NCBI RefSeq assembly: GCF_004103695.1
Contig: NZ_CP035280.1
Span: 1,116,001-1,180,000 of the forward strand
Origin: Clostridium sp. JN-9
GTDB taxonomy: Bacteria > Bacillota > Clostridia > Clostridiales > Clostridiaceae
Length of the DNA stretch: 64,000 bases
Direction of reading: 5' to 3'
Shown: positions 1-64,000 of the stretch, piece by piece
How positions within the stretch are numbered: position 1 is the first letter of the stretch
Layout: each line of letters starts with the position of its first letter
The notes under the pieces: generated by a model
The model's input: only the letters and a program-made list of their open reading frames with translations
What the model was told of the DNA's origin: nothing
The model's database searches: none
Program-made: the position numbers and the translations under genes

Positions 1-1
1 G

Positions 2-3000
2 GTGTCGGAAATGTCAAAGGGCCAGAATGAAGCTGTAAGTCAGCTTAATAATAAAATGGGAGACGTTCAAAGTGAGGCTGTTGGTAAAATAAATGACAGT
101 ATGGCTGATGCACAGAAAAAATCCATAGACCAGATTAGCACAAGTATGGGTGATGCTCAGGTTAAAGCCTCAGATGAGATATTAAAGGCAATGGCTGTGC
201 AGGTTTATCAGGGAGTGGCATCAGGACAAAAGACAGCTGTAGATAAAATAACTGCACAAATGGCTGGAACACAAAAGACCATGCTGTCAGAGGTGCAGCA
301 GCAGATGCAGCAAATGCAGCAGGCAGCTCAAAGCGGGGCTCCAGTGACAAAGCAGGATCCTAAAACTTTAGAAACTATTCAAAGCTTTATGAATCTTCCA
401 ATGATAGATGCAACTAATGACAGAGCCACAAGAGTTAGAACTACTCTGCAATTTATTGATATACTTCAGGAAATGCCATCAAATGATAAGATAGATAAAA
501 ATTCACTTGCTTCATTAAAAGATTTATTAAATCTTCCAATGCTGGACACTGTTAAAAACGGAAATGAAAGAGTAAGTGTAATTAAAAAGTTCATGGATTT
601 ATCAAAGAAAATGCCTGGAGGCAGCAGTCAGGCACAAAGCTCCATGCAGCTTGATGCAGCAACAATGAATAAGGTATACAATAAAATCGCACAAATGAAT
701 GATTTTACTGTTAAATCATCAGGCTCAAATGCCAAAGTGGATAAAAATGCAACAGATGCTGTTCAAAAATTATTGAAGCTTCCCATGCTTAATGACATTA
801 AAGATCCAGTGCAAAAAAGAAATACTTTAGTTCAGCTTGTTGATATATTTAAGAGTATGCCTGATATGTCATCCTCAGGATCCGGAAGTCAAATGAATGC
901 TTCAGACCTGCAGACTATTAATGATTTACTGGGGCTGCCTGATATAAGCACTATTAAAGATTCAAAGGAAAAAACCGCAGCTGTAAGTAAATTAATTGAT
1001 TTATTCAGCAAAATGCCAAAGACAAACAGCAAAACCACTCAGTCTGGTAATACAATGGATGCAGAGCAGCTTAAAACTGTTAAGGAATTAATTAATCTGC
1101 CTATGTTAAGTACGATTACTGATCAAAGTGAAAAAACAAAGGTTTTAAATCAAATGCTTGATTTATTCAGTAAAATGCCTGATATGGGTACAACCACAAG
1201 TAGTAGTGACTCAAAAAATAAAATGGATACAAAAAGCATAAAAGCTGTACAGCAGTTTATTGCACTTCCAAAATTAGATACACTTACTAATGCTAATGAA
1301 AAAGCAGATGTAGCTGAAAAAATTATGGATTTAGGAAAACAGATGAGCAGCAGCATGAAAAATGCTCCATCAAATCCTAAAAGCGATGTGAAATTTACTG
1401 ATGATCAGATAAATGCAGCAATTACAGCAATTAGGGAAACCAATGGACAATATGATTTCTACTACATTGGAACCATTATATTAATTTTAATGGGCATGTA
1501 TTTAATAAGTTCGCTTTTCAGCTTAATTATGGGCCTAGTGATGTCCGGGGTTTCACAGAACACAGTGAGAGACCTTAGAAGAGAAGTAGATGAAAAGATT
1601 GGAAGACTGCCGCTGAAATATTTTGACAGTCATTCTCACGGGGATATTTTAAGCCGTGTCACTAATGATGTGGATACTATTGCAACTACATTGCAGCAAA
1701 GTTTAACACAGATAATTACATCTGTTATTACAATAATAGGCTACATTATTATGATGCTTACTATAAGCCCTGTTCTCACACTTATAGTAATAGCAACACT
1801 GCCTCTTTATGTTTTTGCTACAGTATTTATAGCAAAGAAGTCGCAAAAATATTTTACTAATCAGCAGAAGGAAATTGGTTTGCTAAGTGGACATGTTGAG
1901 GAAATGTATACTGGTCACAAAATAGTAAAAGCCTTTGGACATGAAAAGGAATCAATAGAAGAGTTTGAAGCTATAAATAGCAGACTTAATAATGCAGGCT
2001 GGAGAGCTCAATTTGTTTCCGGCATAATGTTCCCACTTATGAACTTTATAAGTAACCTTGGTTATGTTGGAATAAGTGTAGTGGGCGGATTTTGGATAAC
2101 AAAGGGCCTGCTTGGATTAGGTGATATAATCGCATTTATACAATATTCAAGATCATTTACTATGCCTATTGTTCAGACTGCAAATATAGCAAATATTATT
2201 CAGTCAACTATTGCATGTGCTGAGCGTGTATTCCAGATATTAGATGAGGAAGAGGAACTTCCTGACAGCAGTGATACAGTAGTAATAGAAAACCCAAAGG
2301 GAGAAGTTACATTCCAGCATGTTGATTTTAAATATGTTGAAGATGTACCTCTTATAGAAGACATGAACCTTGAGGTAAAACAAGGACATACAATTGCCAT
2401 TGTTGGACCTACAGGCGCTGGTAAAACAACCCTTGTTAATTTGTTAATGAGATTTTATGAAATTAATTCAGGTGAAATAAAAGTTGACGGTGTTAATATA
2501 AATCGTATCAAACGAAGCGAGCTTCGTAAAATGTTTGGTATGGTGCTTCAGGATACATGGCTTTATAATGGCACAATTAAGGGCAATATAGCTTACGGTA
2601 AAGATGGAGCTTCAATGGATGACATTGTCCGTGCAGCAAAGGCAGCACATGCAGATCACTTTATAAGAACACTGCCTCAGGGCTACGATACTGTTCTTAA
2701 TGAAGAAGGAACTAATATTTCACAGGGACAAAAACAGCTGTTAACTATAGCCCGTGCAATACTTGCAAATCCTACAATTTTAATTTTAGATGAAGCAACC
2801 AGCAGTGTTGATACTAGAACAGAGGTATTAATTCAAAAGGCTATGGCTAATTTAATGAGAGGCAGAACAAGCTTTGTAATTGCACACAGATTGTCCACTA
2901 TACGTGATGCTGAGCTTATTTTAGTTATGAATAAAGGAAAAATTATTGAAATGGGTAATCATAAGGAACTGCTAAGTAAGAACGGCTTCTATGCAGATCT

Positions 3001-3049
3001 TTATAACAGCCAGTTCACAGGTGCAAGCCTGGAGAATGATGCAATCTAA
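2..3049 (+). CDS. ABC exporter (permease + ATPase), 5' end cut by window, giant repeat-bearing loop
   Basis: The frame is open to the window edge, so the true start lies upstream. From about residue 488 the protein is a normal type IV ABC exporter half: membrane helices, then an ATPase domain with Walker A GPTGAGKTT (about 802), the signature variant ISQGQ, Walker B ending DEATSSVD and an H-loop IAHRLST. This is the catalytically competent type of subunit, close in pattern to the protein at 48714-50567. In that paralogue helices 1 and 2 are joined by a short loop. Here about 480 residues precede helix 2, so helix 1 is presumably off-window and the segment is an extracytoplasmic loop. The loop begins with coiled-coil-like 14-16 residue repeats (1-110). 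Six repeats of about 40 residues follow (near 120, 167, 249, 301, 356, 411) with the pattern LxxLPML then DLFSKMP. Its partner subunit is probably upstream. The substrate is unknown. Confidence 0.85.
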   Translation: MSEMSKGQNEAVSQLNNKMGDVQSEAVGKINDSMADAQKKSIDQISTSMGDAQVKASDEILKAMAVQVYQGVASGQKTAVDKITAQMAGTQKTMLSEVQQQMQQMQQAAQSGAPVTKQDPKTLETIQSFMNLPMIDATNDRATRVRTTLQFIDILQEMPSNDKIDKNSLASLKDLLNLPMLDTVKNGNERVSVIKKFMDLSKKMPGGSSQAQSSMQLDAATMNKVYNKIAQMNDFTVKSSGSNAKVDKNATDAVQKLLKLPMLNDIKDPVQKRNTLVQLVDIFKSMPDMSSSGSGSQMNASDLQTINDLLGLPDISTIKDSKEKTAAVSKLIDLFSKMPKTNSKTTQSGNTMDAEQLKTVKELINLPMLSTITDQSEKTKVLNQMLDLFSKMPDMGTTTSSSDSKNKMDTKSIKAVQQFIALPKLDTLTNANEKADVAEKIMDLGKQMSSSMKNAPSNPKSDVKFTDDQINAAITAIRETNGQYDFYYIGTIILILMGMYLISSLFSLIMGLVMSGVSQNTVRDLRREVDEKIGRLPLKYFDSHSHGDILSRVTNDVDTIATTLQQSLTQIITSVITIIGYIIMMLTISPVLTLIVIATLPLYVFATVFIAKKSQKYFTNQQKEIGLLSGHVEEMYTGHKIVKAFGHEKESIEEFEAINSRLNNAGWRAQFVSGIMFPLMNFISNLGYVGISVVGGFWITKGLLGLGDIIAFIQYSRSFTMPIVQTANIANIIQSTIACAERVFQILDEEEELPDSSDTVVIENPKGEVTFQHVDFKYVEDVPLIEDMNLEVKQGHTIAIVGPTGAGKTTLVNLLMRFYEINSGEIKVDGVNINRIKRSELRKMFGMVLQDTWLYNGTIKGNIAYGKDGASMDDIVRAAKAAHADHFIRTLPQGYDTVLNEEGTNISQGQKQLLTIARAILANPTILILDEATSSVDTRTEVLIQKAMANLMRGRTSFVIAHRLSTIRDAELILVMNKGKIIEMGNHKELLSKNGFYADLYNSQFTGASLENDAI

Positions 3050-3065
3050 TATTATGTATATAAAA

Positions 3066-4475
3066 GGGGCTGTCGCATTAGCAGTTAAAACTGCTGATGC
3101 AAGGCTCATTTTTTATTGAAGGCTGAAACTAAAGATTAAAGAATAAAGAACAAATAATGTAGATTTTCTGCTTTGGCAGAAAATCTTAAAACTCAATTGA
3201 TTGAGTGAGTCATACGTTTTAAGAACCAAGTTTGTTCCTTAACCTTTCCTGCTTTAGGTATATGGCTCTTTTATTCAATAGTGTTGATAAAGTAACAAAT
3301 TCCCGTAGGGACAGGTCAATTAAAACTAATTTCAGCATTTCTCATATTTATATATGTATTCTCAATATTAATTTTACTTATTGCTTCTATAAATTTATTT
3401 ATTGTAGATGAAATATTATTAAAATTAGAACTCTTTAAGAATTTGAATAAGCTTAAATAATTATTTAAATACTTTGTTGCTACTCCTCTAAAACGGTACA
3501 TCCATTCCATGCAGTCACGTCTATATTTTACTGCTTCAGAGCTATTATCAAGATATTTATTGATCTCCCTTATTTTCTTTCTTTTAAAGAACAAGGCAAA
3601 AAAGCTTTTCGGCCTTGAGACTGCCTGCTTATTTTTATTTAATATTTTTCCAATATAATTTTCCATATCCATTGCATTTATACGTCCTGTGCCAACTGCC
3701 CTGGAATAAATATTTTTATGTGAATCCAATGCTGTAATAACGCAGACTTTATTATTGCTGATATTAATGTAACTTACGCTTTGATCATGAACTCTCCTTT
3801 CATTATGTTCAATGCTTTTCTGTCCCTTCCGGGAAAATTTTAAGAAAAAATTTTCAAGTTCAAACTTTCCCTGCATTTTATTTTGTTTAACCATTTTTAA
3901 AGCAGAAAGCAGCTTGTGCCTCCAGTAAAATAGTGTTACATAAGAAACGCCAATTTCTTTGGCTGCCGCCTTAAGTGACAAGCCCTTCAGGGTACATCTA
4001 ATGAATGATTCCCATTTATCAGGAAAGTGAGTCCTTGCAATTGGTGTGTTTGTAAAATCATTAAAGGTTTTTTTGCAGCTTTTGCATATATCTCTTTGTT
4101 TACCATTGTATTTTCCGTATAGCACTGTATGGGTGCAGCCACAGTATGGGCATTTCCTTTCAGAATCATGTCTTAATGAAGCAAAATAAGATAATATATT
4201 TATATCAGTACATTTTTTATTCTCCATAGTAATCCAATCCCTTCAGTAATATGTAGGTATTTTAATTATTACCATTAGAGGATTGTCCTATTCATATCAA
4301 CATCATTATTTAAAAGGGCCATATATGTTTAGCTAACAGTATCGGAGAAGGATAAGGCTAAAAATTAAAAAATGCTGATTTTCGGCTTTGACCAAAAACC
4401 TAAAATTTAAGTGGCTATTGCCTTAAGAATAAATACTACAATATATTTTATGTAAATTCATTGTGCGACAGCCCC
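3066..4475. mobile_element. IS1595-like insertion sequence
   Basis: The ends are inverted repeats: GGGGCTGTCGCA at 3066-3077 and its reverse complement ending at 4475. Matching A and T runs just outside may extend the repeat. The left end continues into a hairpin (GCATTAGCAGTT pairing with AACTGCTGATGC). One transposase gene lies inside on the minus strand. No clear target-site duplication is visible. The element sits between an ABC gene and an MFS gene and breaks neither. The same terminal sequence is used by the unrelated IS1182-type element at 53046-54956. Confidence 0.8.
3316..4227 (-). CDS. IS1595-family-like transposase, probably inactive
   Basis: The N-terminus has a zinc-ribbon pattern (CPYCGC about residues 22-27, then CKSC about 48-51), followed by a helix-turn-helix segment (KGLSLKAAAKEIGVSYVTLFYW). 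The end has the family-like motif RFRGVATKYLNNYL. These point to the IS1595/ISXO2 group. At 303 residues it is slightly short. Where the family has an E-x-D-E-T type motif with the first catalytic Asp, this protein reads FELENFF, and the central stretch that normally carries the second Asp and the VNxYHSRLK-like block is missing or unrecognisable (VKYRRDCMEWMYRF instead). It may therefore be a decayed copy. The family call is fairly secure; inactivity is inferred from motif reading only. Confidence 0.7.
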   Translation of the reverse strand: MENKKCTDINILSYFASLRHDSERKCPYCGCTHTVLYGKYNGKQRDICKSCKKTFNDFTNTPIARTHFPDKWESFIRCTLKGLSLKAAAKEIGVSYVTLFYWRHKLLSALKMVKQNKMQGKFELENFFLKFSRKGQKSIEHNERRVHDQSVSYINISNNKVCVITALDSHKNIYSRAVGTGRINAMDMENYIGKILNKNKQAVSRPKSFFALFFKRKKIREINKYLDNSSEAVKYRRDCMEWMYRFRGVATKYLNNYLSLFKFLKSSNFNNISSTINKFIEAISKINIENTYINMRNAEISFN

Positions 4476-4549
4476 TTTTTACTGATTATAAATATGCTAT
4501 AATTATATAGTCCGGGTAAAAATACAATTTATTACGAGGAAGTGACTCA

Positions 4550-6013
4550 ATGAAAGATTCAAGAAAGAGAAATATATTAATAGCACTGGCTGTAGCAATG
4601 TTTCTAGGAGCAGTTGAAGGTACCGTTGTTACAACAGCAATTCCAACCATTGTAAAAAGTCTTCAGGGATTTGAAATGATAAGCCTTGTTTTTTCAGCAT
4701 ATTTACTAACTTCAGCAATTTCTACTCCCATATATGGCAAATTGTCTGACTTATATGGAAGAAAAAATATGCTTTCAATAGGAATAATTATATTTTTAAT
4801 TGGCAGTTTTTTATGTGGATTATCACAAAATATGTATATGCTCATAACATTTCGTGGAATTCAAGGATTGGGAGCAGGTTCAATATTTACAGTAACATAT
4901 ACAATTGTTGGTGATGTATTTACACTTGAAGAAAGACCCAAGGTTCAGGGAATCATAGGCACAGTCTGGGGAGTAGCAAGCCTTATAGGACCATTTTTTG
5001 GAGGAGTTTTAATAGATGTACTGTCATGGCACTGGATATTTTTTATAAACATTCCCTTTGGAATATTATCAATAATATTAATTCAAAAAAACTTAAATGA
5101 AGTTTTTGAGAAGAAAAAGCATAAAATTGATTTTGCAGGTATTATTACTTTATCCATGGCTATGATTATATTTATGAACATATTTGTATCAAGCACTAAT
5201 AAAGAAAATAATAATATTTTTTACATAATATCAGTTTTGATTACTTTTATATTGTTAATAGCATTTTATAAAATAGAATTAAATGCTGAAGAGCCTATTA
5301 TTCCTTTTGATATCTTTACCAAAACAAGTACAATTGTAAACATAATAAGTTTTTTAACTTCGGCTATGCTTATATGTTCAGATGTGTATTTTCCAATATA
5401 TATTCAAAATGTTCTTGGCTTTAGCCCTAAGATTTCGGGATTAACCCTGGTTCCAATGTCAATTTCATGGCTTATAGCCTCAGTAGTTTTAGGAAAATGT
5501 ATAGTAAAGTACGGAGGAAAAACAGTTATGTTAATTTCCAGCGCTATTTTAATTATGAGCACAATATTGCTGCCTACACTGGGAGTAGGATCTCCATTAT
5601 TATTGGTAATAATATATGTTACTATAATGGGATTTGGATTTGGAGGAGCTTTAACCACATTAACCATAATGGTTCAGGAATCTGTAGGATATAATAAAAG
5701 AGGTGCAGCAACTGCTACTAATTCATTACTTAGAACTTTAGGACAAACAATTGGAGTAAGTATATTTGGAAGTATATTTAATTTATATATTGTGAAATAC
5801 TTTGCCGCACTAGGTATTAAAGGAGTGGAGCCAAGTAATTTATATAAGGCTTCTGCATATAGTGCTGCAGTAACAAATGAACAAATAAAGCTTTCCATAG
5901 TAAGTTCTTTGCACATTTTATTTATAATATTAATAATTATATCCTGCCTATGCTTGATTTTATCAATAAAAATGCCTAATGCAGCAGGGGAAGTCAATAC
6001 TGAGTCCATATAA
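4550..6013 (+). CDS. MFS drug efflux transporter, DHA2 (EmrB/QacA) type
   Basis: This 487-residue, very hydrophobic protein has the length and pattern of the 14-helix DHA2 drug:H+ antiporters. Visible motifs are an early VEGTVVTTAIPTI segment (helix 1, motif D1-like), GKLSDLYGRKN after helix 2 (motif A) and WHWIFFINIPFG (motif typical of EmrB/QacA). Such proteins export amphipathic drugs or dyes across the membrane; the substrate here cannot be told. A ribosome binding site (GAGGAAG) precedes the ATG. An extended -10 (TGCTATAAT, 4495-4503) lies just outside the IS right end, so the IS may influence expression. A shared terminator separates it from the convergent gene at 6088. Confidence 0.88.
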   Translation: MKDSRKRNILIALAVAMFLGAVEGTVVTTAIPTIVKSLQGFEMISLVFSAYLLTSAISTPIYGKLSDLYGRKNMLSIGIIIFLIGSFLCGLSQNMYMLITFRGIQGLGAGSIFTVTYTIVGDVFTLEERPKVQGIIGTVWGVASLIGPFFGGVLIDVLSWHWIFFINIPFGILSIILIQKNLNEVFEKKKHKIDFAGIITLSMAMIIFMNIFVSSTNKENNNIFYIISVLITFILLIAFYKIELNAEEPIIPFDIFTKTSTIVNIISFLTSAMLICSDVYFPIYIQNVLGFSPKISGLTLVPMSISWLIASVVLGKCIVKYGGKTVMLISSAILIMSTILLPTLGVGSPLLLVIIYVTIMGFGFGGALTTLTIMVQESVGYNKRGAATATNSLLRTLGQTIGVSIFGSIFNLYIVKYFAALGIKGVEPSNLYKASAYSAAVTNEQIKLSIVSSLHILFIILIIISCLCLILSIKMPNAAGEVNTESI

Positions 6014-6044
6014 AAGATTTTCATATAACACAGATTCAAAAAGC

Positions 6045-6085
6045 GCTGCAAGCAGCTTAATAAACTGCTTACAGCTGCAATTTTT
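6045..6085. terminator. Bidirectional terminator
   Basis: GCTGCAAGCAG pairs with CTGCTTACAGCTGC (6065-6078), followed by a T run. On the other strand the stem is followed by TTTTT. It serves the convergent MFS and isochorismatase-like genes. Confidence 0.8.
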
Positions 6086-6087
6086 AT

Positions 6088-6765
6088 TTATAACTTTAGA
6101 AATCTAATTAAATTAGTCTGGGACAGAGCTATCCTGTTTCTTGCTCCAGGACTGTAAGCCAAATGCCATGCACTGTATTGCTCTGCATAGGGTATATCTG
6201 CAGACATGCAGTCAACGGGTACGATTACCTTATAACCACGGATAGCAGCGCTGATAGATGTATGCAGCACTACACCATTGGCAGCATAGCCCGTTATAAT
6301 AACAGTTTTAATACCCTTTTCCCTTAATACTGAATTTAAATTTGTATTGTAGAACTTATCTACGCCGGACTCCACAATGAGCTCATTTGGTAAAGGCGCC
6401 AGCTGCTTTTCAATATCTGAAGGATTTCCTGATGGTATAATACTATATATAACAAGCATTCCTATTTCTCTGGCTTTATCTAACAAACTTTTGATATTTG
6501 GGATAGTGGAAGTACATCTGGGACTTTTACATATGGTTGTCTCCATATCTAATATTAAAAGAGCACAGTTTTTTGAAGTAACAGCTGCAGATTTAATCTC
6601 AGGTGGGGGAGGCACTGGGACTGTATTCCATGTGCTGATAATTGTACTGCCTTCAGGATCAACTCTTATGTTTCCTATGTTTCCGTAGATAAATCTATTG
6701 CTATTAAAATTATCTCTCTTGTGGTATTGATACCATTTATCATGAAAAGGACAAAAATATTTCAC
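6088..6765 (-). CDS. Isochorismatase-family hydrolase lacking the usual Cys
   Basis: The protein has the cysteine-hydrolase/isochorismatase fold signature: CALLILDMET (catalytic Asp position), ESGVDKFYNT (Lys position) and VIITGYAANGVVLHTS. In the last motif most family members have a nucleophilic Cys (ATDVCVLHT pattern); here that position reads Val. Some members that act on isochorismate, such as EntB, also lack the Cys, so this could be a true isochorismatase-like enzyme or an inactive homologue. About 65 extra residues precede the domain, including CPFHDKWYQYHKRD. I place the start at GTG 6765 because a clear AGGAGGA lies 5 bases upstream. An upstream ATG at 6789 would put that site inside the coding region and lies in the repeat element at 6776-6883. 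Confidence 0.75.
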   Translation of the reverse strand: MKYFCPFHDKWYQYHKRDNFNSNRFIYGNIGNIRVDPEGSTIISTWNTVPVPPPPEIKSAAVTSKNCALLILDMETTICKSPRCTSTIPNIKSLLDKAREIGMLVIYSIIPSGNPSDIEKQLAPLPNELIVESGVDKFYNTNLNSVLREKGIKTVIITGYAANGVVLHTSISAAIRGYKVIVPVDCMSADIPYAEQYSAWHLAYSPGARNRIALSQTNLIRFLKL

Positions 6766-6775
6766 AGTAATCCTC

Positions 6776-6883
6776 CTATATAATTTCATTTAGTAAATCA
6801 CTATTTAAGTGAGCAAAAATACTGATGCTTCTACAGTTTTTTGAGAAACTTAAATAGATGATTTACTTTGAAATCTATTTAAT
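6776..6883. repeat. MITE-like dispersed repeat, copy 1
   Basis: About 108 bp that recur in inverted orientation at 44962-45070 with high similarity; the core CAAAAATACTGATGCTTCTA is identical. The ends are imperfect inverted repeats (ATTTCATTTAGTAAATC and GATTTACTTTGAAAT), as in a miniature inverted-repeat element. It abuts the start of the isochorismatase-like gene. Confidence 0.75.
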
Positions 6884-6937
6884 ATGAGTCTATATCCATA
6901 TATTATGTTGTATACTGGAGAAAGTGACATGAAACTT

Positions 6938-7042
6938 AACTAAGAACTAAGAACTAAGAACTAAGAACTAAGAACTAAGAGGTAAGAGATTTTTTGAGGT
7001 AAGAAGTAAGAAGTAAGAGGTAAGAGGTAAGAGATTTTTTGA
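6938..7042. repeat. Heptamer microrepeat array (AACTAAG / AGGTAAG)
   Basis: About six copies of AACTAAG run without interruption, then variants AAGTAAG and AGGTAAG. GGTAAGAGATTTTTTGA occurs twice (6981 and 7026). The array ends at the ribosome binding site of the next gene. Shorter related tracts occur at 7460-7508, 25593-25625, 40405-40450 (complementary strand) and 52775-52806. Confidence 0.85.
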
Positions 7043-7054
7043 AGGAGATAAACT

Positions 7055-7447
7055 ATGAAGGGTTTAATTAATAACTTAGATGTATTGGGGTGTCAGTGCA
7101 CATTGTATCTGCCGCCAAGTTATCAGATTCAGTGTGGAAATTATTCTGTGGTATACATGAATGGAGAAAATGATATATCTGAAATAATGAAAATCATTGA
7201 ACCTGACTTTAATGTGGAATGTGAGGAATTTTTAGTTGTGGATGTTCATTCAGAAAACTGGGGCAGTGACTATACACTTTTAAAGAACAGCTTCAATCTG
7301 AAAATGTTATACTACAGTGGAATAATGGAGGACATTTTGCAGAAATACCTGAAAGGTTTCGAAAGGCCATTACATGGCTTATGCAATACCCTAATAAGCT
7401 TCAATAAATATTCATTAGTATTAACTACTGTATTTGTTTTTGCATAA
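7055..7447 (+). CDS. Hypothetical protein, 130 aa
   Basis: I do not recognise a family. A good ribosome binding site (GAAGGAGAT) precedes the ATG. The sequence is mostly soluble in character with a hydrophobic last segment (SLVLTTVFVFA) that could be a poor tail or a sign of an altered 3' end. Motifs seen are CQCTLYLPPSY near residue 13 and DVHSENWGSDY near 64. It lies between two heptamer microrepeat tracts and just before another small unknown gene, with which it may be co-transcribed. Confidence 0.55.
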   Translation: MKGLINNLDVLGCQCTLYLPPSYQIQCGNYSVVYMNGENDISEIMKIIEPDFNVECEEFLVVDVHSENWGSDYTLLKNSFNLKMLYYSGIMEDILQKYLKGFERPLHGLCNTLISFNKYSLVLTTVFVFA

Positions 7448-7510
7448 AAAATGCATGCTTAGGTAAGAACTAAACGTAAGGAGTAAGGGTTTATACTAGG
7501 AGGTAAGGTT

Positions 7511-7957
7511 ATGAAATTTGAAGCTTTTTTTAAGGGAATAAAAAATGCAAATGAAGCTGTTGATAAGCTTAAAGGCCAGGGTATTGAAGCCTATTCGGAT
7601 ATAAATGATCACTATCAGATGAATACAGATGTAAGACCAAAGGAAGAAAGTTTTTTTTCTACCACCAGCAACTCAGATTTGGTTCTTAATGCAGGCTCTC
7701 CAGATGGAAATACAGGCAGATCACCATTGCTGGCGGCAAGTCCAATGGTAAGCGGCATGGGAGACTTTGAAGAAATTGTAGATATTAAATATAAGGTTAT
7801 CATAAATACTGATGATAATAACAAACAAAAAGCCAAAGACATAATAAAATCCTTAGGCGGAACTATGGAAAGCCCAAATATAAATATCCAAAAGCATGTA
7901 AAGGATATAGATCTTTCTAAAGCAGATCCAAAGTTTTTAAAGGATTTAGAAGAGTAA
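7511..7957 (+). CDS. Hypothetical stress-type protein, 148 aa
   Basis: The N-terminus (MKFEAFFKGIKNANEAVDKL) resembles the short alpha/beta fold of YflT/YsnF-like general stress proteins, in which a residue-poor loop separates two halves of a ferredoxin-like unit. The middle (about 50-85) is a Ser/Gly/Pro-rich linker. The second half (IVDIKYKVIINTDDNNKQKAKDIIKSLGG) looks like a second strand-helix unit. AGGAGGTAAGG gives a strong ribosome binding site. The family link is weak and no function is assigned. A hairpin terminator follows at 8008. Confidence 0.6.
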   Translation: MKFEAFFKGIKNANEAVDKLKGQGIEAYSDINDHYQMNTDVRPKEESFFSTTSNSDLVLNAGSPDGNTGRSPLLAASPMVSGMGDFEEIVDIKYKVIINTDDNNKQKAKDIIKSLGGTMESPNINIQKHVKDIDLSKADPKFLKDLEE

Positions 7958-8007
7958 AATGCAAATGAATCTACGGTTTCCGTTTTAGAGTGTAAAACAT
8001 CGATAAA

Positions 8008-8044
8008 AACAGCAATAATATTTGAGGATATTATTGCTGTTTTT
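8008..8044. terminator. Terminator (bidirectional)
   Basis: AACAGCAATAATAT pairs with ATATTATTGCTGTT, followed by T runs on both strands. It ends the 7511 gene and could also end a minus-strand transcript from the promoter at 8163-8191. Confidence 0.85.
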
Positions 8045-8162
8045 ATTGTACGTATTATTAAATATATTAAATAAATTGTTACAGCAATAATGCCTGCTGC
8101 AATTAACCAGCTAAGGACATAAAATAAATACATACATATCCTCATGTTTTATTTTTGTGTTT

Positions 8163-8191
8163 ATGATACCATATATTGTAATGTATGTAAA
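8163..8191 (-). promoter_or_regulatory. Divergent sigma-A promoter (minus strand)
   Basis: Read on the minus strand: TTTACA (8191-8186), a 17-bp spacer, TATCAT (8168-8163). It mirrors the plus-strand promoter at 8214-8242, so both lie in a long inverted repeat. No convincing minus-strand gene follows before the terminator at 8008-8044, so its transcript, if made, would be a short RNA. Confidence 0.45.
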
Positions 8192-8213
8192 TGGATAGTG
8201 CTAATTAATTAGA

Positions 8214-8242
8214 TTTACATTCTCAATATATGGTAATATAAT
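8214..8242 (+). promoter_or_regulatory. Promoter of ABC module 1
   Basis: TTTACA, 17-bp spacer, TATAAT. The region from here to the ribosome binding site is repeated almost exactly at 12249-12330 before module 2. The CAATATATGG inside the spacer is the inverted partner of CCATATATTG at about 8169, so a regulator may bind the palindrome. Confidence 0.75.
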
Positions 8243-8302
8243 AAAACTGTAAAGGAATACAATATATGTAAGACGTGCTTATTTTATATGGGGGTGATAT
8301 TA

Positions 8303-8983
8303 ATGGAATTATTAAAAACAAATTATTTAACAAAAACCTATGGCTTTGGGGAAACTGCAGTTAAAGCACTTAAACCAACTGACTTAGTTATTCAAAAAGG
8401 TGAATTTACTGCTATTGTAGGACCTAGCGGATCAGGTAAAAGTACTCTTCTGCATTTATTAGCAGGACTGGACAAACCATCAGCAGGTCACGTGTATATT
8501 AACGATATTGATATTTATTCTATGAAAGAAAAAGAGTTATCAAGATTCAGAAGAAGAAATATAGGTTTTATCTTTCAATTCTTTAATTTAATTCCTATAT
8601 TATCTGTAGAAGAAAATATCAAACTACCACTTTTAATGGACGGTAAAAAAGTGGATGAGGATTATATTAATGAACTAATGGAAACTTTAGATATTAAGAA
8701 TAGAAAAACTCACTTACCAGGGGAGATATCCGGCGGGCAGCAGCAGAGAGTTTCCATAGCAAGGGCATTGGCAAATAAACCATCAATCATATTTGCAGAT
8801 GAGCCCACAGGAAACTTAGACAGTAAAAACAGTAAAGAAGTTTTAAGCTTACTTACCAAATCTATAAAAAAATATAATCAGACTCTGGTTATGATTACTC
8901 ATGACCCTCAAATAGCTTCCTGTGCAGATAGAATTATAACTATATGTGATGGAGAAATTATGGAGGACAAGAAGGTGAATTAA
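8303..8983 (+). CDS. ABC transporter ATPase, MacB/LolD type (module 1)
   Basis: A 226-residue stand-alone ATPase: Walker A GPSGSGKST (about 39-47), Q-loop in FIFQFFNLIP, signature SGGQQQR, Walker B IIFADEPTGNLD and H-loop ITHD. The NLIP and EPTGNLD motifs are typical of ATPases that work with FtsX-type permeases (MacB, LolD, BceA). I chose ATG 8303 because GGGGGTGAT lies 5 bases before it; the ATG at 8288 would precede that site. It overlaps the following permease by one base (TAATG), so the two are translationally coupled. It differs from the module 3 copy (14931) at only two or so internal residues (K/Q in LLTKSI, D/N in SCAD), which suggests recent duplication or gene conversion. Confidence 0.93.
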   Translation: MELLKTNYLTKTYGFGETAVKALKPTDLVIQKGEFTAIVGPSGSGKSTLLHLLAGLDKPSAGHVYINDIDIYSMKEKELSRFRRRNIGFIFQFFNLIPILSVEENIKLPLLMDGKKVDEDYINELMETLDIKNRKTHLPGEISGGQQQRVSIARALANKPSIIFADEPTGNLDSKNSKEVLSLLTKSIKKYNQTLVMITHDPQIASCADRIITICDGEIMEDKKVN

Positions 8984-11490
8984 TGAAAAGTTTCTGGGGG
9001 CTGATTCCAAGGAATCTTATTAAAAATAAGAAAAAGATTGTATTTATTGCGGTAGGTTTAATATTATCAACTTCCTTGATTATTTCTTTAAGTATAATGC
9101 TTGACACTTTGAAAAGTTCCTCCTATAAACGTATGTTGGATATTTGTGGTGGAGACTATGATGGAACATTTTATTCCTGGAATAAAAATGCTTTAGAAAA
9201 TTTATATAAAGATCCTTTGGTAAATAAAATATCAACTTATGTAAACTTCGGAACTTATCAAGTACCTAATTCTAAGTACATTTTAGAGGTAAATGGGTAT
9301 GATAAAAACATATCAGAACTGGTTAATTTCAAACTATTACAAGGAAGATACCCTCAAAATAATAATGAAATAGCAGTTCAAGATTGGATATTAGATGCTA
9401 TGCCTAAAAAATATAAAATAGGGGACAAAATTAAATTAAACTTAACTATAGGCAAGTTTGAAAAAGTTAATGAAGAAAAAGAGTTTACATTAACAGGCAT
9501 TTTCCAATATAAAAGTAACTATCAACTAAAAAACACAGGATTAGCATATATACCTAAAGGTTATGCTGAAGTTGTGGTACCGACAAAAGAGAGATTATAT
9601 AGTGGATATTTAAATTTAAAACCAGAATTGCCTTTGAAAGAAAGTTTTATGAAATTACCAGCAACTAATAATTATGAAAAAATAGAATTTTACATGAATT
9701 ATGATAAATTAAGTTTATTACAAGCATATAAGACTATCGATTTTGTTAGTATAATTTTATATATAGTAATAAGTATTGTAGCAAGTGTAATAATTTACAA
9801 CATATTTAATATGTCGGTTACAGAAAGAACAAGGGAATTTGGTATGCTGAGAGCTATAGGTGCTTCATCATCAAATATCAAGATGTTAGTGCTAGGTGAA
9901 GGATTAACATTAGGCTGTATATTTATATCATTAGGAATTATCATTGGAAACTTTGTAGTTAAAAACATTATTATTCTTATATCAGGATATAATGATTTTA
10001 GTGGAATAATGAATATACCTAAAAGCGGCATTATAGCTTCTTTTATAATAGGTTTTTTAACTATAATAATGGGTACTTTTTTCCCAGCTAAAAAAGCTTC
10101 TAAAATATCTCCAATAGAGGCTATTAATTCAAATAATAATTTACAATTAAAAGGTAAAGATATAAAGAAAAATTCACATATAAAAAATATAATAAATAAA
10201 AACTTTGGATTCACAACAGATATGGCATATTTAAATTTAAATAGAAATAAAAAAAGATTTATAACTACTGTGATTTCATTGAGCATTAGTATAATAATGT
10301 TTATGCTTGTAAACTATTTAATTAATTGTGCAGATCCTATAAATGGCATCAAAGCTAAAATGGGAGGGGACTTCGTAATAACCTCAGCGCAGGATCAACC
10401 CAAATATGCCTTATCAGATAAAGATTTAAGTGATATTAAAGATATAAATGGTATAGACAAAATAGTTAATGAGAAAAGACTTACTTCTTTAATGGAAGTA
10501 CAAAAAGATTCAGTTACTAGTGATGGAGTAAAATTTCTTGCTAAAGCCAGTAAAACATCACAAGCAGAAAAGATTAATTTTGAAAGCCAGCATTATAAGT
10601 TTAAAGTAGAAGTGGCAGGTTATACATTGGAAGATTTAGATAGCCTTAAAGATAATATAATACAAGGGGAAATTGATAAAAATAAGATGTTAAAAGAACC
10701 AGTAGCTATTTTAGGTCAAAATTTAAATTATGGTAATTACACTAAACTAAAAGTGGGAGATAAAATAGAATTAAGTTATCCTGTTTATAACAAGGATGGA
10801 GGATTTGACCGTTATAAAAGTGAAACTTTTACTATAGGTGCTTTGCTAAAGGATAATTTTAATACTACTGATCAACAAATCAATAATGTAATAATTGTAA
10901 GTGATAAAGTTGCTGAAAGATACCTTAATATTAAAGGATATCAAAATGTAAAAATTAACCTAAGTAAAAATGCAGATTAGTATGAAGTTGAAAAAACTTT
11001 AAAACAAAAGTTGAAGGAAAATGGTGCTCTTACTTTAGTGTCATATAAAGAAGCATTAGAAAAAGCTAAAAAAAATAATTTGCAGCGTTCACTAATAATG
11101 TATAGTTTTGTAGTTGTAGTAGCTGTAGTAAGTATTGTTAATTTGTTTAATATTATGAGTATGAATTTATTACTAAGAAAAAAAGAAATAGGAATGCTTA
11201 GGGCCATAGGTTTTGGAAATGATGAAATTAAAAAAATGATACGTACGGAGGGAATATTTTATGGTATAGTTTCAGGATTTTGGGGAACAGTCTTAGGGAC
11301 AGTAATATCCTTTGCAATTTTTATACTTGCAAGAAAATCCCTTACTCAAGGAATGGCGTGGAATTTTTCTGCAATTACAATAATAATACTTTTCTTAGTA
11401 ACCATAGTTGTTTGCCTACTTTCATCTATGAATGCATCTAGAAGAATATTTTCTTCTAGTATTGTAGATTCAATAAGATGCAACGAATAA
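8983..11490 (+). pseudogene. FtsX-type ABC permease, interrupted by an in-frame amber codon (module 1)
   Basis: A two-FtsX-domain permease of about 835 residues, like the intact copy at 15611. It has one N-terminal helix, a large extracytoplasmic domain, a first FtsX helix block (about 250-370), a second N-terminal-like helix (about 425-445), another extracytoplasmic domain and a last FtsX block. At 10978-10980 the codon after ...LSKNAD is TAG; both paralogues have Tyr (TAT) there. The downstream frame continues without shift to 11490 and matches the paralogues to the end (IVDSIRCNE). This is therefore a single-base nonsense change. Without suppression the product lacks its last FtsX block. 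A shorter restart (11011) seems unlikely to give a working permease. Confidence 0.85.
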
Positions 11491-11504
11491 AAGGGAGTCA
11501 TTAA

Positions 11505-12227
11505 ATGAAAAGTTCAATATATCAAATTAAAAAAGTAAGAATTGTATTAGTTGATAGCGGAATAAATGCTGCAGAAAACAATTTAAATAATTCCTTAATT
11601 GATGAAATTGGAATAAATTTTGATACTAGCATGAATGTAATAGAGAGATCAAAACCCATAGTTGAAAACGACCATGGAACAGTAATTGCTGAAACAATTA
11701 AATCTATATGCAATAGTGTTGAGTTTATTAGTATTAATATTCTGGATAAAAATTTAACTACTAATGGAATAATACTTCTAGCAGCATTAAAAAAGGCAAT
11801 GTCATATAATCCTAATATAGTCCATTTAAGTTTAGGAACAACAAAACTTAAATATTGGTTTAAATTAAGAAAAATAACTAAAACCTTAAATAGAAACAAT
11901 GTAATAATTGTTTCTGCAGCTGAAAATAATGGAAGAAAAAGTTATCCTGCATATTTGAAACATGTTGTAGGTGTAAAGGGAATAAATTTAAAAAACGATG
12001 AATTCTACTATAATAATAACTTTTTTTATTCTCCATTACATTTACCTGATGTTATAATCAATTCTAATGAAAAGTATAAGCATATTTGCGGAAATAGTAT
12101 ATCAGCTGCATATATAACAGGGCACATCAGTAATATTATTTTGAAATTAAATATTAAAAAGAATAATGAGATTTTAGATTGCTTGAAAAGTGAGGGAATG
12201 AAAAATTATAGAAATTATAATAAGTAG
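11505..12227 (+). CDS. Minimal subtilisin-like (S8) serine protease without signal peptide
   Basis: At 240 residues this is about the smallest size for the fold. The catalytic triad can be placed: Asp17 (VRIVLVDSGI), His57 (NDHGTVIA) and Ser198 (CGNSISAAYITG). The oxyanion Asn is probably Asn141 (VSAAENNG). The usual GTSMAAPHVAG motif is altered and lacks the Pro. There is no signal peptide or propeptide, so it should act in the cytoplasm. A GGGAG site precedes the ATG and the gap to the amber-interrupted permease is 14 bases, so it belongs to module 1. Compact signal-less subtilases act as leader peptidases in some lanthipeptide clusters, but no precursor peptide or modification enzyme was found nearby. 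Its role in this ABC locus is therefore open. Confidence 0.82.
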   Translation: MKSSIYQIKKVRIVLVDSGINAAENNLNNSLIDEIGINFDTSMNVIERSKPIVENDHGTVIAETIKSICNSVEFISINILDKNLTTNGIILLAALKKAMSYNPNIVHLSLGTTKLKYWFKLRKITKTLNRNNVIIVSAAENNGRKSYPAYLKHVVGVKGINLKNDEFYYNNNFFYSPLHLPDVIINSNEKYKHICGNSISAAYITGHISNIILKLNIKKNNEILDCLKSEGMKNYRNYNK

Positions 12228-12248
12228 TTATCCACATTCCTAGTTATG

Positions 12249-12277
12249 TTTACATTCCCGGTATATGGTAATATAAT
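12249..12277 (+). promoter_or_regulatory. Promoter of ABC module 2 (duplicate of module 1 promoter)
   Basis: TTTACA, 17-bp spacer, TATAAT. The sequence from -35 to TTATTTTATA is nearly identical to 8214-8287. The mirrored left half of the palindrome present in module 1 is absent here. Confidence 0.75.
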
Positions 12278-12335
12278 AAAACTGTAAAGGAATACAATAT
12301 ATGTAAGACATGTTTATTTTATAGAGGGTGAATTA

Positions 12336-14832
12336 ATGAAAAGTTTCTGGGGGCTGATTCCAAGGAATCTTATTAAAAATAAGAAAAAGAATGCATTTAT
12401 AGCAATAGGCATAGTTTTGTCTATGTGTTTAATTATATCTTTAAGCATAATGCTTGATACGCTTAAGAAGTCTTCCTATGAACGCACTATAGATAATGCT
12501 GGTGGAGCATATGATATATGGGTTTCCAGTACAAGTGCAGATAATGTAAATCTATTCAAAAAAGATCCTATCTTTACAAAAATATCAATTTGTGAAAATT
12601 TAGGGCTGTATCAAGTGCCTGATTCTAACTACACTTTAGAGATAAATGGCTATGATAAAAATATTCCGGATTTTATTAATATGAAATTGCAGCAGGGAAG
12701 ATATCCTGAAAATGATAATGAAATAGCAGTGCAGGACTGGATATTGGATAAATTACCTCAAAAGTACAAAATAGGGGATAAAGTAAATTTAACTTCAACT
12801 TTGTCATATAAGAATTCAAAGGGTGATAATGAAGAATTTAAAGTTGAAAACCAACTTATATTAGTAGGTATATACAAAAGTAATAATATAAGCGGAGGAA
12901 AAAATAAAGCAACTGCTTATGTAACTAAAAAGTATGTAGAATCTAAAATACCCCCTCTATTAATTAAATATGGTGGATATTTCATGGTAAATCCTAAATA
13001 TTCTATAGGGAAGAGCATTGAAATATTAAGATCAACTAATGAATATATAAAAGTACCCTTTAGTGAAAATAGTTTAAAAGCATATTTGTTACAAGCATTT
13101 AAGGGTATAGACTATGTCAGCATAGTTCTATACACAATTATAGGTGTAGTAGCAGCCGTAATAATTTACAATATATTCAATATTTCAGTTACTGAGAGGA
13201 TTAAGGAATTTGGAATGCTAAGGGCAATAGGAAGCTCGCCTGGTCAAATTAAAATGCTTATTTTAGGGGAAGGATTAATTTTAGGCTGTATATTTATACC
13301 AATTGGAATAATTCTAGGCAACTTTATAGTTAAAGGTGTAATATCGTTAACCTCTGGTTATAAAAATTTCAGCGGCATAATGAACATTCCTAAATTGGGA
13401 ATTACAGCTTCTATTATAGTAGGCTTTTTAAGTATTATAATGGGAACTTATTCTTCTGCCAGAAGAGCATCAAAAATATCTCCTATAGAAGCAATAAGCT
13501 CAAATAGTAATTTGAAACTCACAGGCAGGAATATAAAGAAGCAGCTTCAAAGGAAAAGCTTTATGGGTAAATTATTTGGATTTACAGCAGATATGGCATA
13601 TTTGAATTTAAATAGAAATAGAAAGAGATTTGTTACCACAGTAGTCTCGCATAAGTATAGTAATGTTTTTTACTGTAAGCTATTTAATTAACAGCACTGA
13701 TCCAATACAAAATTTAAAAAATGAGATAGGTGGAGATTTTAGTGTATCTGTGGTAAGTGATTCAAAAAAAGATTCAATATCAGATAATGATATTCAGGAA
13801 ATTAAAAATATAAAAGGTATAAGTAAAATAAGTAGGCAAAAAAGTATGTCAATATATATTACTGTACCAGAAGAAAAAGTAACTAAAGATGGCATAAAGC
13901 TGGTACAAAATAAAGGTGAAAAATCACCTGATGTAAAGCAGCAGCTTGAAAAACATATATTCAGGTTTAATGCAGCTGTATATGGATACACTGATGAGGA
14001 TATAAATTCTATGAAAAAATATGTAGTTCAAGGAAAGATAAATACAGAAAGTATGGATAATGAATCTATTGTAATTTTAGCTCAAAATTTAAATTACAGT
14101 AACAATACTAAAATAAATGTAGGAGATAAAATATCATTATATGATTACCGTAATGGTAATGAAAAAAACTTTACTGTTGGAGCGATTTTAAGTAAAGGTT
14201 TACCTATATCAAGTTCAGGAACAGAAAATATAGTCATAATGAGTTCAAAAAATGCAGAAAAGTACATGTTTTTAAACGGATATCAGGATGTGAAAATAAG
14301 TTTAAGCAAAAATGCAGATTATGACCAAGTAGAAAAATCATTAAAGGATAAATTGAAAGGCAATAGATCAGCTAAGATTACATCTTATAAGGAGGAATTA
14401 GAAAAGACTAAGGAAAGGAATTTGCAGACATCACTGATAACTTACAGTTTTGTAATTGTAGTAGCTATAGTCAGCATAATAAATTTGTTCAATATTATGA
14501 GCATGAATGTAATGCTTAGAAAAAGAGAAATTGGCATGCTTAGAGCCATAGGCTTTGAAAATAACCAGGTGAAAAAAATGATAAGGTTTGAGGGAGGATT
14601 TTATGGAATAGCTTCAGGACTTTGGGGGGCAGGACTTGGAGTAATCTTTACCTACTTATTGTTTCTGGTATCCAGAAGGGAACTTACTGACGCAATGACA
14701 TGGAGTTTTCCTGCTTTAACTGTTGTAATATCACTTTTAGCCACTATATTTATTTGTCTATTGGCTTCCATGAATGCATCTAGGAGATTGTTTAGTTCAA
14801 GTATTGTGGATTCTATAAGGGGTAATGAGTAA
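12336..14832 (+). pseudogene. FtsX-type ABC permease broken by a 5-base deletion (module 2)
   Basis: The first 430 or so residues match the module 3 permease closely. At about 13645-13650 the sequence reads GTAGTCTCGCATAAG where module 3 reads GTAGTTTCTTTAAGCATAAG, a net loss of 5 bases. The first frame then ends at 13691, and the rest of the protein (ISTDPIQNLKNEIGG-like onward, to IVDSIRGNE) continues in another frame to 14832. The module has a promoter but no ATPase gene in front. The leader joins directly to GGTGAATTA, the sequence that ends the ATPase gene in modules 1 and 3, so the ATPase gene appears to have been deleted between two GGTGA copies. Confidence 0.88.
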
Positions 14833-14930
14833 ATAATAATTTTATTATATTATAAAAATAACCACTCATAATATGCAATAAAGTGTTAAAATGTAAATAT
14901 AAGTAAAAGGTATTGAGAGGGGATTCTAAA

Positions 14931-15611
14931 GTGGAATTATTAAAAACAAATTATTTAACAAAAACCTATGGATTTGGGGAAACTGCAGTTAAAGCACTTA
15001 AACCAACCGACTTAGTTATTCAAAAAGGTGAATTCACTGCTATTGTAGGGCCTAGCGGATCAGGTAAAAGTACTCTTCTGCATTTATTAGCAGGACTAGA
15101 CAAACCATCAGCAGGTCATGTGTATATCAATGATATTGATATTTATTCTATGAAAGAAAAAGAGTTGTCAAGATTTAGAAGAAGAAATATAGGTTTTATC
15201 TTTCAATTCTTTAATTTAATTCCTATATTATCTGTAGAGGAAAATATCAAACTACCACTTTTAATGGATGGAAAAAAAGTGGATGAGGACTATATTAATG
15301 AACTAATGGAAACTTTAGATATTAAGAATAGAAAAACTCACTTACCTGGAGAAATATCCGGCGGGCAGCAGCAGAGAGTTTCCATAGCAAGGGCATTGGC
15401 AAATAAGCCATCCATTATATTTGCAGATGAGCCCACAGGAAACTTAGACAGTAAAAACAGTAAAGAAGTTTTGAGCTTACTTACCCAATCCATAAAAAAA
15501 TATAATCAGACTCTGGTTATGATTACTCACGACCCTCAAATAGCTTCTTGTGCAAATAGAATTATAACTATATGTGATGGAGAAATTATGGAGGACAAGA
15601 AGGTGAATTAG
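14931..15611 (+). CDS. ABC transporter ATPase, MacB/LolD type (module 3)
   Basis: Near-identical twin of the ATPase at 8303-8983, with the same Walker A GPSGSGKST, SGGQQQR signature, EPTGNLD and H-loop. The start is GTG 14931, with GAGAGGGG eight bases before it; a TTG at 14913 lies ahead of that site. It overlaps the intact permease by one base (TAGTG). This is the only module in which both ATPase and permease are intact. No copy of the module 1/2 promoter precedes it, so it may be transcribed from module 2 or from a weaker local promoter. Confidence 0.93.
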   Translation: MELLKTNYLTKTYGFGETAVKALKPTDLVIQKGEFTAIVGPSGSGKSTLLHLLAGLDKPSAGHVYINDIDIYSMKEKELSRFRRRNIGFIFQFFNLIPILSVEENIKLPLLMDGKKVDEDYINELMETLDIKNRKTHLPGEISGGQQQRVSIARALANKPSIIFADEPTGNLDSKNSKEVLSLLTQSIKKYNQTLVMITHDPQIASCANRIITICDGEIMEDKKVN

Positions 15612-18115
15612 TGAAAAGTTTCTGGGGACTGATTCCAAGGAATCTTATTAAAAATAAGAAAAGGAATGCATTTATAGCAATAGGTATAATTTTATCTATG
15701 TGTTTAATTATATCTTTAAGCATAATGCTTGATGCATTTAAGAAGTCTTCCTATGAAAGTGCCATAGATGTCGCTGGTGGAGCATATGACATATGGGTTT
15801 CCAGTACAAGTGCAGATAATGTAAATGATTTTAAAAAAGATCCCATCTTTACAAAAACATCAATTTGTGAAAATCTTGGGCTGTATCAAGTGCCTGATTC
15901 CAATTACATTTTGGAGATAAATGGCTATGATAAAAATATTCCGAATTTTATTAACATGAAATTGCAGCAGGGAAGATATCCTGAAAATGATAATGAAATA
16001 GCAGTACAGGACTGGATATTGGATAAATTACCTCAAAAGTACAAAATAGGGGATAAAGTAAATTTAACTTCAACTCTGTACTATAAAAATTCAAAGGGAA
16101 ATCGTGAAGAACTAAAAATTGAAAACCATCTTAAATTAGTAGGTATTTATAAAAGCACTAATATAGATGGCGGTAACAATAAAGCAACTGCTTATGTAAC
16201 TAAAAAATATGTAGAATCTCAAATACCCTCTTTATTAATTAAATATGGCGGATATTTTATGGTAAATCCTAAGCATTCTATAGAAGAAAGCTTTGAGGCA
16301 TTAGCATCAACAAATGAATACAGCAAGGTGCCATTTTCCAAAAATGAATCCAAGGTAGAATTAGTACAATCATTTAAAATTATAGACAATGTCAGCATAT
16401 TGTTATATATAGTTATAGCCATAGTAACAGCTGTAATAATTTATAATATATTTAATATTTCAGTTACTGAAAGGATTAAAGAATTTGGAATGTTAAGAGC
16501 TATAGGAAGCTCGCCTGGTCAGATTAAAATGCTTGTGTTATGGGAAGGAATAATTTTAGGCTGTATATTTATTCCCATAGGAATAATTCTAGGCAGCTTT
16601 ATTACTAAAGGAATAATTGTATTTGTTTCTGGATATAAAGATTTTAGCAGTATAATGAGTATTCCTAAATCAGGCATTATATGTTCCACTGTTATAGGCT
16701 TTTTAAGTATTTTCATGGGAACTTATTCTTCTGCCAGAAGGGCTTCTAAAATATCCCCTATAGAGGCAATAAGTTCAAATAGTAATTTGAAACTTACAGG
16801 CAGGAATATAAAGAAGCAGCTTCAAAGAAAGAGTTTTATGGGTAAATTATTTGGATTTACAGCAGATATGGCATATTTAAATTTAAATAGAAATAGGAAA
16901 AGATTTGTTACCACAGTAGTTTCTTTAAGCATAAGTATAATAATGTTTTTTATTGTAACTTATATATTTAACTGCTATGATCCAATACAAAATTTAAAAA
17001 AACAAATAGGTGGAGATTTCAGCGTATCTGTACTAAGAAATTCATCAAAGGATTCATTGACAGATAAAGATATTAAAGACATTGAAAATATTAATGGTAT
17101 AAGTAAAATAAATAAGCAAAAAAGCATGTCATCATTATATATGAAATTACCTGAACAAAAAGTTACAGGCAGTGGTATAAAGTCAGTACAAAGTGAAGCT
17201 GAAAAATCACCTTTTGTAAAGCAGCAGCTTGAAAAACATATATACAGTTTTAATGCAACTTTATATGGATACACTGATGAGGATATAAGTTCTATGAAAA
17301 AATATGTGGTGCAGGGAAAGATAAATACAGCAAGTATGGATAATGAACCTGTTGTAATTTTAGCTCAAAATTTAAACTATAGAAACAATACTAAAATAAA
17401 TGTAGGAGATAAAATAACACTATATGATTACCATTATGGCAATGAAAAGAGCTTTACCGTGGGTGCAATTTTAGATAAAAATTTACTGACACTTGATAAA
17501 GTAATAGAAAATATAGTTCTAATGAGCTCAAAAAATGCTGAAAAATACATGGCTTTAAATGGATATCAGGAATTGAAAATAAGTTTAAGCAAAAATGCAG
17601 ATTATGATGAAGTAGAAAAATCATTAAAGGATAAATTGAAAGGAAACAGATCCGTTAATATAACATCTTATAAGGATGAATTAAAAAATACTAAGAAAAT
17701 GGATTTACAAACATCATTAATAGCTTATAGTTTTGTAATTGTAGTGGCTGCAGTAAGTATTATAAATTTATTTAATATTATGAGCATGAATGTAATGCTT
17801 AGAAAAAGAGAAATTGGAATGCTTAGAGCCATAGGTTTTGAAAATAACCAGGTGAAAAAAATGATAAGGTTTGAGGGATGGTTTTATGGCATAGCCTCAG
17901 GACTTTGGGGTGCTGGACTTGGATCAGTATTTACCTTTTTGATATATATAACACTTAGGGGGCGCCTTGTTGCAGGAATGACATGGAAATTTCCTGTTAC
18001 CTCTATATTAATTGTTTTTGTATTTACTACACTTATGTGTTTATTGGCTTCTATGAATGCATCAGGAAAATTATTTGATTACAGCATTGTTGATTCTATT
18101 AGGGGAAATGACTAA
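15611..18115 (+). CDS. FtsX-type ABC permease, intact (module 3)
   Basis: 834 residues with GTG start coupled to the ATPase stop. Layout: N-terminal helix (about 18-40), extracytoplasmic domain (about 45-255), FtsX block of three helices (about 260-370, containing VTERIKEFGMLRAIGSSPGQIK), second single helix (about 440), second extracytoplasmic domain, and last FtsX block (about 700-825, containing RKREIGMLRAIGFENNQVKK). The doubled EFGMLRAIG / EIGMLRAIG motifs are the coupling segments that meet the ATPase. Such pairs either extrude peptides or antibiotics or act on the cell surface by mechanotransmission; the substrate is unknown. The first 50 or so bases are nearly identical in all three permease copies, while the rest diverges. 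Confidence 0.9.
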   Translation: MKSFWGLIPRNLIKNKKRNAFIAIGIILSMCLIISLSIMLDAFKKSSYESAIDVAGGAYDIWVSSTSADNVNDFKKDPIFTKTSICENLGLYQVPDSNYILEINGYDKNIPNFINMKLQQGRYPENDNEIAVQDWILDKLPQKYKIGDKVNLTSTLYYKNSKGNREELKIENHLKLVGIYKSTNIDGGNNKATAYVTKKYVESQIPSLLIKYGGYFMVNPKHSIEESFEALASTNEYSKVPFSKNESKVELVQSFKIIDNVSILLYIVIAIVTAVIIYNIFNISVTERIKEFGMLRAIGSSPGQIKMLVLWEGIILGCIFIPIGIILGSFITKGIIVFVSGYKDFSSIMSIPKSGIICSTVIGFLSIFMGTYSSARRASKISPIEAISSNSNLKLTGRNIKKQLQRKSFMGKLFGFTADMAYLNLNRNRKRFVTTVVSLSISIIMFFIVTYIFNCYDPIQNLKKQIGGDFSVSVLRNSSKDSLTDKDIKDIENINGISKINKQKSMSSLYMKLPEQKVTGSGIKSVQSEAEKSPFVKQQLEKHIYSFNATLYGYTDEDISSMKKYVVQGKINTASMDNEPVVILAQNLNYRNNTKINVGDKITLYDYHYGNEKSFTVGAILDKNLLTLDKVIENIVLMSSKNAEKYMALNGYQELKISLSKNADYDEVEKSLKDKLKGNRSVNITSYKDELKNTKKMDLQTSLIAYSFVIVVAAVSIINLFNIMSMNVMLRKREIGMLRAIGFENNQVKKMIRFEGWFYGIASGLWGAGLGSVFTFLIYITLRGRLVAGMTWKFPVTSILIVFVFTTLMCLLASMNASGKLFDYSIVDSIRGND

Positions 18116-18126
18116 ATAAATTTAGG

Positions 18127-18172
18127 GAAAAGTAATTATGATAGTGATATCATAGTTACTTTTCTTTTTTTG
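18127..18172 (+). terminator. Terminator after ABC module 3
   Basis: AAAGTAATTATGAT pairs with ATCATAGTTACTTT and is followed by CTTTTTTT. Confidence 0.8.
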
Positions 18173-18297
18173 CAGAATAATTCATAAATTTTTTTCTTTT
18201 AATATTTATAAAAAAGTGTATTATGGTATTGTATTGATAGAGTATTAAAATTTGATTTGTTATGTATTGAATTTTGCAAAAAGGAGAATTTGATAAG

Positions 18298-21078
18298 TTG
18301 AAACGTATAGATAAAATATATAATTATTTACTTGATAATACAAAAAAACTTAACATGGATACTATAAAAGAAAAAAAAGGATTTAGCGCATCGGAAATCT
18401 CAAAAGAATTAGATATACTTAGAAATAATGTGAGTATGGAATTAAACGTACTGCTTAGGGATAAAAGAATAATAAGGATCAAGGGAAGACCAGTGCTGTT
18501 TTTAGAAAAGAGTACTGTAGAGGATATTATTGGATTTAAGCTTCAAGGTGAGTCTTTAGAATTTGACAGTATAGATAAATTAATTGAATTAAGTAATGAA
18601 AATGAAAAAGATGAAGATCCATTTAATGATTTAATAGGTTCGGAAACAAGCCTTAAAAATCAAATAGAGCAGGCTAAGGCTGCGGTACTATATCCTCCTA
18701 ATGGTCTGCATACTTTAATTGTGGGGCAGACTGGAGTTGGAAAAACATTATTTGCAAACATGATGTACAATTATGCTAAGTATGCCAAGAGGTTCAGCGA
18801 AGATACACCATTTATAGTGTTTAATTGTGCTGATTACTATAACAACCCTCAGTTATTAATATCACAAATTTTTGGCCATGTAAAAGGAGCTTTTACAGGT
18901 GCAGATAGTGAAAAAGAGGGCTTGGTTGAAAAGGCAGATGGGGGAATGTTATTTTTAGATGAAATACACAGACTTCCGCCTGAAGGCCAGGAAATGATTT
19001 TTTACTTCATGGATACAGGCACCTATAATAAATTAGGTGAAACTGATAGAAATAGAAAATCCAATGTTCTAATAGTAGGAGCTACAACGGAAGATCCAGG
19101 ATCTTCATTATTAAAAACCTTTGTAAGAAGGATACCAATAATAATAACAATTCCCAGCTTAGAGGAAAGATGTGCAAAGGATAAGCTTGATATAGTAAAA
19201 TTTTTATTATCTAATGAATCCCATAGGGTAAATAAACCTATAAGAATTGAAGCTGATGCTGTAAAAGCTTTAATAGGAAGTGCATCTTACGGGAATATAG
19301 GGCAGTTAAAATCTAATATTCAGCTTGTATGCGCTAAAGGCTTTTTAAATAGTATTGGCAGTAAAGATTTTATTGAAATAGATTTTAAGTCATTACCTTC
19401 AGATATAAAAAACGGACTTTTCCAATTAAGCAGGAAAAGGAAGGAAATTGAAGAGCTATCCAGCTACATTGATTCTAATTTAGTAATAACACCAGAGGGC
19501 GGATACAAAATGCTCATAGATGAAGATCCATATGAGCTTCCCTTCAACTTATATAAGATTATAGAGGATAAAGCAGCAGTATTAAAAGATGAAAATATAG
19601 ATGAAGAGTATATTAAACAATTTATTACTACTGATATAAATGTGCATATAAAAAGTTTTTATGATAAATTTAAAAACAACACAAATGACAGGGGGAAGAT
19701 ATTAAGAATTGTAAATGAGGATATACTGCAGTTTGCAGAAGAGATAAAACGCATGGTAGAAGTTAAACTGGATAAGAAATTAAACGAAAGATTTCTATAT
19801 GCTTTAAGTCTTCATTTAAGTGCATTTTTAAAGAGGGTAGAAGACAACAGACCTTTAAAATATACCAATATAGAAGGCACTATTAAGGATAATCCTAAGG
19901 AGTACAATGTTTCATTAGAAATAAAACAGTTAATAGAAGAGAAATATAATATAGTGGTTCCAGATATGGAAGTAATGTATTTGACACTGCTTTTGAGTTC
20001 TATTCAATATGATACAAGTAATGGGCATGTAGCTGTAATAGTTGCCTGTCATGGAAGCAGTACAGCAAGCAGCATGGTTAATGTAGCAAAAAATCTGCTT
20101 GGAGATGGGGTTGTGGAAGCCGTAGATATGCCATTAGAAATCAGTCCCACAAAAATACTTGATGAGATGATTGAAAAAGCCAAAGAGATAGATATGGGCA
20201 AAGGAGTTCTTCTTTTAGTTGACATGGGTTCCCTTGCAAGTTTTGATGCCATTATTACTGAAAAAACAAATATAAAAGTCAGGACTATAGATATGGTATC
20301 AACACCATTAGTATTAGAGGCAGTTAGAAAAGCAAATATTTTTGACATGGATTTAGACAGCATATATAATTCCCTTAAAGATTTCAGGGGGTACAGCAGA
20401 TATATAGATGAGTATAATAGTAAAGGAAAAGCTATAATAACTATATGTTCTTCCGGTGAGGGTACAGCAGAAAAACTTAAGGATCTTGTGAAAGATATAA
20501 TATACAATATAACTGACGAGACCATAGAAATAATTCCTATGGGAATAAAAGATTTAAATAATAAAATTCCAGTGCTTAGCAGGAGCTACAACATACTGGC
20601 ATCAGTGGGCATTGTAAATCCTAATATAGATAAGCCTTTTATATCATTGGAGTCATTGATTTCAGGAAATGGTGAAAAGGAAATTATTAGTATAATACAA
20701 AGAACTAATATTAAAATAGTAAAAAAAGACAGGGATATAGTAGTGAAAGATTTGTGTGAAGATAGTTTAAAACAGTTCTTGACCTATTTAAATCCATATA
20801 AAATAATAAGTGTATTGATAAAATTTGCAAGTGTATTAGAAAAAGACATGAATAAAGAGTTCGACAACAATATGCGTATTAAACTAATTATCCATACAGG
20901 CTGTGCTCTTGAAAGAGCTCTTATCAATGATAGCTTAATATATAAGGATGATAAAAGTAAATTAAATAAAAATATAATAAAAATTATAAGTAAAGCAAAC
21001 AACATATTTCAAGACACATTAAATATTATGTTGAATGAGGATGAAATTTGTTACATTGCAGAAATGTTCGAATCTTAA
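18298..21078 (+). CDS. levR: LevR-type sigma-54-dependent PTS activator
   Basis: The N-terminus has a winged-helix segment (about 10-65). An AAA+ sigma-54 activator domain follows with Walker A GQTGVGKT (about 142), the sigma-54 contact loop GAFTGA (about 198) and LFLDEIHRLP (Walker B). Then come a PRD (about 450-560), an EIIA-Man-like domain (IVACHGSSTASSM, with the phosphorylatable His), an EIIB-like segment (TICSSGEGTAEKL) and a last PRD (IHTGCALERAL). This is the B. subtilis LevR architecture at full length. The start is taken as TTG 18298, eleven bases after AAGGAG; the in-frame TTG at 18274 lies before that site. It should activate the sigma-54 promoter at 21231 for the downstream PTS genes when its PRDs are suitably phosphorylated. 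Confidence 0.92.
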   Translation: MKRIDKIYNYLLDNTKKLNMDTIKEKKGFSASEISKELDILRNNVSMELNVLLRDKRIIRIKGRPVLFLEKSTVEDIIGFKLQGESLEFDSIDKLIELSNENEKDEDPFNDLIGSETSLKNQIEQAKAAVLYPPNGLHTLIVGQTGVGKTLFANMMYNYAKYAKRFSEDTPFIVFNCADYYNNPQLLISQIFGHVKGAFTGADSEKEGLVEKADGGMLFLDEIHRLPPEGQEMIFYFMDTGTYNKLGETDRNRKSNVLIVGATTEDPGSSLLKTFVRRIPIIITIPSLEERCAKDKLDIVKFLLSNESHRVNKPIRIEADAVKALIGSASYGNIGQLKSNIQLVCAKGFLNSIGSKDFIEIDFKSLPSDIKNGLFQLSRKRKEIEELSSYIDSNLVITPEGGYKMLIDEDPYELPFNLYKIIEDKAAVLKDENIDEEYIKQFITTDINVHIKSFYDKFKNNTNDRGKILRIVNEDILQFAEEIKRMVEVKLDKKLNERFLYALSLHLSAFLKRVEDNRPLKYTNIEGTIKDNPKEYNVSLEIKQLIEEKYNIVVPDMEVMYLTLLLSSIQYDTSNGHVAVIVACHGSSTASSMVNVAKNLLGDGVVEAVDMPLEISPTKILDEMIEKAKEIDMGKGVLLLVDMGSLASFDAIITEKTNIKVRTIDMVSTPLVLEAVRKANIFDMDLDSIYNSLKDFRGYSRYIDEYNSKGKAIITICSSGEGTAEKLKDLVKDIIYNITDETIEIIPMGIKDLNNKIPVLSRSYNILASVGIVNPNIDKPFISLESLISGNGEKEIISIIQRTNIKIVKKDRDIVVKDLCEDSLKQFLTYLNPYKIISVLIKFASVLEKDMNKEFDNNMRIKLIIHTGCALERALINDSLIYKDDKSKLNKNIIKIISKANNIFQDTLNIMLNEDEICYIAEMFES

Positions 21079-21175
21079 TAAGTATATCAAAACCACTTAA
21101 AAGTAAAATATAAGAGTATTAAAAGTATAATTAGAGTGTATTAATAGAAATGACGTAATGGCTGAGATTAAATTC

Positions 21176-21200
21176 TAAAGCATTGCGGTACATGGCTTTA
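21176..21200 (+). promoter_or_regulatory. Candidate LevR upstream activator site
   Basis: The inverted repeat TAAAGCA (21176-21182) and TGGCTTTA (21193-21200) lies about 30 bp before the -24 element. It is the only clear palindrome there. Assigning it to LevR is inference. Confidence 0.4.
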
Positions 21201-21230
21201 AGCACTCTAAAGTTTTTTGATACACTTTGC

Positions 21231-21246
21231 TGGCACAATACTTGCT
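21231..21246 (+). promoter_or_regulatory. Sigma-54 (-24/-12) promoter of the PTS operon
   Basis: TGGCACAATACTTGCT is a perfect match to the TGGCAC-N5-TTGCW consensus, about 50 bp upstream of the first PTS start codon and downstream of a LevR gene. Confidence 0.93.
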
Positions 21247-21298
21247 AATAATATAAGTGCAGCTAAAGTGTGGTCAAAGCAGGCGGAGGACTTATAAA

Positions 21299-21793
21299 AT
21301 GGAAATTGTTTTAGCAAGAATTGATGACAGATTAATACATGGACAAGTAGCAACAGTTTGGTCAAAAGAAACAAGATGTGACAGAATAATAATATGCAAT
21401 GACGATGTTGCAAACGATGCCATCAGAAAAACACTTTTAGTTCAGGTTGCGCCTCCTGGAGTCAAAGTAAATGTACTGGAAGTTGAAAAAGCAATAAGAG
21501 TATATAAAAATTTTAAAAATGAAAACAGCAGAGTATTACTCTTATTTACTAATCCAACAGATGTAGTTGAAATGGTTGAAGGAGGAGTAGACATAAAGAG
21601 TGTAAATATAGGAGGTATGTCTTTTAGGGAAGGAAAGAAAATGATAACAAACTTTATTTCTGTTAATGAAGAAGATATTAAAGCTTTTCTTAAGTTAAAA
21701 GAACGGGGAGTGGAATTAGAAATTCGAAAAGTTCCCGGAGATCGAAAGAAAAATCTTATTGAGTTAATTCAGAAAAAAAATCACAATCATTAA
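21299..21793 (+). CDS. PTS mannose/fructose/sorbose family EIIB
   Basis: A 164-residue stand-alone EIIB of the Man family. The phosphorylated His is His14 in RLIHGQVATVW. Later motifs are APPGVKVNV, LLLFTNPTD, VNIGGMS and RKVPGDRKKNL. It carries phosphate from an EIIA to the sugar during EIIC/EIID transport. GGAGG precedes the ATG at 21299. The next gene encodes a fused EIIAB, so the operon has two EIIB domains; this one may serve signalling or a second sugar. Confidence 0.93.
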   Translation: MEIVLARIDDRLIHGQVATVWSKETRCDRIIICNDDVANDAIRKTLLVQVAPPGVKVNVLEVEKAIRVYKNFKNENSRVLLLFTNPTDVVEMVEGGVDIKSVNIGGMSFREGKKMITNFISVNEEDIKAFLKLKERGVELEIRKVPGDRKKNLIELIQKKNHNH

Positions 21794-21863
21794 TTTTGGT
21801 TACAGGTTTTTAGAACTTTTTTATAAATTTTACTGTAATAAATAAAAAATAGGAGGTATAAAA

Positions 21864-22841
21864 ATGGTAGGAATTATTCTTGCTAGTCATGGAGATTTTG
21901 CAAAAGGCATCTTACAAGCCAGTACAATGATTTTTGGAGAGCAAAAAAACTTGCAAGCTGTTACGTTAGCGCCTAGCGAAGGTCCTGATGACATTAAAGC
22001 AAAAATGAATAACGCAATTGCATCCTTTGACAACCAAGATGAGGTTTTATTCTTAGTTGATCTTTGGGGCGGTACACCATTCAATCAGGCAAGTAGTCTA
22101 TTTGAAAAACACAAAGATAAATGGGCAATCGTAGCTGGTATGAATCTGCCAATGGTGATTGAGGCTTATACTTTACGTTCTTCAATAGAATCAGCACAGG
22201 AGATTGCATCTAAAATTTTAGGAACTGCTAAAGAAGGAGTTAAAGTTAAACCTGAAGAATTAGAACCAAAAGATACTTCTAAATCTTCAAAGGCTTCAGC
22301 TGTGAAGTCTAATATGGGTGCATCTGGATCATTCGAATATGTTTTAGCTCGTATTGACTCTCGTTTACTTCACGGGCAAGTATCAACTTCCTGGTCAAAA
22401 GAAGTGAATCCTACAAGAATTATTGTTGTGTCAGATGCAGTAGCCAGAGATGAGCTTCGTAGGAAATTGATTCAACAGGCTGCTCCTCCAGGTGTTAAGG
22501 CTCATGTTGTTCCAATTAATCAAATGATTAAACTTGCAAAAGACAATAAACATTTTGGCGGACAGCGTGCAATGCTTCTTTTTGAGAATCCAGAAGATTT
22601 GCTTAAAGCTGTAGAAGGCGGAGTACCATTAAAGACAATCAATGTTGGTTCTATGGCTCACTCTGCAGGTAAGGTTCAGCCAAATAAAGTGCTTTCTTTC
22701 AATCAGGAAGATGTTGATAGTTTCAATAAGCTTAAACAATATGGAATTAATTTTGACGTTCGTAAGGTTCCAGGTGATTCAAAAGGAAATATGGACGAAA
22801 TCCTTAAAAAGGCACAAGAGGGATTAAATAATCAAAAATAA
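21864..22841 (+). CDS. manX: PTS mannose family EIIAB fusion (ManX type)
   Basis: An EIIA domain (1-125) has the active-site His9 in ILASHGDFAKG and the VDLWGGTPFN motif. A charged, Ser/Lys-rich linker (about 125-155) leads to an EIIB domain with His170 in RLLHGQVSTSW and the NVGSM and KVPGDSKGN motifs. The length of 325 residues fits E. coli ManX. It receives phosphate from HPr and passes it to mannose- or glucose-type sugars bound by EIIC/EIID. AGGAGG precedes the start. Confidence 0.94.
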   Translation: MVGIILASHGDFAKGILQASTMIFGEQKNLQAVTLAPSEGPDDIKAKMNNAIASFDNQDEVLFLVDLWGGTPFNQASSLFEKHKDKWAIVAGMNLPMVIEAYTLRSSIESAQEIASKILGTAKEGVKVKPEELEPKDTSKSSKASAVKSNMGASGSFEYVLARIDSRLLHGQVSTSWSKEVNPTRIIVVSDAVARDELRRKLIQQAAPPGVKAHVVPINQMIKLAKDNKHFGGQRAMLLFENPEDLLKAVEGGVPLKTINVGSMAHSAGKVQPNKVLSFNQEDVDSFNKLKQYGINFDVRKVPGDSKGNMDEILKKAQEGLNNQK

Positions 22842-22885
22842 TCTAATTATTTAGATATAATTAGATAAAAAGGAGGAAAATAATC

Positions 22886-23692
22886 GTGAGTTTGAATATA
22901 ATTCAAATCATATTAGTGGTTATCATAGCATTTCTAGCTGGTATGGAAGGTATCCTGGATGAATTCCAATTCCACCAGCCGCTAGTTGCTTGTACGTTAA
23001 TCGGATTGGTAACAGGTAACTTAGTACCATGTCTAATCTTAGGTGGTAGTCTTCAAATGATTGCCCTAGGCTGGGCAAATATAGGTGCTGCTGTAGCACC
23101 TGATGCAGCATTAGCATCTGTTGCATCTGCAATTATTTTAGTTCTTGGCGGACAAGGCAAAGCAGGAGTTTCTTCAGCTATAGCTATTGCTATTCCTTTA
23201 GCAGTTGCAGGGCTGTTATTAACAATTATTTGTCGTACTATTGCTACAGTGTTTATACATTTCATGGATGCTGATGCTAAAGAAGGAAATATCGGAAAAG
23301 TTGAAATGTGGCATGTTATTGCTATTTGTATGCAAGGTGTGCGTATTGCAATTCCAGCAGCTTTAATCTTAGCAGTTGGCGCTGGCCCAATTCGTGCATT
23401 ACTTGAAGCTATGCCTGTTTGGTTAACAGATGGCTTGGCAATTGGTGGTGGAATGGTTGTAGCTGTTGGTTATGCAATGGTAATCAATATGATGGCTACA
23501 AAAGAAGTATGGCCATTCTTTGCAATTGGTTTTGTATTAGCAACTGTTTCACAAATCACACTTATTGGATTAGGTGTAATTGGTACAGCTTTGGCTCTTC
23601 TTTACTTATCGCTTAGTAAAAAAGGCGGCTCAGGTACTGGCGGTGGATCAAATACTGGTGATCCATTAGGCGATATTATCGATAATTATTAG
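22886..23692 (+). CDS. manY: PTS mannose family EIIC (ManY type)
   Basis: A 268-residue multi-helix membrane protein starting at GTG after AAGGAGG. Motifs such as GMEGILDEFQFHQPLVACTL and GGSLQMIALGWANIGAA are diagnostic of the Man-class EIIC, which forms the sugar path with EIID. The C-terminus ends in a Gly/Ser-rich tail. It is 44 bases after EIIAB and 17 before EIID. Confidence 0.94.
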   Translation: MSLNIIQIILVVIIAFLAGMEGILDEFQFHQPLVACTLIGLVTGNLVPCLILGGSLQMIALGWANIGAAVAPDAALASVASAIILVLGGQGKAGVSSAIAIAIPLAVAGLLLTIICRTIATVFIHFMDADAKEGNIGKVEMWHVIAICMQGVRIAIPAALILAVGAGPIRALLEAMPVWLTDGLAIGGGMVVAVGYAMVINMMATKEVWPFFAIGFVLATVSQITLIGLGVIGTALALLYLSLSKKGGSGTGGGSNTGDPLGDIIDNY

Positions 23693-23709
23693 GAAAGGAG
23701 AGAACATAT

Positions 23710-24621
23710 ATGTCAGAGAAAATAAAATTAACAAAAAAAGATCGTATGTCTGTTTGTTGGCGTTCAACTTTCATTCAAGGTTCATGGAACTATGAAAGAA
23801 TGCAAAACGGTGGCTGGGCATTCTCATTGATTCCAGCAATCAGAAAATTATATAAAACTAAAGAAGATAGATCAGCTGCATTGCAGCGTCACTTAGAGTT
23901 CTTTAACACTCACCCATATTTAGCTTCACCAGTTATTGGTGTAACATTAGCCTTAGAAGAAGACCGTGCAAATGGTGCACCAGTAGATGATGTAGCCATT
24001 CAAGGTGTTAAAGTTGGTATGATGGGGCCTTTAGCTGGTATCGGAGATCCAGTTTTCTGGTTTACTGTAAGGCCAATTCTGGGAGCATTAGGTGCTTCTC
24101 TTGCTTTAAGTGGTAACATTATGGGACCAATCATATTCTTCCTTGCCTGGAATGCTATTCGTATGGCATTTATGTGGTACACACAAGAGTTTGGTTACAA
24201 AACAGGATCTCGTATTACCGATGATGTATCAGGTAATTTACTGCAGGATATTACAAAAGGTGCTTCCATCCTTGGTATGTTTATTTTAGGATCATTAGTT
24301 AACAGATGGGTATCTGTTAAATTTACACCTGTAGTATCATCCGTTAAGTTAAGTCCTGGTGCTTACATTGATTGGAGCAAACTTCCATCTGGAGCACAGG
24401 GTATCAAACAAGCTCTATTACAGCAGCAAGCTGGTTTGTCATTAACTCCTGACAAAGTTACAACACTGCAAAATAACTTAGATGCATTGATTCCTGGACT
24501 TGCAGGATTATTATTGACATTCTTCTGTATGTGGCTGCTTAAGAAGAAGGTATCTCCAATTGCCATTATTCTTGGCCTGTTCGTAGCAGGTGTTGTTTTC
24601 CACGTAATTGGTTTAATGTAG
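23710..24621 (+). CDS. manZ: PTS mannose family EIID (ManZ type)
   Basis: 303 residues. The N-terminus is soluble (RSTFIQGSWNYERMQNGGWAF, a family signature) and helices lie in the C-terminal half. GMMGPLAGIGDPVFW is conserved in EIID proteins. It completes the EIIC/EIID membrane complex. GAAAGGAG precedes the ATG. Confidence 0.94.
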   Translation: MSEKIKLTKKDRMSVCWRSTFIQGSWNYERMQNGGWAFSLIPAIRKLYKTKEDRSAALQRHLEFFNTHPYLASPVIGVTLALEEDRANGAPVDDVAIQGVKVGMMGPLAGIGDPVFWFTVRPILGALGASLALSGNIMGPIIFFLAWNAIRMAFMWYTQEFGYKTGSRITDDVSGNLLQDITKGASILGMFILGSLVNRWVSVKFTPVVSSVKLSPGAYIDWSKLPSGAQGIKQALLQQQAGLSLTPDKVTTLQNNLDALIPGLAGLLLTFFCMWLLKKKVSPIAIILGLFVAGVVFHVIGLM

Positions 24622-24633
24622 TATTTTTTCTTA

Positions 24634-24678
24634 GCCTAGGTTAATGTAATATTTTTTACTTAGCCTAGGCTTTTTTTT
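24634..24678 (+). terminator. Terminator or attenuator within PTS operon
   Basis: GCCTAGG (24634-24640) pairs with CCTAGGC (24664-24670), then T8. The stem sits in a direct repeat (TTTTTnCTTAGCCTAGG twice). It would reduce read-through into the DUF956 gene. Confidence 0.6.
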
Positions 24679-24741
24679 AATACATAAAACATATATAATA
24701 GAAACAAATGTGTGTATAAGTAGAAAAGAGGAGGCATATCT

Positions 24742-25116
24742 ATGATTCAATCACTTAATACAAAGGTAGATCTGGTAATTGATGCTACAAATTTCACAGG
24801 TGTTACAGCTTATGGAAAAGTAATGATTGGTGATAAAGGCTTTGAGTTTTATAATTCTAACGATTCCCGCAAATTTATTCAGATTCCCTGGGAAGAAGTT
24901 GATTATGTTATTGCATCCGTATTGCTGAAAGGAAAGTGGATTCCACGATATGCCATTAAAACCAGGAAAAATGGTACATATTCTTTTGCTTCTAAAGATG
25001 CAAAGAAAGTACTTCGTACTATTCGAAAATATGTTGATCCAAGTCATATAGTTCGCTCATTAAGTTTTTTTGATGTGATTAAAAGAGGGTTCAAATCAAT
25101 ATTTAAGAAAAGCTGA
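24742..25116 (+). CDS. manO: DUF956 family protein (ManO-like)
   Basis: A 124-residue soluble protein (starts MIQSLNTKVDLVIDAT; contains IPWEEVDYVIASV and RKNGTYSFASKD). DUF956 proteins are encoded at the end of mannose PTS operons in Firmicutes, where the name ManO is used, and are thought to modulate the transporter. GAGGAGG precedes the ATG. The position after EIID supports the call; the molecular role is not established. Confidence 0.85.
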   Translation: MIQSLNTKVDLVIDATNFTGVTAYGKVMIGDKGFEFYNSNDSRKFIQIPWEEVDYVIASVLLKGKWIPRYAIKTRKNGTYSFASKDAKKVLRTIRKYVDPSHIVRSLSFFDVIKRGFKSIFKKS

Positions 25117-25173
25117 TATGTTTTTAATAATTTAAATAGGAATTTTCATATATTGTCTATAAATAAATATAAG

Positions 25174-25210
25174 AACCTATGCTGAAACTGTTGTTAAGGC
25201 ATAGGTTTTT
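25174..25210 (+). terminator. Terminator after ManO
   Basis: AACCTATGC pairs with GCATAGGTT (25199-25207), followed by a T run. Confidence 0.8.
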
Positions 25211-25226
25211 GTAAAATCATTGCAAA

Positions 25227-25457
25227 TTATAATCCTAGTAAATTATCAATACTGCCTTTGTCAAATCCAACAACTATGTTCCCGTCAATATCAATTACAG
25301 GTACTCCCTGCTGATTTGATTTGTGTATCATTTCCATTGCAGCATTTCTATCTCTTGATACATCTTTCTCTGAAAATGCTATATTTTGTAATTTTAGGTA
25401 ATCCTTTACCTTATGGCACCATGGTCAAGTAGGTGTAGTATAAACAGTAACATTCAT
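25227..25457 (-). CDS. Selenocysteine-containing glutaredoxin-like protein (in-frame UGA)
   Basis: A 76-residue frame that a standard gene caller would break at TGA (25427-25425). Read with Sec (U) at codon 11 it gives MNVTVYTTPTUPWCHKVKDY, a glutaredoxin/NrdH-type start in which the redox motif is U-P-W-C instead of C-P-W-C. The rest fits the fold: a helix, then QQGVPVIDIDG (cis-Pro loop) and GFDKGSIDNLLGL. GGAGG lies 8 bases before the ATG and the stop is TAA. A hairpin with the geometry of a bacterial SECIS lies 13 bases after the UGA (25396-25411). A strong promoter with a CsoR/CstR-like operator precedes it. The role is probably thiol-disulfide or persulfide reduction in the cytoplasm. 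It requires SelA, SelB, SelC and SelD elsewhere in the genome. The alternative is a nonsense pseudogene, but the loss of exactly the redox Cys codon argues against that. Confidence 0.85.
25396..25411 (-). promoter_or_regulatory. Candidate bacterial SECIS hairpin
   Basis: In the minus-strand mRNA AGGUAA pairs with UUACCU around an AGGA loop. The loop begins 19 nt after the UGA and contains G residues, within the spacing known for bacterial SECIS elements (roughly 16-37 nt to the apical loop). Confidence 0.7.
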
Positions 25458-25516
25458 ATTTTTTTCCTCCTAAATATAAAATTTTATTTTAATAATTTTA
25501 AGTGCATAAATTTTGC

Positions 25517-25568
25517 ATACCCTTAATGGGTATACAATGATTATATATTAATATATTATTGAAGTCAA
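25517..25568 (-). promoter_or_regulatory. Promoter with CsoR/CstR-like operator
   Basis: On the minus strand: TTGACT (25568-25563), a 17-bp spacer, TATAAT (25545-25540). The palindrome ATACCCATTAAGGGTAT (25533-25517) starts seven bases after the -10, over the expected start site. ATACCC-N-GGGTAT palindromes are typical of CsoR/CstR-family repressors that sense copper or sulfane sulfur. Confidence 0.75.
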
Positions 25569-25592
25569 TAATAGCAAAAACTATGCCAATGA

Positions 25593-25625
25593 TAACTAAG
25601 AAGTAAGAGGTAAGAGGTAGGAGTT
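25593..25625. repeat. Heptamer microrepeat tract
   Basis: AACTAAGAAGTAAGAGGTAA and AGAGGTAGG, variants of the AACTAAG array at 6938, directly abut the 3' end of the ClC gene. Confidence 0.7.
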
Positions 25626-25632
25626 TTTTTGA

Positions 25633-26946
25633 TTATTCTAGTTCTCGTAAGGCATCTGACTTTTTGCTAAATTTATTAATTACAAAGTTTATTAAAAGGG
25701 ATGATATTACAGCAAAAATCCAGTATGTCATAGGCAGGAAGAAACATATTAAAACTACAGCTATAACAGGCTTCTTTAGCACTACTGTTATTATTCCAGT
25801 TGAAGCAACAGCTACAAGATAAGTGGGATCGATATTTAATATGCCGCTAATGGCAAATGCAATACAAAAGGAAGCAAATATTGTAGGAAATATCTGGCCC
25901 CCCACCCATCTTAAATTAATAGATATTTTAGTAGCTAATATCTTTAAAAAAGCAATAAACAAAAGATAAGAAACTCCCATTCCCGAATAATTATTAACAA
26001 GTCCTCTTAAGGCATGTTCACCTGAAAAAAGTATTACAGGGAAATATGCTCCTAATAGTGCTATAATAAATCCTCCAATTATTGCAGCAAGGAATGGATT
26101 TAAGCTCAATTTAGTTTTATTACAAATAAATTTTATTAAATGACCTATGTAGTTAAAGGATAAACCTATGAGTATTGAAAGAATTATAATAGGTATAAAG
26201 GCCAAAAGATCTTTACTGGAAATATGACTTTGATTTAATTTAAAAATAAAGCTTTCTTTATGTGTTAAATTATTTAAAAATTTTATTATAAAAAAAGAAG
26301 ACAATACTGTACAGCTATATGTAATATAATTTAATAGTTTTCTGGAAATAAGCTGTGCTTTATGAATTGTATCTTTATTAATAGAAAATGTACTGAAAAT
26401 AGGCACCTGGAAAATAGCAGTAAGTACAGCGCTGGTAGAAGTTTCTATAAATTCCTCTTTTAATTCAGTATTTGAATTTTTAATTTTCACGCTTAAAAAA
26501 GTTGAAAACATAGCTATCATCCCAAAAAGACCAGCTTCCGGGCCTATACTGCCTCCAAAAATCAAGGGTAAAAAAGCACACACAATATATTCAGGCAGAG
26601 GTTTATAGTCTATAGTTTTTGTAACCTTGTATTCATGAAGTACTTCTTCCATTTCTTTTGGATATGGACCTAAATACTTCTGACCAAGACCTATTATTAC
26701 TCCACCCAGTATACATAAAATTATAGTAATGGAGAAATTGCTTACTTTTATAATCTGAGGCAGCTCATGCCATAGAAAATTACTTGATATATTTATGAGA
26801 AACATAAATGACCAACAAAAAATACCAACTGCCGTACCCATTACAAAGCCGAAAAATACAATATTTTTTACAATAGATTTAATAGTAGACACCACCTTCG
26901 TGAAAGTTATACTTATAATGATATTATAGTCCATTTGAAAATTCAA
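25633..26946 (-). CDS. ClC-family chloride channel/transporter
   Basis: 437 residues with about 10-12 hydrophobic segments. The ClC selectivity motifs are visible: GGSIGPEAGLFG (GREGP-like) near residue 135 and GGQIFPTIF (GGxFxP) near 345. It moves chloride or another halide, or fluoride in some clades; there is no C-terminal CBS pair. A TTG start at 26946 is used because GAGGAGG lies 10 bases upstream. Only 4 bases separate it from the gerC stop, so it is the fourth gene of the germination operon. This is odd for a ger operon and suggests a role in ion movement during germination, or simple read-through. Confidence 0.85.
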   Translation of the reverse strand: MNFQMDYNIIISITFTKVVSTIKSIVKNIVFFGFVMGTAVGIFCWSFMFLINISSNFLWHELPQIIKVSNFSITIILCILGGVIIGLGQKYLGPYPKEMEEVLHEYKVTKTIDYKPLPEYIVCAFLPLIFGGSIGPEAGLFGMIAMFSTFLSVKIKNSNTELKEEFIETSTSAVLTAIFQVPIFSTFSINKDTIHKAQLISRKLLNYITYSCTVLSSFFIIKFLNNLTHKESFIFKLNQSHISSKDLLAFIPIIILSILIGLSFNYIGHLIKFICNKTKLSLNPFLAAIIGGFIIALLGAYFPVILFSGEHALRGLVNNYSGMGVSYLLFIAFLKILATKISINLRWVGGQIFPTIFASFCIAFAISGILNIDPTYLVAVASTGIITVVLKKPVIAVVLICFFLPMTYWIFAVISSLLINFVINKFSKKSDALRELE

Positions 26947-26950
26947 CCTG

Positions 26951-28054
26951 TTAATAGCCTCCTCTTCCTAATTTATCTAAATGAACCTTTACATTAACTT
27001 TTATATCAGATTTGGAAACCACGTCATTCCAATCCTGTCCGGTGTCCCTGCCATACTTTGCTGCTGCAACCCTTCCTAGTTCCAGGCAGTCTACTTTATA
27101 ATCATTTTGCATTTTTTTTATAAAATCATAGCAATTTTTCTTTACTAAAGAACTTAAATCACCTTCTAACTTTTTTTGTGTATCAGGTTTTGAAAACAAG
27201 GCAGTATCCTTATAAATTTCATCTGCTATCCTGTCAGCTGTTATATCTACATTTATTATAAATTTATATTTTCCTTCTTCCTTTAAACACTTAGTTTTGG
27301 TTTTGGCATGTGCTTCCATATTAACATATTTTTTAGGGGTGTTTTGAATTGTAAGTATACCACGGGAGTCTCCCTGAAGTAAAATATTCATCCATTTAGC
27401 TTCATCCACGTTTATTTTAGCCACCATTTTATCGGACTTAAATAATGCTTCCCCAGTTACTTGTATTCTATCATCTTTTATTTCTATATATGGAAGACTT
27501 ACATTTCTTCCTTCTGAATCTATTTTTGCAAACATGTCAATAAGCTTATAATTGTCCTCGAAAAAAATATTATTAATTAAATTTTTAGCTAGTCCTTCTA
27601 TAAAATCCACTGGACTGTCATATCCCTTAACTTTAGTTTTAAAAATATCCTCTGATTTTCCTTTACACACAAGGCAATATGGTGTACCAACTACCTGGGG
27701 ATTATTAAATAATATATCCATATCATTCCTTACACCAGATCTGCAAAAATCTTCCGAATAAATATGTACCCTTTCACCGCCAAGAACAAAGGGCTTATCG
27801 TTTTTAAGCTGTCTATTCTCCCTTGTATCTCCAATACTTAATGACTTACCTACTTTCACATCACTTTCAATAGAATTTGCCCTAAACAAATAGACACATA
27901 TTGGCAGACTGTATTCATTATTATTTTCTAAATCAACACCTGTTCCAATAGCCATATCAACTTCTTCAATTGGAACTTTTTCCTTACCTGCTTTAAAAGC
28001 TGTTATAAATGCTATTACAATAAATATTATTAAAAACCTATAATTTTTTTTCAT
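26951..28054 (-). CDS. gerC: Spore germination protein, Ger(x)C family, without lipobox
   Basis: About 367 residues. The Ger(x)C pattern is present: an N-terminal hydrophobic segment, PIEEVDMAIGTGVD, VLGGERVHIYSEDF, and a C-terminal half ending in WNDVVSKSDIKVNVKVHL. In a GerA-type receptor the C subunit is normally a lipoprotein of the spore inner membrane. Here the usual Leu-x-Gly-Cys lipobox is missing: the region after the hydrophobic stretch reads FITAFKAGKEK and there is no Cys in the first 45 residues. It may be held by an uncleaved helix instead. ATG 28054 (after AAAGG) is preferred to TTG 28063. Confidence 0.85.
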   Translation of the reverse strand: MKKNYRFLIIFIVIAFITAFKAGKEKVPIEEVDMAIGTGVDLENNNEYSLPICVYLFRANSIESDVKVGKSLSIGDTRENRQLKNDKPFVLGGERVHIYSEDFCRSGVRNDMDILFNNPQVVGTPYCLVCKGKSEDIFKTKVKGYDSPVDFIEGLAKNLINNIFFEDNYKLIDMFAKIDSEGRNVSLPYIEIKDDRIQVTGEALFKSDKMVAKINVDEAKWMNILLQGDSRGILTIQNTPKKYVNMEAHAKTKTKCLKEEGKYKFIINVDITADRIADEIYKDTALFSKPDTQKKLEGDLSSLVKKNCYDFIKKMQNDYKVDCLELGRVAAAKYGRDTGQDWNDVVSKSDIKVNVKVHLDKLGRGGY

Positions 28055-28071
28055 ACATCTCAACCTTTATT

Positions 28072-29151
28072 TTAAGATAATTTGAATCGTACCAAAATAG
28101 CAATTACAGTTGCATATATTAAATTATAAATTACAAATATAGGTATCATGATTCCAGTAATATTTCTAGCCGCTATTTCATTAGGATATAAATAATAGGT
28201 AATAACCAATAATATGGGATAAATAGCTATTAAAAATTTCTTTGAGCTGAATTTTGAGTAAAGACTAGATGAAATACATTGAATAGCAAAGCCATGTAAA
28301 GCCAAACTTCTAAAAGCTACAAAACACCATGAAAACATGAATAAAAATATAAAGTTATTTAATATAGGGATGGGAACACTGCCAGCTGGTGTCATATATG
28401 GCCAGATGCGCTTTACTGTAATATCTGGTCCCAAATAAAATATAGTTACAAACACATTCCATGTATATATAAATGTTACTATTAAAACTCCTATAAGACC
28501 AAATTTCCTTACATTCTTCTTATCTCCTAAAAAGGGATATATGAGGAATATAATTTCTGCATTACTATAAGCTGTTAAAGTCTTCAAACTGCCCTTTAAA
28601 ATTTTTTTAGCACCGGTGCCGAAAACAGGCAATATATTTAAAATATTTATCTTTTCTAAAGAAAATACTGGTACGATTACTACTAAAATAGAAACATAGA
28701 AAATAATTTCACTTATTCTTCCAATCTCTTTTATATTCTTGGAGGCTATATACAGGCTTATGGCAATTACTATTGCTATAACTTTTATATTGCTCATAAA
28801 ATCAACAACAAAGGTTCTATATATATTTGAAAAAGCAGCAGTGACACTTGTTAAATAAATGATATATTGTATTAAATAAAGGAAATTAAATATAGATCCA
28901 AGCTTATTCCCAAAACACTTTTTGCTTACAGCCAGTATATTGTCATTAGGGAATTTTTTGCTTATATATGCTGCTAAAAGTACAATATATATTGGGTAAA
29001 TTGAACCAATAATTACTGATATCCATCCATCCTGCTTAGCTGCTTCTACTACATCCCTAGGTAAGCTTAACATTGCAATTCCAGCAATGGCTCCAACAAT
29101 AATAAAAGCAAACTGAGTATTAGTTAATAAATTATTCGCTTTTTTATCCAT
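28072..29151 (-). CDS. gerB: Spore germination permease, GerAB/GerB family
   Basis: 359 residues with about ten membrane helices of the amino acid/polyamine/organocation type and no soluble domain. The start (MDKKANNLLTNTQFAFIIVG, AMLSLPRDVV) is characteristic of endospore germination permeases, which bind the germinant in the spore inner membrane. The start lies 1 base after the gerA stop and 8 bases separate its stop from gerC, so the three are one operon. Confidence 0.92.
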   Translation of the reverse strand: MDKKANNLLTNTQFAFIIVGAIAGIAMLSLPRDVVEAAKQDGWISVIIGSIYPIYIVLLAAYISKKFPNDNILAVSKKCFGNKLGSIFNFLYLIQYIIYLTSVTAAFSNIYRTFVVDFMSNIKVIAIVIAISLYIASKNIKEIGRISEIIFYVSILVVIVPVFSLEKINILNILPVFGTGAKKILKGSLKTLTAYSNAEIIFLIYPFLGDKKNVRKFGLIGVLIVTFIYTWNVFVTIFYLGPDITVKRIWPYMTPAGSVPIPILNNFIFLFMFSWCFVAFRSLALHGFAIQCISSSLYSKFSSKKFLIAIYPILLVITYYLYPNEIAARNITGIMIPIFVIYNLIYATVIAILVRFKLS

Positions 29152-29152
29152 T

Positions 29153-30637
29153 TTATTTTCTCCTAGACTTTTCCCTGAAATCTGTCTGTCTCACAGGATT
29201 ATCATTTGGAATAGCTTCAGGTCTGTTATTCATTTCGAACAAAGGTGCACGAACAAATATATCCTTCATATCACCCTTTTTAAATTGAAGATATGGTACT
29301 CCAAAGCTATCTGTAGAGCATAATTCCACTAAAATAATAAGCCACCCAATGCCTATGCCCAGTATACCCATTAAATTGGCCAAAACCAGCATAGGAAACC
29401 TTAATATTCTAATTTCTAACATATCATGATTAGGTATTAAAAAACTGGCTACTACAGTAATTCCAATTACAAGGACTGTAGATGGACTTACTATTTTTGA
29501 TTTAACTGCTGTATCTCCAATAATAATACCCCCCACAACACTCATTGTCTGTGCTATTTTGCTGGGTAATCTAAGACCGCCTTCCCTAAGAAATTCTATT
29601 ATTAATTCCATAGAAAGTATTTCAAGAAAAGGACTTAAAGCTATACCTATTCTGGATTGAACTATTGGCACATATAGCTTTATAGGTATAAGCTCCGGAT
29701 TAAATCTTAGAAAAGTTAAATATATTGATGGCAGTGTTATTGTAATAAATATAGCTGTTAAGCGAAGTACCCTATAAAAAGTGGCAACTGTAGTCCTTTG
29801 AGCATAATCGTCCATGGTCTGAAAAAATTCCTCTATAACAGTTGGTGCTGTAATTACAATAGGGGTGTTTTCTATAATAATTGCTATTCTTCCTTCCATT
29901 ATTTTAGCTTCAACAACATCTGGTCTTTCAGTAGTATACATCTGAGGGAACACAGTATATGCTTTTTCTTCTATAAACTGCTGTATGTAATTACCAGCTG
30001 GAATCATATCCACATCTATATTTTTTATTTTTTTTTCTATATTGTTTACTATATCTTTATCTGCTATATCACCTATGTAAATTACTGCTAAATCCGTTTG
30101 AGATCTTCTGCCTACAGTAAAAATGTCTACCTTCAGGTTTTCATCCTTTACTCTTCTTCTTATCATACTTATATTAGTTTCTATATTTTCAGTAAAACCT
30201 TCCTTACTTCCCCTTATAACGCTTTCATTTTGCGGTTCTTCTACACCTCGATATATTCCATCTATAGTATCAGCTATTATATAATCTTCTTCATTATCTA
30301 AAAATACTATGGTTCTGCCTCTTTTAGCTGCATCCATTACCTTATTTATATCTTTTTCAACTACAGTATTGCTCATAGCTATATACTTTTTGCAGACGTA
30401 ACTGCTTAAATCCATCTTATTATGTAAGTCTTCCCTCACGTAAAGCATAAGAGGAGTTAATATATCTCTATCTATAATATCTTTATTTGCTAAAGCGTTA
30501 ACATATAATATAGCTGCTTCCAGCGGTGCCTCATTTCCTATAATAATATTCTTTACTACAATATTCTGAGCATTTCCCATACCTTCACGAATAATATTAA
30601 TTTTCTCCTGTAATGTTTTTTCTTCCAATATATTCAC
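29153..30637 (-). CDS. gerA: Spore germination protein, GerA family
   Basis: 494 residues: an N-terminal soluble domain (about 1-270), then five or so membrane helices (about 280-440) and a short cytoplasmic tail. Motifs include VAVIYIGDIAD-like LAVIYIGDIADKD, ENTPIVITAPTVIEEFFQ and RIGIALSPFLEILSMELIIEFLREGGLRLP, all typical of GerAA/SpoVAF proteins. It forms the germinant receptor channel with GerB and GerC. The start is GTG 30637 with AAGGGG upstream. The IS3-type element begins 20 bases upstream of the start codon and may have separated the operon from its original promoter. Confidence 0.93.
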   Translation of the reverse strand: MNILEEKTLQEKINIIREGMGNAQNIVVKNIIIGNEAPLEAAILYVNALANKDIIDRDILTPLMLYVREDLHNKMDLSSYVCKKYIAMSNTVVEKDINKVMDAAKRGRTIVFLDNEEDYIIADTIDGIYRGVEEPQNESVIRGSKEGFTENIETNISMIRRRVKDENLKVDIFTVGRRSQTDLAVIYIGDIADKDIVNNIEKKIKNIDVDMIPAGNYIQQFIEEKAYTVFPQMYTTERPDVVEAKIMEGRIAIIIENTPIVITAPTVIEEFFQTMDDYAQRTTVATFYRVLRLTAIFITITLPSIYLTFLRFNPELIPIKLYVPIVQSRIGIALSPFLEILSMELIIEFLREGGLRLPSKIAQTMSVVGGIIIGDTAVKSKIVSPSTVLVIGITVVASFLIPNHDMLEIRILRFPMLVLANLMGILGIGIGWLIILVELCSTDSFGVPYLQFKKGDMKDIFVRAPLFEMNNRPEAIPNDNPVRQTDFREKSRRK

Positions 30638-30725
30638 CGGATTGGCCCCTTTATTTTGGACAAAATCTTACCAAAGCTACGAATATCTTAATATTTTAAA
30701 ATTATTTATCAAAACTCCCATCCAA

Positions 30726-31610
30726 CTATAAATGAATTGCCATACTTTCAATTTCTTTCCCCATATTCTGTATATAAAACTCATTTGGAGTTTTGTATTT
30801 AAGGCTTGAGTGAAGCCTCCTAGTGTTGTATCTTTTCATAAACCTTGCTACTTCTGCATATGCATCCTTGTAACTATCAAATTCATATATACCTATGCAT
30901 TCATCTTCAAAGATCCTGTGGAAAGACTCAATATGAGCATTTTTATTGGGAGTTCTGCTTGGAATCCTTTCATGATAAATGTTTATATCTTTACAGCTTC
31001 CTTCAAATATATTACTGATAAACTGTGGGCCATTATCAGTCCTAATGACTGGCTTGCCTTCACTGTCAAGCAGATCTCTCCTAATCAGGCAGCGTCTTAT
31101 TAAGCTTGCTGCATCTGAGCCTGTACATCTATAGCCCATGTAATAATCGATTATGGATCTATCAAAAACATCTATTACTGACAATACAAAGAAAAACTTA
31201 TCTTCACCAATAATATAACCATATTTGATGTCTGCCTCCCAGAGTTCGTTTGACTTTTTAACTATCCTATTGACTGATATTGAGCTTTTAACATGAGGCT
31301 TGATAACTCTTTGTTTCTTGAGTATATTGAGTTCTTTACACAGCCTGTACACCTTCTTATGATTAATAATCAGGTTGTATTCTTTCATCAAATCGTGGGT
31401 AATTTTATGATAGCCATAGAAGAAAGCATCACCCTGGATTAGCTCCATAATGTTGTCTTTAATCTCTTCATCACATATCTTTTTACCACTTGTTGTAATA
31501 GAATATCCTACAATAGGTCTTCCAACATTCTCTGGCTTCACCTTAACTTTATTTTCACTTGAGACATGATAGTAATATGTAGATCGGCTTAAACCAGCGT
31601 ATTTCAGCAC
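30726..31610 (-). CDS. IS3-family transposase OrfB (integrase core)
   Basis: It has an HTH_21-like N-terminal part (GYHKITHDLMKEYNLIINHKKVYRLC) and an rve DDE domain: Asp in LWEADIKYGYI, Asp in VIRTDNGPQFIS and Glu in NAHIESFHRIFEDE. The open frame extends upstream to overlap orfA, and the real product is probably an OrfAB fusion made by -1 frameshifting at A AAA AAG (within 31679-31689). All catalytic residues are present, so the element may be active. Confidence 0.9.
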   Translation of the reverse strand: MLKYAGLSRSTYYYHVSSENKVKVKPENVGRPIVGYSITTSGKKICDEEIKDNIMELIQGDAFFYGYHKITHDLMKEYNLIINHKKVYRLCKELNILKKQRVIKPHVKSSISVNRIVKKSNELWEADIKYGYIIGEDKFFFVLSVIDVFDRSIIDYYMGYRCTGSDAASLIRRCLIRRDLLDSEGKPVIRTDNGPQFISNIFEGSCKDINIYHERIPSRTPNKNAHIESFHRIFEDECIGIYEFDSYKDAYAEVARFMKRYNTRRLHSSLKYKTPNEFYIQNMGKEIESMAIHL

Positions 31611-31666
31611 TAACGTTATTTTATAACCTTGCCTTATATAATGCCTGGCTACCTGAAATCTATCAT

Positions 31667-31975
31667 CTATAGAAAGCTCTTTTTTTTTAATAAGTCCTTT
31701 AAAATTGCTATTTCAAGGTCTTTTTCACCAAGCGTTTTTTTCAATAAATCATTTTCTTTTTCTATTTCTTTATTAGAATTAATTGAATTAAAGTTACTTG
31801 ATTTTGGGCCCCTGGCAAAGCCAGCTTTAGCAGCATCCTTTTTCTTTTTTACCCATGTATTAATGGTTGTAGATGGTATATTATGATTTCTTGCAACCAA
31901 CGTCATGTTACCCGTTTCGCCTACTTCTTTTAACACCTGCTCCTTAATCTCTTTTGAATAACAGCTACCTTTCAT
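31667..31975 (-). CDS. IS3-family transposase OrfA (HTH)
   Basis: 102 residues: a helix-turn-helix of the HTH_Tnp_1 type (CYSKEIKEQVLKEVGETGNM, then NIPSTTINTWVKKKKD) and a C-terminal leucine-zipper-like helix (KEIEKENDLLKKTLGEKDLE). It ends shortly after a run of nine A, the frameshift site joining it to OrfB. Confidence 0.9.
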   Translation of the reverse strand: MKGSCYSKEIKEQVLKEVGETGNMTLVARNHNIPSTTINTWVKKKKDAAKAGFARGPKSSNFNSINSNKEIEKENDLLKKTLGEKDLEIAILKDLLKKKSFL

Positions 31976-32033
31976 TAATTCTTCCTCCTTAAGCTTCTAA
32001 TATTATTTTAGCTAAAGGTTCGTAGATTGTCCA

Positions 32034-32398
32034 AATCAATTAAGGGGCTTAAGAGTTCACCACCCAATATTGTAAAAAAGGATAATATAATTTTCTTTAT
32101 GTATGTTAGTTTTATCCTTTGTAGATTTAATTATTCCTAAGTGTAACAAAAATATTAGGGCTTATAACCTCTCACCATAAAATTAGAAGGCTAAAGCTTG
32201 TAATATCTTTCTTTTTCGTTGAATATCTAAATATGCCATTTTTTATGCTGCTTATGATTTCTTAAGTGCATTTGTCATACTGTGTTACAATGGTAATTAA
32301 TTTACCGAATTATGCATTCACTTTGTAAGAAAACATATATTAGTTTCGTTTATATAAATGAGAAGCTTCTACGACATTGAGAGGAAGGAGACAAAATT
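32034..32398. other. Intergenic region before ECF sigma gene
   Basis: 365 bases without a gene. I see no convincing RNA or repeat. An autoregulated ECF promoter would be expected near its right end, but no motif can be assigned with confidence. Confidence 0.4.
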
Positions 32399-32992
32399 GT
32401 GAAAATAACTGAATCAAATTTAGTTGAACAATTAAAGAAAAAGAACACAAAAGCATTGGAGTTTTTGATAGATAATTATAGTAATCTAATATATAAAGTT
32501 ATATATAATGTCTTAAATAATTATAGTCAAAGAGGATTAATCGAAGAATGTCTAAATGATGTTTTTTTGAGTATTTGGAACAATGCAGATATGTTTACTG
32601 GTAAACCTGAAAAATTTGTACACTGGATTTGTGCAATAGGGAAATATAAAGCAATTGATTATCAAAGAAAGATTATAAAAAATAGGGAAATTATTGATAT
32701 TGATGATTGCAATATTATTTCTAATTTGACAACTGAAGATAAGGTACTGGCTAATGAAAATATGAAAGAATTATTTCAATATATTGATGAAATGAGTGAT
32801 ACTAATAGAAAAATATTTATAATGAGATATTATTTAGAAAAAAGTATAGATGAAATTGCTGCGGATTTAGGAGTAACAAGAAATGTTGTAGATACAAGAA
32901 TTTGCAGATGTAAAAAATTATTAAAGTTAAGACTTCAAAATATTAAAAAGGAGGAAAATGACAATGGACAATATATACAAATACCTGAATGA
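32399..32992 (+). CDS. ECF-type RNA polymerase sigma factor
   Basis: 197 residues with GTG start after GAGGAAGGAG. Region 2 includes LIYKVIYNVLNNYSQRG, ECLNDVFLSIW and KFVHWICAIGKYKAIDYQRK. Region 4 is a C-terminal helix-turn-helix (RYYLEKSIDEIAADLGVTRNVVDTRICRCKK, residues about 140-170). The 3' end overlaps the next gene, which has the layout of its membrane anti-sigma factor, so the two are coupled. The signal is unknown. Confidence 0.92.
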   Translation: MKITESNLVEQLKKKNTKALEFLIDNYSNLIYKVIYNVLNNYSQRGLIEECLNDVFLSIWNNADMFTGKPEKFVHWICAIGKYKAIDYQRKIIKNREIIDIDDCNIISNLTTEDKVLANENMKELFQYIDEMSDTNRKIFIMRYYLEKSIDEIAADLGVTRNVVDTRICRCKKLLKLRLQNIKKEENDNGQYIQIPE

Positions 32993-34343
32993 TATACAAA
33001 TGGATATAGATGAAATTAATTCTATTGATATAGAACTAGATAATGTAACTAAAAAAAGGTTAAAAAATAATTTATTGAAGAATATTAAAAAAGAAAGATT
33101 TGCAAAAAAATCTAAATATAAAGTGGCAGTAGCCGCAGTAATAGCAGTTTTATTAATTAATGCAGGAATACCTGCCATTGCAAAAAATATACCTAACTTA
33201 CAATCTATAATTCAACAAATGCACAGTGATGGATATGATAACGGACAGTATGAAAAATATCCTAAAGTTTTGAACAAAAGTGTAACTGATAAAGGAGTAA
33301 CTGTTACTATAAATGAGATATTAACTGATAGTAATAACTTAACCATAGGATACACTATAAAAAGCAAAAGTGATATAAGAGGAATTATGAAGACATCAAA
33401 TGAAATTATTGAAAATCAAGCAAAAAATAATTCTTTTGAGCCATTTACTCTAGTTAAATATACAAAAATTAATGGGAAAAATGTTATGAGTGGATCATCA
33501 TCTGAGGGCAAATATTTAGACAAGTATACTTATATAAATTCAGAAACTATGAATATTGACGATAAAAGCCTGCCTTCTATTATTAATGTTGATTTAAATA
33601 TAAAGAATATTTATGATGTAAATGGGAATTGGAATTTTAAATTTACTGTGCCAAAGAATGTTACAGCAAAAGATAGCAAGGTTTTTGAGCCTAATGTTAA
33701 AGTTGATTTTCCATATGGAAAAGTTAATATAGAAAAAATAAGCTTTACACCTATAAGCACAAGCATAGAAACTACTCTTTATAATGACAAAAATACAAAT
33801 GTTGGTTGGTTTATTTTTGATGATAAAGGTAATGAAATCTTACCAAGAGGTGGATTTTCAAGTAATGGAAGATATATACACACTTTTAATAGTGTAAATA
33901 CTATTCCAAAATATATAACTGTTATACCATATGAGATTAATTCCAATAAACCTGAATTGAAAAAATACAAAACCAATGATGGTTCAACATTAATACCACC
34001 AATTTATAAAGATATAAATGGAACATACCCAATAGAACTTTCTCAGGGGGAAATGGGTAAAATAATAGTGAAATCAATAACTACTGCAAAAGATAAAACG
34101 ATAGTTAAATATAACGTAGAAGGAAATGCTCCATTTTTACAAGCTAGAGAATTATATATATTGGATGATAAAGGTAATGCAGTCCAAAGCAGCTCAAATA
34201 CATTTAATATAGAAAAGCATGGCGATTATACCATGGAATTTCCACCTTTGAATAAAAACATAAAATACAAAATAGGAACAAACGATTTGGGATGCTATGA
34301 AATACAAAATAATCTTAAATTAAAGATAAATCTTACTAAATAG
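32964..34343 (+). CDS. Membrane anti-sigma factor, DUF4179-type
   Basis: About 459 residues: a short cytoplasmic N-terminus (about 1-50, the sigma-binding part), one membrane helix (about 54-72, VAVAAVIAVLLINAGIPAIA) and a large extracytoplasmic part built of beta-rich domains as in DUF4179/DUF5643 proteins that accompany clostridial ECF sigma factors. ATG 32964 is preferred to ATG 32958 because AAGGAGG ends 9 bases before it. It overlaps the sigma gene. It probably holds the sigma factor at the membrane until an envelope signal arrives. Confidence 0.82.
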   Translation: MDNIYKYLNDIQMDIDEINSIDIELDNVTKKRLKNNLLKNIKKERFAKKSKYKVAVAAVIAVLLINAGIPAIAKNIPNLQSIIQQMHSDGYDNGQYEKYPKVLNKSVTDKGVTVTINEILTDSNNLTIGYTIKSKSDIRGIMKTSNEIIENQAKNNSFEPFTLVKYTKINGKNVMSGSSSEGKYLDKYTYINSETMNIDDKSLPSIINVDLNIKNIYDVNGNWNFKFTVPKNVTAKDSKVFEPNVKVDFPYGKVNIEKISFTPISTSIETTLYNDKNTNVGWFIFDDKGNEILPRGGFSSNGRYIHTFNSVNTIPKYITVIPYEINSNKPELKKYKTNDGSTLIPPIYKDINGTYPIELSQGEMGKIIVKSITTAKDKTIVKYNVEGNAPFLQARELYILDDKGNAVQSSSNTFNIEKHGDYTMEFPPLNKNIKYKIGTNDLGCYEIQNNLKLKINLTK

Positions 34344-34357
34344 ATGTAAAGTAAAAC

Positions 34358-34402
34358 TAAAGCTCATTTATGTTATGCTGTATAATGTAAATGAGTTTTA
34401 AT
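34358..34402 (+). terminator. Terminator of sigma/anti-sigma operon
   Basis: AAAGCTCATTTA pairs with TAAATGAGTTTT across a loop of about 18 bases, ending in TTTT. Confidence 0.7.
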
Positions 34403-34441
34403 TCTAATAAAAAATAGCAACAAAAACTGTCCCTGTTTTTT

Positions 34442-34452
34442 AAGGCACCTGA
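34442..34452. repeat. AAGGCACCTGA repeat, copy 1
   Basis: One of three copies of (GT)AAGGCACCTGA(CC) in this gap; others at 35301 and 35523. All follow a T-rich, often ...CCNTTNTT-like stretch. Confidence 0.6.
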
Positions 34453-34468
34453 TTCTCTGAAAGGCTAT

Positions 34469-34948
34469 AACTTATTCCATTGGTCAATTGAAAAAGTAAA
34501 TTCCAGTTTGAAAAAGTAACTTCAACCTATAAAAGGGATTAAAAAGTATTGCATAAGAAAAGAGGTTTATTTTGCCTAATATCTGGAACAAAAATGCAAT
34601 AATTAACTATTAAATAGACAGGATAACATAAATTTTGGTATACAAAACAAAGGTGAGAAATAATCCATCTATTTTGTAAAAGTAATTTCCACCTCAGTAT
34701 TTTCTTAACCATCTAGTCAACATTATAACTGTAATTGATCATATTATCAAGGATGCTTCGCACCGCATAGCGGCTCCGTCCTTGACAATCTGTCCAATTA
34801 CAAATTAGGAGTAGTTAAGATGGTTAAGGATAGTTATGTGAATGAACTTTGCACAACTAAAATCCACCCATTAATTTGAAAAACTAACTTCCACATTGAA
34901 ATTCTCATGGGTGGAATTTACTATTTCAATTAATAAACTTATTCCATT
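34469..34948. mobile_element. Non-coding element with inverted-repeat ends and direct-repeat flanks
   Basis: The 13-bp direct repeat AACTTATTCCATT occurs at 34469-34481 and 34936-34948. Just inside are inverted repeats (AATTGAAAAAGTAAATTCCA at 34486-34505 and its one-mismatch complement at 34911-34930). Several more TTGAAAAAGTAACTT-like boxes lie inside at both ends, a layout reminiscent of IS21-family termini. No transposase is present. It is probably a solo or deletion derivative. Confidence 0.6.
34704..34828. other. Nested inverted repeat, about 125 nt
   Basis: Three nested arms: CTTAACCATCT (34704) with AGATGGTTAAG (34818), GTAATTG (34731) with CAATTAC (34795), and TCAAGGA (34747) with TCCTTGA (34779). 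The centre (GCTTCGCACCGCATAGCGG) is far more GC-rich than its surroundings. It lies inside the element at 34469-34948. It may be a structured RNA or a DNA recognition hairpin. Confidence 0.65.
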
Positions 34949-35047
34949 AGATACAAGATTTGTAATACTTATTACATATGTTACTATTGTGTGATATAAT
35001 GGTAATTATTATGATAAGCTTAAAAAATATTTAAGTGAGGGTTTAAT

Positions 35048-35227
35048 ATGAGGACTAATCTTATTACAATTATTGCTGTTATTATCAATTTTACTTTACT
35101 AATTGCACTTATAATAGTGATATATAAAGCGATTCAAGGATTTAAAAACTTTATTAACAAAAATAAAGAGATGGATAAGAAGTTAGATATTATTTTGAAT
35201 AAATTAAAGGATGAAGAAGATAAATGA
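35048..35227 (+). CDS. Small membrane protein, 59 aa (DUF4083-like)
   Basis: A start codon after GTGAGGG gives 59 residues: one strong helix (ITIIAVIINFTLLIALIIVI, about 6-26) then an amphipathic charged tail (NKNKEMDKKLDIILNKLKDE). This layout matches the many small single-helix Firmicute proteins grouped as DUF4083. A TATAAT at about 34996 with TTACAT 17 bp upstream may be its promoter. The function is unknown. Confidence 0.65.
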   Translation: MRTNLITIIAVIINFTLLIALIIVIYKAIQGFKNFINKNKEMDKKLDIILNKLKDEEDK

Positions 35228-35300
35228 TGCTTATAAATACGCAATATTAGCAGATGTACGTTAAATGAAAGTCATGTTACCTTTTAAGGTTATTGCTTTT

Positions 35301-35315
35301 GTAAGGCACCTGACC
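35301..35315. repeat. GTAAGGCACCTGACC repeat, copy 2
   Basis: Second copy of the family seen at 34442 and 35523. Confidence 0.6.
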
Positions 35316-35355
35316 AATTGTAAAAAGTTATTAATAATTAAGGAAGGTAATAGCG

Positions 35356-35473
35356 TGAAAAAAAGTTTAATTTTTTTATTGGAAAGGCATATTTGATATA
35401 TGTCAGAGATAAAGAAGTGGAGAAAGTTTACATTTTTAATCCAATAAGAGGTGAATATCATTTAATGAAATAA
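35356..35473 (+). pseudogene. Possible small gene broken in a poly-A run
   Basis: AAGGAAGG precedes GTG 35356. The start frame ends at once, but the +1 frame reads on as GKAYLIYVRDKEVEKVYIF then NPIRGEYHLMK and stops at 35473. One extra A in the A7 run would join them into a 39-residue protein. It could be a decayed remnant, a sequencing error, or chance. Confidence 0.3.
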
Positions 35474-35833
35474 ATGCAAGAGGTTAAGAAAATGATTAGC
35501 AGCAAAAACTATTTCCGTTCTTGTAAGGCACCTGACCCTTTTCTGAGACAATCAAAAAAGCTGTGAAAAAAGGTGAATTCACAGCTTCCTGTTAATTAAA
35601 GGGGGACTTTAATTACTAAAAAGTTTTTTTAAGATAAATATGTTTTTTATCTATGCTTTTATAATAAGGTATAAGTATGACAGTTCTATGACAAAAATGA
35701 AATAATTCTGTTAATAAATTATATATAAATTGTGTATATAGGTTCTTCAATTAAATATCTGACATAAATCGGGTGCTGCCTGGTTACATATGACAAAATT
35801 CGGGTGCTGCCTGGTTACATTCGACATTTGCAT
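35474..35833. other. Intergenic region with repeats
   Basis: It holds the third GTAAGGCACCTGACC copy (35523-35538), a hairpin AAGCTGTGAA/TTCACAGCTT (35559-35587) and the tandem repeat at 35759-35826. No gene is seen. Confidence 0.6.
35759..35826. repeat. Tandem repeat, 31-bp period
   Basis: CGGGTGCTGCCTGGTTACAT occurs at 35770-35789 and 35801-35820, each preceded by TGACA plus A/T bases and followed by another GACA. It lies at the 3' end of the amidase gene. Confidence 0.8.
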
Positions 35834-37066
35834 TTACCCATTTATATGAATAAGGAAAAATCTAATTTTTGAATCACCCCAGCCTAAATCCCAGGGCACA
35901 TGGTATCTGTCAGTGGTATGGGAATTTATTAATGGATAACCATGAGAATCAAAACCTGTTACTACAGCAAAATGATCTATATTTCCTCTGCCTTTCTCAT
36001 AGGCAACCAAATCTCCAAGCTTTAATTTTCCCACAGCGCCATTTGGCAGAGCCTCTGTAGGCTTAGTTAAATCCTTGTAGGTGCCAACACTAATTACACT
36101 TCCTCTTCCGCTGTAAACTAAAAAGTTTTTTAAACCATCTGCATTAGACCATGAATGACTTCCTGGTGTCCAGCCTCCAGTATTGGGCATACCGCCGCCT
36201 TCTTCTTTATCACCTAATACCTGGGATATATAATTAGTACAGTCACCACCTGCACCATTAAAATCACTATATTTTTTGTTATACTTAAAATTATTTCCGC
36301 TGCCCCAGGCTGCACCACAGTATTTATCAGCATAAGCAACAGCTTTTTGTCTGTCATAAAATGGCTTGTGCAGGCTATAAGCTTCATAACTTCTGTCTAA
36401 AATTAAATGTGCTGGTATGTTAGAGATATTCACAGAAAAATTATGCAAAGCATCTTCAAAGCAGTCAGTATACCAGTCATTATAAACAACCCATTTATCA
36501 TTCTTTTTAGTCAAACTTGTAGTATGTCTTATGCCAACTCCGAAGCAGTTAACCTGAGAAGCTTCTTCATCACTATTATAGGTATATTCAAACTTGTAAG
36601 ACTCTTCCAAGGCTATTTTTATTACTTTACCCCTTGGATAAATCTTCTTGATCCTTACTGTGGATTCTATTTTATTAAAGGTAATGTCCCTCTGCTCCGA
36701 CCATTGCTTAAGATATTTTACTCTTTTAATCTCATGTTCCAGTGCCCATTTACCGTATCTTTGAGAAGTATCAAAAAGTTCATTTAAAGGGCCTGTGTCT
36801 CCTGTAACAAGACATGCTGAACGCTGATTAAATATTCTTTCAACATCTGACCTCATCTCTTCCTTATCCACAGTATCAGTGACACATGGAACAAAAAAAT
36901 CTATGTTATCTTCATTAGGACTTTTATAATCTGCAGCAGTAACCTTTGAAAAATTATTTACATGGGGATTATGAATATCATTAATTTTGCTCTGGCAGCC
37001 TGATAAAAGGCTAGTAATTATTATAAAAACAAAAAACAATATGGAATTCATATTTTCTCTCATCAT
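35834..37066 (-). CDS. Lipoprotein with C-terminal amidase domain (Amidase_6-like)
   Basis: 410 residues. The N-terminus is a lipoprotein signal: MMRENMN, a hydrophobic run and the lipobox LLSGC (Cys about residue 24), so it should sit on the outer face of the membrane. Residues 30-250 hold an unrecognised region that mentions no catalytic motif. The C-terminal 150 residues match the putative amidase domain (Amidase_6): AVAYADKYCG, GGDCTNYISQVL (likely nucleophile Cys), TPGSHSW and GNIDHFAVVTGFDSHG (likely His). This NlpC/P60-like fold may cut cell-wall peptides. AAGGTGG precedes the start. Confidence 0.82.
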   Translation of the reverse strand: MMRENMNSILFFVFIIITSLLSGCQSKINDIHNPHVNNFSKVTAADYKSPNEDNIDFFVPCVTDTVDKEEMRSDVERIFNQRSACLVTGDTGPLNELFDTSQRYGKWALEHEIKRVKYLKQWSEQRDITFNKIESTVRIKKIYPRGKVIKIALEESYKFEYTYNSDEEASQVNCFGVGIRHTTSLTKKNDKWVVYNDWYTDCFEDALHNFSVNISNIPAHLILDRSYEAYSLHKPFYDRQKAVAYADKYCGAAWGSGNNFKYNKKYSDFNGAGGDCTNYISQVLGDKEEGGGMPNTGGWTPGSHSWSNADGLKNFLVYSGRGSVISVGTYKDLTKPTEALPNGAVGKLKLGDLVAYEKGRGNIDHFAVVTGFDSHGYPLINSHTTDRYHVPWDLGWGDSKIRFFLIHING

Positions 37067-37329
37067 TAGGCAACCACCTTTTTTAAGAATTTAAGCTTAC
37101 AGGTGATTTTATTTTTAGCAAAATAAGATTAAATATGCCAGATTATTTTTAACTTAACAGGCAAATTCAGTTTAAACAAAAAGAAATTAGAGGAAATTCA
37201 TATTGCTGTCAGAATAGTTTAATATATCGAAAGCTAAATGCATTGGAATAATTGTGAATTTGTGAAGGTATATTCAAAGAAGTATAGAATTATACAATAT
37301 GTGACTAATTTATGTAGCGAGGGGATATT

Positions 37330-39273
37330 ATGTTAGTTAAAGGGGAGAGCATTTTTCAAGAAATATACAGATATTTAAAAGAAAATCCTGACAGCATTTA
37401 TGAAGATCAGGACTTTGAAACAGCTGGGTTAGAGGATTCCTATTATATCTTTTTCGGTGAAATATTACCTGATAATATTCAAAAAGCTAAAGCTGAGAAT
37501 TTATTAAAGATTTTAAATAATTATTTAGAAAATGAATCTGAACACAACAAATTATTAAATTTTTTAAATGAGGATAGATTTATAACTTATTATTTTGAAT
37601 TCTGCAGACTTTTAAAATTATATATACTTGAGGATTTAATAAATGTAGAAAAACTTGCAGATATAGGTATAAAATTATCAACCTGCAGCAGCAACTATGA
37701 AGAAGTGAAAGTGGGCATTACGATACTTGGACTTTGTGAACCTGAGAACTCCAGAAAGATTGTGGAAATACTAGGTATGCACAGTGAATTTACCTTTTAT
37801 TCAGTAACATCTACAGGAAACTGGGATCATTACAATACCTTTGTTTTTAATCTTGCCAAAAGAACCTGTGGCTATGGAAAAGTTCACTGCTTAAAAAATC
37901 TATATGCCTTGAATGATGAAATTAAGCAGTGGATTATTGAGCAGGGAAGCATGAATGTGGTTTTAAAAGAAATATCTGCAGTTTTATGCACTAAGAAAGT
38001 TAATATAAGCTGGTACCTAAAAAGCAGAAATATAGGTAGAAATGAGTTATCAAAAGTTTCATCAATTATATATTATATACTTTCAGAAGATGATTATGAT
38101 ATTTATGAAAATGAGGATAGCCTTGAAACAGTGAAATTGTATATAAAATATGCAGAAAAATATGCACATTGCTTTCATGATCTATGTGCTGTTGCATATA
38201 TTGAAGAAAGAATGAGACCTTATTTAACTGATGATGAAGCATCTTCTAAAAGAAAAAACGGCTGGACAATTACCATTGAAAAGGAGATTAAAAATAAATG
38301 CTTGTCCATATTAATAAATGATAAATGGAAAACAATTTTTAAAGAATCCCTGAAAAAAGCGGATGAGCCTGGTAAAGTCTATATGTTTATTTCAGAGGTA
38401 ATTGGTTTGAAGTTAACTTTTGATGAACTTATGCCTATTTTAGAAAAGGATAAATATAATATAGATGTTTACTTGTATCTTTCAGAAGGCAAAAATGCAA
38501 ATAATATGAAACAGTTGATTAACTATGCTTATAAGACACTTCCTCTTAAAAAAATATTCAGTGGTGCTGTGAGTATAGATGAAGAACATATCACAACTGA
38601 TTGCAAACCTGATATATGCATATACTGTATTCTCCGCAATTTAAGTTATTGCAGCTTTGTAGACATGGAATTACCAACTATGGCCCTTAAAGCCAGATTT
38701 CCTGAAAACAGAGAAGAAGCAGTACATTATTTAAAAAAACATAAAGAAAACTGGAATAATGAAACAGTAAGTAAAATCAAGGAGGCCATAGGGGAAGAAA
38801 AAAGCCAGTCTATAAAAAGAAAAATGAAGGAATTATTGAATATAAATGGAACTAAGAAAAGGGAATATACTAATGTAAGCAATTTACTGGTTAAACCCTT
38901 TTATAAGGATATTTATCTTTTTTCCACTGATATTGCAGGGGTGCTTTACAGGGATACAAGTGTAATTGAGGATAATATAAAAATTAATGATATGCTTTTT
39001 TTAAAGCATGATACTAATAATCCCTATGATGAAAATGCTGTTATGGTTACTGATAATACAGGATATATTTTAGGCTATATACCAAGGGGTGCTAACAAAC
39101 AGCTGAAAAATCTGCTGAAAGGTGGGAAATATCTTTATGGAAGGCTTAAGAAATGCAGTTTTGATGATAATTATATGAATATAGATGTATATTTAAGCTA
39201 TAAGGATGTACAAGAAAGTATTAAAGATACAATAACTGCCATGGATGGGGAAGCTGACAGCTTAAAGCAGTGA
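37330..39273 (+). CDS. Large protein with C-terminal HIRAN domain
   Basis: 647 residues, soluble. Residues 1-510 are helix-rich with no family I recognise; a Cys-rich patch (CKPDICIYCILRNLSYCSF) is near 430. The C-terminal 110 residues form a HIRAN domain: VKPFYKDIYLFSTDIAGV, then LKHDTNNPYDENAV and GYILGYIPRG. HIRAN domains occur in helicases such as HLTF and Rad5, where they bind 3' DNA ends, and as stand-alone bacterial domains of unclear role. AGGGGATATT precedes the ATG. The gene is monocistronic. Confidence 0.75.
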   Translation: MLVKGESIFQEIYRYLKENPDSIYEDQDFETAGLEDSYYIFFGEILPDNIQKAKAENLLKILNNYLENESEHNKLLNFLNEDRFITYYFEFCRLLKLYILEDLINVEKLADIGIKLSTCSSNYEEVKVGITILGLCEPENSRKIVEILGMHSEFTFYSVTSTGNWDHYNTFVFNLAKRTCGYGKVHCLKNLYALNDEIKQWIIEQGSMNVVLKEISAVLCTKKVNISWYLKSRNIGRNELSKVSSIIYYILSEDDYDIYENEDSLETVKLYIKYAEKYAHCFHDLCAVAYIEERMRPYLTDDEASSKRKNGWTITIEKEIKNKCLSILINDKWKTIFKESLKKADEPGKVYMFISEVIGLKLTFDELMPILEKDKYNIDVYLYLSEGKNANNMKQLINYAYKTLPLKKIFSGAVSIDEEHITTDCKPDICIYCILRNLSYCSFVDMELPTMALKARFPENREEAVHYLKKHKENWNNETVSKIKEAIGEEKSQSIKRKMKELLNINGTKKREYTNVSNLLVKPFYKDIYLFSTDIAGVLYRDTSVIEDNIKINDMLFLKHDTNNPYDENAVMVTDNTGYILGYIPRGANKQLKNLLKGGKYLYGRLKKCSFDDNYMNIDVYLSYKDVQESIKDTITAMDGEADSLKQ

Positions 39274-39381
39274 TGGCAAATCTGATTTGGATTTTAGCTT
39301 ATAATTATCACAAATAACCACCTTCTGCATAGTATATTGTAGGACAAGTCCTATAATAAACAAAATAAGGAGAGGTTAAAA

Positions 39382-40347
39382 TTGCCTATGATGCAGACTC
39401 AGGATTTAATAAATGCTGCTCTTAGTGTTCGAACCACACTAAGGGTTACTAATATAAATGATAATGGTACAGGCTCACTGAGGCAGGTTATAAGTTCAGC
39501 AGCAGCAGGTGACATTATAGTATTTGATGATAAAATTTTACCAGGTATTATTACGCTGACCAGCGGATCAATAACAATTGATAAAGCTATAACTATTCTT
39601 GGACCAGGAATGGACAAGCTAACAATAAGCGGCAATAGCAGCAGCCGTATTTTTATTGTAAGCGGCGCTGCAGTAACAATAAGTGGTATAACATTTGCAA
39701 ATGGCTTTGACAATATAGGAAGCGGCGGCGGAGCTATTTTTAATGAGGACGGTGCAGCACTTACCCTAAGAAATACAAGTTTCAATAATAATAATGCTCC
39801 TATAGTGGGTGGTGCTATTGCAAATATGGCATCCACTGCCAACATCGAAAACAGCACTTTTATTGAAAACAGTGCAAATTTCAGCGGTGCCATTGGAAAT
39901 CTCTCAGGGACGGTTAACATCAAAAACAGTACTTTGACCAACAATAGTGCTGCTGTTAATGGCGGGGCCTTTGCAAACGATGGTACGGCTAGTATTTTAA
40001 ACAGTATATTCAAAAATAATATTGCAGGAAATAATGGTGGTGCTTTTGCAAACCAGGGAACAGCAACCGTAATAAACTGCACATTTATAAATAATATTGC
40101 TGGCAGTAACGGCGGTGCTGTAGCAAATATAAATTCGGGGACGGTTAACATTTTTAACAGCATTTTTATTGGCAACTTTGCCGCAAACAGGGGCGGTGCT
40201 GCTGCCAATGTGGATTCAGGCATAATCAGTATTACAAACAGTACTTTTACCAACAATGCAGCAGGTAACAATGATGGAGCTATTGCCAACATTGATGGAG
40301 GTACAGTAAATACTGTAAATAATACTTTCACCAATAACATTCCTTAA
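39382..40347 (+). CDS. Parallel beta-helix repeat protein
   Basis: 321 residues. After an N-terminal LRVTNINDNGTGSLRQVI (the GSLRxAI capping motif of polymorphic membrane-protein-like beta-helices) the protein is built of about ten 21-25 residue turns of the form GGAxAN-x-GTAxIxNSTFxNN. The N-terminus has no signal peptide, so secretion would need another route, or it is a spore-surface or cytoplasmic protein. TTG 39382 sits at the best distance from AAGGAGAGG; ATG 39388 is the alternative. The repeats are nearly identical at places (GGAxANI), suggesting expansion by duplication. Confidence 0.8.
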   Translation: MPMMQTQDLINAALSVRTTLRVTNINDNGTGSLRQVISSAAAGDIIVFDDKILPGIITLTSGSITIDKAITILGPGMDKLTISGNSSSRIFIVSGAAVTISGITFANGFDNIGSGGGAIFNEDGAALTLRNTSFNNNNAPIVGGAIANMASTANIENSTFIENSANFSGAIGNLSGTVNIKNSTLTNNSAAVNGGAFANDGTASILNSIFKNNIAGNNGGAFANQGTATVINCTFINNIAGSNGGAVANINSGTVNIFNSIFIGNFAANRGGAAANVDSGIISITNSTFTNNAAGNNDGAIANIDGGTVNTVNNTFTNNIP

Positions 40348-40365
40348 AAATAAGAGAGAATAGAT

Positions 40366-40393
40366 AAAAAGGCGGTCAATTCTGGCCGCTTTT
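40366..40393. terminator. Terminator
   Basis: AAAGGCGGTC pairs with GGCCGCTTT, with A and T runs on the two sides, so it may work in both directions. Confidence 0.75.
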
Positions 40394-40447
40394 CCAATAT
40401 ACCTATTCACTCTTACTTCTTAGATCTTACCTCTTAGCTTTTAGCTC

Positions 40448-40897
40448 TTACTTATTCCCCACTTCATATGAAACTTTATTTATCTTCTGGCAGTCTGCTG
40501 AACTAAAATCGGGAATTGGCCAGTTGATTTCACTTGAATGATATATTCCGTCATTGTGCTGATTTTTCTCTAAATATTGATTTTCACTGCCTGTAATTGT
40601 TACGGATTTTGAAGCGGAATATCTGACAGCTGCTGGTCCCTGCGATGTTTTACCGTCAGAGTCTACAAAATTTCTATCCTTTGGTATGTACAAACCCTGA
40701 AAGTTTCCACTTCTTGGGGTAGCTTTACCTGGATGAAGAATATACCATGAAGTGACAAAATTCCCGCCATCTGCAGCTCTGGCAGGACCGTATACAAGCA
40801 TATCTTCAGATGTTGAATTTGTAACTACAACACCATTACTGTCTTCGGATTTTATTTGTTTATACTCTTTTTCAGTCATCGCACCTTCATTAATCAT
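40448..40897 (-). CDS. Hypothetical protein, 149 aa
   Basis: I do not recognise the family. The gene has a good start (GAGGAGG, 10 bases before ATG 40897). The protein is polar and beta-rich in character (NGVVVTNSTSEDMLVYGPA; SWYILHPGKATPRSGNFQG), with no signal peptide or helix of membrane type. It lies convergent to the beta-helix gene. Its style resembles the protein at 43131-43628, but the two are not clearly homologous. A role in a spore layer is only a guess. Confidence 0.6.
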   Translation of the reverse strand: MINEGAMTEKEYKQIKSEDSNGVVVTNSTSEDMLVYGPARAADGGNFVTSWYILHPGKATPRSGNFQGLYIPKDRNFVDSDGKTSQGPAAVRYSASKSVTITGSENQYLEKNQHNDGIYHSSEINWPIPDFSSADCQKINKVSYEVGNK

Positions 40898-41133
40898 GCT
40901 GCGATTACCTCCTCGTATTGAATTATTTTATATACTTTTCAAAAAAATACTATATAAATAATTTACCCATAATTCTACAAGAAATACTATAATAACAAAA
41001 GTAAACTTGTGTGTGAAAATGTACAATAAATGAAATTCTATAGTATAATTATACATGATCCTGGTTTTGTAATTTACTGAAATTGTAAAGCAAATAATTT
41101 GCAGATATTTTAGCAGGAAGGAAAGTGAGAATT

Positions 41134-41550
41134 TTGATATCAAACACTAAGATTTCAGTGAGATATGCTGAAACAGATAAAATGGGAATTGCTCATCATT
41201 CAAATTATGCAATTTGGTATGAGGCCGCCCGCACAGATCTTATAAAGAAAATTGGATTAACATACACTGAGATGGAAAACATAGGTGTGGCAGTGCCTCT
41301 TGTGGAACTTCATTGTAAATATATAAGTGCAGCGTATTATGAAGATGAACTTACCATTGAGGCTAAGCTTACTAAGATTACCCCGGTAAGACTGGAATTT
41401 GAGTATAATGTTTATAAGGATGATTTTCATAAACCCATAAACAAAGGGAAAACAGTGCATGCCATGGTAAACAAGGAAATGAGGATTGTAAATGTAAAGA
41501 AAAATTTCCCTGATTTATATAAAATGCTGGAATCAGCAGTGGAAGAGTAA
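41134..41550 (+). CDS. Acyl-CoA thioesterase, 4HBT/YbgC family
   Basis: About 138 residues, a single hotdog domain. The signature RYAETDKMGIAHHSNYAIWYEAAR matches the YbgC/4-hydroxybenzoyl-CoA thioesterase motif, with the catalytic Asp in ETDKMG. It hydrolyses acyl-CoA thioesters in the cytoplasm; chain-length preference cannot be read. The start is TTG 41134 or GTG 41125; GGAAGG lies too close to the GTG, so TTG is preferred. Confidence 0.85.
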   Translation: MISNTKISVRYAETDKMGIAHHSNYAIWYEAARTDLIKKIGLTYTEMENIGVAVPLVELHCKYISAAYYEDELTIEAKLTKITPVRLEFEYNVYKDDFHKPINKGKTVHAMVNKEMRIVNVKKNFPDLYKMLESAVEE

Positions 41551-41636
41551 AAATACATACTTAAAATTGTAAAGAAAGGAAGTGCGTTTAAGCGGGAGAA
41601 TTCAAATAGACATGCATTCTTTCACTTAAGAAAATT

Positions 41637-42539
41637 ATGTTAACTAAAAAAATTCAGCTTTGGGAACACAATAATCATATAAGTCTAACTGCCTATATTT
41701 TAGATAATCCAAATGAATTTAAGGCCGATAAAAAAAGACCTGCTGTAATCATCTGCCCCGGCGGCGGATATCTTGGAATCGTGGACAGGGAATCAGAGCC
41801 TGTGGCAATGAGATTTGCAGCTAATGGCTATCATGTATTTGTACTTAGATACAGCACATATTATACTGAAAAGATAAGTGACTATAATAACCTTCCAAAT
41901 GGCAATGAAAAGTCAGCATTTCCTGCACCATGGTTTGATCTGGCTAAGGCAATGGTGATTATTAAGGAAAATGCAGATAAGTGGTGTTTAGACAGTGATA
42001 AAATAACTTTATGCGGATTTTCAGCAGGGGGACATTTAGCAGCTTACATGGGAGTTCACTGGCAGGATGATATATTAAAGAAAAAATTTAAAGTTCATAG
42101 TAAATTTTTTAAACCAAACGCACTTATTTTAGGGTATCCGTTATTAGATTTTAAGGTTATGAAAGATAATCTTCTTGAAAATCCAAATGAATTTCAAAAA
42201 AGGTATTTTGAAATTTCAAGTAAAGCTGTGTTTGGAAATTTCAATCCGTCAGATAAGGAATTAACAGAGCTGAGCCCCGTAAACTATGTATCCTCAAATA
42301 CGCCTCCGTCATTTATATGGCATACAGCTGATGACAGCTTTGTATATGTGGAAAATTCAATAAAATTTGCATCACAATTGACCAGAAACAAAGTACCTTA
42401 TGAATTGCACATTTTTGAACAGGGTCCGCATGGCTTGTCATTATGTGATGAAACCACAGCAGGTGACGAAAGCCATATTAGTCCTCACTGCAGTATATGG
42501 TTTGACTTGGCAATGGAATGGATGAAAAAATATATATAA
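41637..42539 (+). CDS. Alpha/beta hydrolase, acetyl-esterase type (BD-FAE/Aes-like)
   Basis: 300 residues. Oxyanion motif PGGGYLGIVDRE (HGGG-like), nucleophile Ser in LCGFSAGGHLAAY (about 126), acid in WHTADDSFV (about 232) and His in GPHGLSL (about 262). This is a complete catalytic triad in the order of family S9/esterase_lipase enzymes such as YtnP-neighbour xylan or acetyl esterases. No signal peptide, so it acts in the cytoplasm, perhaps removing acetyl groups from imported sugars. The ribosome binding site before ATG 41637 is weak. Confidence 0.85.
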   Translation: MLTKKIQLWEHNNHISLTAYILDNPNEFKADKKRPAVIICPGGGYLGIVDRESEPVAMRFAANGYHVFVLRYSTYYTEKISDYNNLPNGNEKSAFPAPWFDLAKAMVIIKENADKWCLDSDKITLCGFSAGGHLAAYMGVHWQDDILKKKFKVHSKFFKPNALILGYPLLDFKVMKDNLLENPNEFQKRYFEISSKAVFGNFNPSDKELTELSPVNYVSSNTPPSFIWHTADDSFVYVENSIKFASQLTRNKVPYELHIFEQGPHGLSLCDETTAGDESHISPHCSIWFDLAMEWMKKYI

Positions 42540-42542
42540 AAT

Positions 42543-42578
42543 AAGCTGTGAAATTTTGTTTCACAGCTTATTTTTAAA
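42543..42578 (+). terminator. Terminator
   Basis: AAGCTGTGAAA pairs with TTTCACAGCTT, followed by ATTTTT. Confidence 0.85.
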
Positions 42579-42764
42579 CTTAAGGGGGCTTTAATAAATT
42601 ATACAGATAGCTTATCCATATGCTTATATAATAACTCAGTAAGATAAAAATATTATTACAAAGTTAATACATTTTAGTTAATAATCAGTTAATATGAACT
42701 TTATAAAAATATATATGCATATCCATATATGTCAATGGGGAAAATAAAACAGAGGTGATTATAT

Positions 42765-43028
42765 ATGAAAAAGATAGGCGTAGAAAAAGGACTTTCAATG
42801 ATTGCTGATTATTTAAGATCCAATGGGTATTCAGTAGAAACATTAGGAGAAACATTAGAAAACAACATTTCAAAGTATGAAAATCTGGATGCAATTGTTA
42901 CAGCAGACTATAATACTAATATGATGGGATTCAGTGATACTTCCACAAAGGTGCCAGTTATTAATGCCAGCGGATTAACTGCAGAAGAAGTAAAGAAGAG
43001 TATTGATAATAAAATTACAAAAGCTTAG
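42765..43028 (+). CDS. UPF0180 (YkuS-like) protein
   Basis: 87 residues. It matches B. subtilis YkuS in layout: an N-terminal KIGVEKGLSMIADYLRSNGY, then NMMGFSDTSTKVPVINASGLTAEEV. The family is small and cytoplasmic with no assigned function. AGAGGTGAT precedes the ATG. Confidence 0.85.
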   Translation: MKKIGVEKGLSMIADYLRSNGYSVETLGETLENNISKYENLDAIVTADYNTNMMGFSDTSTKVPVINASGLTAEEVKKSIDNKITKA

Positions 43029-43082
43029 CAGAAAGCCCACTGTTTTAGCTATGGGATGAATGCTTAATACAACTTGAATAAA

Positions 43083-43131
43083 AATGTGTTTACTCTATAT
43101 AGAAAGTAATATATGAATAAACACATTTTTT
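43083..43131. terminator. Bidirectional terminator
   Basis: AATGTGTTTA pairs with TAAACACATT, followed by a T7 run; shared by the convergent genes at 42765 and 43131. Confidence 0.8.
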
Positions 43132-43628
43132 TATTGCTGGCACATAACAATAATTTTATAAGGTACTGTCTGTGCAGGTATACTTTTAGTTGAAGGCCCA
43201 TAAACCACAATTAAATTTCGGCTTTTAGGGTTACCAGTAAACATTTGATTGTTTTCAAGCAACATTGTAGTACATGGAGCAATGTTTAATTTAAGAGAAT
43301 TATCACTGCTTATCAGTTCATCATTGAAGTAATCCACCTTAACGTTTTCATATGCTGAATCTTTAGCCATAACAAGTGCTTTGAACTGAGGTGGAAATAT
43401 GAGAATAGCAGGTGCATTTGCATCATAAAAACCAGTTACATTATCGCCTGCAGACAATGTTATATGATACACAAAATAAGTATCAGGACCAACAGTAAAA
43501 TTAACAATATCGTCAGAGCTGTTTTGGACAGTCATAAGCTTATAGCATCCTGCATCTTTTCCTGAAGATGACATTGGATAGTCATTAATCATGGTAATGG
43601 TGCCATGGAAGGAAGCAAATTTTTTCAT
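43131..43628 (-). CDS. Hypothetical protein, 165 aa
   Basis: I do not recognise the family. It has no signal peptide or membrane helix. The sequence is beta-rich: TITMINDYPMSSSGKDAGCY, VNFTVGPDTYFVYHITLSAG, APAILIFPPQFKALVMAK. The upstream sequence AAAGGACTGTGAATTAAGA gives a plausible ribosome binding site. It lies between UPF0180 and the RAYT repeat field. Confidence 0.6.
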   Translation of the reverse strand: MKKFASFHGTITMINDYPMSSSGKDAGCYKLMTVQNSSDDIVNFTVGPDTYFVYHITLSAGDNVTGFYDANAPAILIFPPQFKALVMAKDSAYENVKVDYFNDELISSDNSLKLNIAPCTTMLLENNQMFTGNPKSRNLIVVYGPSTKSIPAQTVPYKIIVMCQQ

Positions 43629-43707
43629 TCTTAATTCACAGTCCTTTATTTTAAAATATATTCTATATAGATTATGTATTATGTAGGTTTTCTGTTACTT
43701 TTTTGAA

Positions 43708-43794
43708 GGGACGGTTAACAACTTGACGACTTTAAAATTTTAAAGGGACGGTTAACAATTGATTAGCTTCTGATTTTTGAAGGGGACGTTTAAC
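43708..43794 (+). repeat. GGGACGGTTAAC REP cluster, three copies
   Basis: GGGACGGTTAAC at 43708-43719 and 43745-43756, and GGGACGTTTAAC at 43783-43794, spaced 37-38 bp, each followed by AACTTGA or AATTGA-like bases. They lie 165 bp upstream of the RAYT gene. All other copies in the window (45280, 45314, 46810, 46853, 50610, 50641) are in the opposite orientation downstream of it. Confidence 0.85.
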
Positions 43795-43895
43795 AACTGA
43801 TTAATCTTCAACTTTTAACCTTTAACTTTCAACTGCGGACTGAAGGAGAAGCGGATAGTTAACAATTAACTAGCTTTTAGAATTTACTGGAATAA

Positions 43896-43953
43896 GTGCC
43901 TCACTTAAAGTCAATACTATTAAGGTAGTAAAAATTAACAGTAAGTGAGGTGC
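43896..43953 (+). promoter_or_regulatory. Hairpin over the RAYT ribosome binding site
   Basis: CCTCACTTA (43899-43907) pairs with TAAGTGAGG (43942-43950), which includes the GTGAGG ribosome binding site of the transposase. It could limit translation or be a recognised hairpin. Confidence 0.55.
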
Positions 43954-43958
43954 TTTTC

Positions 43959-44873
43959 TTGCCGAGAACTGAAAGAATAAAATTTGAAGATGCAATATAT
44001 CACGTGATGGTGAGGAGTATAACGGAAGTTCCATTATTTAAAAAAGATGATGACAAGGAAAAATATTTGAATCAGATGAAAAATTACCAAATAATATATG
44101 GATTTAAGGTTTATGCATATTGCATGATGAGCAACCACGCTCATTTTATAATAGATTCTAATGGGGCTGATATATCGAAAATAATGCATGGATTAAATTT
44201 TAAATATGCAGTAACATTCAATCGAATTCATGATAGACATGGTCATGTGTTTCAGGATAGGTTCAAGAGCAAAATAGTAGACACAGACAGATACTTAATC
44301 ACTTTATCAGCTTATATTCACAATAATCCACTGAAAATAAAGGGTTATGAAACATGCCCGGAAAAATATAAATATTCAAGTTTAAGAGTATATTTAGGCA
44401 TTGAAAAAGATAAAACTGATCTTTTAGATGAAGCATACATAATGCAAATGGTAGGTACAAATGTAAATAAAGCGAGAGAAAACTATCTCAAGCTTGTGTA
44501 TATGTGTGATAAAGAGAAATTAAAAAAGGAAATAGAATTTGAAGATGAAAAAACTGAGTATAGAAGCGAAAGAAAAATATTAGTAAGAAACTTTGACCCT
44601 GAGAAGATATTAGAATTCATATCACAAGAAACAGGAATAGATAAAGTTATGCTTTATGTTAAGAATAACAGAAATAATAAGTCTGCCAGGGCTTTAGCAG
44701 TATTATTAATGAGAAGTCTTTGCAATTTTAAAATGAAGCATATATGCGAAATCCTTGGAAATATAACTGAGTCAAGAGTATCAAAGCTTTGTTCAATTGG
44801 AGTCAATCTTATATCTACAGAGGATAGGTATAAGGATATCATAAATAAATTTATTCTACAGGAGACGTCTTAA
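43959..44873 (+). CDS. REP-associated tyrosine transposase (RAYT), Y1/HUH family
   Basis: About 304 residues. The N-terminal Y1 transposase domain has the HUH motif (MMSNHAHFII, His60 and His62) and the catalytic Tyr region SAYIHNNPLKI (about residue 112), with the RAYT-type start MPRTERIKFEDAIYHVMVRS. The C-terminal 90 residues resemble a DnaA-like helix-turn-helix (ILEFISQETGI, ARALAVLLMRSLCNFKMKHICE), as in Firmicute RAYTs. I chose TTG 43959, eight bases after GTGAGG, over GTG 43950, which would overlap that site. It stands alone without IS ends but is flanked by REP-like repeats, which it may mobilise or process. Confidence 0.88.
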   Translation: MPRTERIKFEDAIYHVMVRSITEVPLFKKDDDKEKYLNQMKNYQIIYGFKVYAYCMMSNHAHFIIDSNGADISKIMHGLNFKYAVTFNRIHDRHGHVFQDRFKSKIVDTDRYLITLSAYIHNNPLKIKGYETCPEKYKYSSLRVYLGIEKDKTDLLDEAYIMQMVGTNVNKARENYLKLVYMCDKEKLKKEIEFEDEKTEYRSERKILVRNFDPEKILEFISQETGIDKVMLYVKNNRNNKSARALAVLLMRSLCNFKMKHICEILGNITESRVSKLCSIGVNLISTEDRYKDIINKFILQETS

Positions 44874-44961
44874 GAAATATAGTTTAAGTTAAAAAACCTT
44901 ATAAAAACTTTTTATTTTTTTACATAATAATAAAAGGCTTTATTATTATGCATTTTTTTAT

Positions 44962-45070
44962 TTAAATAGATTTCAAAGTAAATCAGCTATGCAGCTTCTC
45001 AAAAAACTGTAGAAGCATCAGTATTTTTGCTTGCTTAAATGGCGATTTACTAAATGAAATTATATAGTAC
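44962..45070. repeat. MITE-like dispersed repeat, copy 2 (inverted)
   Basis: Inverted copy of 6776-6883. The strongest identity is AGAAGCATCAGTATTTTTG and the flanking AATTTCATTTAGTAAATC-type end. Confidence 0.75.
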
Positions 45071-45251
45071 AAGCTAAGGATAAAAAAATTATTTACTTTG
45101 CAAAAAAAATACTACATTCTGATCTTTTGTTGGACACAATGTAATAACTTTAATGTAAGTTATATAGATAAAAAGTTTTTTGAGGTATTACCGAAATATA
45201 AGGCCAGTAAAAAACCGATTAAATAAATCTTTTTTAGTAAAAATTATATTT

Positions 45252-45326
45252 TTACAATATAAATTATTCTTATTAATAGTTAACCGTCCCCCTTTATCAC
45301 ATTCTTATTATTGGTTAACCGTCCCT
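45252..45326 (-). repeat. REP pair (BIME-like unit), copy 1
   Basis: TTACAATATAAATTATTCTT, then GTTAACCGTCCC (45280-45291), ATTCTTATTATT and GGTTAACCGTCCC (45314-45326). The same unit recurs at 46790-46865, so the chemoreceptor gene lies between two direct copies. Confidence 0.85.
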
Positions 45327-45439
45327 TTTTTTCGTTAATAAAAGGAATTTCGATACACTTGTCGAAATAATCCATATAAGTTATTATTTAAAAATATTTA
45401 GTTCTTGCATGAGGATGAATTTAGGGGGATGAATTTATT

Positions 45440-46660
45440 ATGGCTAGGATATTTAGGAATAAAACGATTCGAAGATACTCGATTATAGGTATCATATTTG
45501 GATTTATGTTTCCTTTACTGGCAACAATCCTTGAAATGCATACTAAAAATATGGTTTTGAATTATGAACACATAGCTTTATTGCATAAATCTAGTGCATT
45601 GCTAAAGATGATTGACAGCGCACCAATATTTCTTGGACTATTTGCTTTCATTGCAGGTATAAATCAATATAAGGCAGAAGAAAACAACGTAAAATTAAAT
45701 GGAACATTAAAAAATGAAATAGAGGTTAAGAAAAAATTAAGCCTGATTATTGATGAAATAGGTAAAATAAATTGTGCAATGTGTGAAGTATCAGCCACTC
45801 TATTTAATGTTTTTAACGATACTAAGTGCAATGTGGAAGGAATAGACAGCAACTTAAGCAAAGTACTGAATGCCACAGAGGATACAACATCGAGCATAAA
45901 CGAATTTCACAGCAGGATTAACTGTTATGTTAACTCCATAGAGGAGATAGAAAAAAGTACTGAGAACGGCAATGCAGTATCCATTTCTCTTACTAAACTT
46001 GCATATGACGGAGAAAAATATGTAAATAGCAGCATTGAAGATTTAACAAATATAAATTCCTGTGTGGGACAGGTAAGCTCAACTGTAAATGAGTTAAACA
46101 GCAAGGTTAAAGAAATAAACAAAATAGTTTATGTAATTGACGATATATATAAACAGACGGACCTACTTGCATTAAATGCGGCAATCGAGGCAGCAAAGGC
46201 AGGGGAATATGCAGGCGGCTTTTCCGTGGTGGCAGAACACATAAGAATACTGGCGCAGCAAAGCAAAGACAGGGTAAAAGAAATAACAGATTTAATTAAG
46301 GTCATAAGCGACGTTAGTAAAAAATCCGTTTCCTTTACTGATAATATTGTAGAAATGATAAATAATGAAAATAAAAATGCAAACAACACAAAATATGTAT
46401 TTAAAGATATATTTGAAAAAATTGACACAATAAATTCTATAATTAATAATCTAAATAAGGAGATGAAAAGCCAGGTTAATGACAGCCAGTATATTTTAGG
46501 ATCCTTAGATAATATTATAGCAGCATCCAAGCAGACTGCTGAATTATCCCAAAACTCTGTATCAATTTCTAAGGATAATAAAACAGAAATAGACAAGCTG
46601 TCAAGCTCAGTTCAGTCTTTAACTAAGTTATCAGACAAATTGAATTTAATATTTAAATAA
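45440..46660 (+). CDS. Methyl-accepting chemotaxis-type sensor
   Basis: 406 residues: two N-terminal helices (about 14-32 and 60-77) with only a short outer loop, then a long coiled coil. The signalling tip is recognisable: [20 protein letters not shown], then [17 protein letters not shown], where the norm is [31 protein letters not shown]. There is no HAMP or ligand-binding domain, so it may sense a membrane or cytoplasmic cue. Some tip residues deviate from consensus (K for E/A, D for N), so coupling to CheA is likely but unproven. Confidence 0.88.
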
Positions 46661-46789
46661 AGCCCTTACAAACATTTTCATCACTTGCGGCAAAGATACT
46701 TCCATTTCCAAAGTGGTGAGTATTGATATGCTGAATACATTGCTATAACAATTGCACTATACTGAGGAGAAAAATGAAGCTTTTACAAT

Positions 46790-46865
46790 ATAAATCATTC
46801 TTATTAATTGTTAACCGTCCCTTTTTACTTTTTATCTCGCATTCCTATTATTGGTTAACCGTCCC
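46790..46865 (-). repeat. REP pair (BIME-like unit), copy 2
   Basis: TTACAATATAAATCATTCTT, GTTAACCGTCCC (46810-46821) and GGTTAACCGTCCC (46853-46865). Direct repeat of 45252-45326. Confidence 0.85.
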
Positions 46866-46991
46866 TTTTTATCTCTTTTTTTATATAAAATAAGGATGTA
46901 TAATATTATCTATGTATAAGACTTAAAGTAAAGAATAAAGAAAAGAACATAAGAACTTTAAGGTAATAAGGTAAAGAGGGGAACAACAAAT

Positions 46992-48710
46992 ATGAATTTA
47001 TATAGTAAATATTTTAAAAAATATAAATTACCTTTTTTGATTGCGGTTTTCTGCGTTGTTTCTGAAGCTGTATGTGATTTGCTTGGACCTACGCTTATGT
47101 CCAATATAATAAATTATGGGATTGATCAGGGACAGCTTCCTAAGGTTTATTATTGGGGATCACTTATGCTTTTGGTCACCGGTATAGGTGCGTGCTTTGC
47201 AGTGACACGAAATATACTGGCCAGTAAAGTATCACAGCGTATGGGTGCAGATTTAAGGTATGATTTATTTGAAAAAATTATTTACTTTTCGGAGCAGAGC
47301 ACAGACAAAATTGAAAGCGGTTCTCTTATTACCCGTATGACTAATGATACCAACCAGGTTATACAGTTTGTAAATGGAATTATGAGAATATTTATGAAGG
47401 CACCAATAACCTGTGTTGGCAGTATAGTACTTGCAAGCATTCTTAATTTCAGGCTCAGCCTTATAATTTATGGTATTGTAGCAATAGTTGCAGTTTTAAT
47501 TATTGTAAGTATGAAGCTCAGTTATCCACGTTATTATAAATTGCAAAAAGCCATGGACAAGGTAAACTCAGTGGTTCAGGAATATCTAATAGGAGTGCGC
47601 TTGGTTAAGGCTTTTGGAACATATGGCAAGGAAACTGATAAATTTGAAAATGCCAATATAAACTTAATGGAGAATGGAATATCCTCTCAAATGATTATTA
47701 CACTGGTATCTCCTCTAATGACATTAACCGTTGGAATAGGTACAGTTATTGTAATATACATAGGCAGCAGGCTGTTTACTTTAAATCTTGCAAGACCCGG
47801 GGATATTACTGCATTTACAATTTATATGGCACAAATTTTAACATCACTGGTTATGATAACAAACATATTTAATACCTTTGTAAGAACTAAGGCTTCCACA
47901 GCACGTATTAGTGAAGTGCTTAATTGTGAAGAGGACTTTTCTGACAACGGTGAAATAAAGAAATTAAATGGTAAAATAGAATTTAAAAATGTAACCTTTG
48001 CATATCCTAATGGAAGCGGAGTGCCTGCTTTAAAGGATTTATCATTTCATATTAATAATGGTGAAAGCTTAGCTATTATAGGACCTACAGGCAGCGGTAA
48101 ATCTACAATAGCATGGCTGTTATTAAGGTTTTATGACGTAAACAAAGGTAAAATTCTTATTAACGGCTGTGATATTAAAGAATTAAGTATTGACTCAGTA
48201 CGCAATAATATTGCCATGGTACCACAGAAGCCTATGCTGTTTTCAGGCACTATTGCTGATAATATAAGATGGGGAAACAGTGAAGCTGATGATGAAATGC
48301 TGCACCAGGCTGCTCATGAGGCACAGGGAGATTTTATTGAAAATATGAAGGAGGGCTATAACAGCCTTTTAGGCAGTGCTGCTGTTAATGTTTCAGGAGG
48401 GCAGAAACAGCGTATTTCCATTGCCCGGGGAATACTTAAAAATTCTTCAATACTTATACTGGATGATGCAACAAGTGCACTGGACGCTGTAACTGAAGCT
48501 AAAGTCAGGGAAAATCTCAATTCTAAAACTAGGAATCAGACAGTTATTACAATTACTCAGCGCTGCGGCACAGCTATGTTTTCAGATAGGATTCTTGTTA
48601 TGGACAACGGTGTTAAAGCTGGATATGGTACTCATAATGAGCTAATGAAGAATTGTGAAATATACAGAGATATTTATAAGACACAAATTGAAAGCAGTAA
48701 GGAGGCGTAG
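46992..48710 (+). CDS. ABC exporter subunit A (degenerate ATPase site), heterodimeric pair
   Basis: 572 residues: six membrane helices (about 1-310), then an ATPase domain with Walker A GPTGSGKST and signature VSGGQKQR. The Walker B end reads ILILDDATSALD, with Asp where catalytic Glu is expected, and the H-loop position reads ITQRC, with Gln for His. These changes mark the non-catalytic half of heterodimeric exporters such as YheI/YheH or TM287/288. Three bases separate it from the next gene, its partner. Export of lipids, peptides or drugs is possible. Confidence 0.92.
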   Translation: MNLYSKYFKKYKLPFLIAVFCVVSEAVCDLLGPTLMSNIINYGIDQGQLPKVYYWGSLMLLVTGIGACFAVTRNILASKVSQRMGADLRYDLFEKIIYFSEQSTDKIESGSLITRMTNDTNQVIQFVNGIMRIFMKAPITCVGSIVLASILNFRLSLIIYGIVAIVAVLIIVSMKLSYPRYYKLQKAMDKVNSVVQEYLIGVRLVKAFGTYGKETDKFENANINLMENGISSQMIITLVSPLMTLTVGIGTVIVIYIGSRLFTLNLARPGDITAFTIYMAQILTSLVMITNIFNTFVRTKASTARISEVLNCEEDFSDNGEIKKLNGKIEFKNVTFAYPNGSGVPALKDLSFHINNGESLAIIGPTGSGKSTIAWLLLRFYDVNKGKILINGCDIKELSIDSVRNNIAMVPQKPMLFSGTIADNIRWGNSEADDEMLHQAAHEAQGDFIENMKEGYNSLLGSAAVNVSGGQKQRISIARGILKNSSILILDDATSALDAVTEAKVRENLNSKTRNQTVITITQRCGTAMFSDRILVMDNGVKAGYGTHNELMKNCEIYRDIYKTQIESSKEA

Positions 48711-48713
48711 TAA

Positions 48714-50567
48714 ATGGCAAATCAATATACTGCACCTGAAGTAAAAGTGCCATCTATGAATGGAAGACCAATGGGTGGAGGTGGCAGCCGCTTTAGACCT
48801 GGTGCAAAACCTAAAAATGCCAAGGGTACGCTGATGAGAATTGTAAAAATATATGCAAGGTGGGGAAAAACCATTATTCTTGCCATTATCCTTACAGTTA
48901 TTTCATCCCTTATTTCAGTTGCAATTCCGTATTACATAGGAAAAACATTTAATACATTGAAAATTCCAACTAAAACTGTAGATACAAATACTCTTATGTT
49001 GTTTTTAATGATAATTGCAGCATTGTATGGAACTAACTGGATTATTTCATCCATCAATGGTGTTATTATGTTAAAAATTTCGCAAAAGCTGGTGTTTGCA
49101 CTTCGTACTGAATTTTTTGAAAAAATGCAGAAACTTCCGCTGGAATTTTACGATACACGATCTCACGGGGACACCATGAGCAGAATTACAAATGATGTGG
49201 ATAATATAAGCTCAACCATTGCACAGGCAACAACTCAGTTAATATCCAGCGCCTTAACACTGGCTGGTTCCTTTACTGTAATGATAATTCTGAATGTGCC
49301 TCTTACTTTAGTTGTTATGATTTGCATACCCCTTGTAGTTATTTTGACACGTACAATAACAACAAGAAGCCGTGCATATTTTTTAGAACAGCAAAGGAGC
49401 CTGGGTTCACTTAATGGAGTAATTGAGGAAAACATACTTGGACTTAAAATGGTAAAAGCCTTTGGAAAGCAGCAGGATGTTCTAGAGAATTTTAAAGAAA
49501 TTAATGAAAAGCTTAATATAAGCAGTACCAAGGCACAGATAGTGTCAGGCTACATGATGCCTTTAATGAATGTTATCAACAATTTGATTTTTACCATGGT
49601 TGCTTTTGCAGGAGGTATACTTTCAGTAGGCTACGGCTTGGCCATTGGCACAGTGGTGAGCTTTTTAAGCTATTCAAAGCAGTTTGCACAGCCCCTTAAC
49701 TCCGTGGCAGGTATGTTTAACACCATACAGTCTGCTCTGGCAGGTGCGGAACGTGTATTTGAAATATTGGACAGCAAAGAGGAAACTGCTGATATGGAAA
49801 ATGCCATTTGTATGGATAAACCAAAGGGCAGTGTCACCTTTGAAAATGTATGTTTTTCATACAATAAATCCACTCCTGTACTTAAGAATGTAAGTTTCAG
49901 TGTGAATGCAGGTGAAGTAGTTGCACTGGTAGGAGAAACCGGTGCAGGCAAAACCACTATTGTTAATCTTTTAACTCGTTTTTATGATGCTGACAGCGGG
50001 AGAATTTTAATTGATGATGTACCAATTACTAATATAAAAAGGGACAGCCTGAGGAAGTGCTTTTCAGTAGTACTGCAGGATACATGCTTCTTTACAGGGA
50101 CAATTATGGATAATATACGCTATTCACAAAAGGATGCTACAGATGAACAGGTTATAACAGCAGCCAAAATAGCTCATACTCATGATTTTATTGATAAACT
50201 TCCTAAGGGGTATCAAACAATAGTATCAGGAGCTACGGATAATTTAAGCCAGGGACAGAGGCAGCTTATAGCAATTGCAAGAGCAGTGCTTTGTGACAGC
50301 CCTATATTGATTCTGGATGAGGCAACCAGCAGCGTTGACACGAAAACTGAAAAAGATATTCAGCGTGCTTTCTTAAGCTTAATGAAAAACCGCACAAGTT
50401 TTTTAATTGCACATAGGTTGTCCACTATTAGAGATGCAGATCATATTATGGTAATAGGTGATGGACAGATATTGGAAAAAGGAAATCACAGAAGTCTTAT
50501 GGATAAAAAAGGGCAATATTATAAAATGGTTATAAGTCAAATGGGAAAATTACCTGATGAGCTATAA
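48714..50567 (+). CDS. ABC exporter subunit B (catalytic), heterodimeric pair
   Basis: 617 residues: a Gly/Pro-rich N-terminal tail (1-45), six helices, then ATPase with Walker A GETGAGKTT, signature variant NLSQGQRQL, ILILDEATSSVD (Glu present) and IAHRLST (His present). It supplies the catalytic residues missing in subunit A, while A supplies the normal SGGQ signature. It is a clear paralogue of the first gene in the window, but its helix 1-2 loop has only about 15 residues. The pair is probably one operon. Confidence 0.92.
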   Translation: MANQYTAPEVKVPSMNGRPMGGGGSRFRPGAKPKNAKGTLMRIVKIYARWGKTIILAIILTVISSLISVAIPYYIGKTFNTLKIPTKTVDTNTLMLFLMIIAALYGTNWIISSINGVIMLKISQKLVFALRTEFFEKMQKLPLEFYDTRSHGDTMSRITNDVDNISSTIAQATTQLISSALTLAGSFTVMIILNVPLTLVVMICIPLVVILTRTITTRSRAYFLEQQRSLGSLNGVIEENILGLKMVKAFGKQQDVLENFKEINEKLNISSTKAQIVSGYMMPLMNVINNLIFTMVAFAGGILSVGYGLAIGTVVSFLSYSKQFAQPLNSVAGMFNTIQSALAGAERVFEILDSKEETADMENAICMDKPKGSVTFENVCFSYNKSTPVLKNVSFSVNAGEVVALVGETGAGKTTIVNLLTRFYDADSGRILIDDVPITNIKRDSLRKCFSVVLQDTCFFTGTIMDNIRYSQKDATDEQVITAAKIAHTHDFIDKLPKGYQTIVSGATDNLSQGQRQLIAIARAVLCDSPILILDEATSSVDTKTEKDIQRAFLSLMKNRTSFLIAHRLSTIRDADHIMVIGDGQILEKGNHRSLMDKKGQYYKMVISQMGKLPDEL

Positions 50568-50609
50568 AAAAAGATGAATTTGTGGGACATGTTATATATC
50601 ATATAAATT

Positions 50610-50652
50610 GTTAACCGTCCCCTTTTTACCTTTATTAATTGTAAACCGTCCC
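50610..50652 (-). repeat. REP pair after ABC exporter
   Basis: GTTAACCGTCCC (50610-50621) and GTAAACCGTCCC (50641-50652), in the same orientation as the copies at 45280-46865. Confidence 0.8.
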
Positions 50653-50674
50653 TTTAAACTAAACTTAAAAAAAG

Positions 50675-50712
50675 CTCCCACGCAAGACTTTTGTCTAAGT
50701 GGGAGTATTTTT
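50675..50712. terminator. Bidirectional terminator
   Basis: CTCCCAC (50675-50681) pairs with GTGGGAG (50699-50705), with an inner GCAAGAC/GTCT stem, and A and T runs outside. Confidence 0.85.
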
Positions 50713-51695
50713 TATTCTGCTGCTAATTTTTCATTATCTTCCTCAGTTCCAACATTAGCTTCAACAGCTCTTTGAGCTAATAGTTCTGGAAGTATGGATG
50801 AAAGTGAACCAAACAATATAAATAAAATACCAACAATCATATTAAATGGAATAGCCTCATGGAGTATAATAAGTGCTAGTATTGGCGCTAAAATTGGTTT
50901 AAAGAAAAATACCAAAGAAGTTGTCTTTGCAGAGGTTTTTTCCATTGCCATAAAGTAGCAGGCAAATCCTACTCCTGTATTAATAATGAAAATAAATAAT
51001 GCTATAGGAAGTACGCTTAAAGAGTACCCTTTAAATATAGGAACATTTGCAAATATAGCTAGTCCATTTGAAAAGAACCATTGTGCCACTGAAGGAATAT
51101 GAGTGACTCCAATTAAAACAAGCAGCTCAAGTCCTCCAAATAAGAAACCAAAACAGGTAACCACTATACCGCCATATTCGGCACATTTCTTTTTGCCGCA
51201 GACTCCATAAAGAGCAAAGGTTAAAGTAGCTGCAATTGACAGTGTAATGCCGGTTACGCTAAGTTTAACATTTAATGGATTTATAATTATTATTGTACCA
51301 ATAACCTCAAAAATCAAAGCTATTACATTGTTTTTATGAATGGCTTCCTTTAACAGGACAAATGCAAGTATTGTTACAAAAACAGGATTACTGCTGAATA
51401 AAACAGCAACTACAGAAGCTTTTGTATTTTGCACTGCCAGCTGATACAGCATCATGCTTATAAAAATGCCTATAAATCCTAAAAAAGCAAAATATAATAA
51501 ATCTTGTTTTGAAACGGAAGAATGTTTCTTTTTAAGTGCATGAACAGCAAATGGAACTAAAAATAATCCGCCTATAAAAAATCTTGTAAAGGTAAGCTGT
51601 ATAGGATTAAAGATTCCAGATACAAGCTTCAATGCTATTTCCATTGTACTAAAAATAATGGTTGTCAAAAAAATGTATAAGTATCCCTCTTTCAT
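50712..51695 (-). CDS. EamA/DMT-family transporter
   Basis: About 327 residues with ten hydrophobic helices in two EamA repeats (motifs FTRFFIGGLFLVPFA and FFFKPILAPILALIILHEAI). Such proteins export metabolites or amino acids. I moved the start to ATG 51695, after GGAGG, because the longer frame from 51761 begins with a non-conserved 22-residue segment upstream of that site. It is divergent from a LysR regulator 160 bp away, which probably controls it. Confidence 0.88.
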   Translation of the reverse strand: MKEGYLYIFLTTIIFSTMEIALKLVSGIFNPIQLTFTRFFIGGLFLVPFAVHALKKKHSSVSKQDLLYFAFLGFIGIFISMMLYQLAVQNTKASVVAVLFSSNPVFVTILAFVLLKEAIHKNNVIALIFEVIGTIIIINPLNVKLSVTGITLSIAATLTFALYGVCGKKKCAEYGGIVVTCFGFLFGGLELLVLIGVTHIPSVAQWFFSNGLAIFANVPIFKGYSLSVLPIALFIFIINTGVGFACYFMAMEKTSAKTTSLVFFFKPILAPILALIILHEAIPFNMIVGILFILFGSLSSILPELLAQRAVEANVGTEEDNEKLAAE

Positions 51696-51855
51696 ATTAA
51701 TTGCCTCCAATTTTTCTACAATTATTAAGAATATTACGAATTTTTGGACCTTTTTTTCCACCGCTTTCTAGTATATAATATTCATATATGTATGTCCAAT
51801 ACATATTTACTATTTTTTTTATGCAGTAAAACTATATTTTAGCAGGTGAGACAAA
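51696..51855. promoter_or_regulatory. Divergent promoter/operator region of EamA and LysR genes
   Basis: 160 bp between divergent starts. ATTCATATATGTATG and CCAATACATATTTAC contain ATAC/GTAT-rich partial dyads that fit a T-N11-A LysR site, but the exact operator is uncertain. Confidence 0.4.
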
Positions 51856-52773
51856 ATGGATTTTAAAGAATTGCAGTATATTTTATGTATTGCTAAAAAT
51901 AACAGTATTTCAAAAGCAGCCAAGGAATTATATATATCACAGCCGTCTTTAAGCAAATATCTTCAGAATTTTGAAAGAAAGCTTAATATAAAGTTCTTTG
52001 ACAGAGCAGGAAATAATTTTATTTTAACTTATGCAGGGGAAACATATATAAGGTATGCTAAAGAAATATTAAGAATAAAGAAGGATCTAGATGATGAATT
52101 TTTTGACATAGTACATCATAAAAAAGGAAGACTGAATGTTGCCTGTGGAATAGTAAGGAGTCCATATCTTATACCGGAGACTGTTCCCAGGTTTAAAGAA
52201 AAGTATCCCAATGTAGAAATAAACTTTTTAGAGGAAACTGAATCTAATAAAATAGATAAGCTTTTAATCAATGGTGATGCAGACATAGGAATATTTAATT
52301 ATTCAGGGCACAACCCAATGCTGGATTGTGAACTTCTTAAAAATGAGGAAATCATAATGGTAGTGGGGAGAAATCACCCTCTGGCTTACAAAGGAAAGAA
52401 AATAGAAGGATGCAGATATCCATGGATTGATATTAAAAGATTTAAAAATGATAGATTTGTAATTAACCAAACAGATCAAAGGAGCGGGGAGATAGCAATT
52501 AATCTTATTAATAAGATGAATACAAAGCCTGATATTGTAATGAAAACCAGAAGCGTTGAATGTGCTATCCGTTTAGCCTCCTATGGTTTTGGAATTTACT
52601 TTGGCCTGGAAACTCATTTGAAGCATATTAATTTGAAAGAAGCCCCAGTTTATTTTTCCATAGGAAACCCTAAAATGACAGATAAACTTTTTGCAGTGTA
52701 CAGAAAAAACAGTTATCAGCCACAATATGTACAGGATTATATTAGTATGGTAAAGGAAGCGGTTTGTGGATAA
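51856..52773 (+). CDS. LysR-family transcriptional regulator
   Basis: 305 residues: a winged HTH at 1-60 (ELQYILCIAKNNSISKAAKE, SQPSLSKYLQNFERKL) and a type 2 periplasmic-binding-like effector domain (about 90-300). It is full length. It is probably the regulator of the divergent EamA exporter. The effector is unknown. The 3' end runs into heptamer microrepeats. Confidence 0.92.
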   Translation: MDFKELQYILCIAKNNSISKAAKELYISQPSLSKYLQNFERKLNIKFFDRAGNNFILTYAGETYIRYAKEILRIKKDLDDEFFDIVHHKKGRLNVACGIVRSPYLIPETVPRFKEKYPNVEINFLEETESNKIDKLLINGDADIGIFNYSGHNPMLDCELLKNEEIIMVVGRNHPLAYKGKKIEGCRYPWIDIKRFKNDRFVINQTDQRSGEIAINLINKMNTKPDIVMKTRSVECAIRLASYGFGIYFGLETHLKHINLKEAPVYFSIGNPKMTDKLFAVYRKNSYQPQYVQDYISMVKEAVCG

Positions 52774-52910
52774 GTAAGAGGGAAGAACTAAGAAGTAAGA
52801 AGTAAGTTGTTTTGCATCCTTCATATGTCGCACTAAATTACCACTATGGCACAGTATAAGGCTGGTTAATATTAAAATTGATATTAATTATAGAAATACC
52901 ATAAATCCTA

Positions 52911-52919
52911 TGTTATAAT
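52911..52919 (+). promoter_or_regulatory. Extended -10 of toxin gene
   Basis: TGTTATAAT, an extended -10 element, about 75 bp before the small toxin start. No good -35 is seen. Confidence 0.4.
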
Positions 52920-53045
52920 CTTCTAGTACAATTCAATATAGTTTAATGTGGGCTACTGGTATCACTCATCCCTGCTGAAGGGAGGTGATACATATGAGTA
53001 ACGACGTTTTAATGTTGCTATTTCAAGGTGGTTTATTCTTAATTG

Positions 53046-54956
53046 GGGGCTGTCGCATTAGCATAAAAAAATATGCTAACGCGGCAGCATTTTTTTTGTG
53101 TTTTATAGAAAATTTAATGATATTTTAGTCCCCAATGAGCTTGATAATTAAAAAAAGACGCACTTTAATAAGCCTTTCATATTAAGGCTTTTTTTGATTT
53201 GCAGAGTTTTTAAAATTTTAAAGTTTGATAATTATGCACCTTTTTTAAGTGGAAAAAGATGCGTTTCAGTTCTATCTAACTGAATTTTATTATGTAGCTT
53301 ATTTATATTATGTGCCATTGCTAACAAAATACTTTCTGCCAAAACATTCTTTTTACCTTTGCATAGATATCTACGAAATCCCATATCCTGTTTTATCTCT
53401 CCAAAAGAGCCTTCGGCTTGAATACTTCGATTCATTCTCAACTCGCAACCATCATCACTTATAATTCTTTCAAGATCCTCTTTGCGAAGCATGTTGAATA
53501 GTTTTGAAGTCTCAAGATTTTTAACCCTTTCTTCTAATGGCGTTTTACAGTTATGTCCTCTTATGCATTTACTCTTGTAAACACAGTTACTGCAGTCCTC
53601 ACAAGTATAGATTGTTTTTTCACTTATATAGCCAGTCTTACTTTTCCTTTTTACTATTTTATTTACTGTTAGTTTCTTATTATTTTTGCAAGTATAATAA
53701 TCGCCCAATTCAGTATAATCCATGTTTTCTATTCTGCTTATATCATGTTTATATTTTCTTGTTTTTGATATTTCATAATTTGCTGGTTTAATATATGATA
53801 GCTGTCCATTTTCTTTGATATAAAGATAATTTTCTTCACTCTCGTAACCTGAATCCGCATCAATTTTAAAATACTTAAAGTACAAGGAATTCTCCATGCT
53901 TTTTATAAATGGAATCAATGTTGTTGTGTCCCCAGGCTTATCGCAAACAGTAACCCATACTATATATTGGGAATCTACTCCATTCTGAACATTGTAACCT
54001 GGTTTTAACTGACCATTTTTCATAGCATCCTCTTTCATCCTCATAAAGGTTGCATCTTTATCTGTCTTGGAATAGCTATTACGTTTACCGCAGGTATGGA
54101 TTTTCTGTGTATATTCTTTTAACTTTCTAAGGTATTCCTCAAGTTTTTCAATAGAACGTTGAATAGGAGTTTTCCTTTTACCACATCCATGTACAAATTC
54201 AATATTTTCTTCCTTTTTCAAGGCGTAAAGCTTTTTGCGTAGCTTTTTTACATGTTTCATTTTTACTTTGTTTTCGTATACAAGCTTTATTCCATACAAT
54301 TCCTCACATTCGGCTACAAAATCAGCTAATTTAGAAAGTAATCTCTCCAGGTTTTTTGAAACTGCTTTTTTCCAGACGAAAGTATACTTGTTAGCACATG
54401 CCTCTATCTTTGTACCATCAATAAATATAGTATCTCCTGATATTTCTCCAATCTCATAAAGAAAATTTGACATTTCAGCCATTATTGTTTCTGAGCACGG
54501 GGCAAAATGAATACTACGAAATCTTGCAAAAGTAGAATGATCTGGTGCTGGTGAACCTTCTAAAAGGTACATGAAATTTACATCTCTTTTGCAGGATAGC
54601 TCCATTGCTCTTGATGAATAATTATGATTCATATAGGAGTAAAGTACAATCTTCAGCATCTGACGTGGCGTAGCCTGATTTTCCCTTATTCGGGAATAAG
54701 TCGAATATAAATCTGTTAAATCCATCTCCTCTACAAATTGACTTAGCAAACGCACTGAATCATTATTGGGAATCATGTACTCAATATTTAATGGAAGTTT
54801 TAATTGATAATTTCCACGATATAAAGTATAATTTTTGTGTGAATTAATGTATTTTCTCATATGTTAATTTTACTATAAATCTTTCACTCTTTCGAGTGGA
54901 AGATTTATTTTTATGTAAAAAAGCTGCCGCACCAATTATTTTAGTGCAACAGCCCC
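53046..54956. mobile_element. IS1182-family insertion sequence
   Basis: 1911 bp with ends GGGGCTGTCGCA (53046) and GGGGCTGTTGCA (minus strand from 54956). The left end folds into a long hairpin (GCTGTCGCATTAGCAT with ATGCTAACGCGGCAGC). One full-length transposase gene lies inside. No target duplication is apparent, which is consistent with the clean in-frame junction of the split toxin gene. Confidence 0.88.
53232..54860 (-). CDS. IS1182-family transposase
   Basis: 542 residues. The DUF772-type N-terminus (MLKIVLYSYMNHNYSSRAME, SPAPDHSTFARFR) precedes the DDE domain: Asp in DTIFIDGTKIEA, Asp in KIDADSGYESEEN and Glu near IQAEGSFGEIKQDMGFRRY. A Cys-rich insert (CEDCSNCVYKSKC, about 430) is typical of the family. 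All key motifs are present, so the element may be active. Confidence 0.92.
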   Translation of the reverse strand: MRKYINSHKNYTLYRGNYQLKLPLNIEYMIPNNDSVRLLSQFVEEMDLTDLYSTYSRIRENQATPRQMLKIVLYSYMNHNYSSRAMELSCKRDVNFMYLLEGSPAPDHSTFARFRSIHFAPCSETIMAEMSNFLYEIGEISGDTIFIDGTKIEACANKYTFVWKKAVSKNLERLLSKLADFVAECEELYGIKLVYENKVKMKHVKKLRKKLYALKKEENIEFVHGCGKRKTPIQRSIEKLEEYLRKLKEYTQKIHTCGKRNSYSKTDKDATFMRMKEDAMKNGQLKPGYNVQNGVDSQYIVWVTVCDKPGDTTTLIPFIKSMENSLYFKYFKIDADSGYESEENYLYIKENGQLSYIKPANYEISKTRKYKHDISRIENMDYTELGDYYTCKNNKKLTVNKIVKRKSKTGYISEKTIYTCEDCSNCVYKSKCIRGHNCKTPLEERVKNLETSKLFNMLRKEDLERIISDDGCELRMNRSIQAEGSFGEIKQDMGFRRYLCKGKKNVLAESILLAMAHNINKLHNKIQLDRTETHLFPLKKGA

Positions 54957-54982
54957 TTACTTATAGAAAAAATCTCAAAAAA

Positions 54983-55021
54983 ATAGTAGCCCCAGTCACA
55001 ATTGGATAGCTACTATTTTTA
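54983..55021. terminator. Terminator overlapping the toxin 3' end
   Basis: AATAGTAGC pairs with GCTACTATT, followed by T5. The opposite strand also has a T run, so it could end an antisense RNA too. Confidence 0.75.
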
Positions 55022-55188
55022 ATAAAAATTTAGTGATACCAGTTGCCTAAGCAACTAGAATTGTATACTATAGGGTGTTAGCAGCACCCTATTTTTATTT
55101 TCTATACGTTTATTTATATTATATCAAAATTTATATAAAAATAAACATTTATTTTTGAATAATACAGCTTTAATTTTTAATTTAATTT

Positions 55189-55360
55189 TTATTTTTGTTC
55201 ATAAACACTTTCTTCAGGATAAATAAATGATTGATATAATTTGTTCATTTCATTGACTTGATTACTGCCAATTGAGTACCAATTACTATCGAAATACAAT
55301 TTTCCGCCTATAAAATAAAATAACTGATAACGAAATCATTATTTTTTTATATATATTCAC
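55189..55360 (-). pseudogene. Possible broken small gene
   Basis: On the minus strand a strong AGGAGGTG (about 55367-55360) leads into a short frame from ATG 55339 (MISLSVILFYRRK...), while an overlapping frame reads FIGGKLYFDSNWYSIGSNQ and continues to VYEQK with TAA at 55189. A frameshift would join them. No family is recognised. It may be chance. Confidence 0.3.
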
Positions 55361-55450
55361 CTCCTAACTATTTATTATTCGATTGTAGCATAATATAAGA
55401 AAATTATGAAATAACTATTTTAAAATTTAAAACATTATATTATTATATAG

Positions 55451-55819
55451 CTAATTCTTTTCATATAATTTTCGTATATCTTTTAGACCTTGCTGGATTT
55501 CATGTTTTGAAAAATTATATTCGAGAAGTTTCACATTATCCCACTCACTAAGTTTTTTATAGAAAAATAATGCAGTTTCTAAATTTTTTTTGGTTTTCCG
55601 AGTTTCTATAATTTCAAAAAGAATATTTTCAGCTTCGTTAACTTTGCCTTCATTTAGGTATTTTTTTATCATGAACTCTAATAATTCATCTTCTGAAATC
55701 GTTATATTATAATTTTCTATATCAACATCGCTTTTCACAGCATCTTTTCCTGCAAAAAGAGCAACGGCTGTATTTACTACTGATTTTATAATTCTTAAAA
55801 TATAATCTTTTTCAAACAT
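55451..55819 (-). CDS. DUF6483-like hypothetical protein, 122 aa
   Basis: The start MFEKDYILRIIKSVVNTAVA is typical of a small clostridial family of unknown function (DUF6483-like). The rest is helical with TPR-like spacing (EDELLEFMIKKYLNEGKVNEAENILFE, then KKNLETALFFYKKLSEW), as expected for a small helical repeat protein. AAAGGAC lies 12 bases before the ATG. It is monocistronic. Confidence 0.7.
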   Translation of the reverse strand: MFEKDYILRIIKSVVNTAVALFAGKDAVKSDVDIENYNITISEDELLEFMIKKYLNEGKVNEAENILFEIIETRKTKKNLETALFFYKKLSEWDNVKLLEYNFSKHEIQQGLKDIRKLYEKN

Positions 55820-55929
55820 TTATCACTAAGTCCTTTCATTTATTGCAGTGAATAAGGTTGTGATGTAATAATTTAACTTTTTGTTTATTTCGTCATATCC
55901 TACCATTGTAACACAGTATTAAGAAAGAT

Positions 55930-55979
55930 ACTGTTACCTTTCAGTTACAGGTAACAGTGAGCTGGTAACCATTGGTTAC
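55930..55979. promoter_or_regulatory. GTTACC/GGTAAC palindrome cluster
   Basis: ACTGTTACC (55930-55938) and GGTAACAGT (55950-55958) form a perfect 9-bp dyad; GGTAACC (55964) and GGTTAC (55974) follow. It lies between divergent genes, 300 bp upstream of the dehydrogenase fusion. It may be an operator; the regulator is unknown. The rest of 55980-56284 shows nothing clear. Confidence 0.45.
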
Positions 55980-56284
55980 TAATATGAAAAAAGGTGGAAT
56001 TTGTAACATTATTAATTATTATGTAAAAAAAATTTAAATAATTATTATTTTCTAAGAAGGAATTTTTAAATTTATGTCGAATTATAATTATTAAAAGATA
56101 ATAAATGAATTATTACTGGATAATAACTCTTTATTGTGATAAGATATTATTAGACTATTAGGACAAATTTTCAAATAGCAGATTTACTTTACATTTATAT
56201 GGTATTTAAGTTCTGCTGTTGTTTAGAATTATGCCAAATCTTACGTTTTTATTTAAAACGTATTCAATATAAGGAGGGAGATAT

Positions 56285-58189
56285 ATGTTTTTTAAGACTA
56301 CTGAAGAACATGAAAATTTAAGGAAGAAAATCAGAGAATTTGCTGAAGAGGAAGTAAAGCCTATTGCATTTACTTTGGATCAGGAAAATGAATTCCCATG
56401 GGATGCTGTTCATAAGCTTGCCAAAATGGGAATGATGGGAATACCATATCCAAAGGAATATGGCGGGGCTGGTCTTGATGTAATCAGCTATGCTATTGCT
56501 GTTGAGGAGCTGTCCAGGGTTGATGGCGGTACAGGAGTTATTCTTTCAGCCCATACATCATTGGGTACATATCCTATTGCTGCCTTCGGAACAGAAGAAC
56601 AGAAGCAAAAGTATTTAGTTCCAATGGCAAAGGGAGAGAAATTAGGAGCATTTGGTCTTACTGAAGAAAATGCAGGAAGTGATGCCGGTGGCACAGAAAC
56701 CACTGCTGTATTGGATGGAGATCATTATATTTTAAATGGTGAAAAGATATTTATTACAAATGCTGGAAAAGCTGATGTTTATGTTGTTTTTGCTGTTACA
56801 ACACCAGATATAGGAACTCATGGCATTAGTGCATTTATTGTAGAAAAGGGTTGGGAAGGATTTACATTTGGTACACACTATGACAAAATGGGTATTCGTT
56901 CTTCTGCAACTGCAGAACTTGTTTTCAATAATGTAAAAGTTCCAAAGGAAAATCTTTTAGGCAAAGAAGGACAGGGCTTCAAAATTGCAATGGCTACCTT
57001 GGATGGCGGTCGTATAGGTATTGCAGCCCAGGCTCTTGGTATAGCACAGGGTGCTTATGAAAATGCTTTAGAGTATTCAAAAGAAAGAGTTCAGTTTGGA
57101 AAACCTATATGCCAGCAGCAGGCTATATCTTTCAAACTTGCAGATATGGCTACAAAGCTTAGAGCATCAAGACTGCTTATTTACAGTGCAGCTGAGCTTA
57201 AGCAGAATCATGAAAGATACAGTATGGAAGCAGCTATGGCAAAGCAATATGCATCTGATTCCTGCTTAGAGATAGTAAATGATGCTCTTCAAATCTTTGG
57301 AGGAAGCGGATACCTGAAAGGCATGGCAGTTGAACGTGCATACAGAGATGCAAAGATTTGTACAATTTATGAAGGAACAAATGAAATTCAGCGTGTGGTT
57401 ATTGCAGCTAATATCATTGGTAAAATGCCAAAGAGTGATGCTGTAAGAAGTTCTCACAGAGAGCCTGCTACAGGATATCGTAAGAAGATTATATTCAAGG
57501 ATGGAACAATTGAAGATCAGGTTAACGCTCTTGTAGATGCTCTTAAGAAGGATGGATATGATTTCACAGTTGGAATTCCTATAGATACACCTATTACTAA
57601 GGCTGAAAGAGTAGTTAGCGCTGGTATGGGTGTAGGTGAAAAGAAGAATATGAAGCTTATAGAAGACCTGGCAGTTCAGGCTGGTGCAGCTATAGGTTCA
57701 TCTCGTCCTGTTGCTGAAACGCTTAAGTATGTACCATTGAATCGTTATGTTGGTATGTCTGGCCAGAAGTTTAAAGGAAATCTATATATTGCCTGCGGTA
57801 TTTCCGGTGCAGGTCAGCATTTGAAGGGAATAAAGGAAGCAAGTACAATTGTTGCTATAAATATTGATCCAAATGCTAAGATATTTAAAAATGCAGACTA
57901 TGGCATAGTAGGAGATATGATGGAGGTTATTCCAGTGCTTATTAAAGCTTTAGATAATGGAGAAGCTAAGAAGCCGGCTCCACCAATGAAGAAGATGAAG
58001 AGAGCTATTCCAAAGAAAGTTACCCCAACATGGAAACACTATGTATGTAATGGATGCGGATATGAGTATGATCCTGGTGTTGGAGACCCAGATGGAGAAA
58101 TTGCTCCGGGTACTTTATTTGAGAATATTCCTGATGAATGGAATTGCCCAGCCTGCGGTGAAGGAAAAGACATGTTTATTGAAGTCTAA
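56285..58189 (+). CDS. Acyl-CoA dehydrogenase - EtfA C-domain - rubredoxin fusion
   Basis: 634 residues in three parts. Residues 1-380 are a full acyl-CoA dehydrogenase ([12 protein letters not shown], and YEGTNEIQR with the catalytic Glu). Residues about 400-565 match only the FAD-binding C-terminal domain of the electron transfer flavoprotein alpha subunit ([41 protein letters not shown]). Residues about 582-634 are a rubredoxin ([22 protein letters not shown], four iron-binding Cys). No EtfB or EtfA N-domain is present. The flavodiiron gene starts 45 bases downstream. Together they suggest electrons pass from an acyl-CoA (or the reverse) via two FADs to rubredoxin and on to oxygen. AAGGAGG precedes the ATG. 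Confidence 0.92.
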
Positions 58190-58233
58190 TTTCAATTTTA
58201 AATAATGAGTTTTAGTGAAGGAGGATTTAATAT

Positions 58234-59433
58234 ATGTATTGTGTAAGAGAAATAACTGAGGATCTTTATTGGGTAGGTGGTAACGATCGCCGCCTGGCCC
58301 TGTTTGAAAATGTTCATCCAATTCCAAGAGGAGTTTCATATAATTCCTATCTTCTGTTAGATAAGAAGACAGTGCTTTTTGATACTGTGGATTGGTCAAT
58401 CTGCCGTCAGTTCCTTGAAAATATTAAGGAAGTTTTAGGTGACAGACCACTTGATTATATGGTAATCAATCATATGGAGCCTGACCATGCAGCCTGCATT
58501 GAAGAGATACTGCTTAGATATCCCAATGTAAAAATTATATGCACAGAAAAAGCATTTATGTTTATGAACCAGTTCGGATTCCATATAGATGGAAAGGTAA
58601 CAAAAGTTAAAGAAGGCGACACCATGTCCTTTGGAAAACATAATGTAGTATTTATTTATGCTCCTATGGTACACTGGCCTGAAGCTATGGTTACATTTGA
58701 TACAACAAATGGTGTATTGTTCTCAGCTGATGCTTTCGGCTCATTTGGCGCACTAGACGGAAAAATGTTTAATGATGAAGTTAACTTTGATAGAGACTGG
58801 ATTGATGATGCCAGAAGATATTATACAAATATAGTTGGAAAATACGGCCCTCATGTTCAGTCTTTGCTTAAAAAAGCAGGCACTATTGACATTAAGACTA
58901 TATGCCCTCTTCATGGACCAGTATGGAGATCTAACTTGGGATATTATCTTGATAAATATGATAAATGGAGCAGATATGAACCTGAAGAAAAGGGTGTACT
59001 GATTGTTTATGGAACAATGTACGGCAATACAGAGGCTGCTGCTAATGACTTGGCCACAAGGCTTGTTAAAAAGGGAATGACCAATGTTGTTATGTATGAT
59101 GCTTCAAAAACTGATGTTTCTTATTTAATTTCTGAAACATTTAAATACAGCCATTTGGTACTTGCATCTGTAACATACAATCTTAAGATTTATCCTCCAA
59201 TCCTGAATTATTTATCACATATGAAGGCATTAAATCTTCAAAAACGTACAGTAGCTCTTATTGAAAATGGTTCATGGGCTCCTCAGTCAGGCAAGCTTAT
59301 GCATGAGTTATTGGATGATATGAAAGATATGAATATATTAGATAATGAAATGACAGTAACTTCCGCAATGAAACCAGATGACAGCGACTCAATGGATGCA
59401 TTGGCTGACAGCATTATTCAGTCAATGAAGTAG
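58234..59433 (+). CDS. fprA: Flavodiiron protein (A-type flavoprotein, FprA)
   Basis: 399 residues. The N-terminal beta-lactamase-like domain has the diiron ligands: NHMEPDH (His, Glu, Asp), APMVHWPEAM (His), SADAFGS (Asp) and CPLHGP (His). The C-terminal flavodoxin domain begins near 252 (VLIVYGTMYGNTEAAA). Such enzymes reduce oxygen to water, or NO to N2O, with electrons from rubredoxin. The rubredoxin domain is fused to the upstream dehydrogenase, so the two products probably form one chain. AAGGAGG precedes the ATG. Confidence 0.95.
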   Translation: MYCVREITEDLYWVGGNDRRLALFENVHPIPRGVSYNSYLLLDKKTVLFDTVDWSICRQFLENIKEVLGDRPLDYMVINHMEPDHAACIEEILLRYPNVKIICTEKAFMFMNQFGFHIDGKVTKVKEGDTMSFGKHNVVFIYAPMVHWPEAMVTFDTTNGVLFSADAFGSFGALDGKMFNDEVNFDRDWIDDARRYYTNIVGKYGPHVQSLLKKAGTIDIKTICPLHGPVWRSNLGYYLDKYDKWSRYEPEEKGVLIVYGTMYGNTEAAANDLATRLVKKGMTNVVMYDASKTDVSYLISETFKYSHLVLASVTYNLKIYPPILNYLSHMKALNLQKRTVALIENGSWAPQSGKLMHELLDDMKDMNILDNEMTVTSAMKPDDSDSMDALADSIIQSMK

Positions 59434-59454
59434 TCTTAAAAACATAACTCCGGA

Positions 59455-59501
59455 AAACCTGCTTAAGGGTAACTTTATAGTTATTCTTAAACAGGTTTTT
59501 T
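59455..59501 (+). terminator. Terminator of dehydrogenase/fprA operon
   Basis: AAAACCTGCTTAAG pairs with CTTAAACAGGTTTT, followed by T's. Confidence 0.85.
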
Positions 59502-59503
59502 AT

Positions 59504-59656
59504 TTAATTAAGTTTTTTTAAATCCCATTTTCCTGTAGATACATTTGTATTCTTTTCATTTTTTATATTTTTGTTAATTGCAAATGTGACTCCAAATAGG
59601 ACATATCCTATTGCTGTGTAAATTTCAACCTGGCTGATCATTTTATTAGCTGACAT
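59504..59656 (-). CDS. Small hypothetical protein, 50 aa
   Basis: ATG 59656 follows AAGGGAT at a good distance. The 50 residues include a moderately hydrophobic segment (VEIYTAIGYVLFGVTFAI, about 10-27) and a Lys/Asn-rich tail (NKNIKNEKNTNVSTGKWDLK). It is convergent to fprA and its end meets that gene's terminator. No family is recognised. Confidence 0.5.
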   Translation of the reverse strand: MSANKMISQVEIYTAIGYVLFGVTFAINKNIKNEKNTNVSTGKWDLKKLN

Positions 59657-59763
59657 TAATTGATCCCTTAGAATCTACTAATTAAACAGAAGTTTAGCAC
59701 CTAAAAAAGTTTTAGGGCGCAGCCCGCTGATTTATATTGATTTGCTAGTATTTAATAAAAACA

Positions 59764-61151
59764 TTGTAAAATCCGATTTCTACTGGAAATTATAAAAAAA
59801 ATTTGCATAATAAAAGCATCCTTTTTATAATAGTTTTGCACAACACAATAGAAAGGATGCCTTAAGATGAATAAAAGTTATTTAAAACAAATGCTCACCT
59901 ATATTAATAAAGTATACGATATAGGTGAAAAAATCAATACCTTAGAGGATAAAAAGATAAAATCTCTAGTAAAAATTTCAACAATCACCTTTGTAGTTTT
60001 GTTTGGATTTATGCTTCAAATAAGAAGTTTCAACAGGTTAGAGCATTGGCTTAAAAAAGGTAAATTTAAAAAAGTATTACCTAAAAACACTAAAATGATT
60101 CACATTGATGCCGTTAGGCGCTGCTTAAGTGATTTTGATTTGAATGGTTTGAAAAATATTCATGATAGTATAATTAGAACTACGATAAAAAATAAGATAT
60201 TTAGAAATGGTACCATAGATGGCTTAAAGGTAGTTGCTGTAGATGGTGTAGAATTATTTGAAAGTGCTAAAAAATTTTGTGACAAATGTCTTTCACGAAA
60301 GAATAAGGATGGCACTACTCGTCATTTCCACAGATCTGTAGTTTGTACTACCGTAGGTTCGGATCCCCATGTTATTTTAGGACAAGAAATGCTTGAACCT
60401 AAGAAAGATAGTTCGAATAAAGATGAAGGTGAAATCACCGGAGGTATAAGATTAATAAAAAAATTATATCGTAAATATCACCATTTTGCCGATATTATAG
60501 TAGCTGATGCTTTATATTGTAAATCTACTTGGATAAAAGAAGTCCTTTCAATAGGAATGAATGCAGTAGTAAGAGTTAAAGATGAGCGTCTTCTCATTGT
60601 AAAGGATGCATTAGCTCTATTTAAGCGCCGTGAGGCTGATAAGAAATGGATTGTAAAGCAGGGAAGTAAAGACTATACCAAAATTAAAGCTTGGGATGAA
60701 GATAATTTTGAAATATCAGATCCGACTATCAAAGTTAGATTTATAAGGTTTATAGAAGAAATTCATACTGGAGATAAGGTAGAAATTAAAGAAGGCTGGA
60801 TTATAACAACAGACAAATTTGCCTCAGTAGAAACCTTGTGGAAGATAATGCACAAGAGGTGGGATATAGAAAATAATGCCTTTCATCAGCTTAAAACAGA
60901 ATGGCATTTAGATCATTGCTTTCTTCATAGCCCTACGGGCGTAGAGACAGTACTGATGTTTATAATTATAGCGTTTAATCTGATGCAGTTATATTTTTTT
61001 AGATGTATCAGAGGTTTTAGAAAGAAACGGATGCTTCAAATAGATATTATTGAAGATATAAAAGATGAAAGATTTACTATAGATGACAACTGGAATAATC
61101 CAATATTTAAAAAGACTTAATATAAAAATAAAATTGGAAATCGATTATTAA
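59764..61151. mobile_element. IS4-like insertion sequence (ends approximate)
   Basis: Weak inverted similarity marks the ends: AAAATCCGATTTC (59768-59780) and GGAAATCGATTATT (61136-61149). The true termini are uncertain. Inside is one transposase gene, preceded by a hairpin (GCATCCTTT at 59816, AAAGGATGC at 59852) that covers the ribosome binding region, as seen in elements that block translation from outside transcripts. Confidence 0.6.
59867..61120 (+). CDS. IS4-like DDE transposase
   Basis: 417 residues. Candidate catalytic positions are Asp in VVAVDGVELFES (about 124), Asp in IIVADALYCKSTWI (about 212) and Glu in KRWDIENNAFHQLKTEW (about 338), the last in the Y/W-x2-R-W-x-I-E pattern of IS4-group enzymes. 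It appears full length and intact. AAGGATGCC upstream is part of a hairpin and gives a partly hidden ribosome binding site. Confidence 0.85.
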   Translation: MNKSYLKQMLTYINKVYDIGEKINTLEDKKIKSLVKISTITFVVLFGFMLQIRSFNRLEHWLKKGKFKKVLPKNTKMIHIDAVRRCLSDFDLNGLKNIHDSIIRTTIKNKIFRNGTIDGLKVVAVDGVELFESAKKFCDKCLSRKNKDGTTRHFHRSVVCTTVGSDPHVILGQEMLEPKKDSSNKDEGEITGGIRLIKKLYRKYHHFADIIVADALYCKSTWIKEVLSIGMNAVVRVKDERLLIVKDALALFKRREADKKWIVKQGSKDYTKIKAWDEDNFEISDPTIKVRFIRFIEEIHTGDKVEIKEGWIITTDKFASVETLWKIMHKRWDIENNAFHQLKTEWHLDHCFLHSPTGVETVLMFIIIAFNLMQLYFFRCIRGFRKKRMLQIDIIEDIKDERFTIDDNWNNPIFKKT

Positions 61152-61240
61152 AATTTCTTAGGGTAAGGGTAATTATAACTATTTTTTCGACATATCGGTC
61201 TGTTGATTTACCAGCCATGTAAGAAAGTACAATAAAATAC

Positions 61241-61273
61241 AATTCCAGTAAAAGTAAATCTTTTACTGGAATT
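61241..61273. terminator. Terminator-like hairpin
   Basis: AATTCCAGTAAAAG pairs perfectly with CTTTTACTGGAATT around a 5-base loop. Only short T tracts follow. It lies between the IS4-like element and the threonine aldolase gene. Confidence 0.55.
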
Positions 61274-61422
61274 TAGATGCGAAATCTCTGCTAATTAAAT
61301 TAGTAGATGGATAATCAATAGTTTTTGTTTTATAATTAATACATGGGTTAAGTATAGTTAATAAATTTTAATATAAAGCAACTAATTTTTACTAATCTAA
61401 AAAAGGAAGGGAAGGTTTTAGA

Positions 61423-62457
61423 ATGATAAGATTTGAATGTGATTATGCAGAGGGTGCTCATCCAAAGGTTTTAGAGCTTTTAAATAAAAGTAATTTTGAG
61501 CAGACCCCTGGTTACGGCGAGGACATTTATTGCGAAAAAGCACGCAGCATTATAAAAAAATTATGCAAATCAGATAAAGCAGAGGTGCACTTTCTTGTGG
61601 GAGGCACTCAGGCAAATACAACAGTAATAGCATCCATATTAAGACCACATCAGGGAGCGGTTTGTGCTGAAACAGGACATATAAATGTTCATGAAACAGG
61701 CGCCATTGAAGCTACAGGACATAAGGTACTTACATTGCCAAGTACAGATGGCAAAATTACAGCTTCTCAGGTTCAAAAGCTATATGATGATCACTGGAAT
61801 GATGCTTCTCATGAGCATATGGTACAGCCTGGTATGGTTTATATTTCAAACCCTACAGAAAATGGAACACTTTATACCAAGGATGAATTGACAAAATTAA
61901 GTGAGGTATGCCATAAATGTGATCTTCCACTTTATCTTGATGGTGCAAGAATGGGTTATGGCTTAATGGCTGAGGGCAATGATTTAACTCTGCCTGACAT
62001 AGCAAGCCTTTGTGATGTGTTCTACATAGGAGGCACAAAGGTTGGTGCATTGTTTGGAGAAGCTGTTGTTATTACAAACACAGCACTTCAAAAGGATTTC
62101 AGATATTTTATAAAACAGCATGGAGGAATGATGGCAAAGGGACGCCTTCTAGGAATTCAGTTCATTGCTCTTTTGGAGGATAACTTATATTTTGAAATTT
62201 CAAAACATGCAGATGAGCTGGCATATAAAATAAGGGATGCATTTAAGGAGAAGGGATATTCGTTACTTTTTGATTCTCCAACCAATCAGCAGTTCCCTAT
62301 TATACCTAATGCTCAGCTTAAAGTATTGGAAAAGAAATATGTATTTTCATTTTGGAAGCAGGTGGATAAGGATCATAGTGCTGTTCGCTTCTGCACCAGC
62401 TGGGCAACAAAGGAAGAAGATGTGGAGCAGCTGCTTGAGGATATACGTTCATTATAA
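61423..62457 (+). CDS. Low-specificity threonine aldolase-type PLP enzyme
   Basis: 344 residues of the beta-eliminating lyase family. Motifs: FECDYAEGAHPKVLELL start, GGTQANTTVIAS, ETGHINVHETGAIE, LPLYLDGARMGYGL (PLP-binding Asp) and FYIGGTKVGALFGE (the PLP Lys in GGTKVG). It cleaves threonine or allo-threonine to glycine and acetaldehyde in the cytoplasm. AAGGAAGGG precedes the ATG. It is monocistronic, ending at a convergent terminator. Confidence 0.9.
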   Translation: MIRFECDYAEGAHPKVLELLNKSNFEQTPGYGEDIYCEKARSIIKKLCKSDKAEVHFLVGGTQANTTVIASILRPHQGAVCAETGHINVHETGAIEATGHKVLTLPSTDGKITASQVQKLYDDHWNDASHEHMVQPGMVYISNPTENGTLYTKDELTKLSEVCHKCDLPLYLDGARMGYGLMAEGNDLTLPDIASLCDVFYIGGTKVGALFGEAVVITNTALQKDFRYFIKQHGGMMAKGRLLGIQFIALLEDNLYFEISKHADELAYKIRDAFKEKGYSLLFDSPTNQQFPIIPNAQLKVLEKKYVFSFWKQVDKDHSAVRFCTSWATKEEDVEQLLEDIRSL

Positions 62458-62464
62458 TAACAAT

Positions 62465-62491
62465 AAAAGGGGGATAGTGTTTACCCCCTTT
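62465..62491. terminator. Bidirectional terminator
   Basis: AAAAGGGGG pairs with CCCCCTTT around a short loop; shared with the convergent lipoprotein gene. Confidence 0.8.
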
Positions 62492-62499
62492 AAACAATA

Positions 62500-63243
62500 T
62501 TATTTACTTTTTATACGTATTCCTAACTCTTTTCTAAAATCATTAATATTACTTATTTTATCAAAATCAGTATCTTCCTTCACTTTGGTAGATACAAATC
62601 TTTGAATTTTATTATCTTTTATATTGAATTTACCAAGATAAGATCCAAGAACTACGTAATATTTTTCTGCAAGATTATAAAAGTTTCCATCCGATTGTTT
62701 TCCGAAAATCAGTATTTTATCTTTGGGTTTCATAGTTTCAGAACCGCCGAGAGAATACTTAACTTTTATATTTTTATCTTCATCAGTGGGCTTGATACCA
62801 AACTTATCTGCAGCCCCTGTATACTTTATAATCTTTTCTTTTGTTGTTATCCCACCTGATTCTATAATCGTTAAAACATCGCCGTCTTTTGCATTATTAT
62901 TATAAGATTTTGTAACTTTTACTTGCGACTTTGTGCGAGGAATACCGTTATAATCAAAGTAGCTTACATCCAAAACCTCACCTTCTATTACTATTTCTGC
63001 ATCGGTTACTAAATTGTTAAAAAATACGTATCTTGATGACATATTTGCTTCTGAAACTATGGTCTCAATTTTTTCATTTTCTTTGCTTGCAGGATTATTT
63101 GTTTTAACATCATTTTGTATAGTTATATGCTCTGATTTATTTGGGCTGCATGTTGTTGCTTTCTCGTTATTGTTTTTTGATGAACAACCATTAAAAATCA
63201 ATAATGAGCTCAAAATACATATGCTAAGCAATCTTTTTTTCAT
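62500..63243 (-). CDS. Hypothetical lipoprotein
   Basis: 247 residues with a lipoprotein signal: MKKRLLSICILSSLLIFNGC, lipobox IFNGC (Cys20). A Ser/Asn/Lys-rich spacer (21-65) leads to a beta-rich domain of about 170 residues (DAEIVIEGEVLDVSYFDYNG, GDVLTIIESGG, KDKILIFGKQSDGNFY), a pattern reminiscent of small OB-like or cardosin-inhibitor-like folds, but no family is certain. It lies 21 bases after a secreted metalloprotease gene on the same strand, so the two are probably one operon. Confidence 0.7.
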   Translation of the reverse strand: MKKRLLSICILSSLLIFNGCSSKNNNEKATTCSPNKSEHITIQNDVKTNNPASKENEKIETIVSEANMSSRYVFFNNLVTDAEIVIEGEVLDVSYFDYNGIPRTKSQVKVTKSYNNNAKDGDVLTIIESGGITTKEKIIKYTGAADKFGIKPTDEDKNIKVKYSLGGSETMKPKDKILIFGKQSDGNFYNLAEKYYVVLGSYLGKFNIKDNKIQRFVSTKVKEDTDFDKISNINDFRKELGIRIKSK

Positions 63244-63264
63244 ATCTTTTACTCCTTATCCACT

Positions 63265-63879
63265 TTAATATAAATGATTAATTCCGAATAAGTCATGAGA
63301 TGTAGGGCTTGAAACAGTTAATTCATCTCCATATGGGTACATTAAAACGATTGGTCCCCAGTCTTGGTTATGAGCCAATCCCATAACATGACCCATTTCA
63401 TGGGCTATAACACCTTGCTTCCTCTGTTGGGATAAAGTATTAAATGATACTGTATTGAGGTGGATTTGTGTCCATGCCCAATTACTACCATCAGGATTAT
63501 ATGGGTAAATCCTAGTACCAGATAACCAAAAAAGAGTCTCTCCATAAATATATTCTTCGGCAGGATAATAGCTTCCATTGTATATATCCATAATGCTTTC
63601 TGATTTAGTAGTTGTTCTTTGGAAAGATATTGGCGTAGTAACTATATTACTTGTATAAATCCAACTGTTCATAGCATTTACTGTTAATGTTTCATTCCCA
63701 GCGTTAATTGCAGAGCTGTCTATAAAGTAGTATCTGTTATTATATCCGTAATTACCCACGCCCCCATTTAATGTTCTATCATACCAAGTATGATAATCTG
63801 CTGCATAAATTGTCATGGAAAACATGAAAGTAAAAAAGATACTTAGAATGACTATTCGTGATTTTTTTAATTTTTTCAT
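63265..63879 (-). CDS. Secreted matrixin-type zinc metalloprotease
   Basis: About 204 residues from ATG 63879, which follows GGAGGGAT. A signal peptide is present (KKSRIVILSIFFTFMFSMTI, then YAAD). The zinc motif HEMGHVMGLAH (HExxHxxGxxH) followed by VLMYPYG (Met-turn) identifies the metzincin/matrixin group (M10-like). There is no propeptide with a Cys switch, as in other small bacterial matrixins. It is likely released into the medium or wall. The open frame extends upstream to 63993, but that part lacks a ribosome binding site. Confidence 0.88.
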   Translation of the reverse strand: MKKLKKSRIVILSIFFTFMFSMTIYAADYHTWYDRTLNGGVGNYGYNNRYYFIDSSAINAGNETLTVNAMNSWIYTSNIVTTPISFQRTTTKSESIMDIYNGSYYPAEEYIYGETLFWLSGTRIYPYNPDGSNWAWTQIHLNTVSFNTLSQQRKQGVIAHEMGHVMGLAHNQDWGPIVLMYPYGDELTVSSPTSHDLFGINHLY

Positions 63880-64000
63880 CTTATCCCTCCACATTATTAT
63901 CATAAAGTTAGAAAGAGAATTGAGATAACCGTGGCATAATGCCCTGGCATTTTTAATAGTATATAAATTAAAAGATTTATCAATTAAGCTCATTTAAATT

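Follow-up and report, generated by a model that had tools for sequence, protein, structure and literature searches.

The window, that is, the whole 64,000-nucleotide stretch of DNA analysed here (positions 1116001-1180000 of the one-contig, 3,223,191-base (3.22 Mb) genome of Clostridium sp. JN-9), carries on its minus strand a small glutaredoxin gene that is almost certainly a selenoprotein gene, its in-frame UGA being read as selenocysteine by way of SelB and a SECIS hairpin. This reading draws on four sequence features that occur together: an otherwise complete frame, the exchange of Cys and UGA at a single position amongst homologues, the presence of the decoding genes in the host genome, and a hairpin that co-occurs with the UGA. 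Experimental verification is on record for selenocysteine glutaredoxins, which have been described from a limited number of species (PMC13188914), and a 2006 survey counted three of them in bacterial genomes (PMC1794560). Because such proteins have already been reported, as the original prediction noted and the literature bears out (PMC13188914; PMC7642778; PMC4479559), the gene is a further member of a known, rare protein type.

Translation of the minus strand from 25457 to 25227 reads MNVTVYTTPT, then an internal stop that is the UGA of codon 11, then PWCHKVKDYLKLQNIAFSEKDVSRDRNAAMEMIHKSNQQGVPVIDIDGNIVVGFDKGSIDNLLGL and the terminal stop, which agrees with the predicted 76-residue glutaredoxin frame with TGA at the first Cys of C-P-W-C. 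PF00462 recognises the predicted protein with 65.4 bits (5e-18; cut-off 22.9), as does TIGR02196, the NCBIfam model for glutaredoxin-like protein, YruB-family, with 100.7 bits against a curated cut-off of 88.55, a threshold that is also passed by relatives of both UGA and Cys form (L053, L086, and L023). Most of the relatives found have Cys at the position in question, whereas the window gene has UGA. With its PF00462 domain and U-x-x-C active site, the protein has the features that define a selenocysteine glutaredoxin. The UXX-star (seleno)proteins resemble it in their glutaredoxin-like fold and in carrying Sec at the same active-site position; in searches with four UXX-star profiles, the window protein scored under every curated cut-off (NF041212, 59.6 against 66; NF041114, 36.1 against 72; NF041211, 35.7 against 100; and NF047338). 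Furthermore, the window protein retains the resolving Cys (U-x-x-C), unlike UXX-star family 1, for which a UxxT motif is given (PMC13188914).

The features of the locus and the decoding genes are collected in Table 1. Ribosome binding site, promoter, and stop had all been called good. The first and last of these stand, with AGGAGG well placed before the ATG and TAA at the end, but the promoter carries less weight, as sites of the TTGACT-17-TATAAT type exceed expectation only slightly in this AT-rich window (7 found against 4.2 +/- 2.1 expected). The putative terminator was unflagged by the scan because its loop is too long for that scan. The gene lies between a minus-strand neighbour that looks chloride-channel-like by eye (25633-26946) and, on the other side, a convergent gene (24742-25116). 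Elsewhere in the window, at 18274-24621, ORF translations read by eye indicate a LevR-like PTS regulator of the sigma-54 type and, after it, a cluster of mannose-family PTS genes. No similar locus was found amongst plasmid records.

Table 1. Features of the glutaredoxin locus (window positions) and genes for selenocysteine decoding (genome positions)
Feature	Position	Strand	Evidence
Glutaredoxin CDS, 76 residues + TAA, UGA read as selenocysteine (predicted), U-P-W-C	25227..25457	minus	Translation, PF00462, TIGR02196, alignment with UGA and Cys homologues
UGA codon 11, catalytic Cys position	25425..25427	minus	Translation; 135 homologous segments carry Cys or UGA only there
SECIS-type hairpin AGGUAA-AGGA-UUACCU, 6 bp, loop AGGA at 25402-25405	25396..25411	minus	Fold, homologue conservation, covariance model
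Ribosome binding site AGGAGG, 8 nt before ATG	25466..25471	minus	Sequence
Promoter-like TTGACT-17-TATAAT (11/12)	25540..25568	minus	Consensus scan only
Possible terminator, arms AACCTATGC / GCATAGGTT, then T-rich run	25174..25207	minus	By eye from sequence
selD (L020), one in-frame UGA	975045-975959		402 bits, over curated cut-off
selA	976091		639 bits, over curated cut-off
selB	977500		404 bits, over curated cut-off
tRNA-Sec, anticodon UCA	2354374-2354466		Over Rfam cut-off; anticodon by ARAGORN

A search of the host genome for selA, selB, selC, and selD, of which the original prediction held selB and selC to be indispensable, found all four, with selD, selA, and selB forming one cluster. The UGA in selD lies at the active-site position, in the context S-G-U-A-A-K, and the SelD of the host is for this reason probably a selenoprotein as well. 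As a separate observation, selC lies 1.37 Mb from selB in this genome and close behind selB in several relatives, and a 236-bp stretch whose end lies just past selB has a 100% identical duplicate beside selC. Two inversely oriented copies of one IS of ~2.1 kb, presumably IS1634-like as judged by eye, are found outside the window at G000:C1 979205-981941 (L173) and 2354300-2357232 (L174), and their other flanks have in common a 387-bp inverted repeat that is 100% identical. The arrangement fits an IS that inserted between selB and selC and generated long target-site duplications, with a 1.37-Mb inversion between two IS copies taking place afterwards.

Homologues were gathered from 58 relatives, then from 225 genomes of the order, and then as 80 loci from GTDB species genomes. 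The alignment of 135 segments has Cys (116) or UGA (19, duplicate records among them) at position 11 and nothing else, which is the exchange that had been anticipated, and the random stops elsewhere in the gene that would point to decay are absent from all 135; the one second stop reported, a TAA in L030, is where this gene ends naturally. There are 13 distinct UGA proteins with at least 50% identity, the window's and 12 others, with a divergent one in addition (L048, G013:C1:2260420-2260638), a U-P-H-C glutaredoxin that has a different downstream hairpin and resembles the type from C. oremlandii. The UGA forms come from the window's own family, a sister family (Caloramator and others), Tissierella, Gudongella, Soehngenia, and others.

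Of the 10 other UGA-form genomes tested, 9 have a SelB, scored as a TIGR00475 match over cut-off. In the tenth (G053), selB is split across contig ends, with a 523-residue open frame corresponding to profile positions 109-578 and positions 1-47 on another contig, and it was counted as present. SelB is thus present in all 11 UGA-form genomes tested, the window's own included, versus 5 of 19 Cys-form genomes (Fisher p = 8.7e-5, a value that is indicative only because the genomes are related). The gene tree, built on 76 columns, is poorly resolved because the protein is short. Parsimony requires a minimum of 8 changes between U and Cys on the tree as drawn and well-supported branches force 1, so that the tree establishes neither repeated gain and loss nor a single origin.

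The hairpin begins 14 nt after the UGA (13 nt between), and folding places its AGGA loop, with the G, 19 nt after the UGA, just as predicted. Published rules for bacterial SECIS elements ask for a loop of 3-9 nt, a stem of 4-16 bp, a G within the first two loop positions, and a distance of 16-37 nt from the UGA, with a free energy of -7.5 kcal/mol or lower (PMC13188914). The claimed match to these elements holds for every geometric rule (loop AGGA, 6 bp, 19 nt). For energy, ViennaRNA gives -5.2 kcal/mol for segments of 42-51 nt and -7.0 for 55-60 nt, both short of the limit, and -9.0 for 70-80 nt, a length that takes in a second, unrelated hairpin. Stability was rejected as evidence: at z = 0.35, the predicted energy does not improve on that of shuffled sequence. 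What argues that the hairpin is more than chance is its conservation amongst UGA homologues. Over the codons GTA AAG GAT TAC CT(A/T), the distinct UGA forms agree at GTA, AAG, and GAT in 10 of 10, at TAC in 9 of 10, and at CTA or CTT in 10 of 10, whereas in AT-rich Cys homologues the codon choice for these residues varies. Over the five codons, synonymous-codon identity reaches 0.89 in UGA forms; it is 0.54 in the remainder of these genes, and 0.51 over the hairpin region when Cys forms are compared.

Five further UGA loci were found later. Two of them (L145 and L151) share hairpin stretch and genome size with sequences already in the model (L053 and L079) and probably come from identical genomes, so that only three are independent checks; the core is kept in L143 and L152, and in L144 with the loop AGGC. 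Some Cys sequences have five or six stem pairs; L028, a Cys form that falls within the UGA group of Caloramator type, does not belong to them. A covariance model (R1) built without the window scores the window site above every other site in the genome, with 51 bits and E ~1e-12. The next matches, at 2139036 (22 bits, outside any comparable reading frame with UGA) and at 2058913 (18.5 bits, inside another reading frame), look like chance and were set aside. Close relatives' Cys forms score 24-44 bits with this model versus 37.7-62.7 for UGA forms; the Cys forms match because the coding sequence is homologous, and with overlapping ranges the model alone cannot separate the two kinds of homologue. 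An Rfam search of the locus returned nothing credible. Some Cys forms (L024 of G034, L067, L031, L150, L077, and L071) retain part of the hairpin sequence, for instance GGTAAAGGATTATTT in L024, and their genomes, where tested, have no SelB over cut-off. These partial hairpins may be relics of an ancestral Sec form, or no more than shared coding sequence.

These data also bear on whether the gene makes a full-length protein at all, because a frame interrupted by a single UGA is what a pseudogene, a true stop, or a sequencing error would produce. However, apart from this codon the 76-residue frame is uninterrupted and every catalytic residue is conserved, UGA occupies the same codon in independent genomes of other genera, and the synonymous sites of the hairpin are conserved only where UGA is present, which together make a broken gene very improbable. 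Alternative decoding of UGA exists elsewhere, and with sister proteins carrying Cys at this position, one could envisage that a variant tRNA or leaky termination inserts Cys or Trp in place of Sec. That, too, is highly improbable in a genome with a complete Sec system, including a tRNA-Sec with anticodon UCA, and in a family whose UGA forms co-occur with SelB and a SECIS-like hairpin.

Under selenocysteine decoding, SelA and SelD would make Sec-tRNA-Sec, and SelB would carry it and bind the hairpin at 25396-25411, such that the UGA at 25425-25427 is decoded as selenocysteine. The product would be the full 76-residue protein with the active site U11-P-W-C14. Following the established chemistry of the glutaredoxin fold, the U11 selenolate would attack a target disulfide or an oxidised thiol or selenol, and Cys14 would then resolve the mixed bond. 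We infer the actual incorporation of selenium, its catalytic advantage, and the substrate and reductant of the window protein.

The best solved-structure matches of the window protein are PDB 7c10, 7c12, and 7c13 (1e-16). We take these to be cGrx1 of C. oremlandii from the title of PMC7642778, in the text of which the codes themselves were not found. Both Grx1 and MsrA of Clostridium (Alkaliphilus) oremlandii are selenoproteins, and Grx1 has been proposed to reduce MsrA (PMC7642778; PMC4479559), a precedent for supposing that the window protein is likewise dedicated mainly to reducing a selenoprotein MsrA. Like the window protein, C. oremlandii Grx1 is a small clostridial glutaredoxin with native Sec first in U-P-X-C (PMC7642778), but it has U-P-H-C where the window protein has U-P-W-C, and the two are only ~43% identical, with a one-residue indel. 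A Cys-type paralogue in the same genome (L002) shares 55% identity with C. oremlandii Grx1 over 71 residues, which makes it, by sequence, the better candidate counterpart. Furthermore, a search of the host genome for a selenoprotein MsrA yielded a single MsrA match, which is without in-frame UGA, and the pairing of Sec-Grx with Sec-MsrA therefore does not transfer unchanged. A dedicated role in reducing selenoprotein MsrA is thus unlikely, though the window glutaredoxin could still reduce a Cys-type MsrA.

Two observations concern the source of electrons. In a UGA-form relative (L079), the gene is directly followed by a thioredoxin-reductase-like ORF, recognised by eye from its GGGPAGLTAAIYAARA motif. 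In the host genome, a search for one enzyme type of glutathione synthesis, GshF, gave no match over cut-off and recovered the ATP-grasp part only. Taken together, these point away from glutathione and to a thioredoxin-reductase-like, NAD(P)H-dependent flavoenzyme as the most likely reductant.

The window gene is part of a U-P-W-C subclade set apart from the clostridial type characterised so far. We propose, tentatively and with the balance tipped slightly against it, that the U-P-W-C, YruB-type proteins are a second lineage of Sec-glutaredoxins, distinct from that of C. oremlandii, with a near-invariant hairpin that was passed among clostridia, or else was kept while many relatives reverted to Cys along with loss of SelB; the partner would be thioredoxin-reductase-like and the substrate something other than selenoprotein MsrA.

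Because homology, decoding genes, and codon-level conservation of the SECIS agree, the gene should be annotated as encoding 76 residues and not as lost. Such cases are commonly missed, given that 195 of 298 selenoprotein genes of known families were correctly annotated in 20 test genomes (PMC12013277). The window gene leaves current knowledge of selenocysteine decoding unchanged. Its family does offer close Sec/Cys pairs, such as L028 (Cys) beside L027, L029, and L030 (UGA) within one genus, and these are a tractable set for the question of why selenocysteine is retained or lost.
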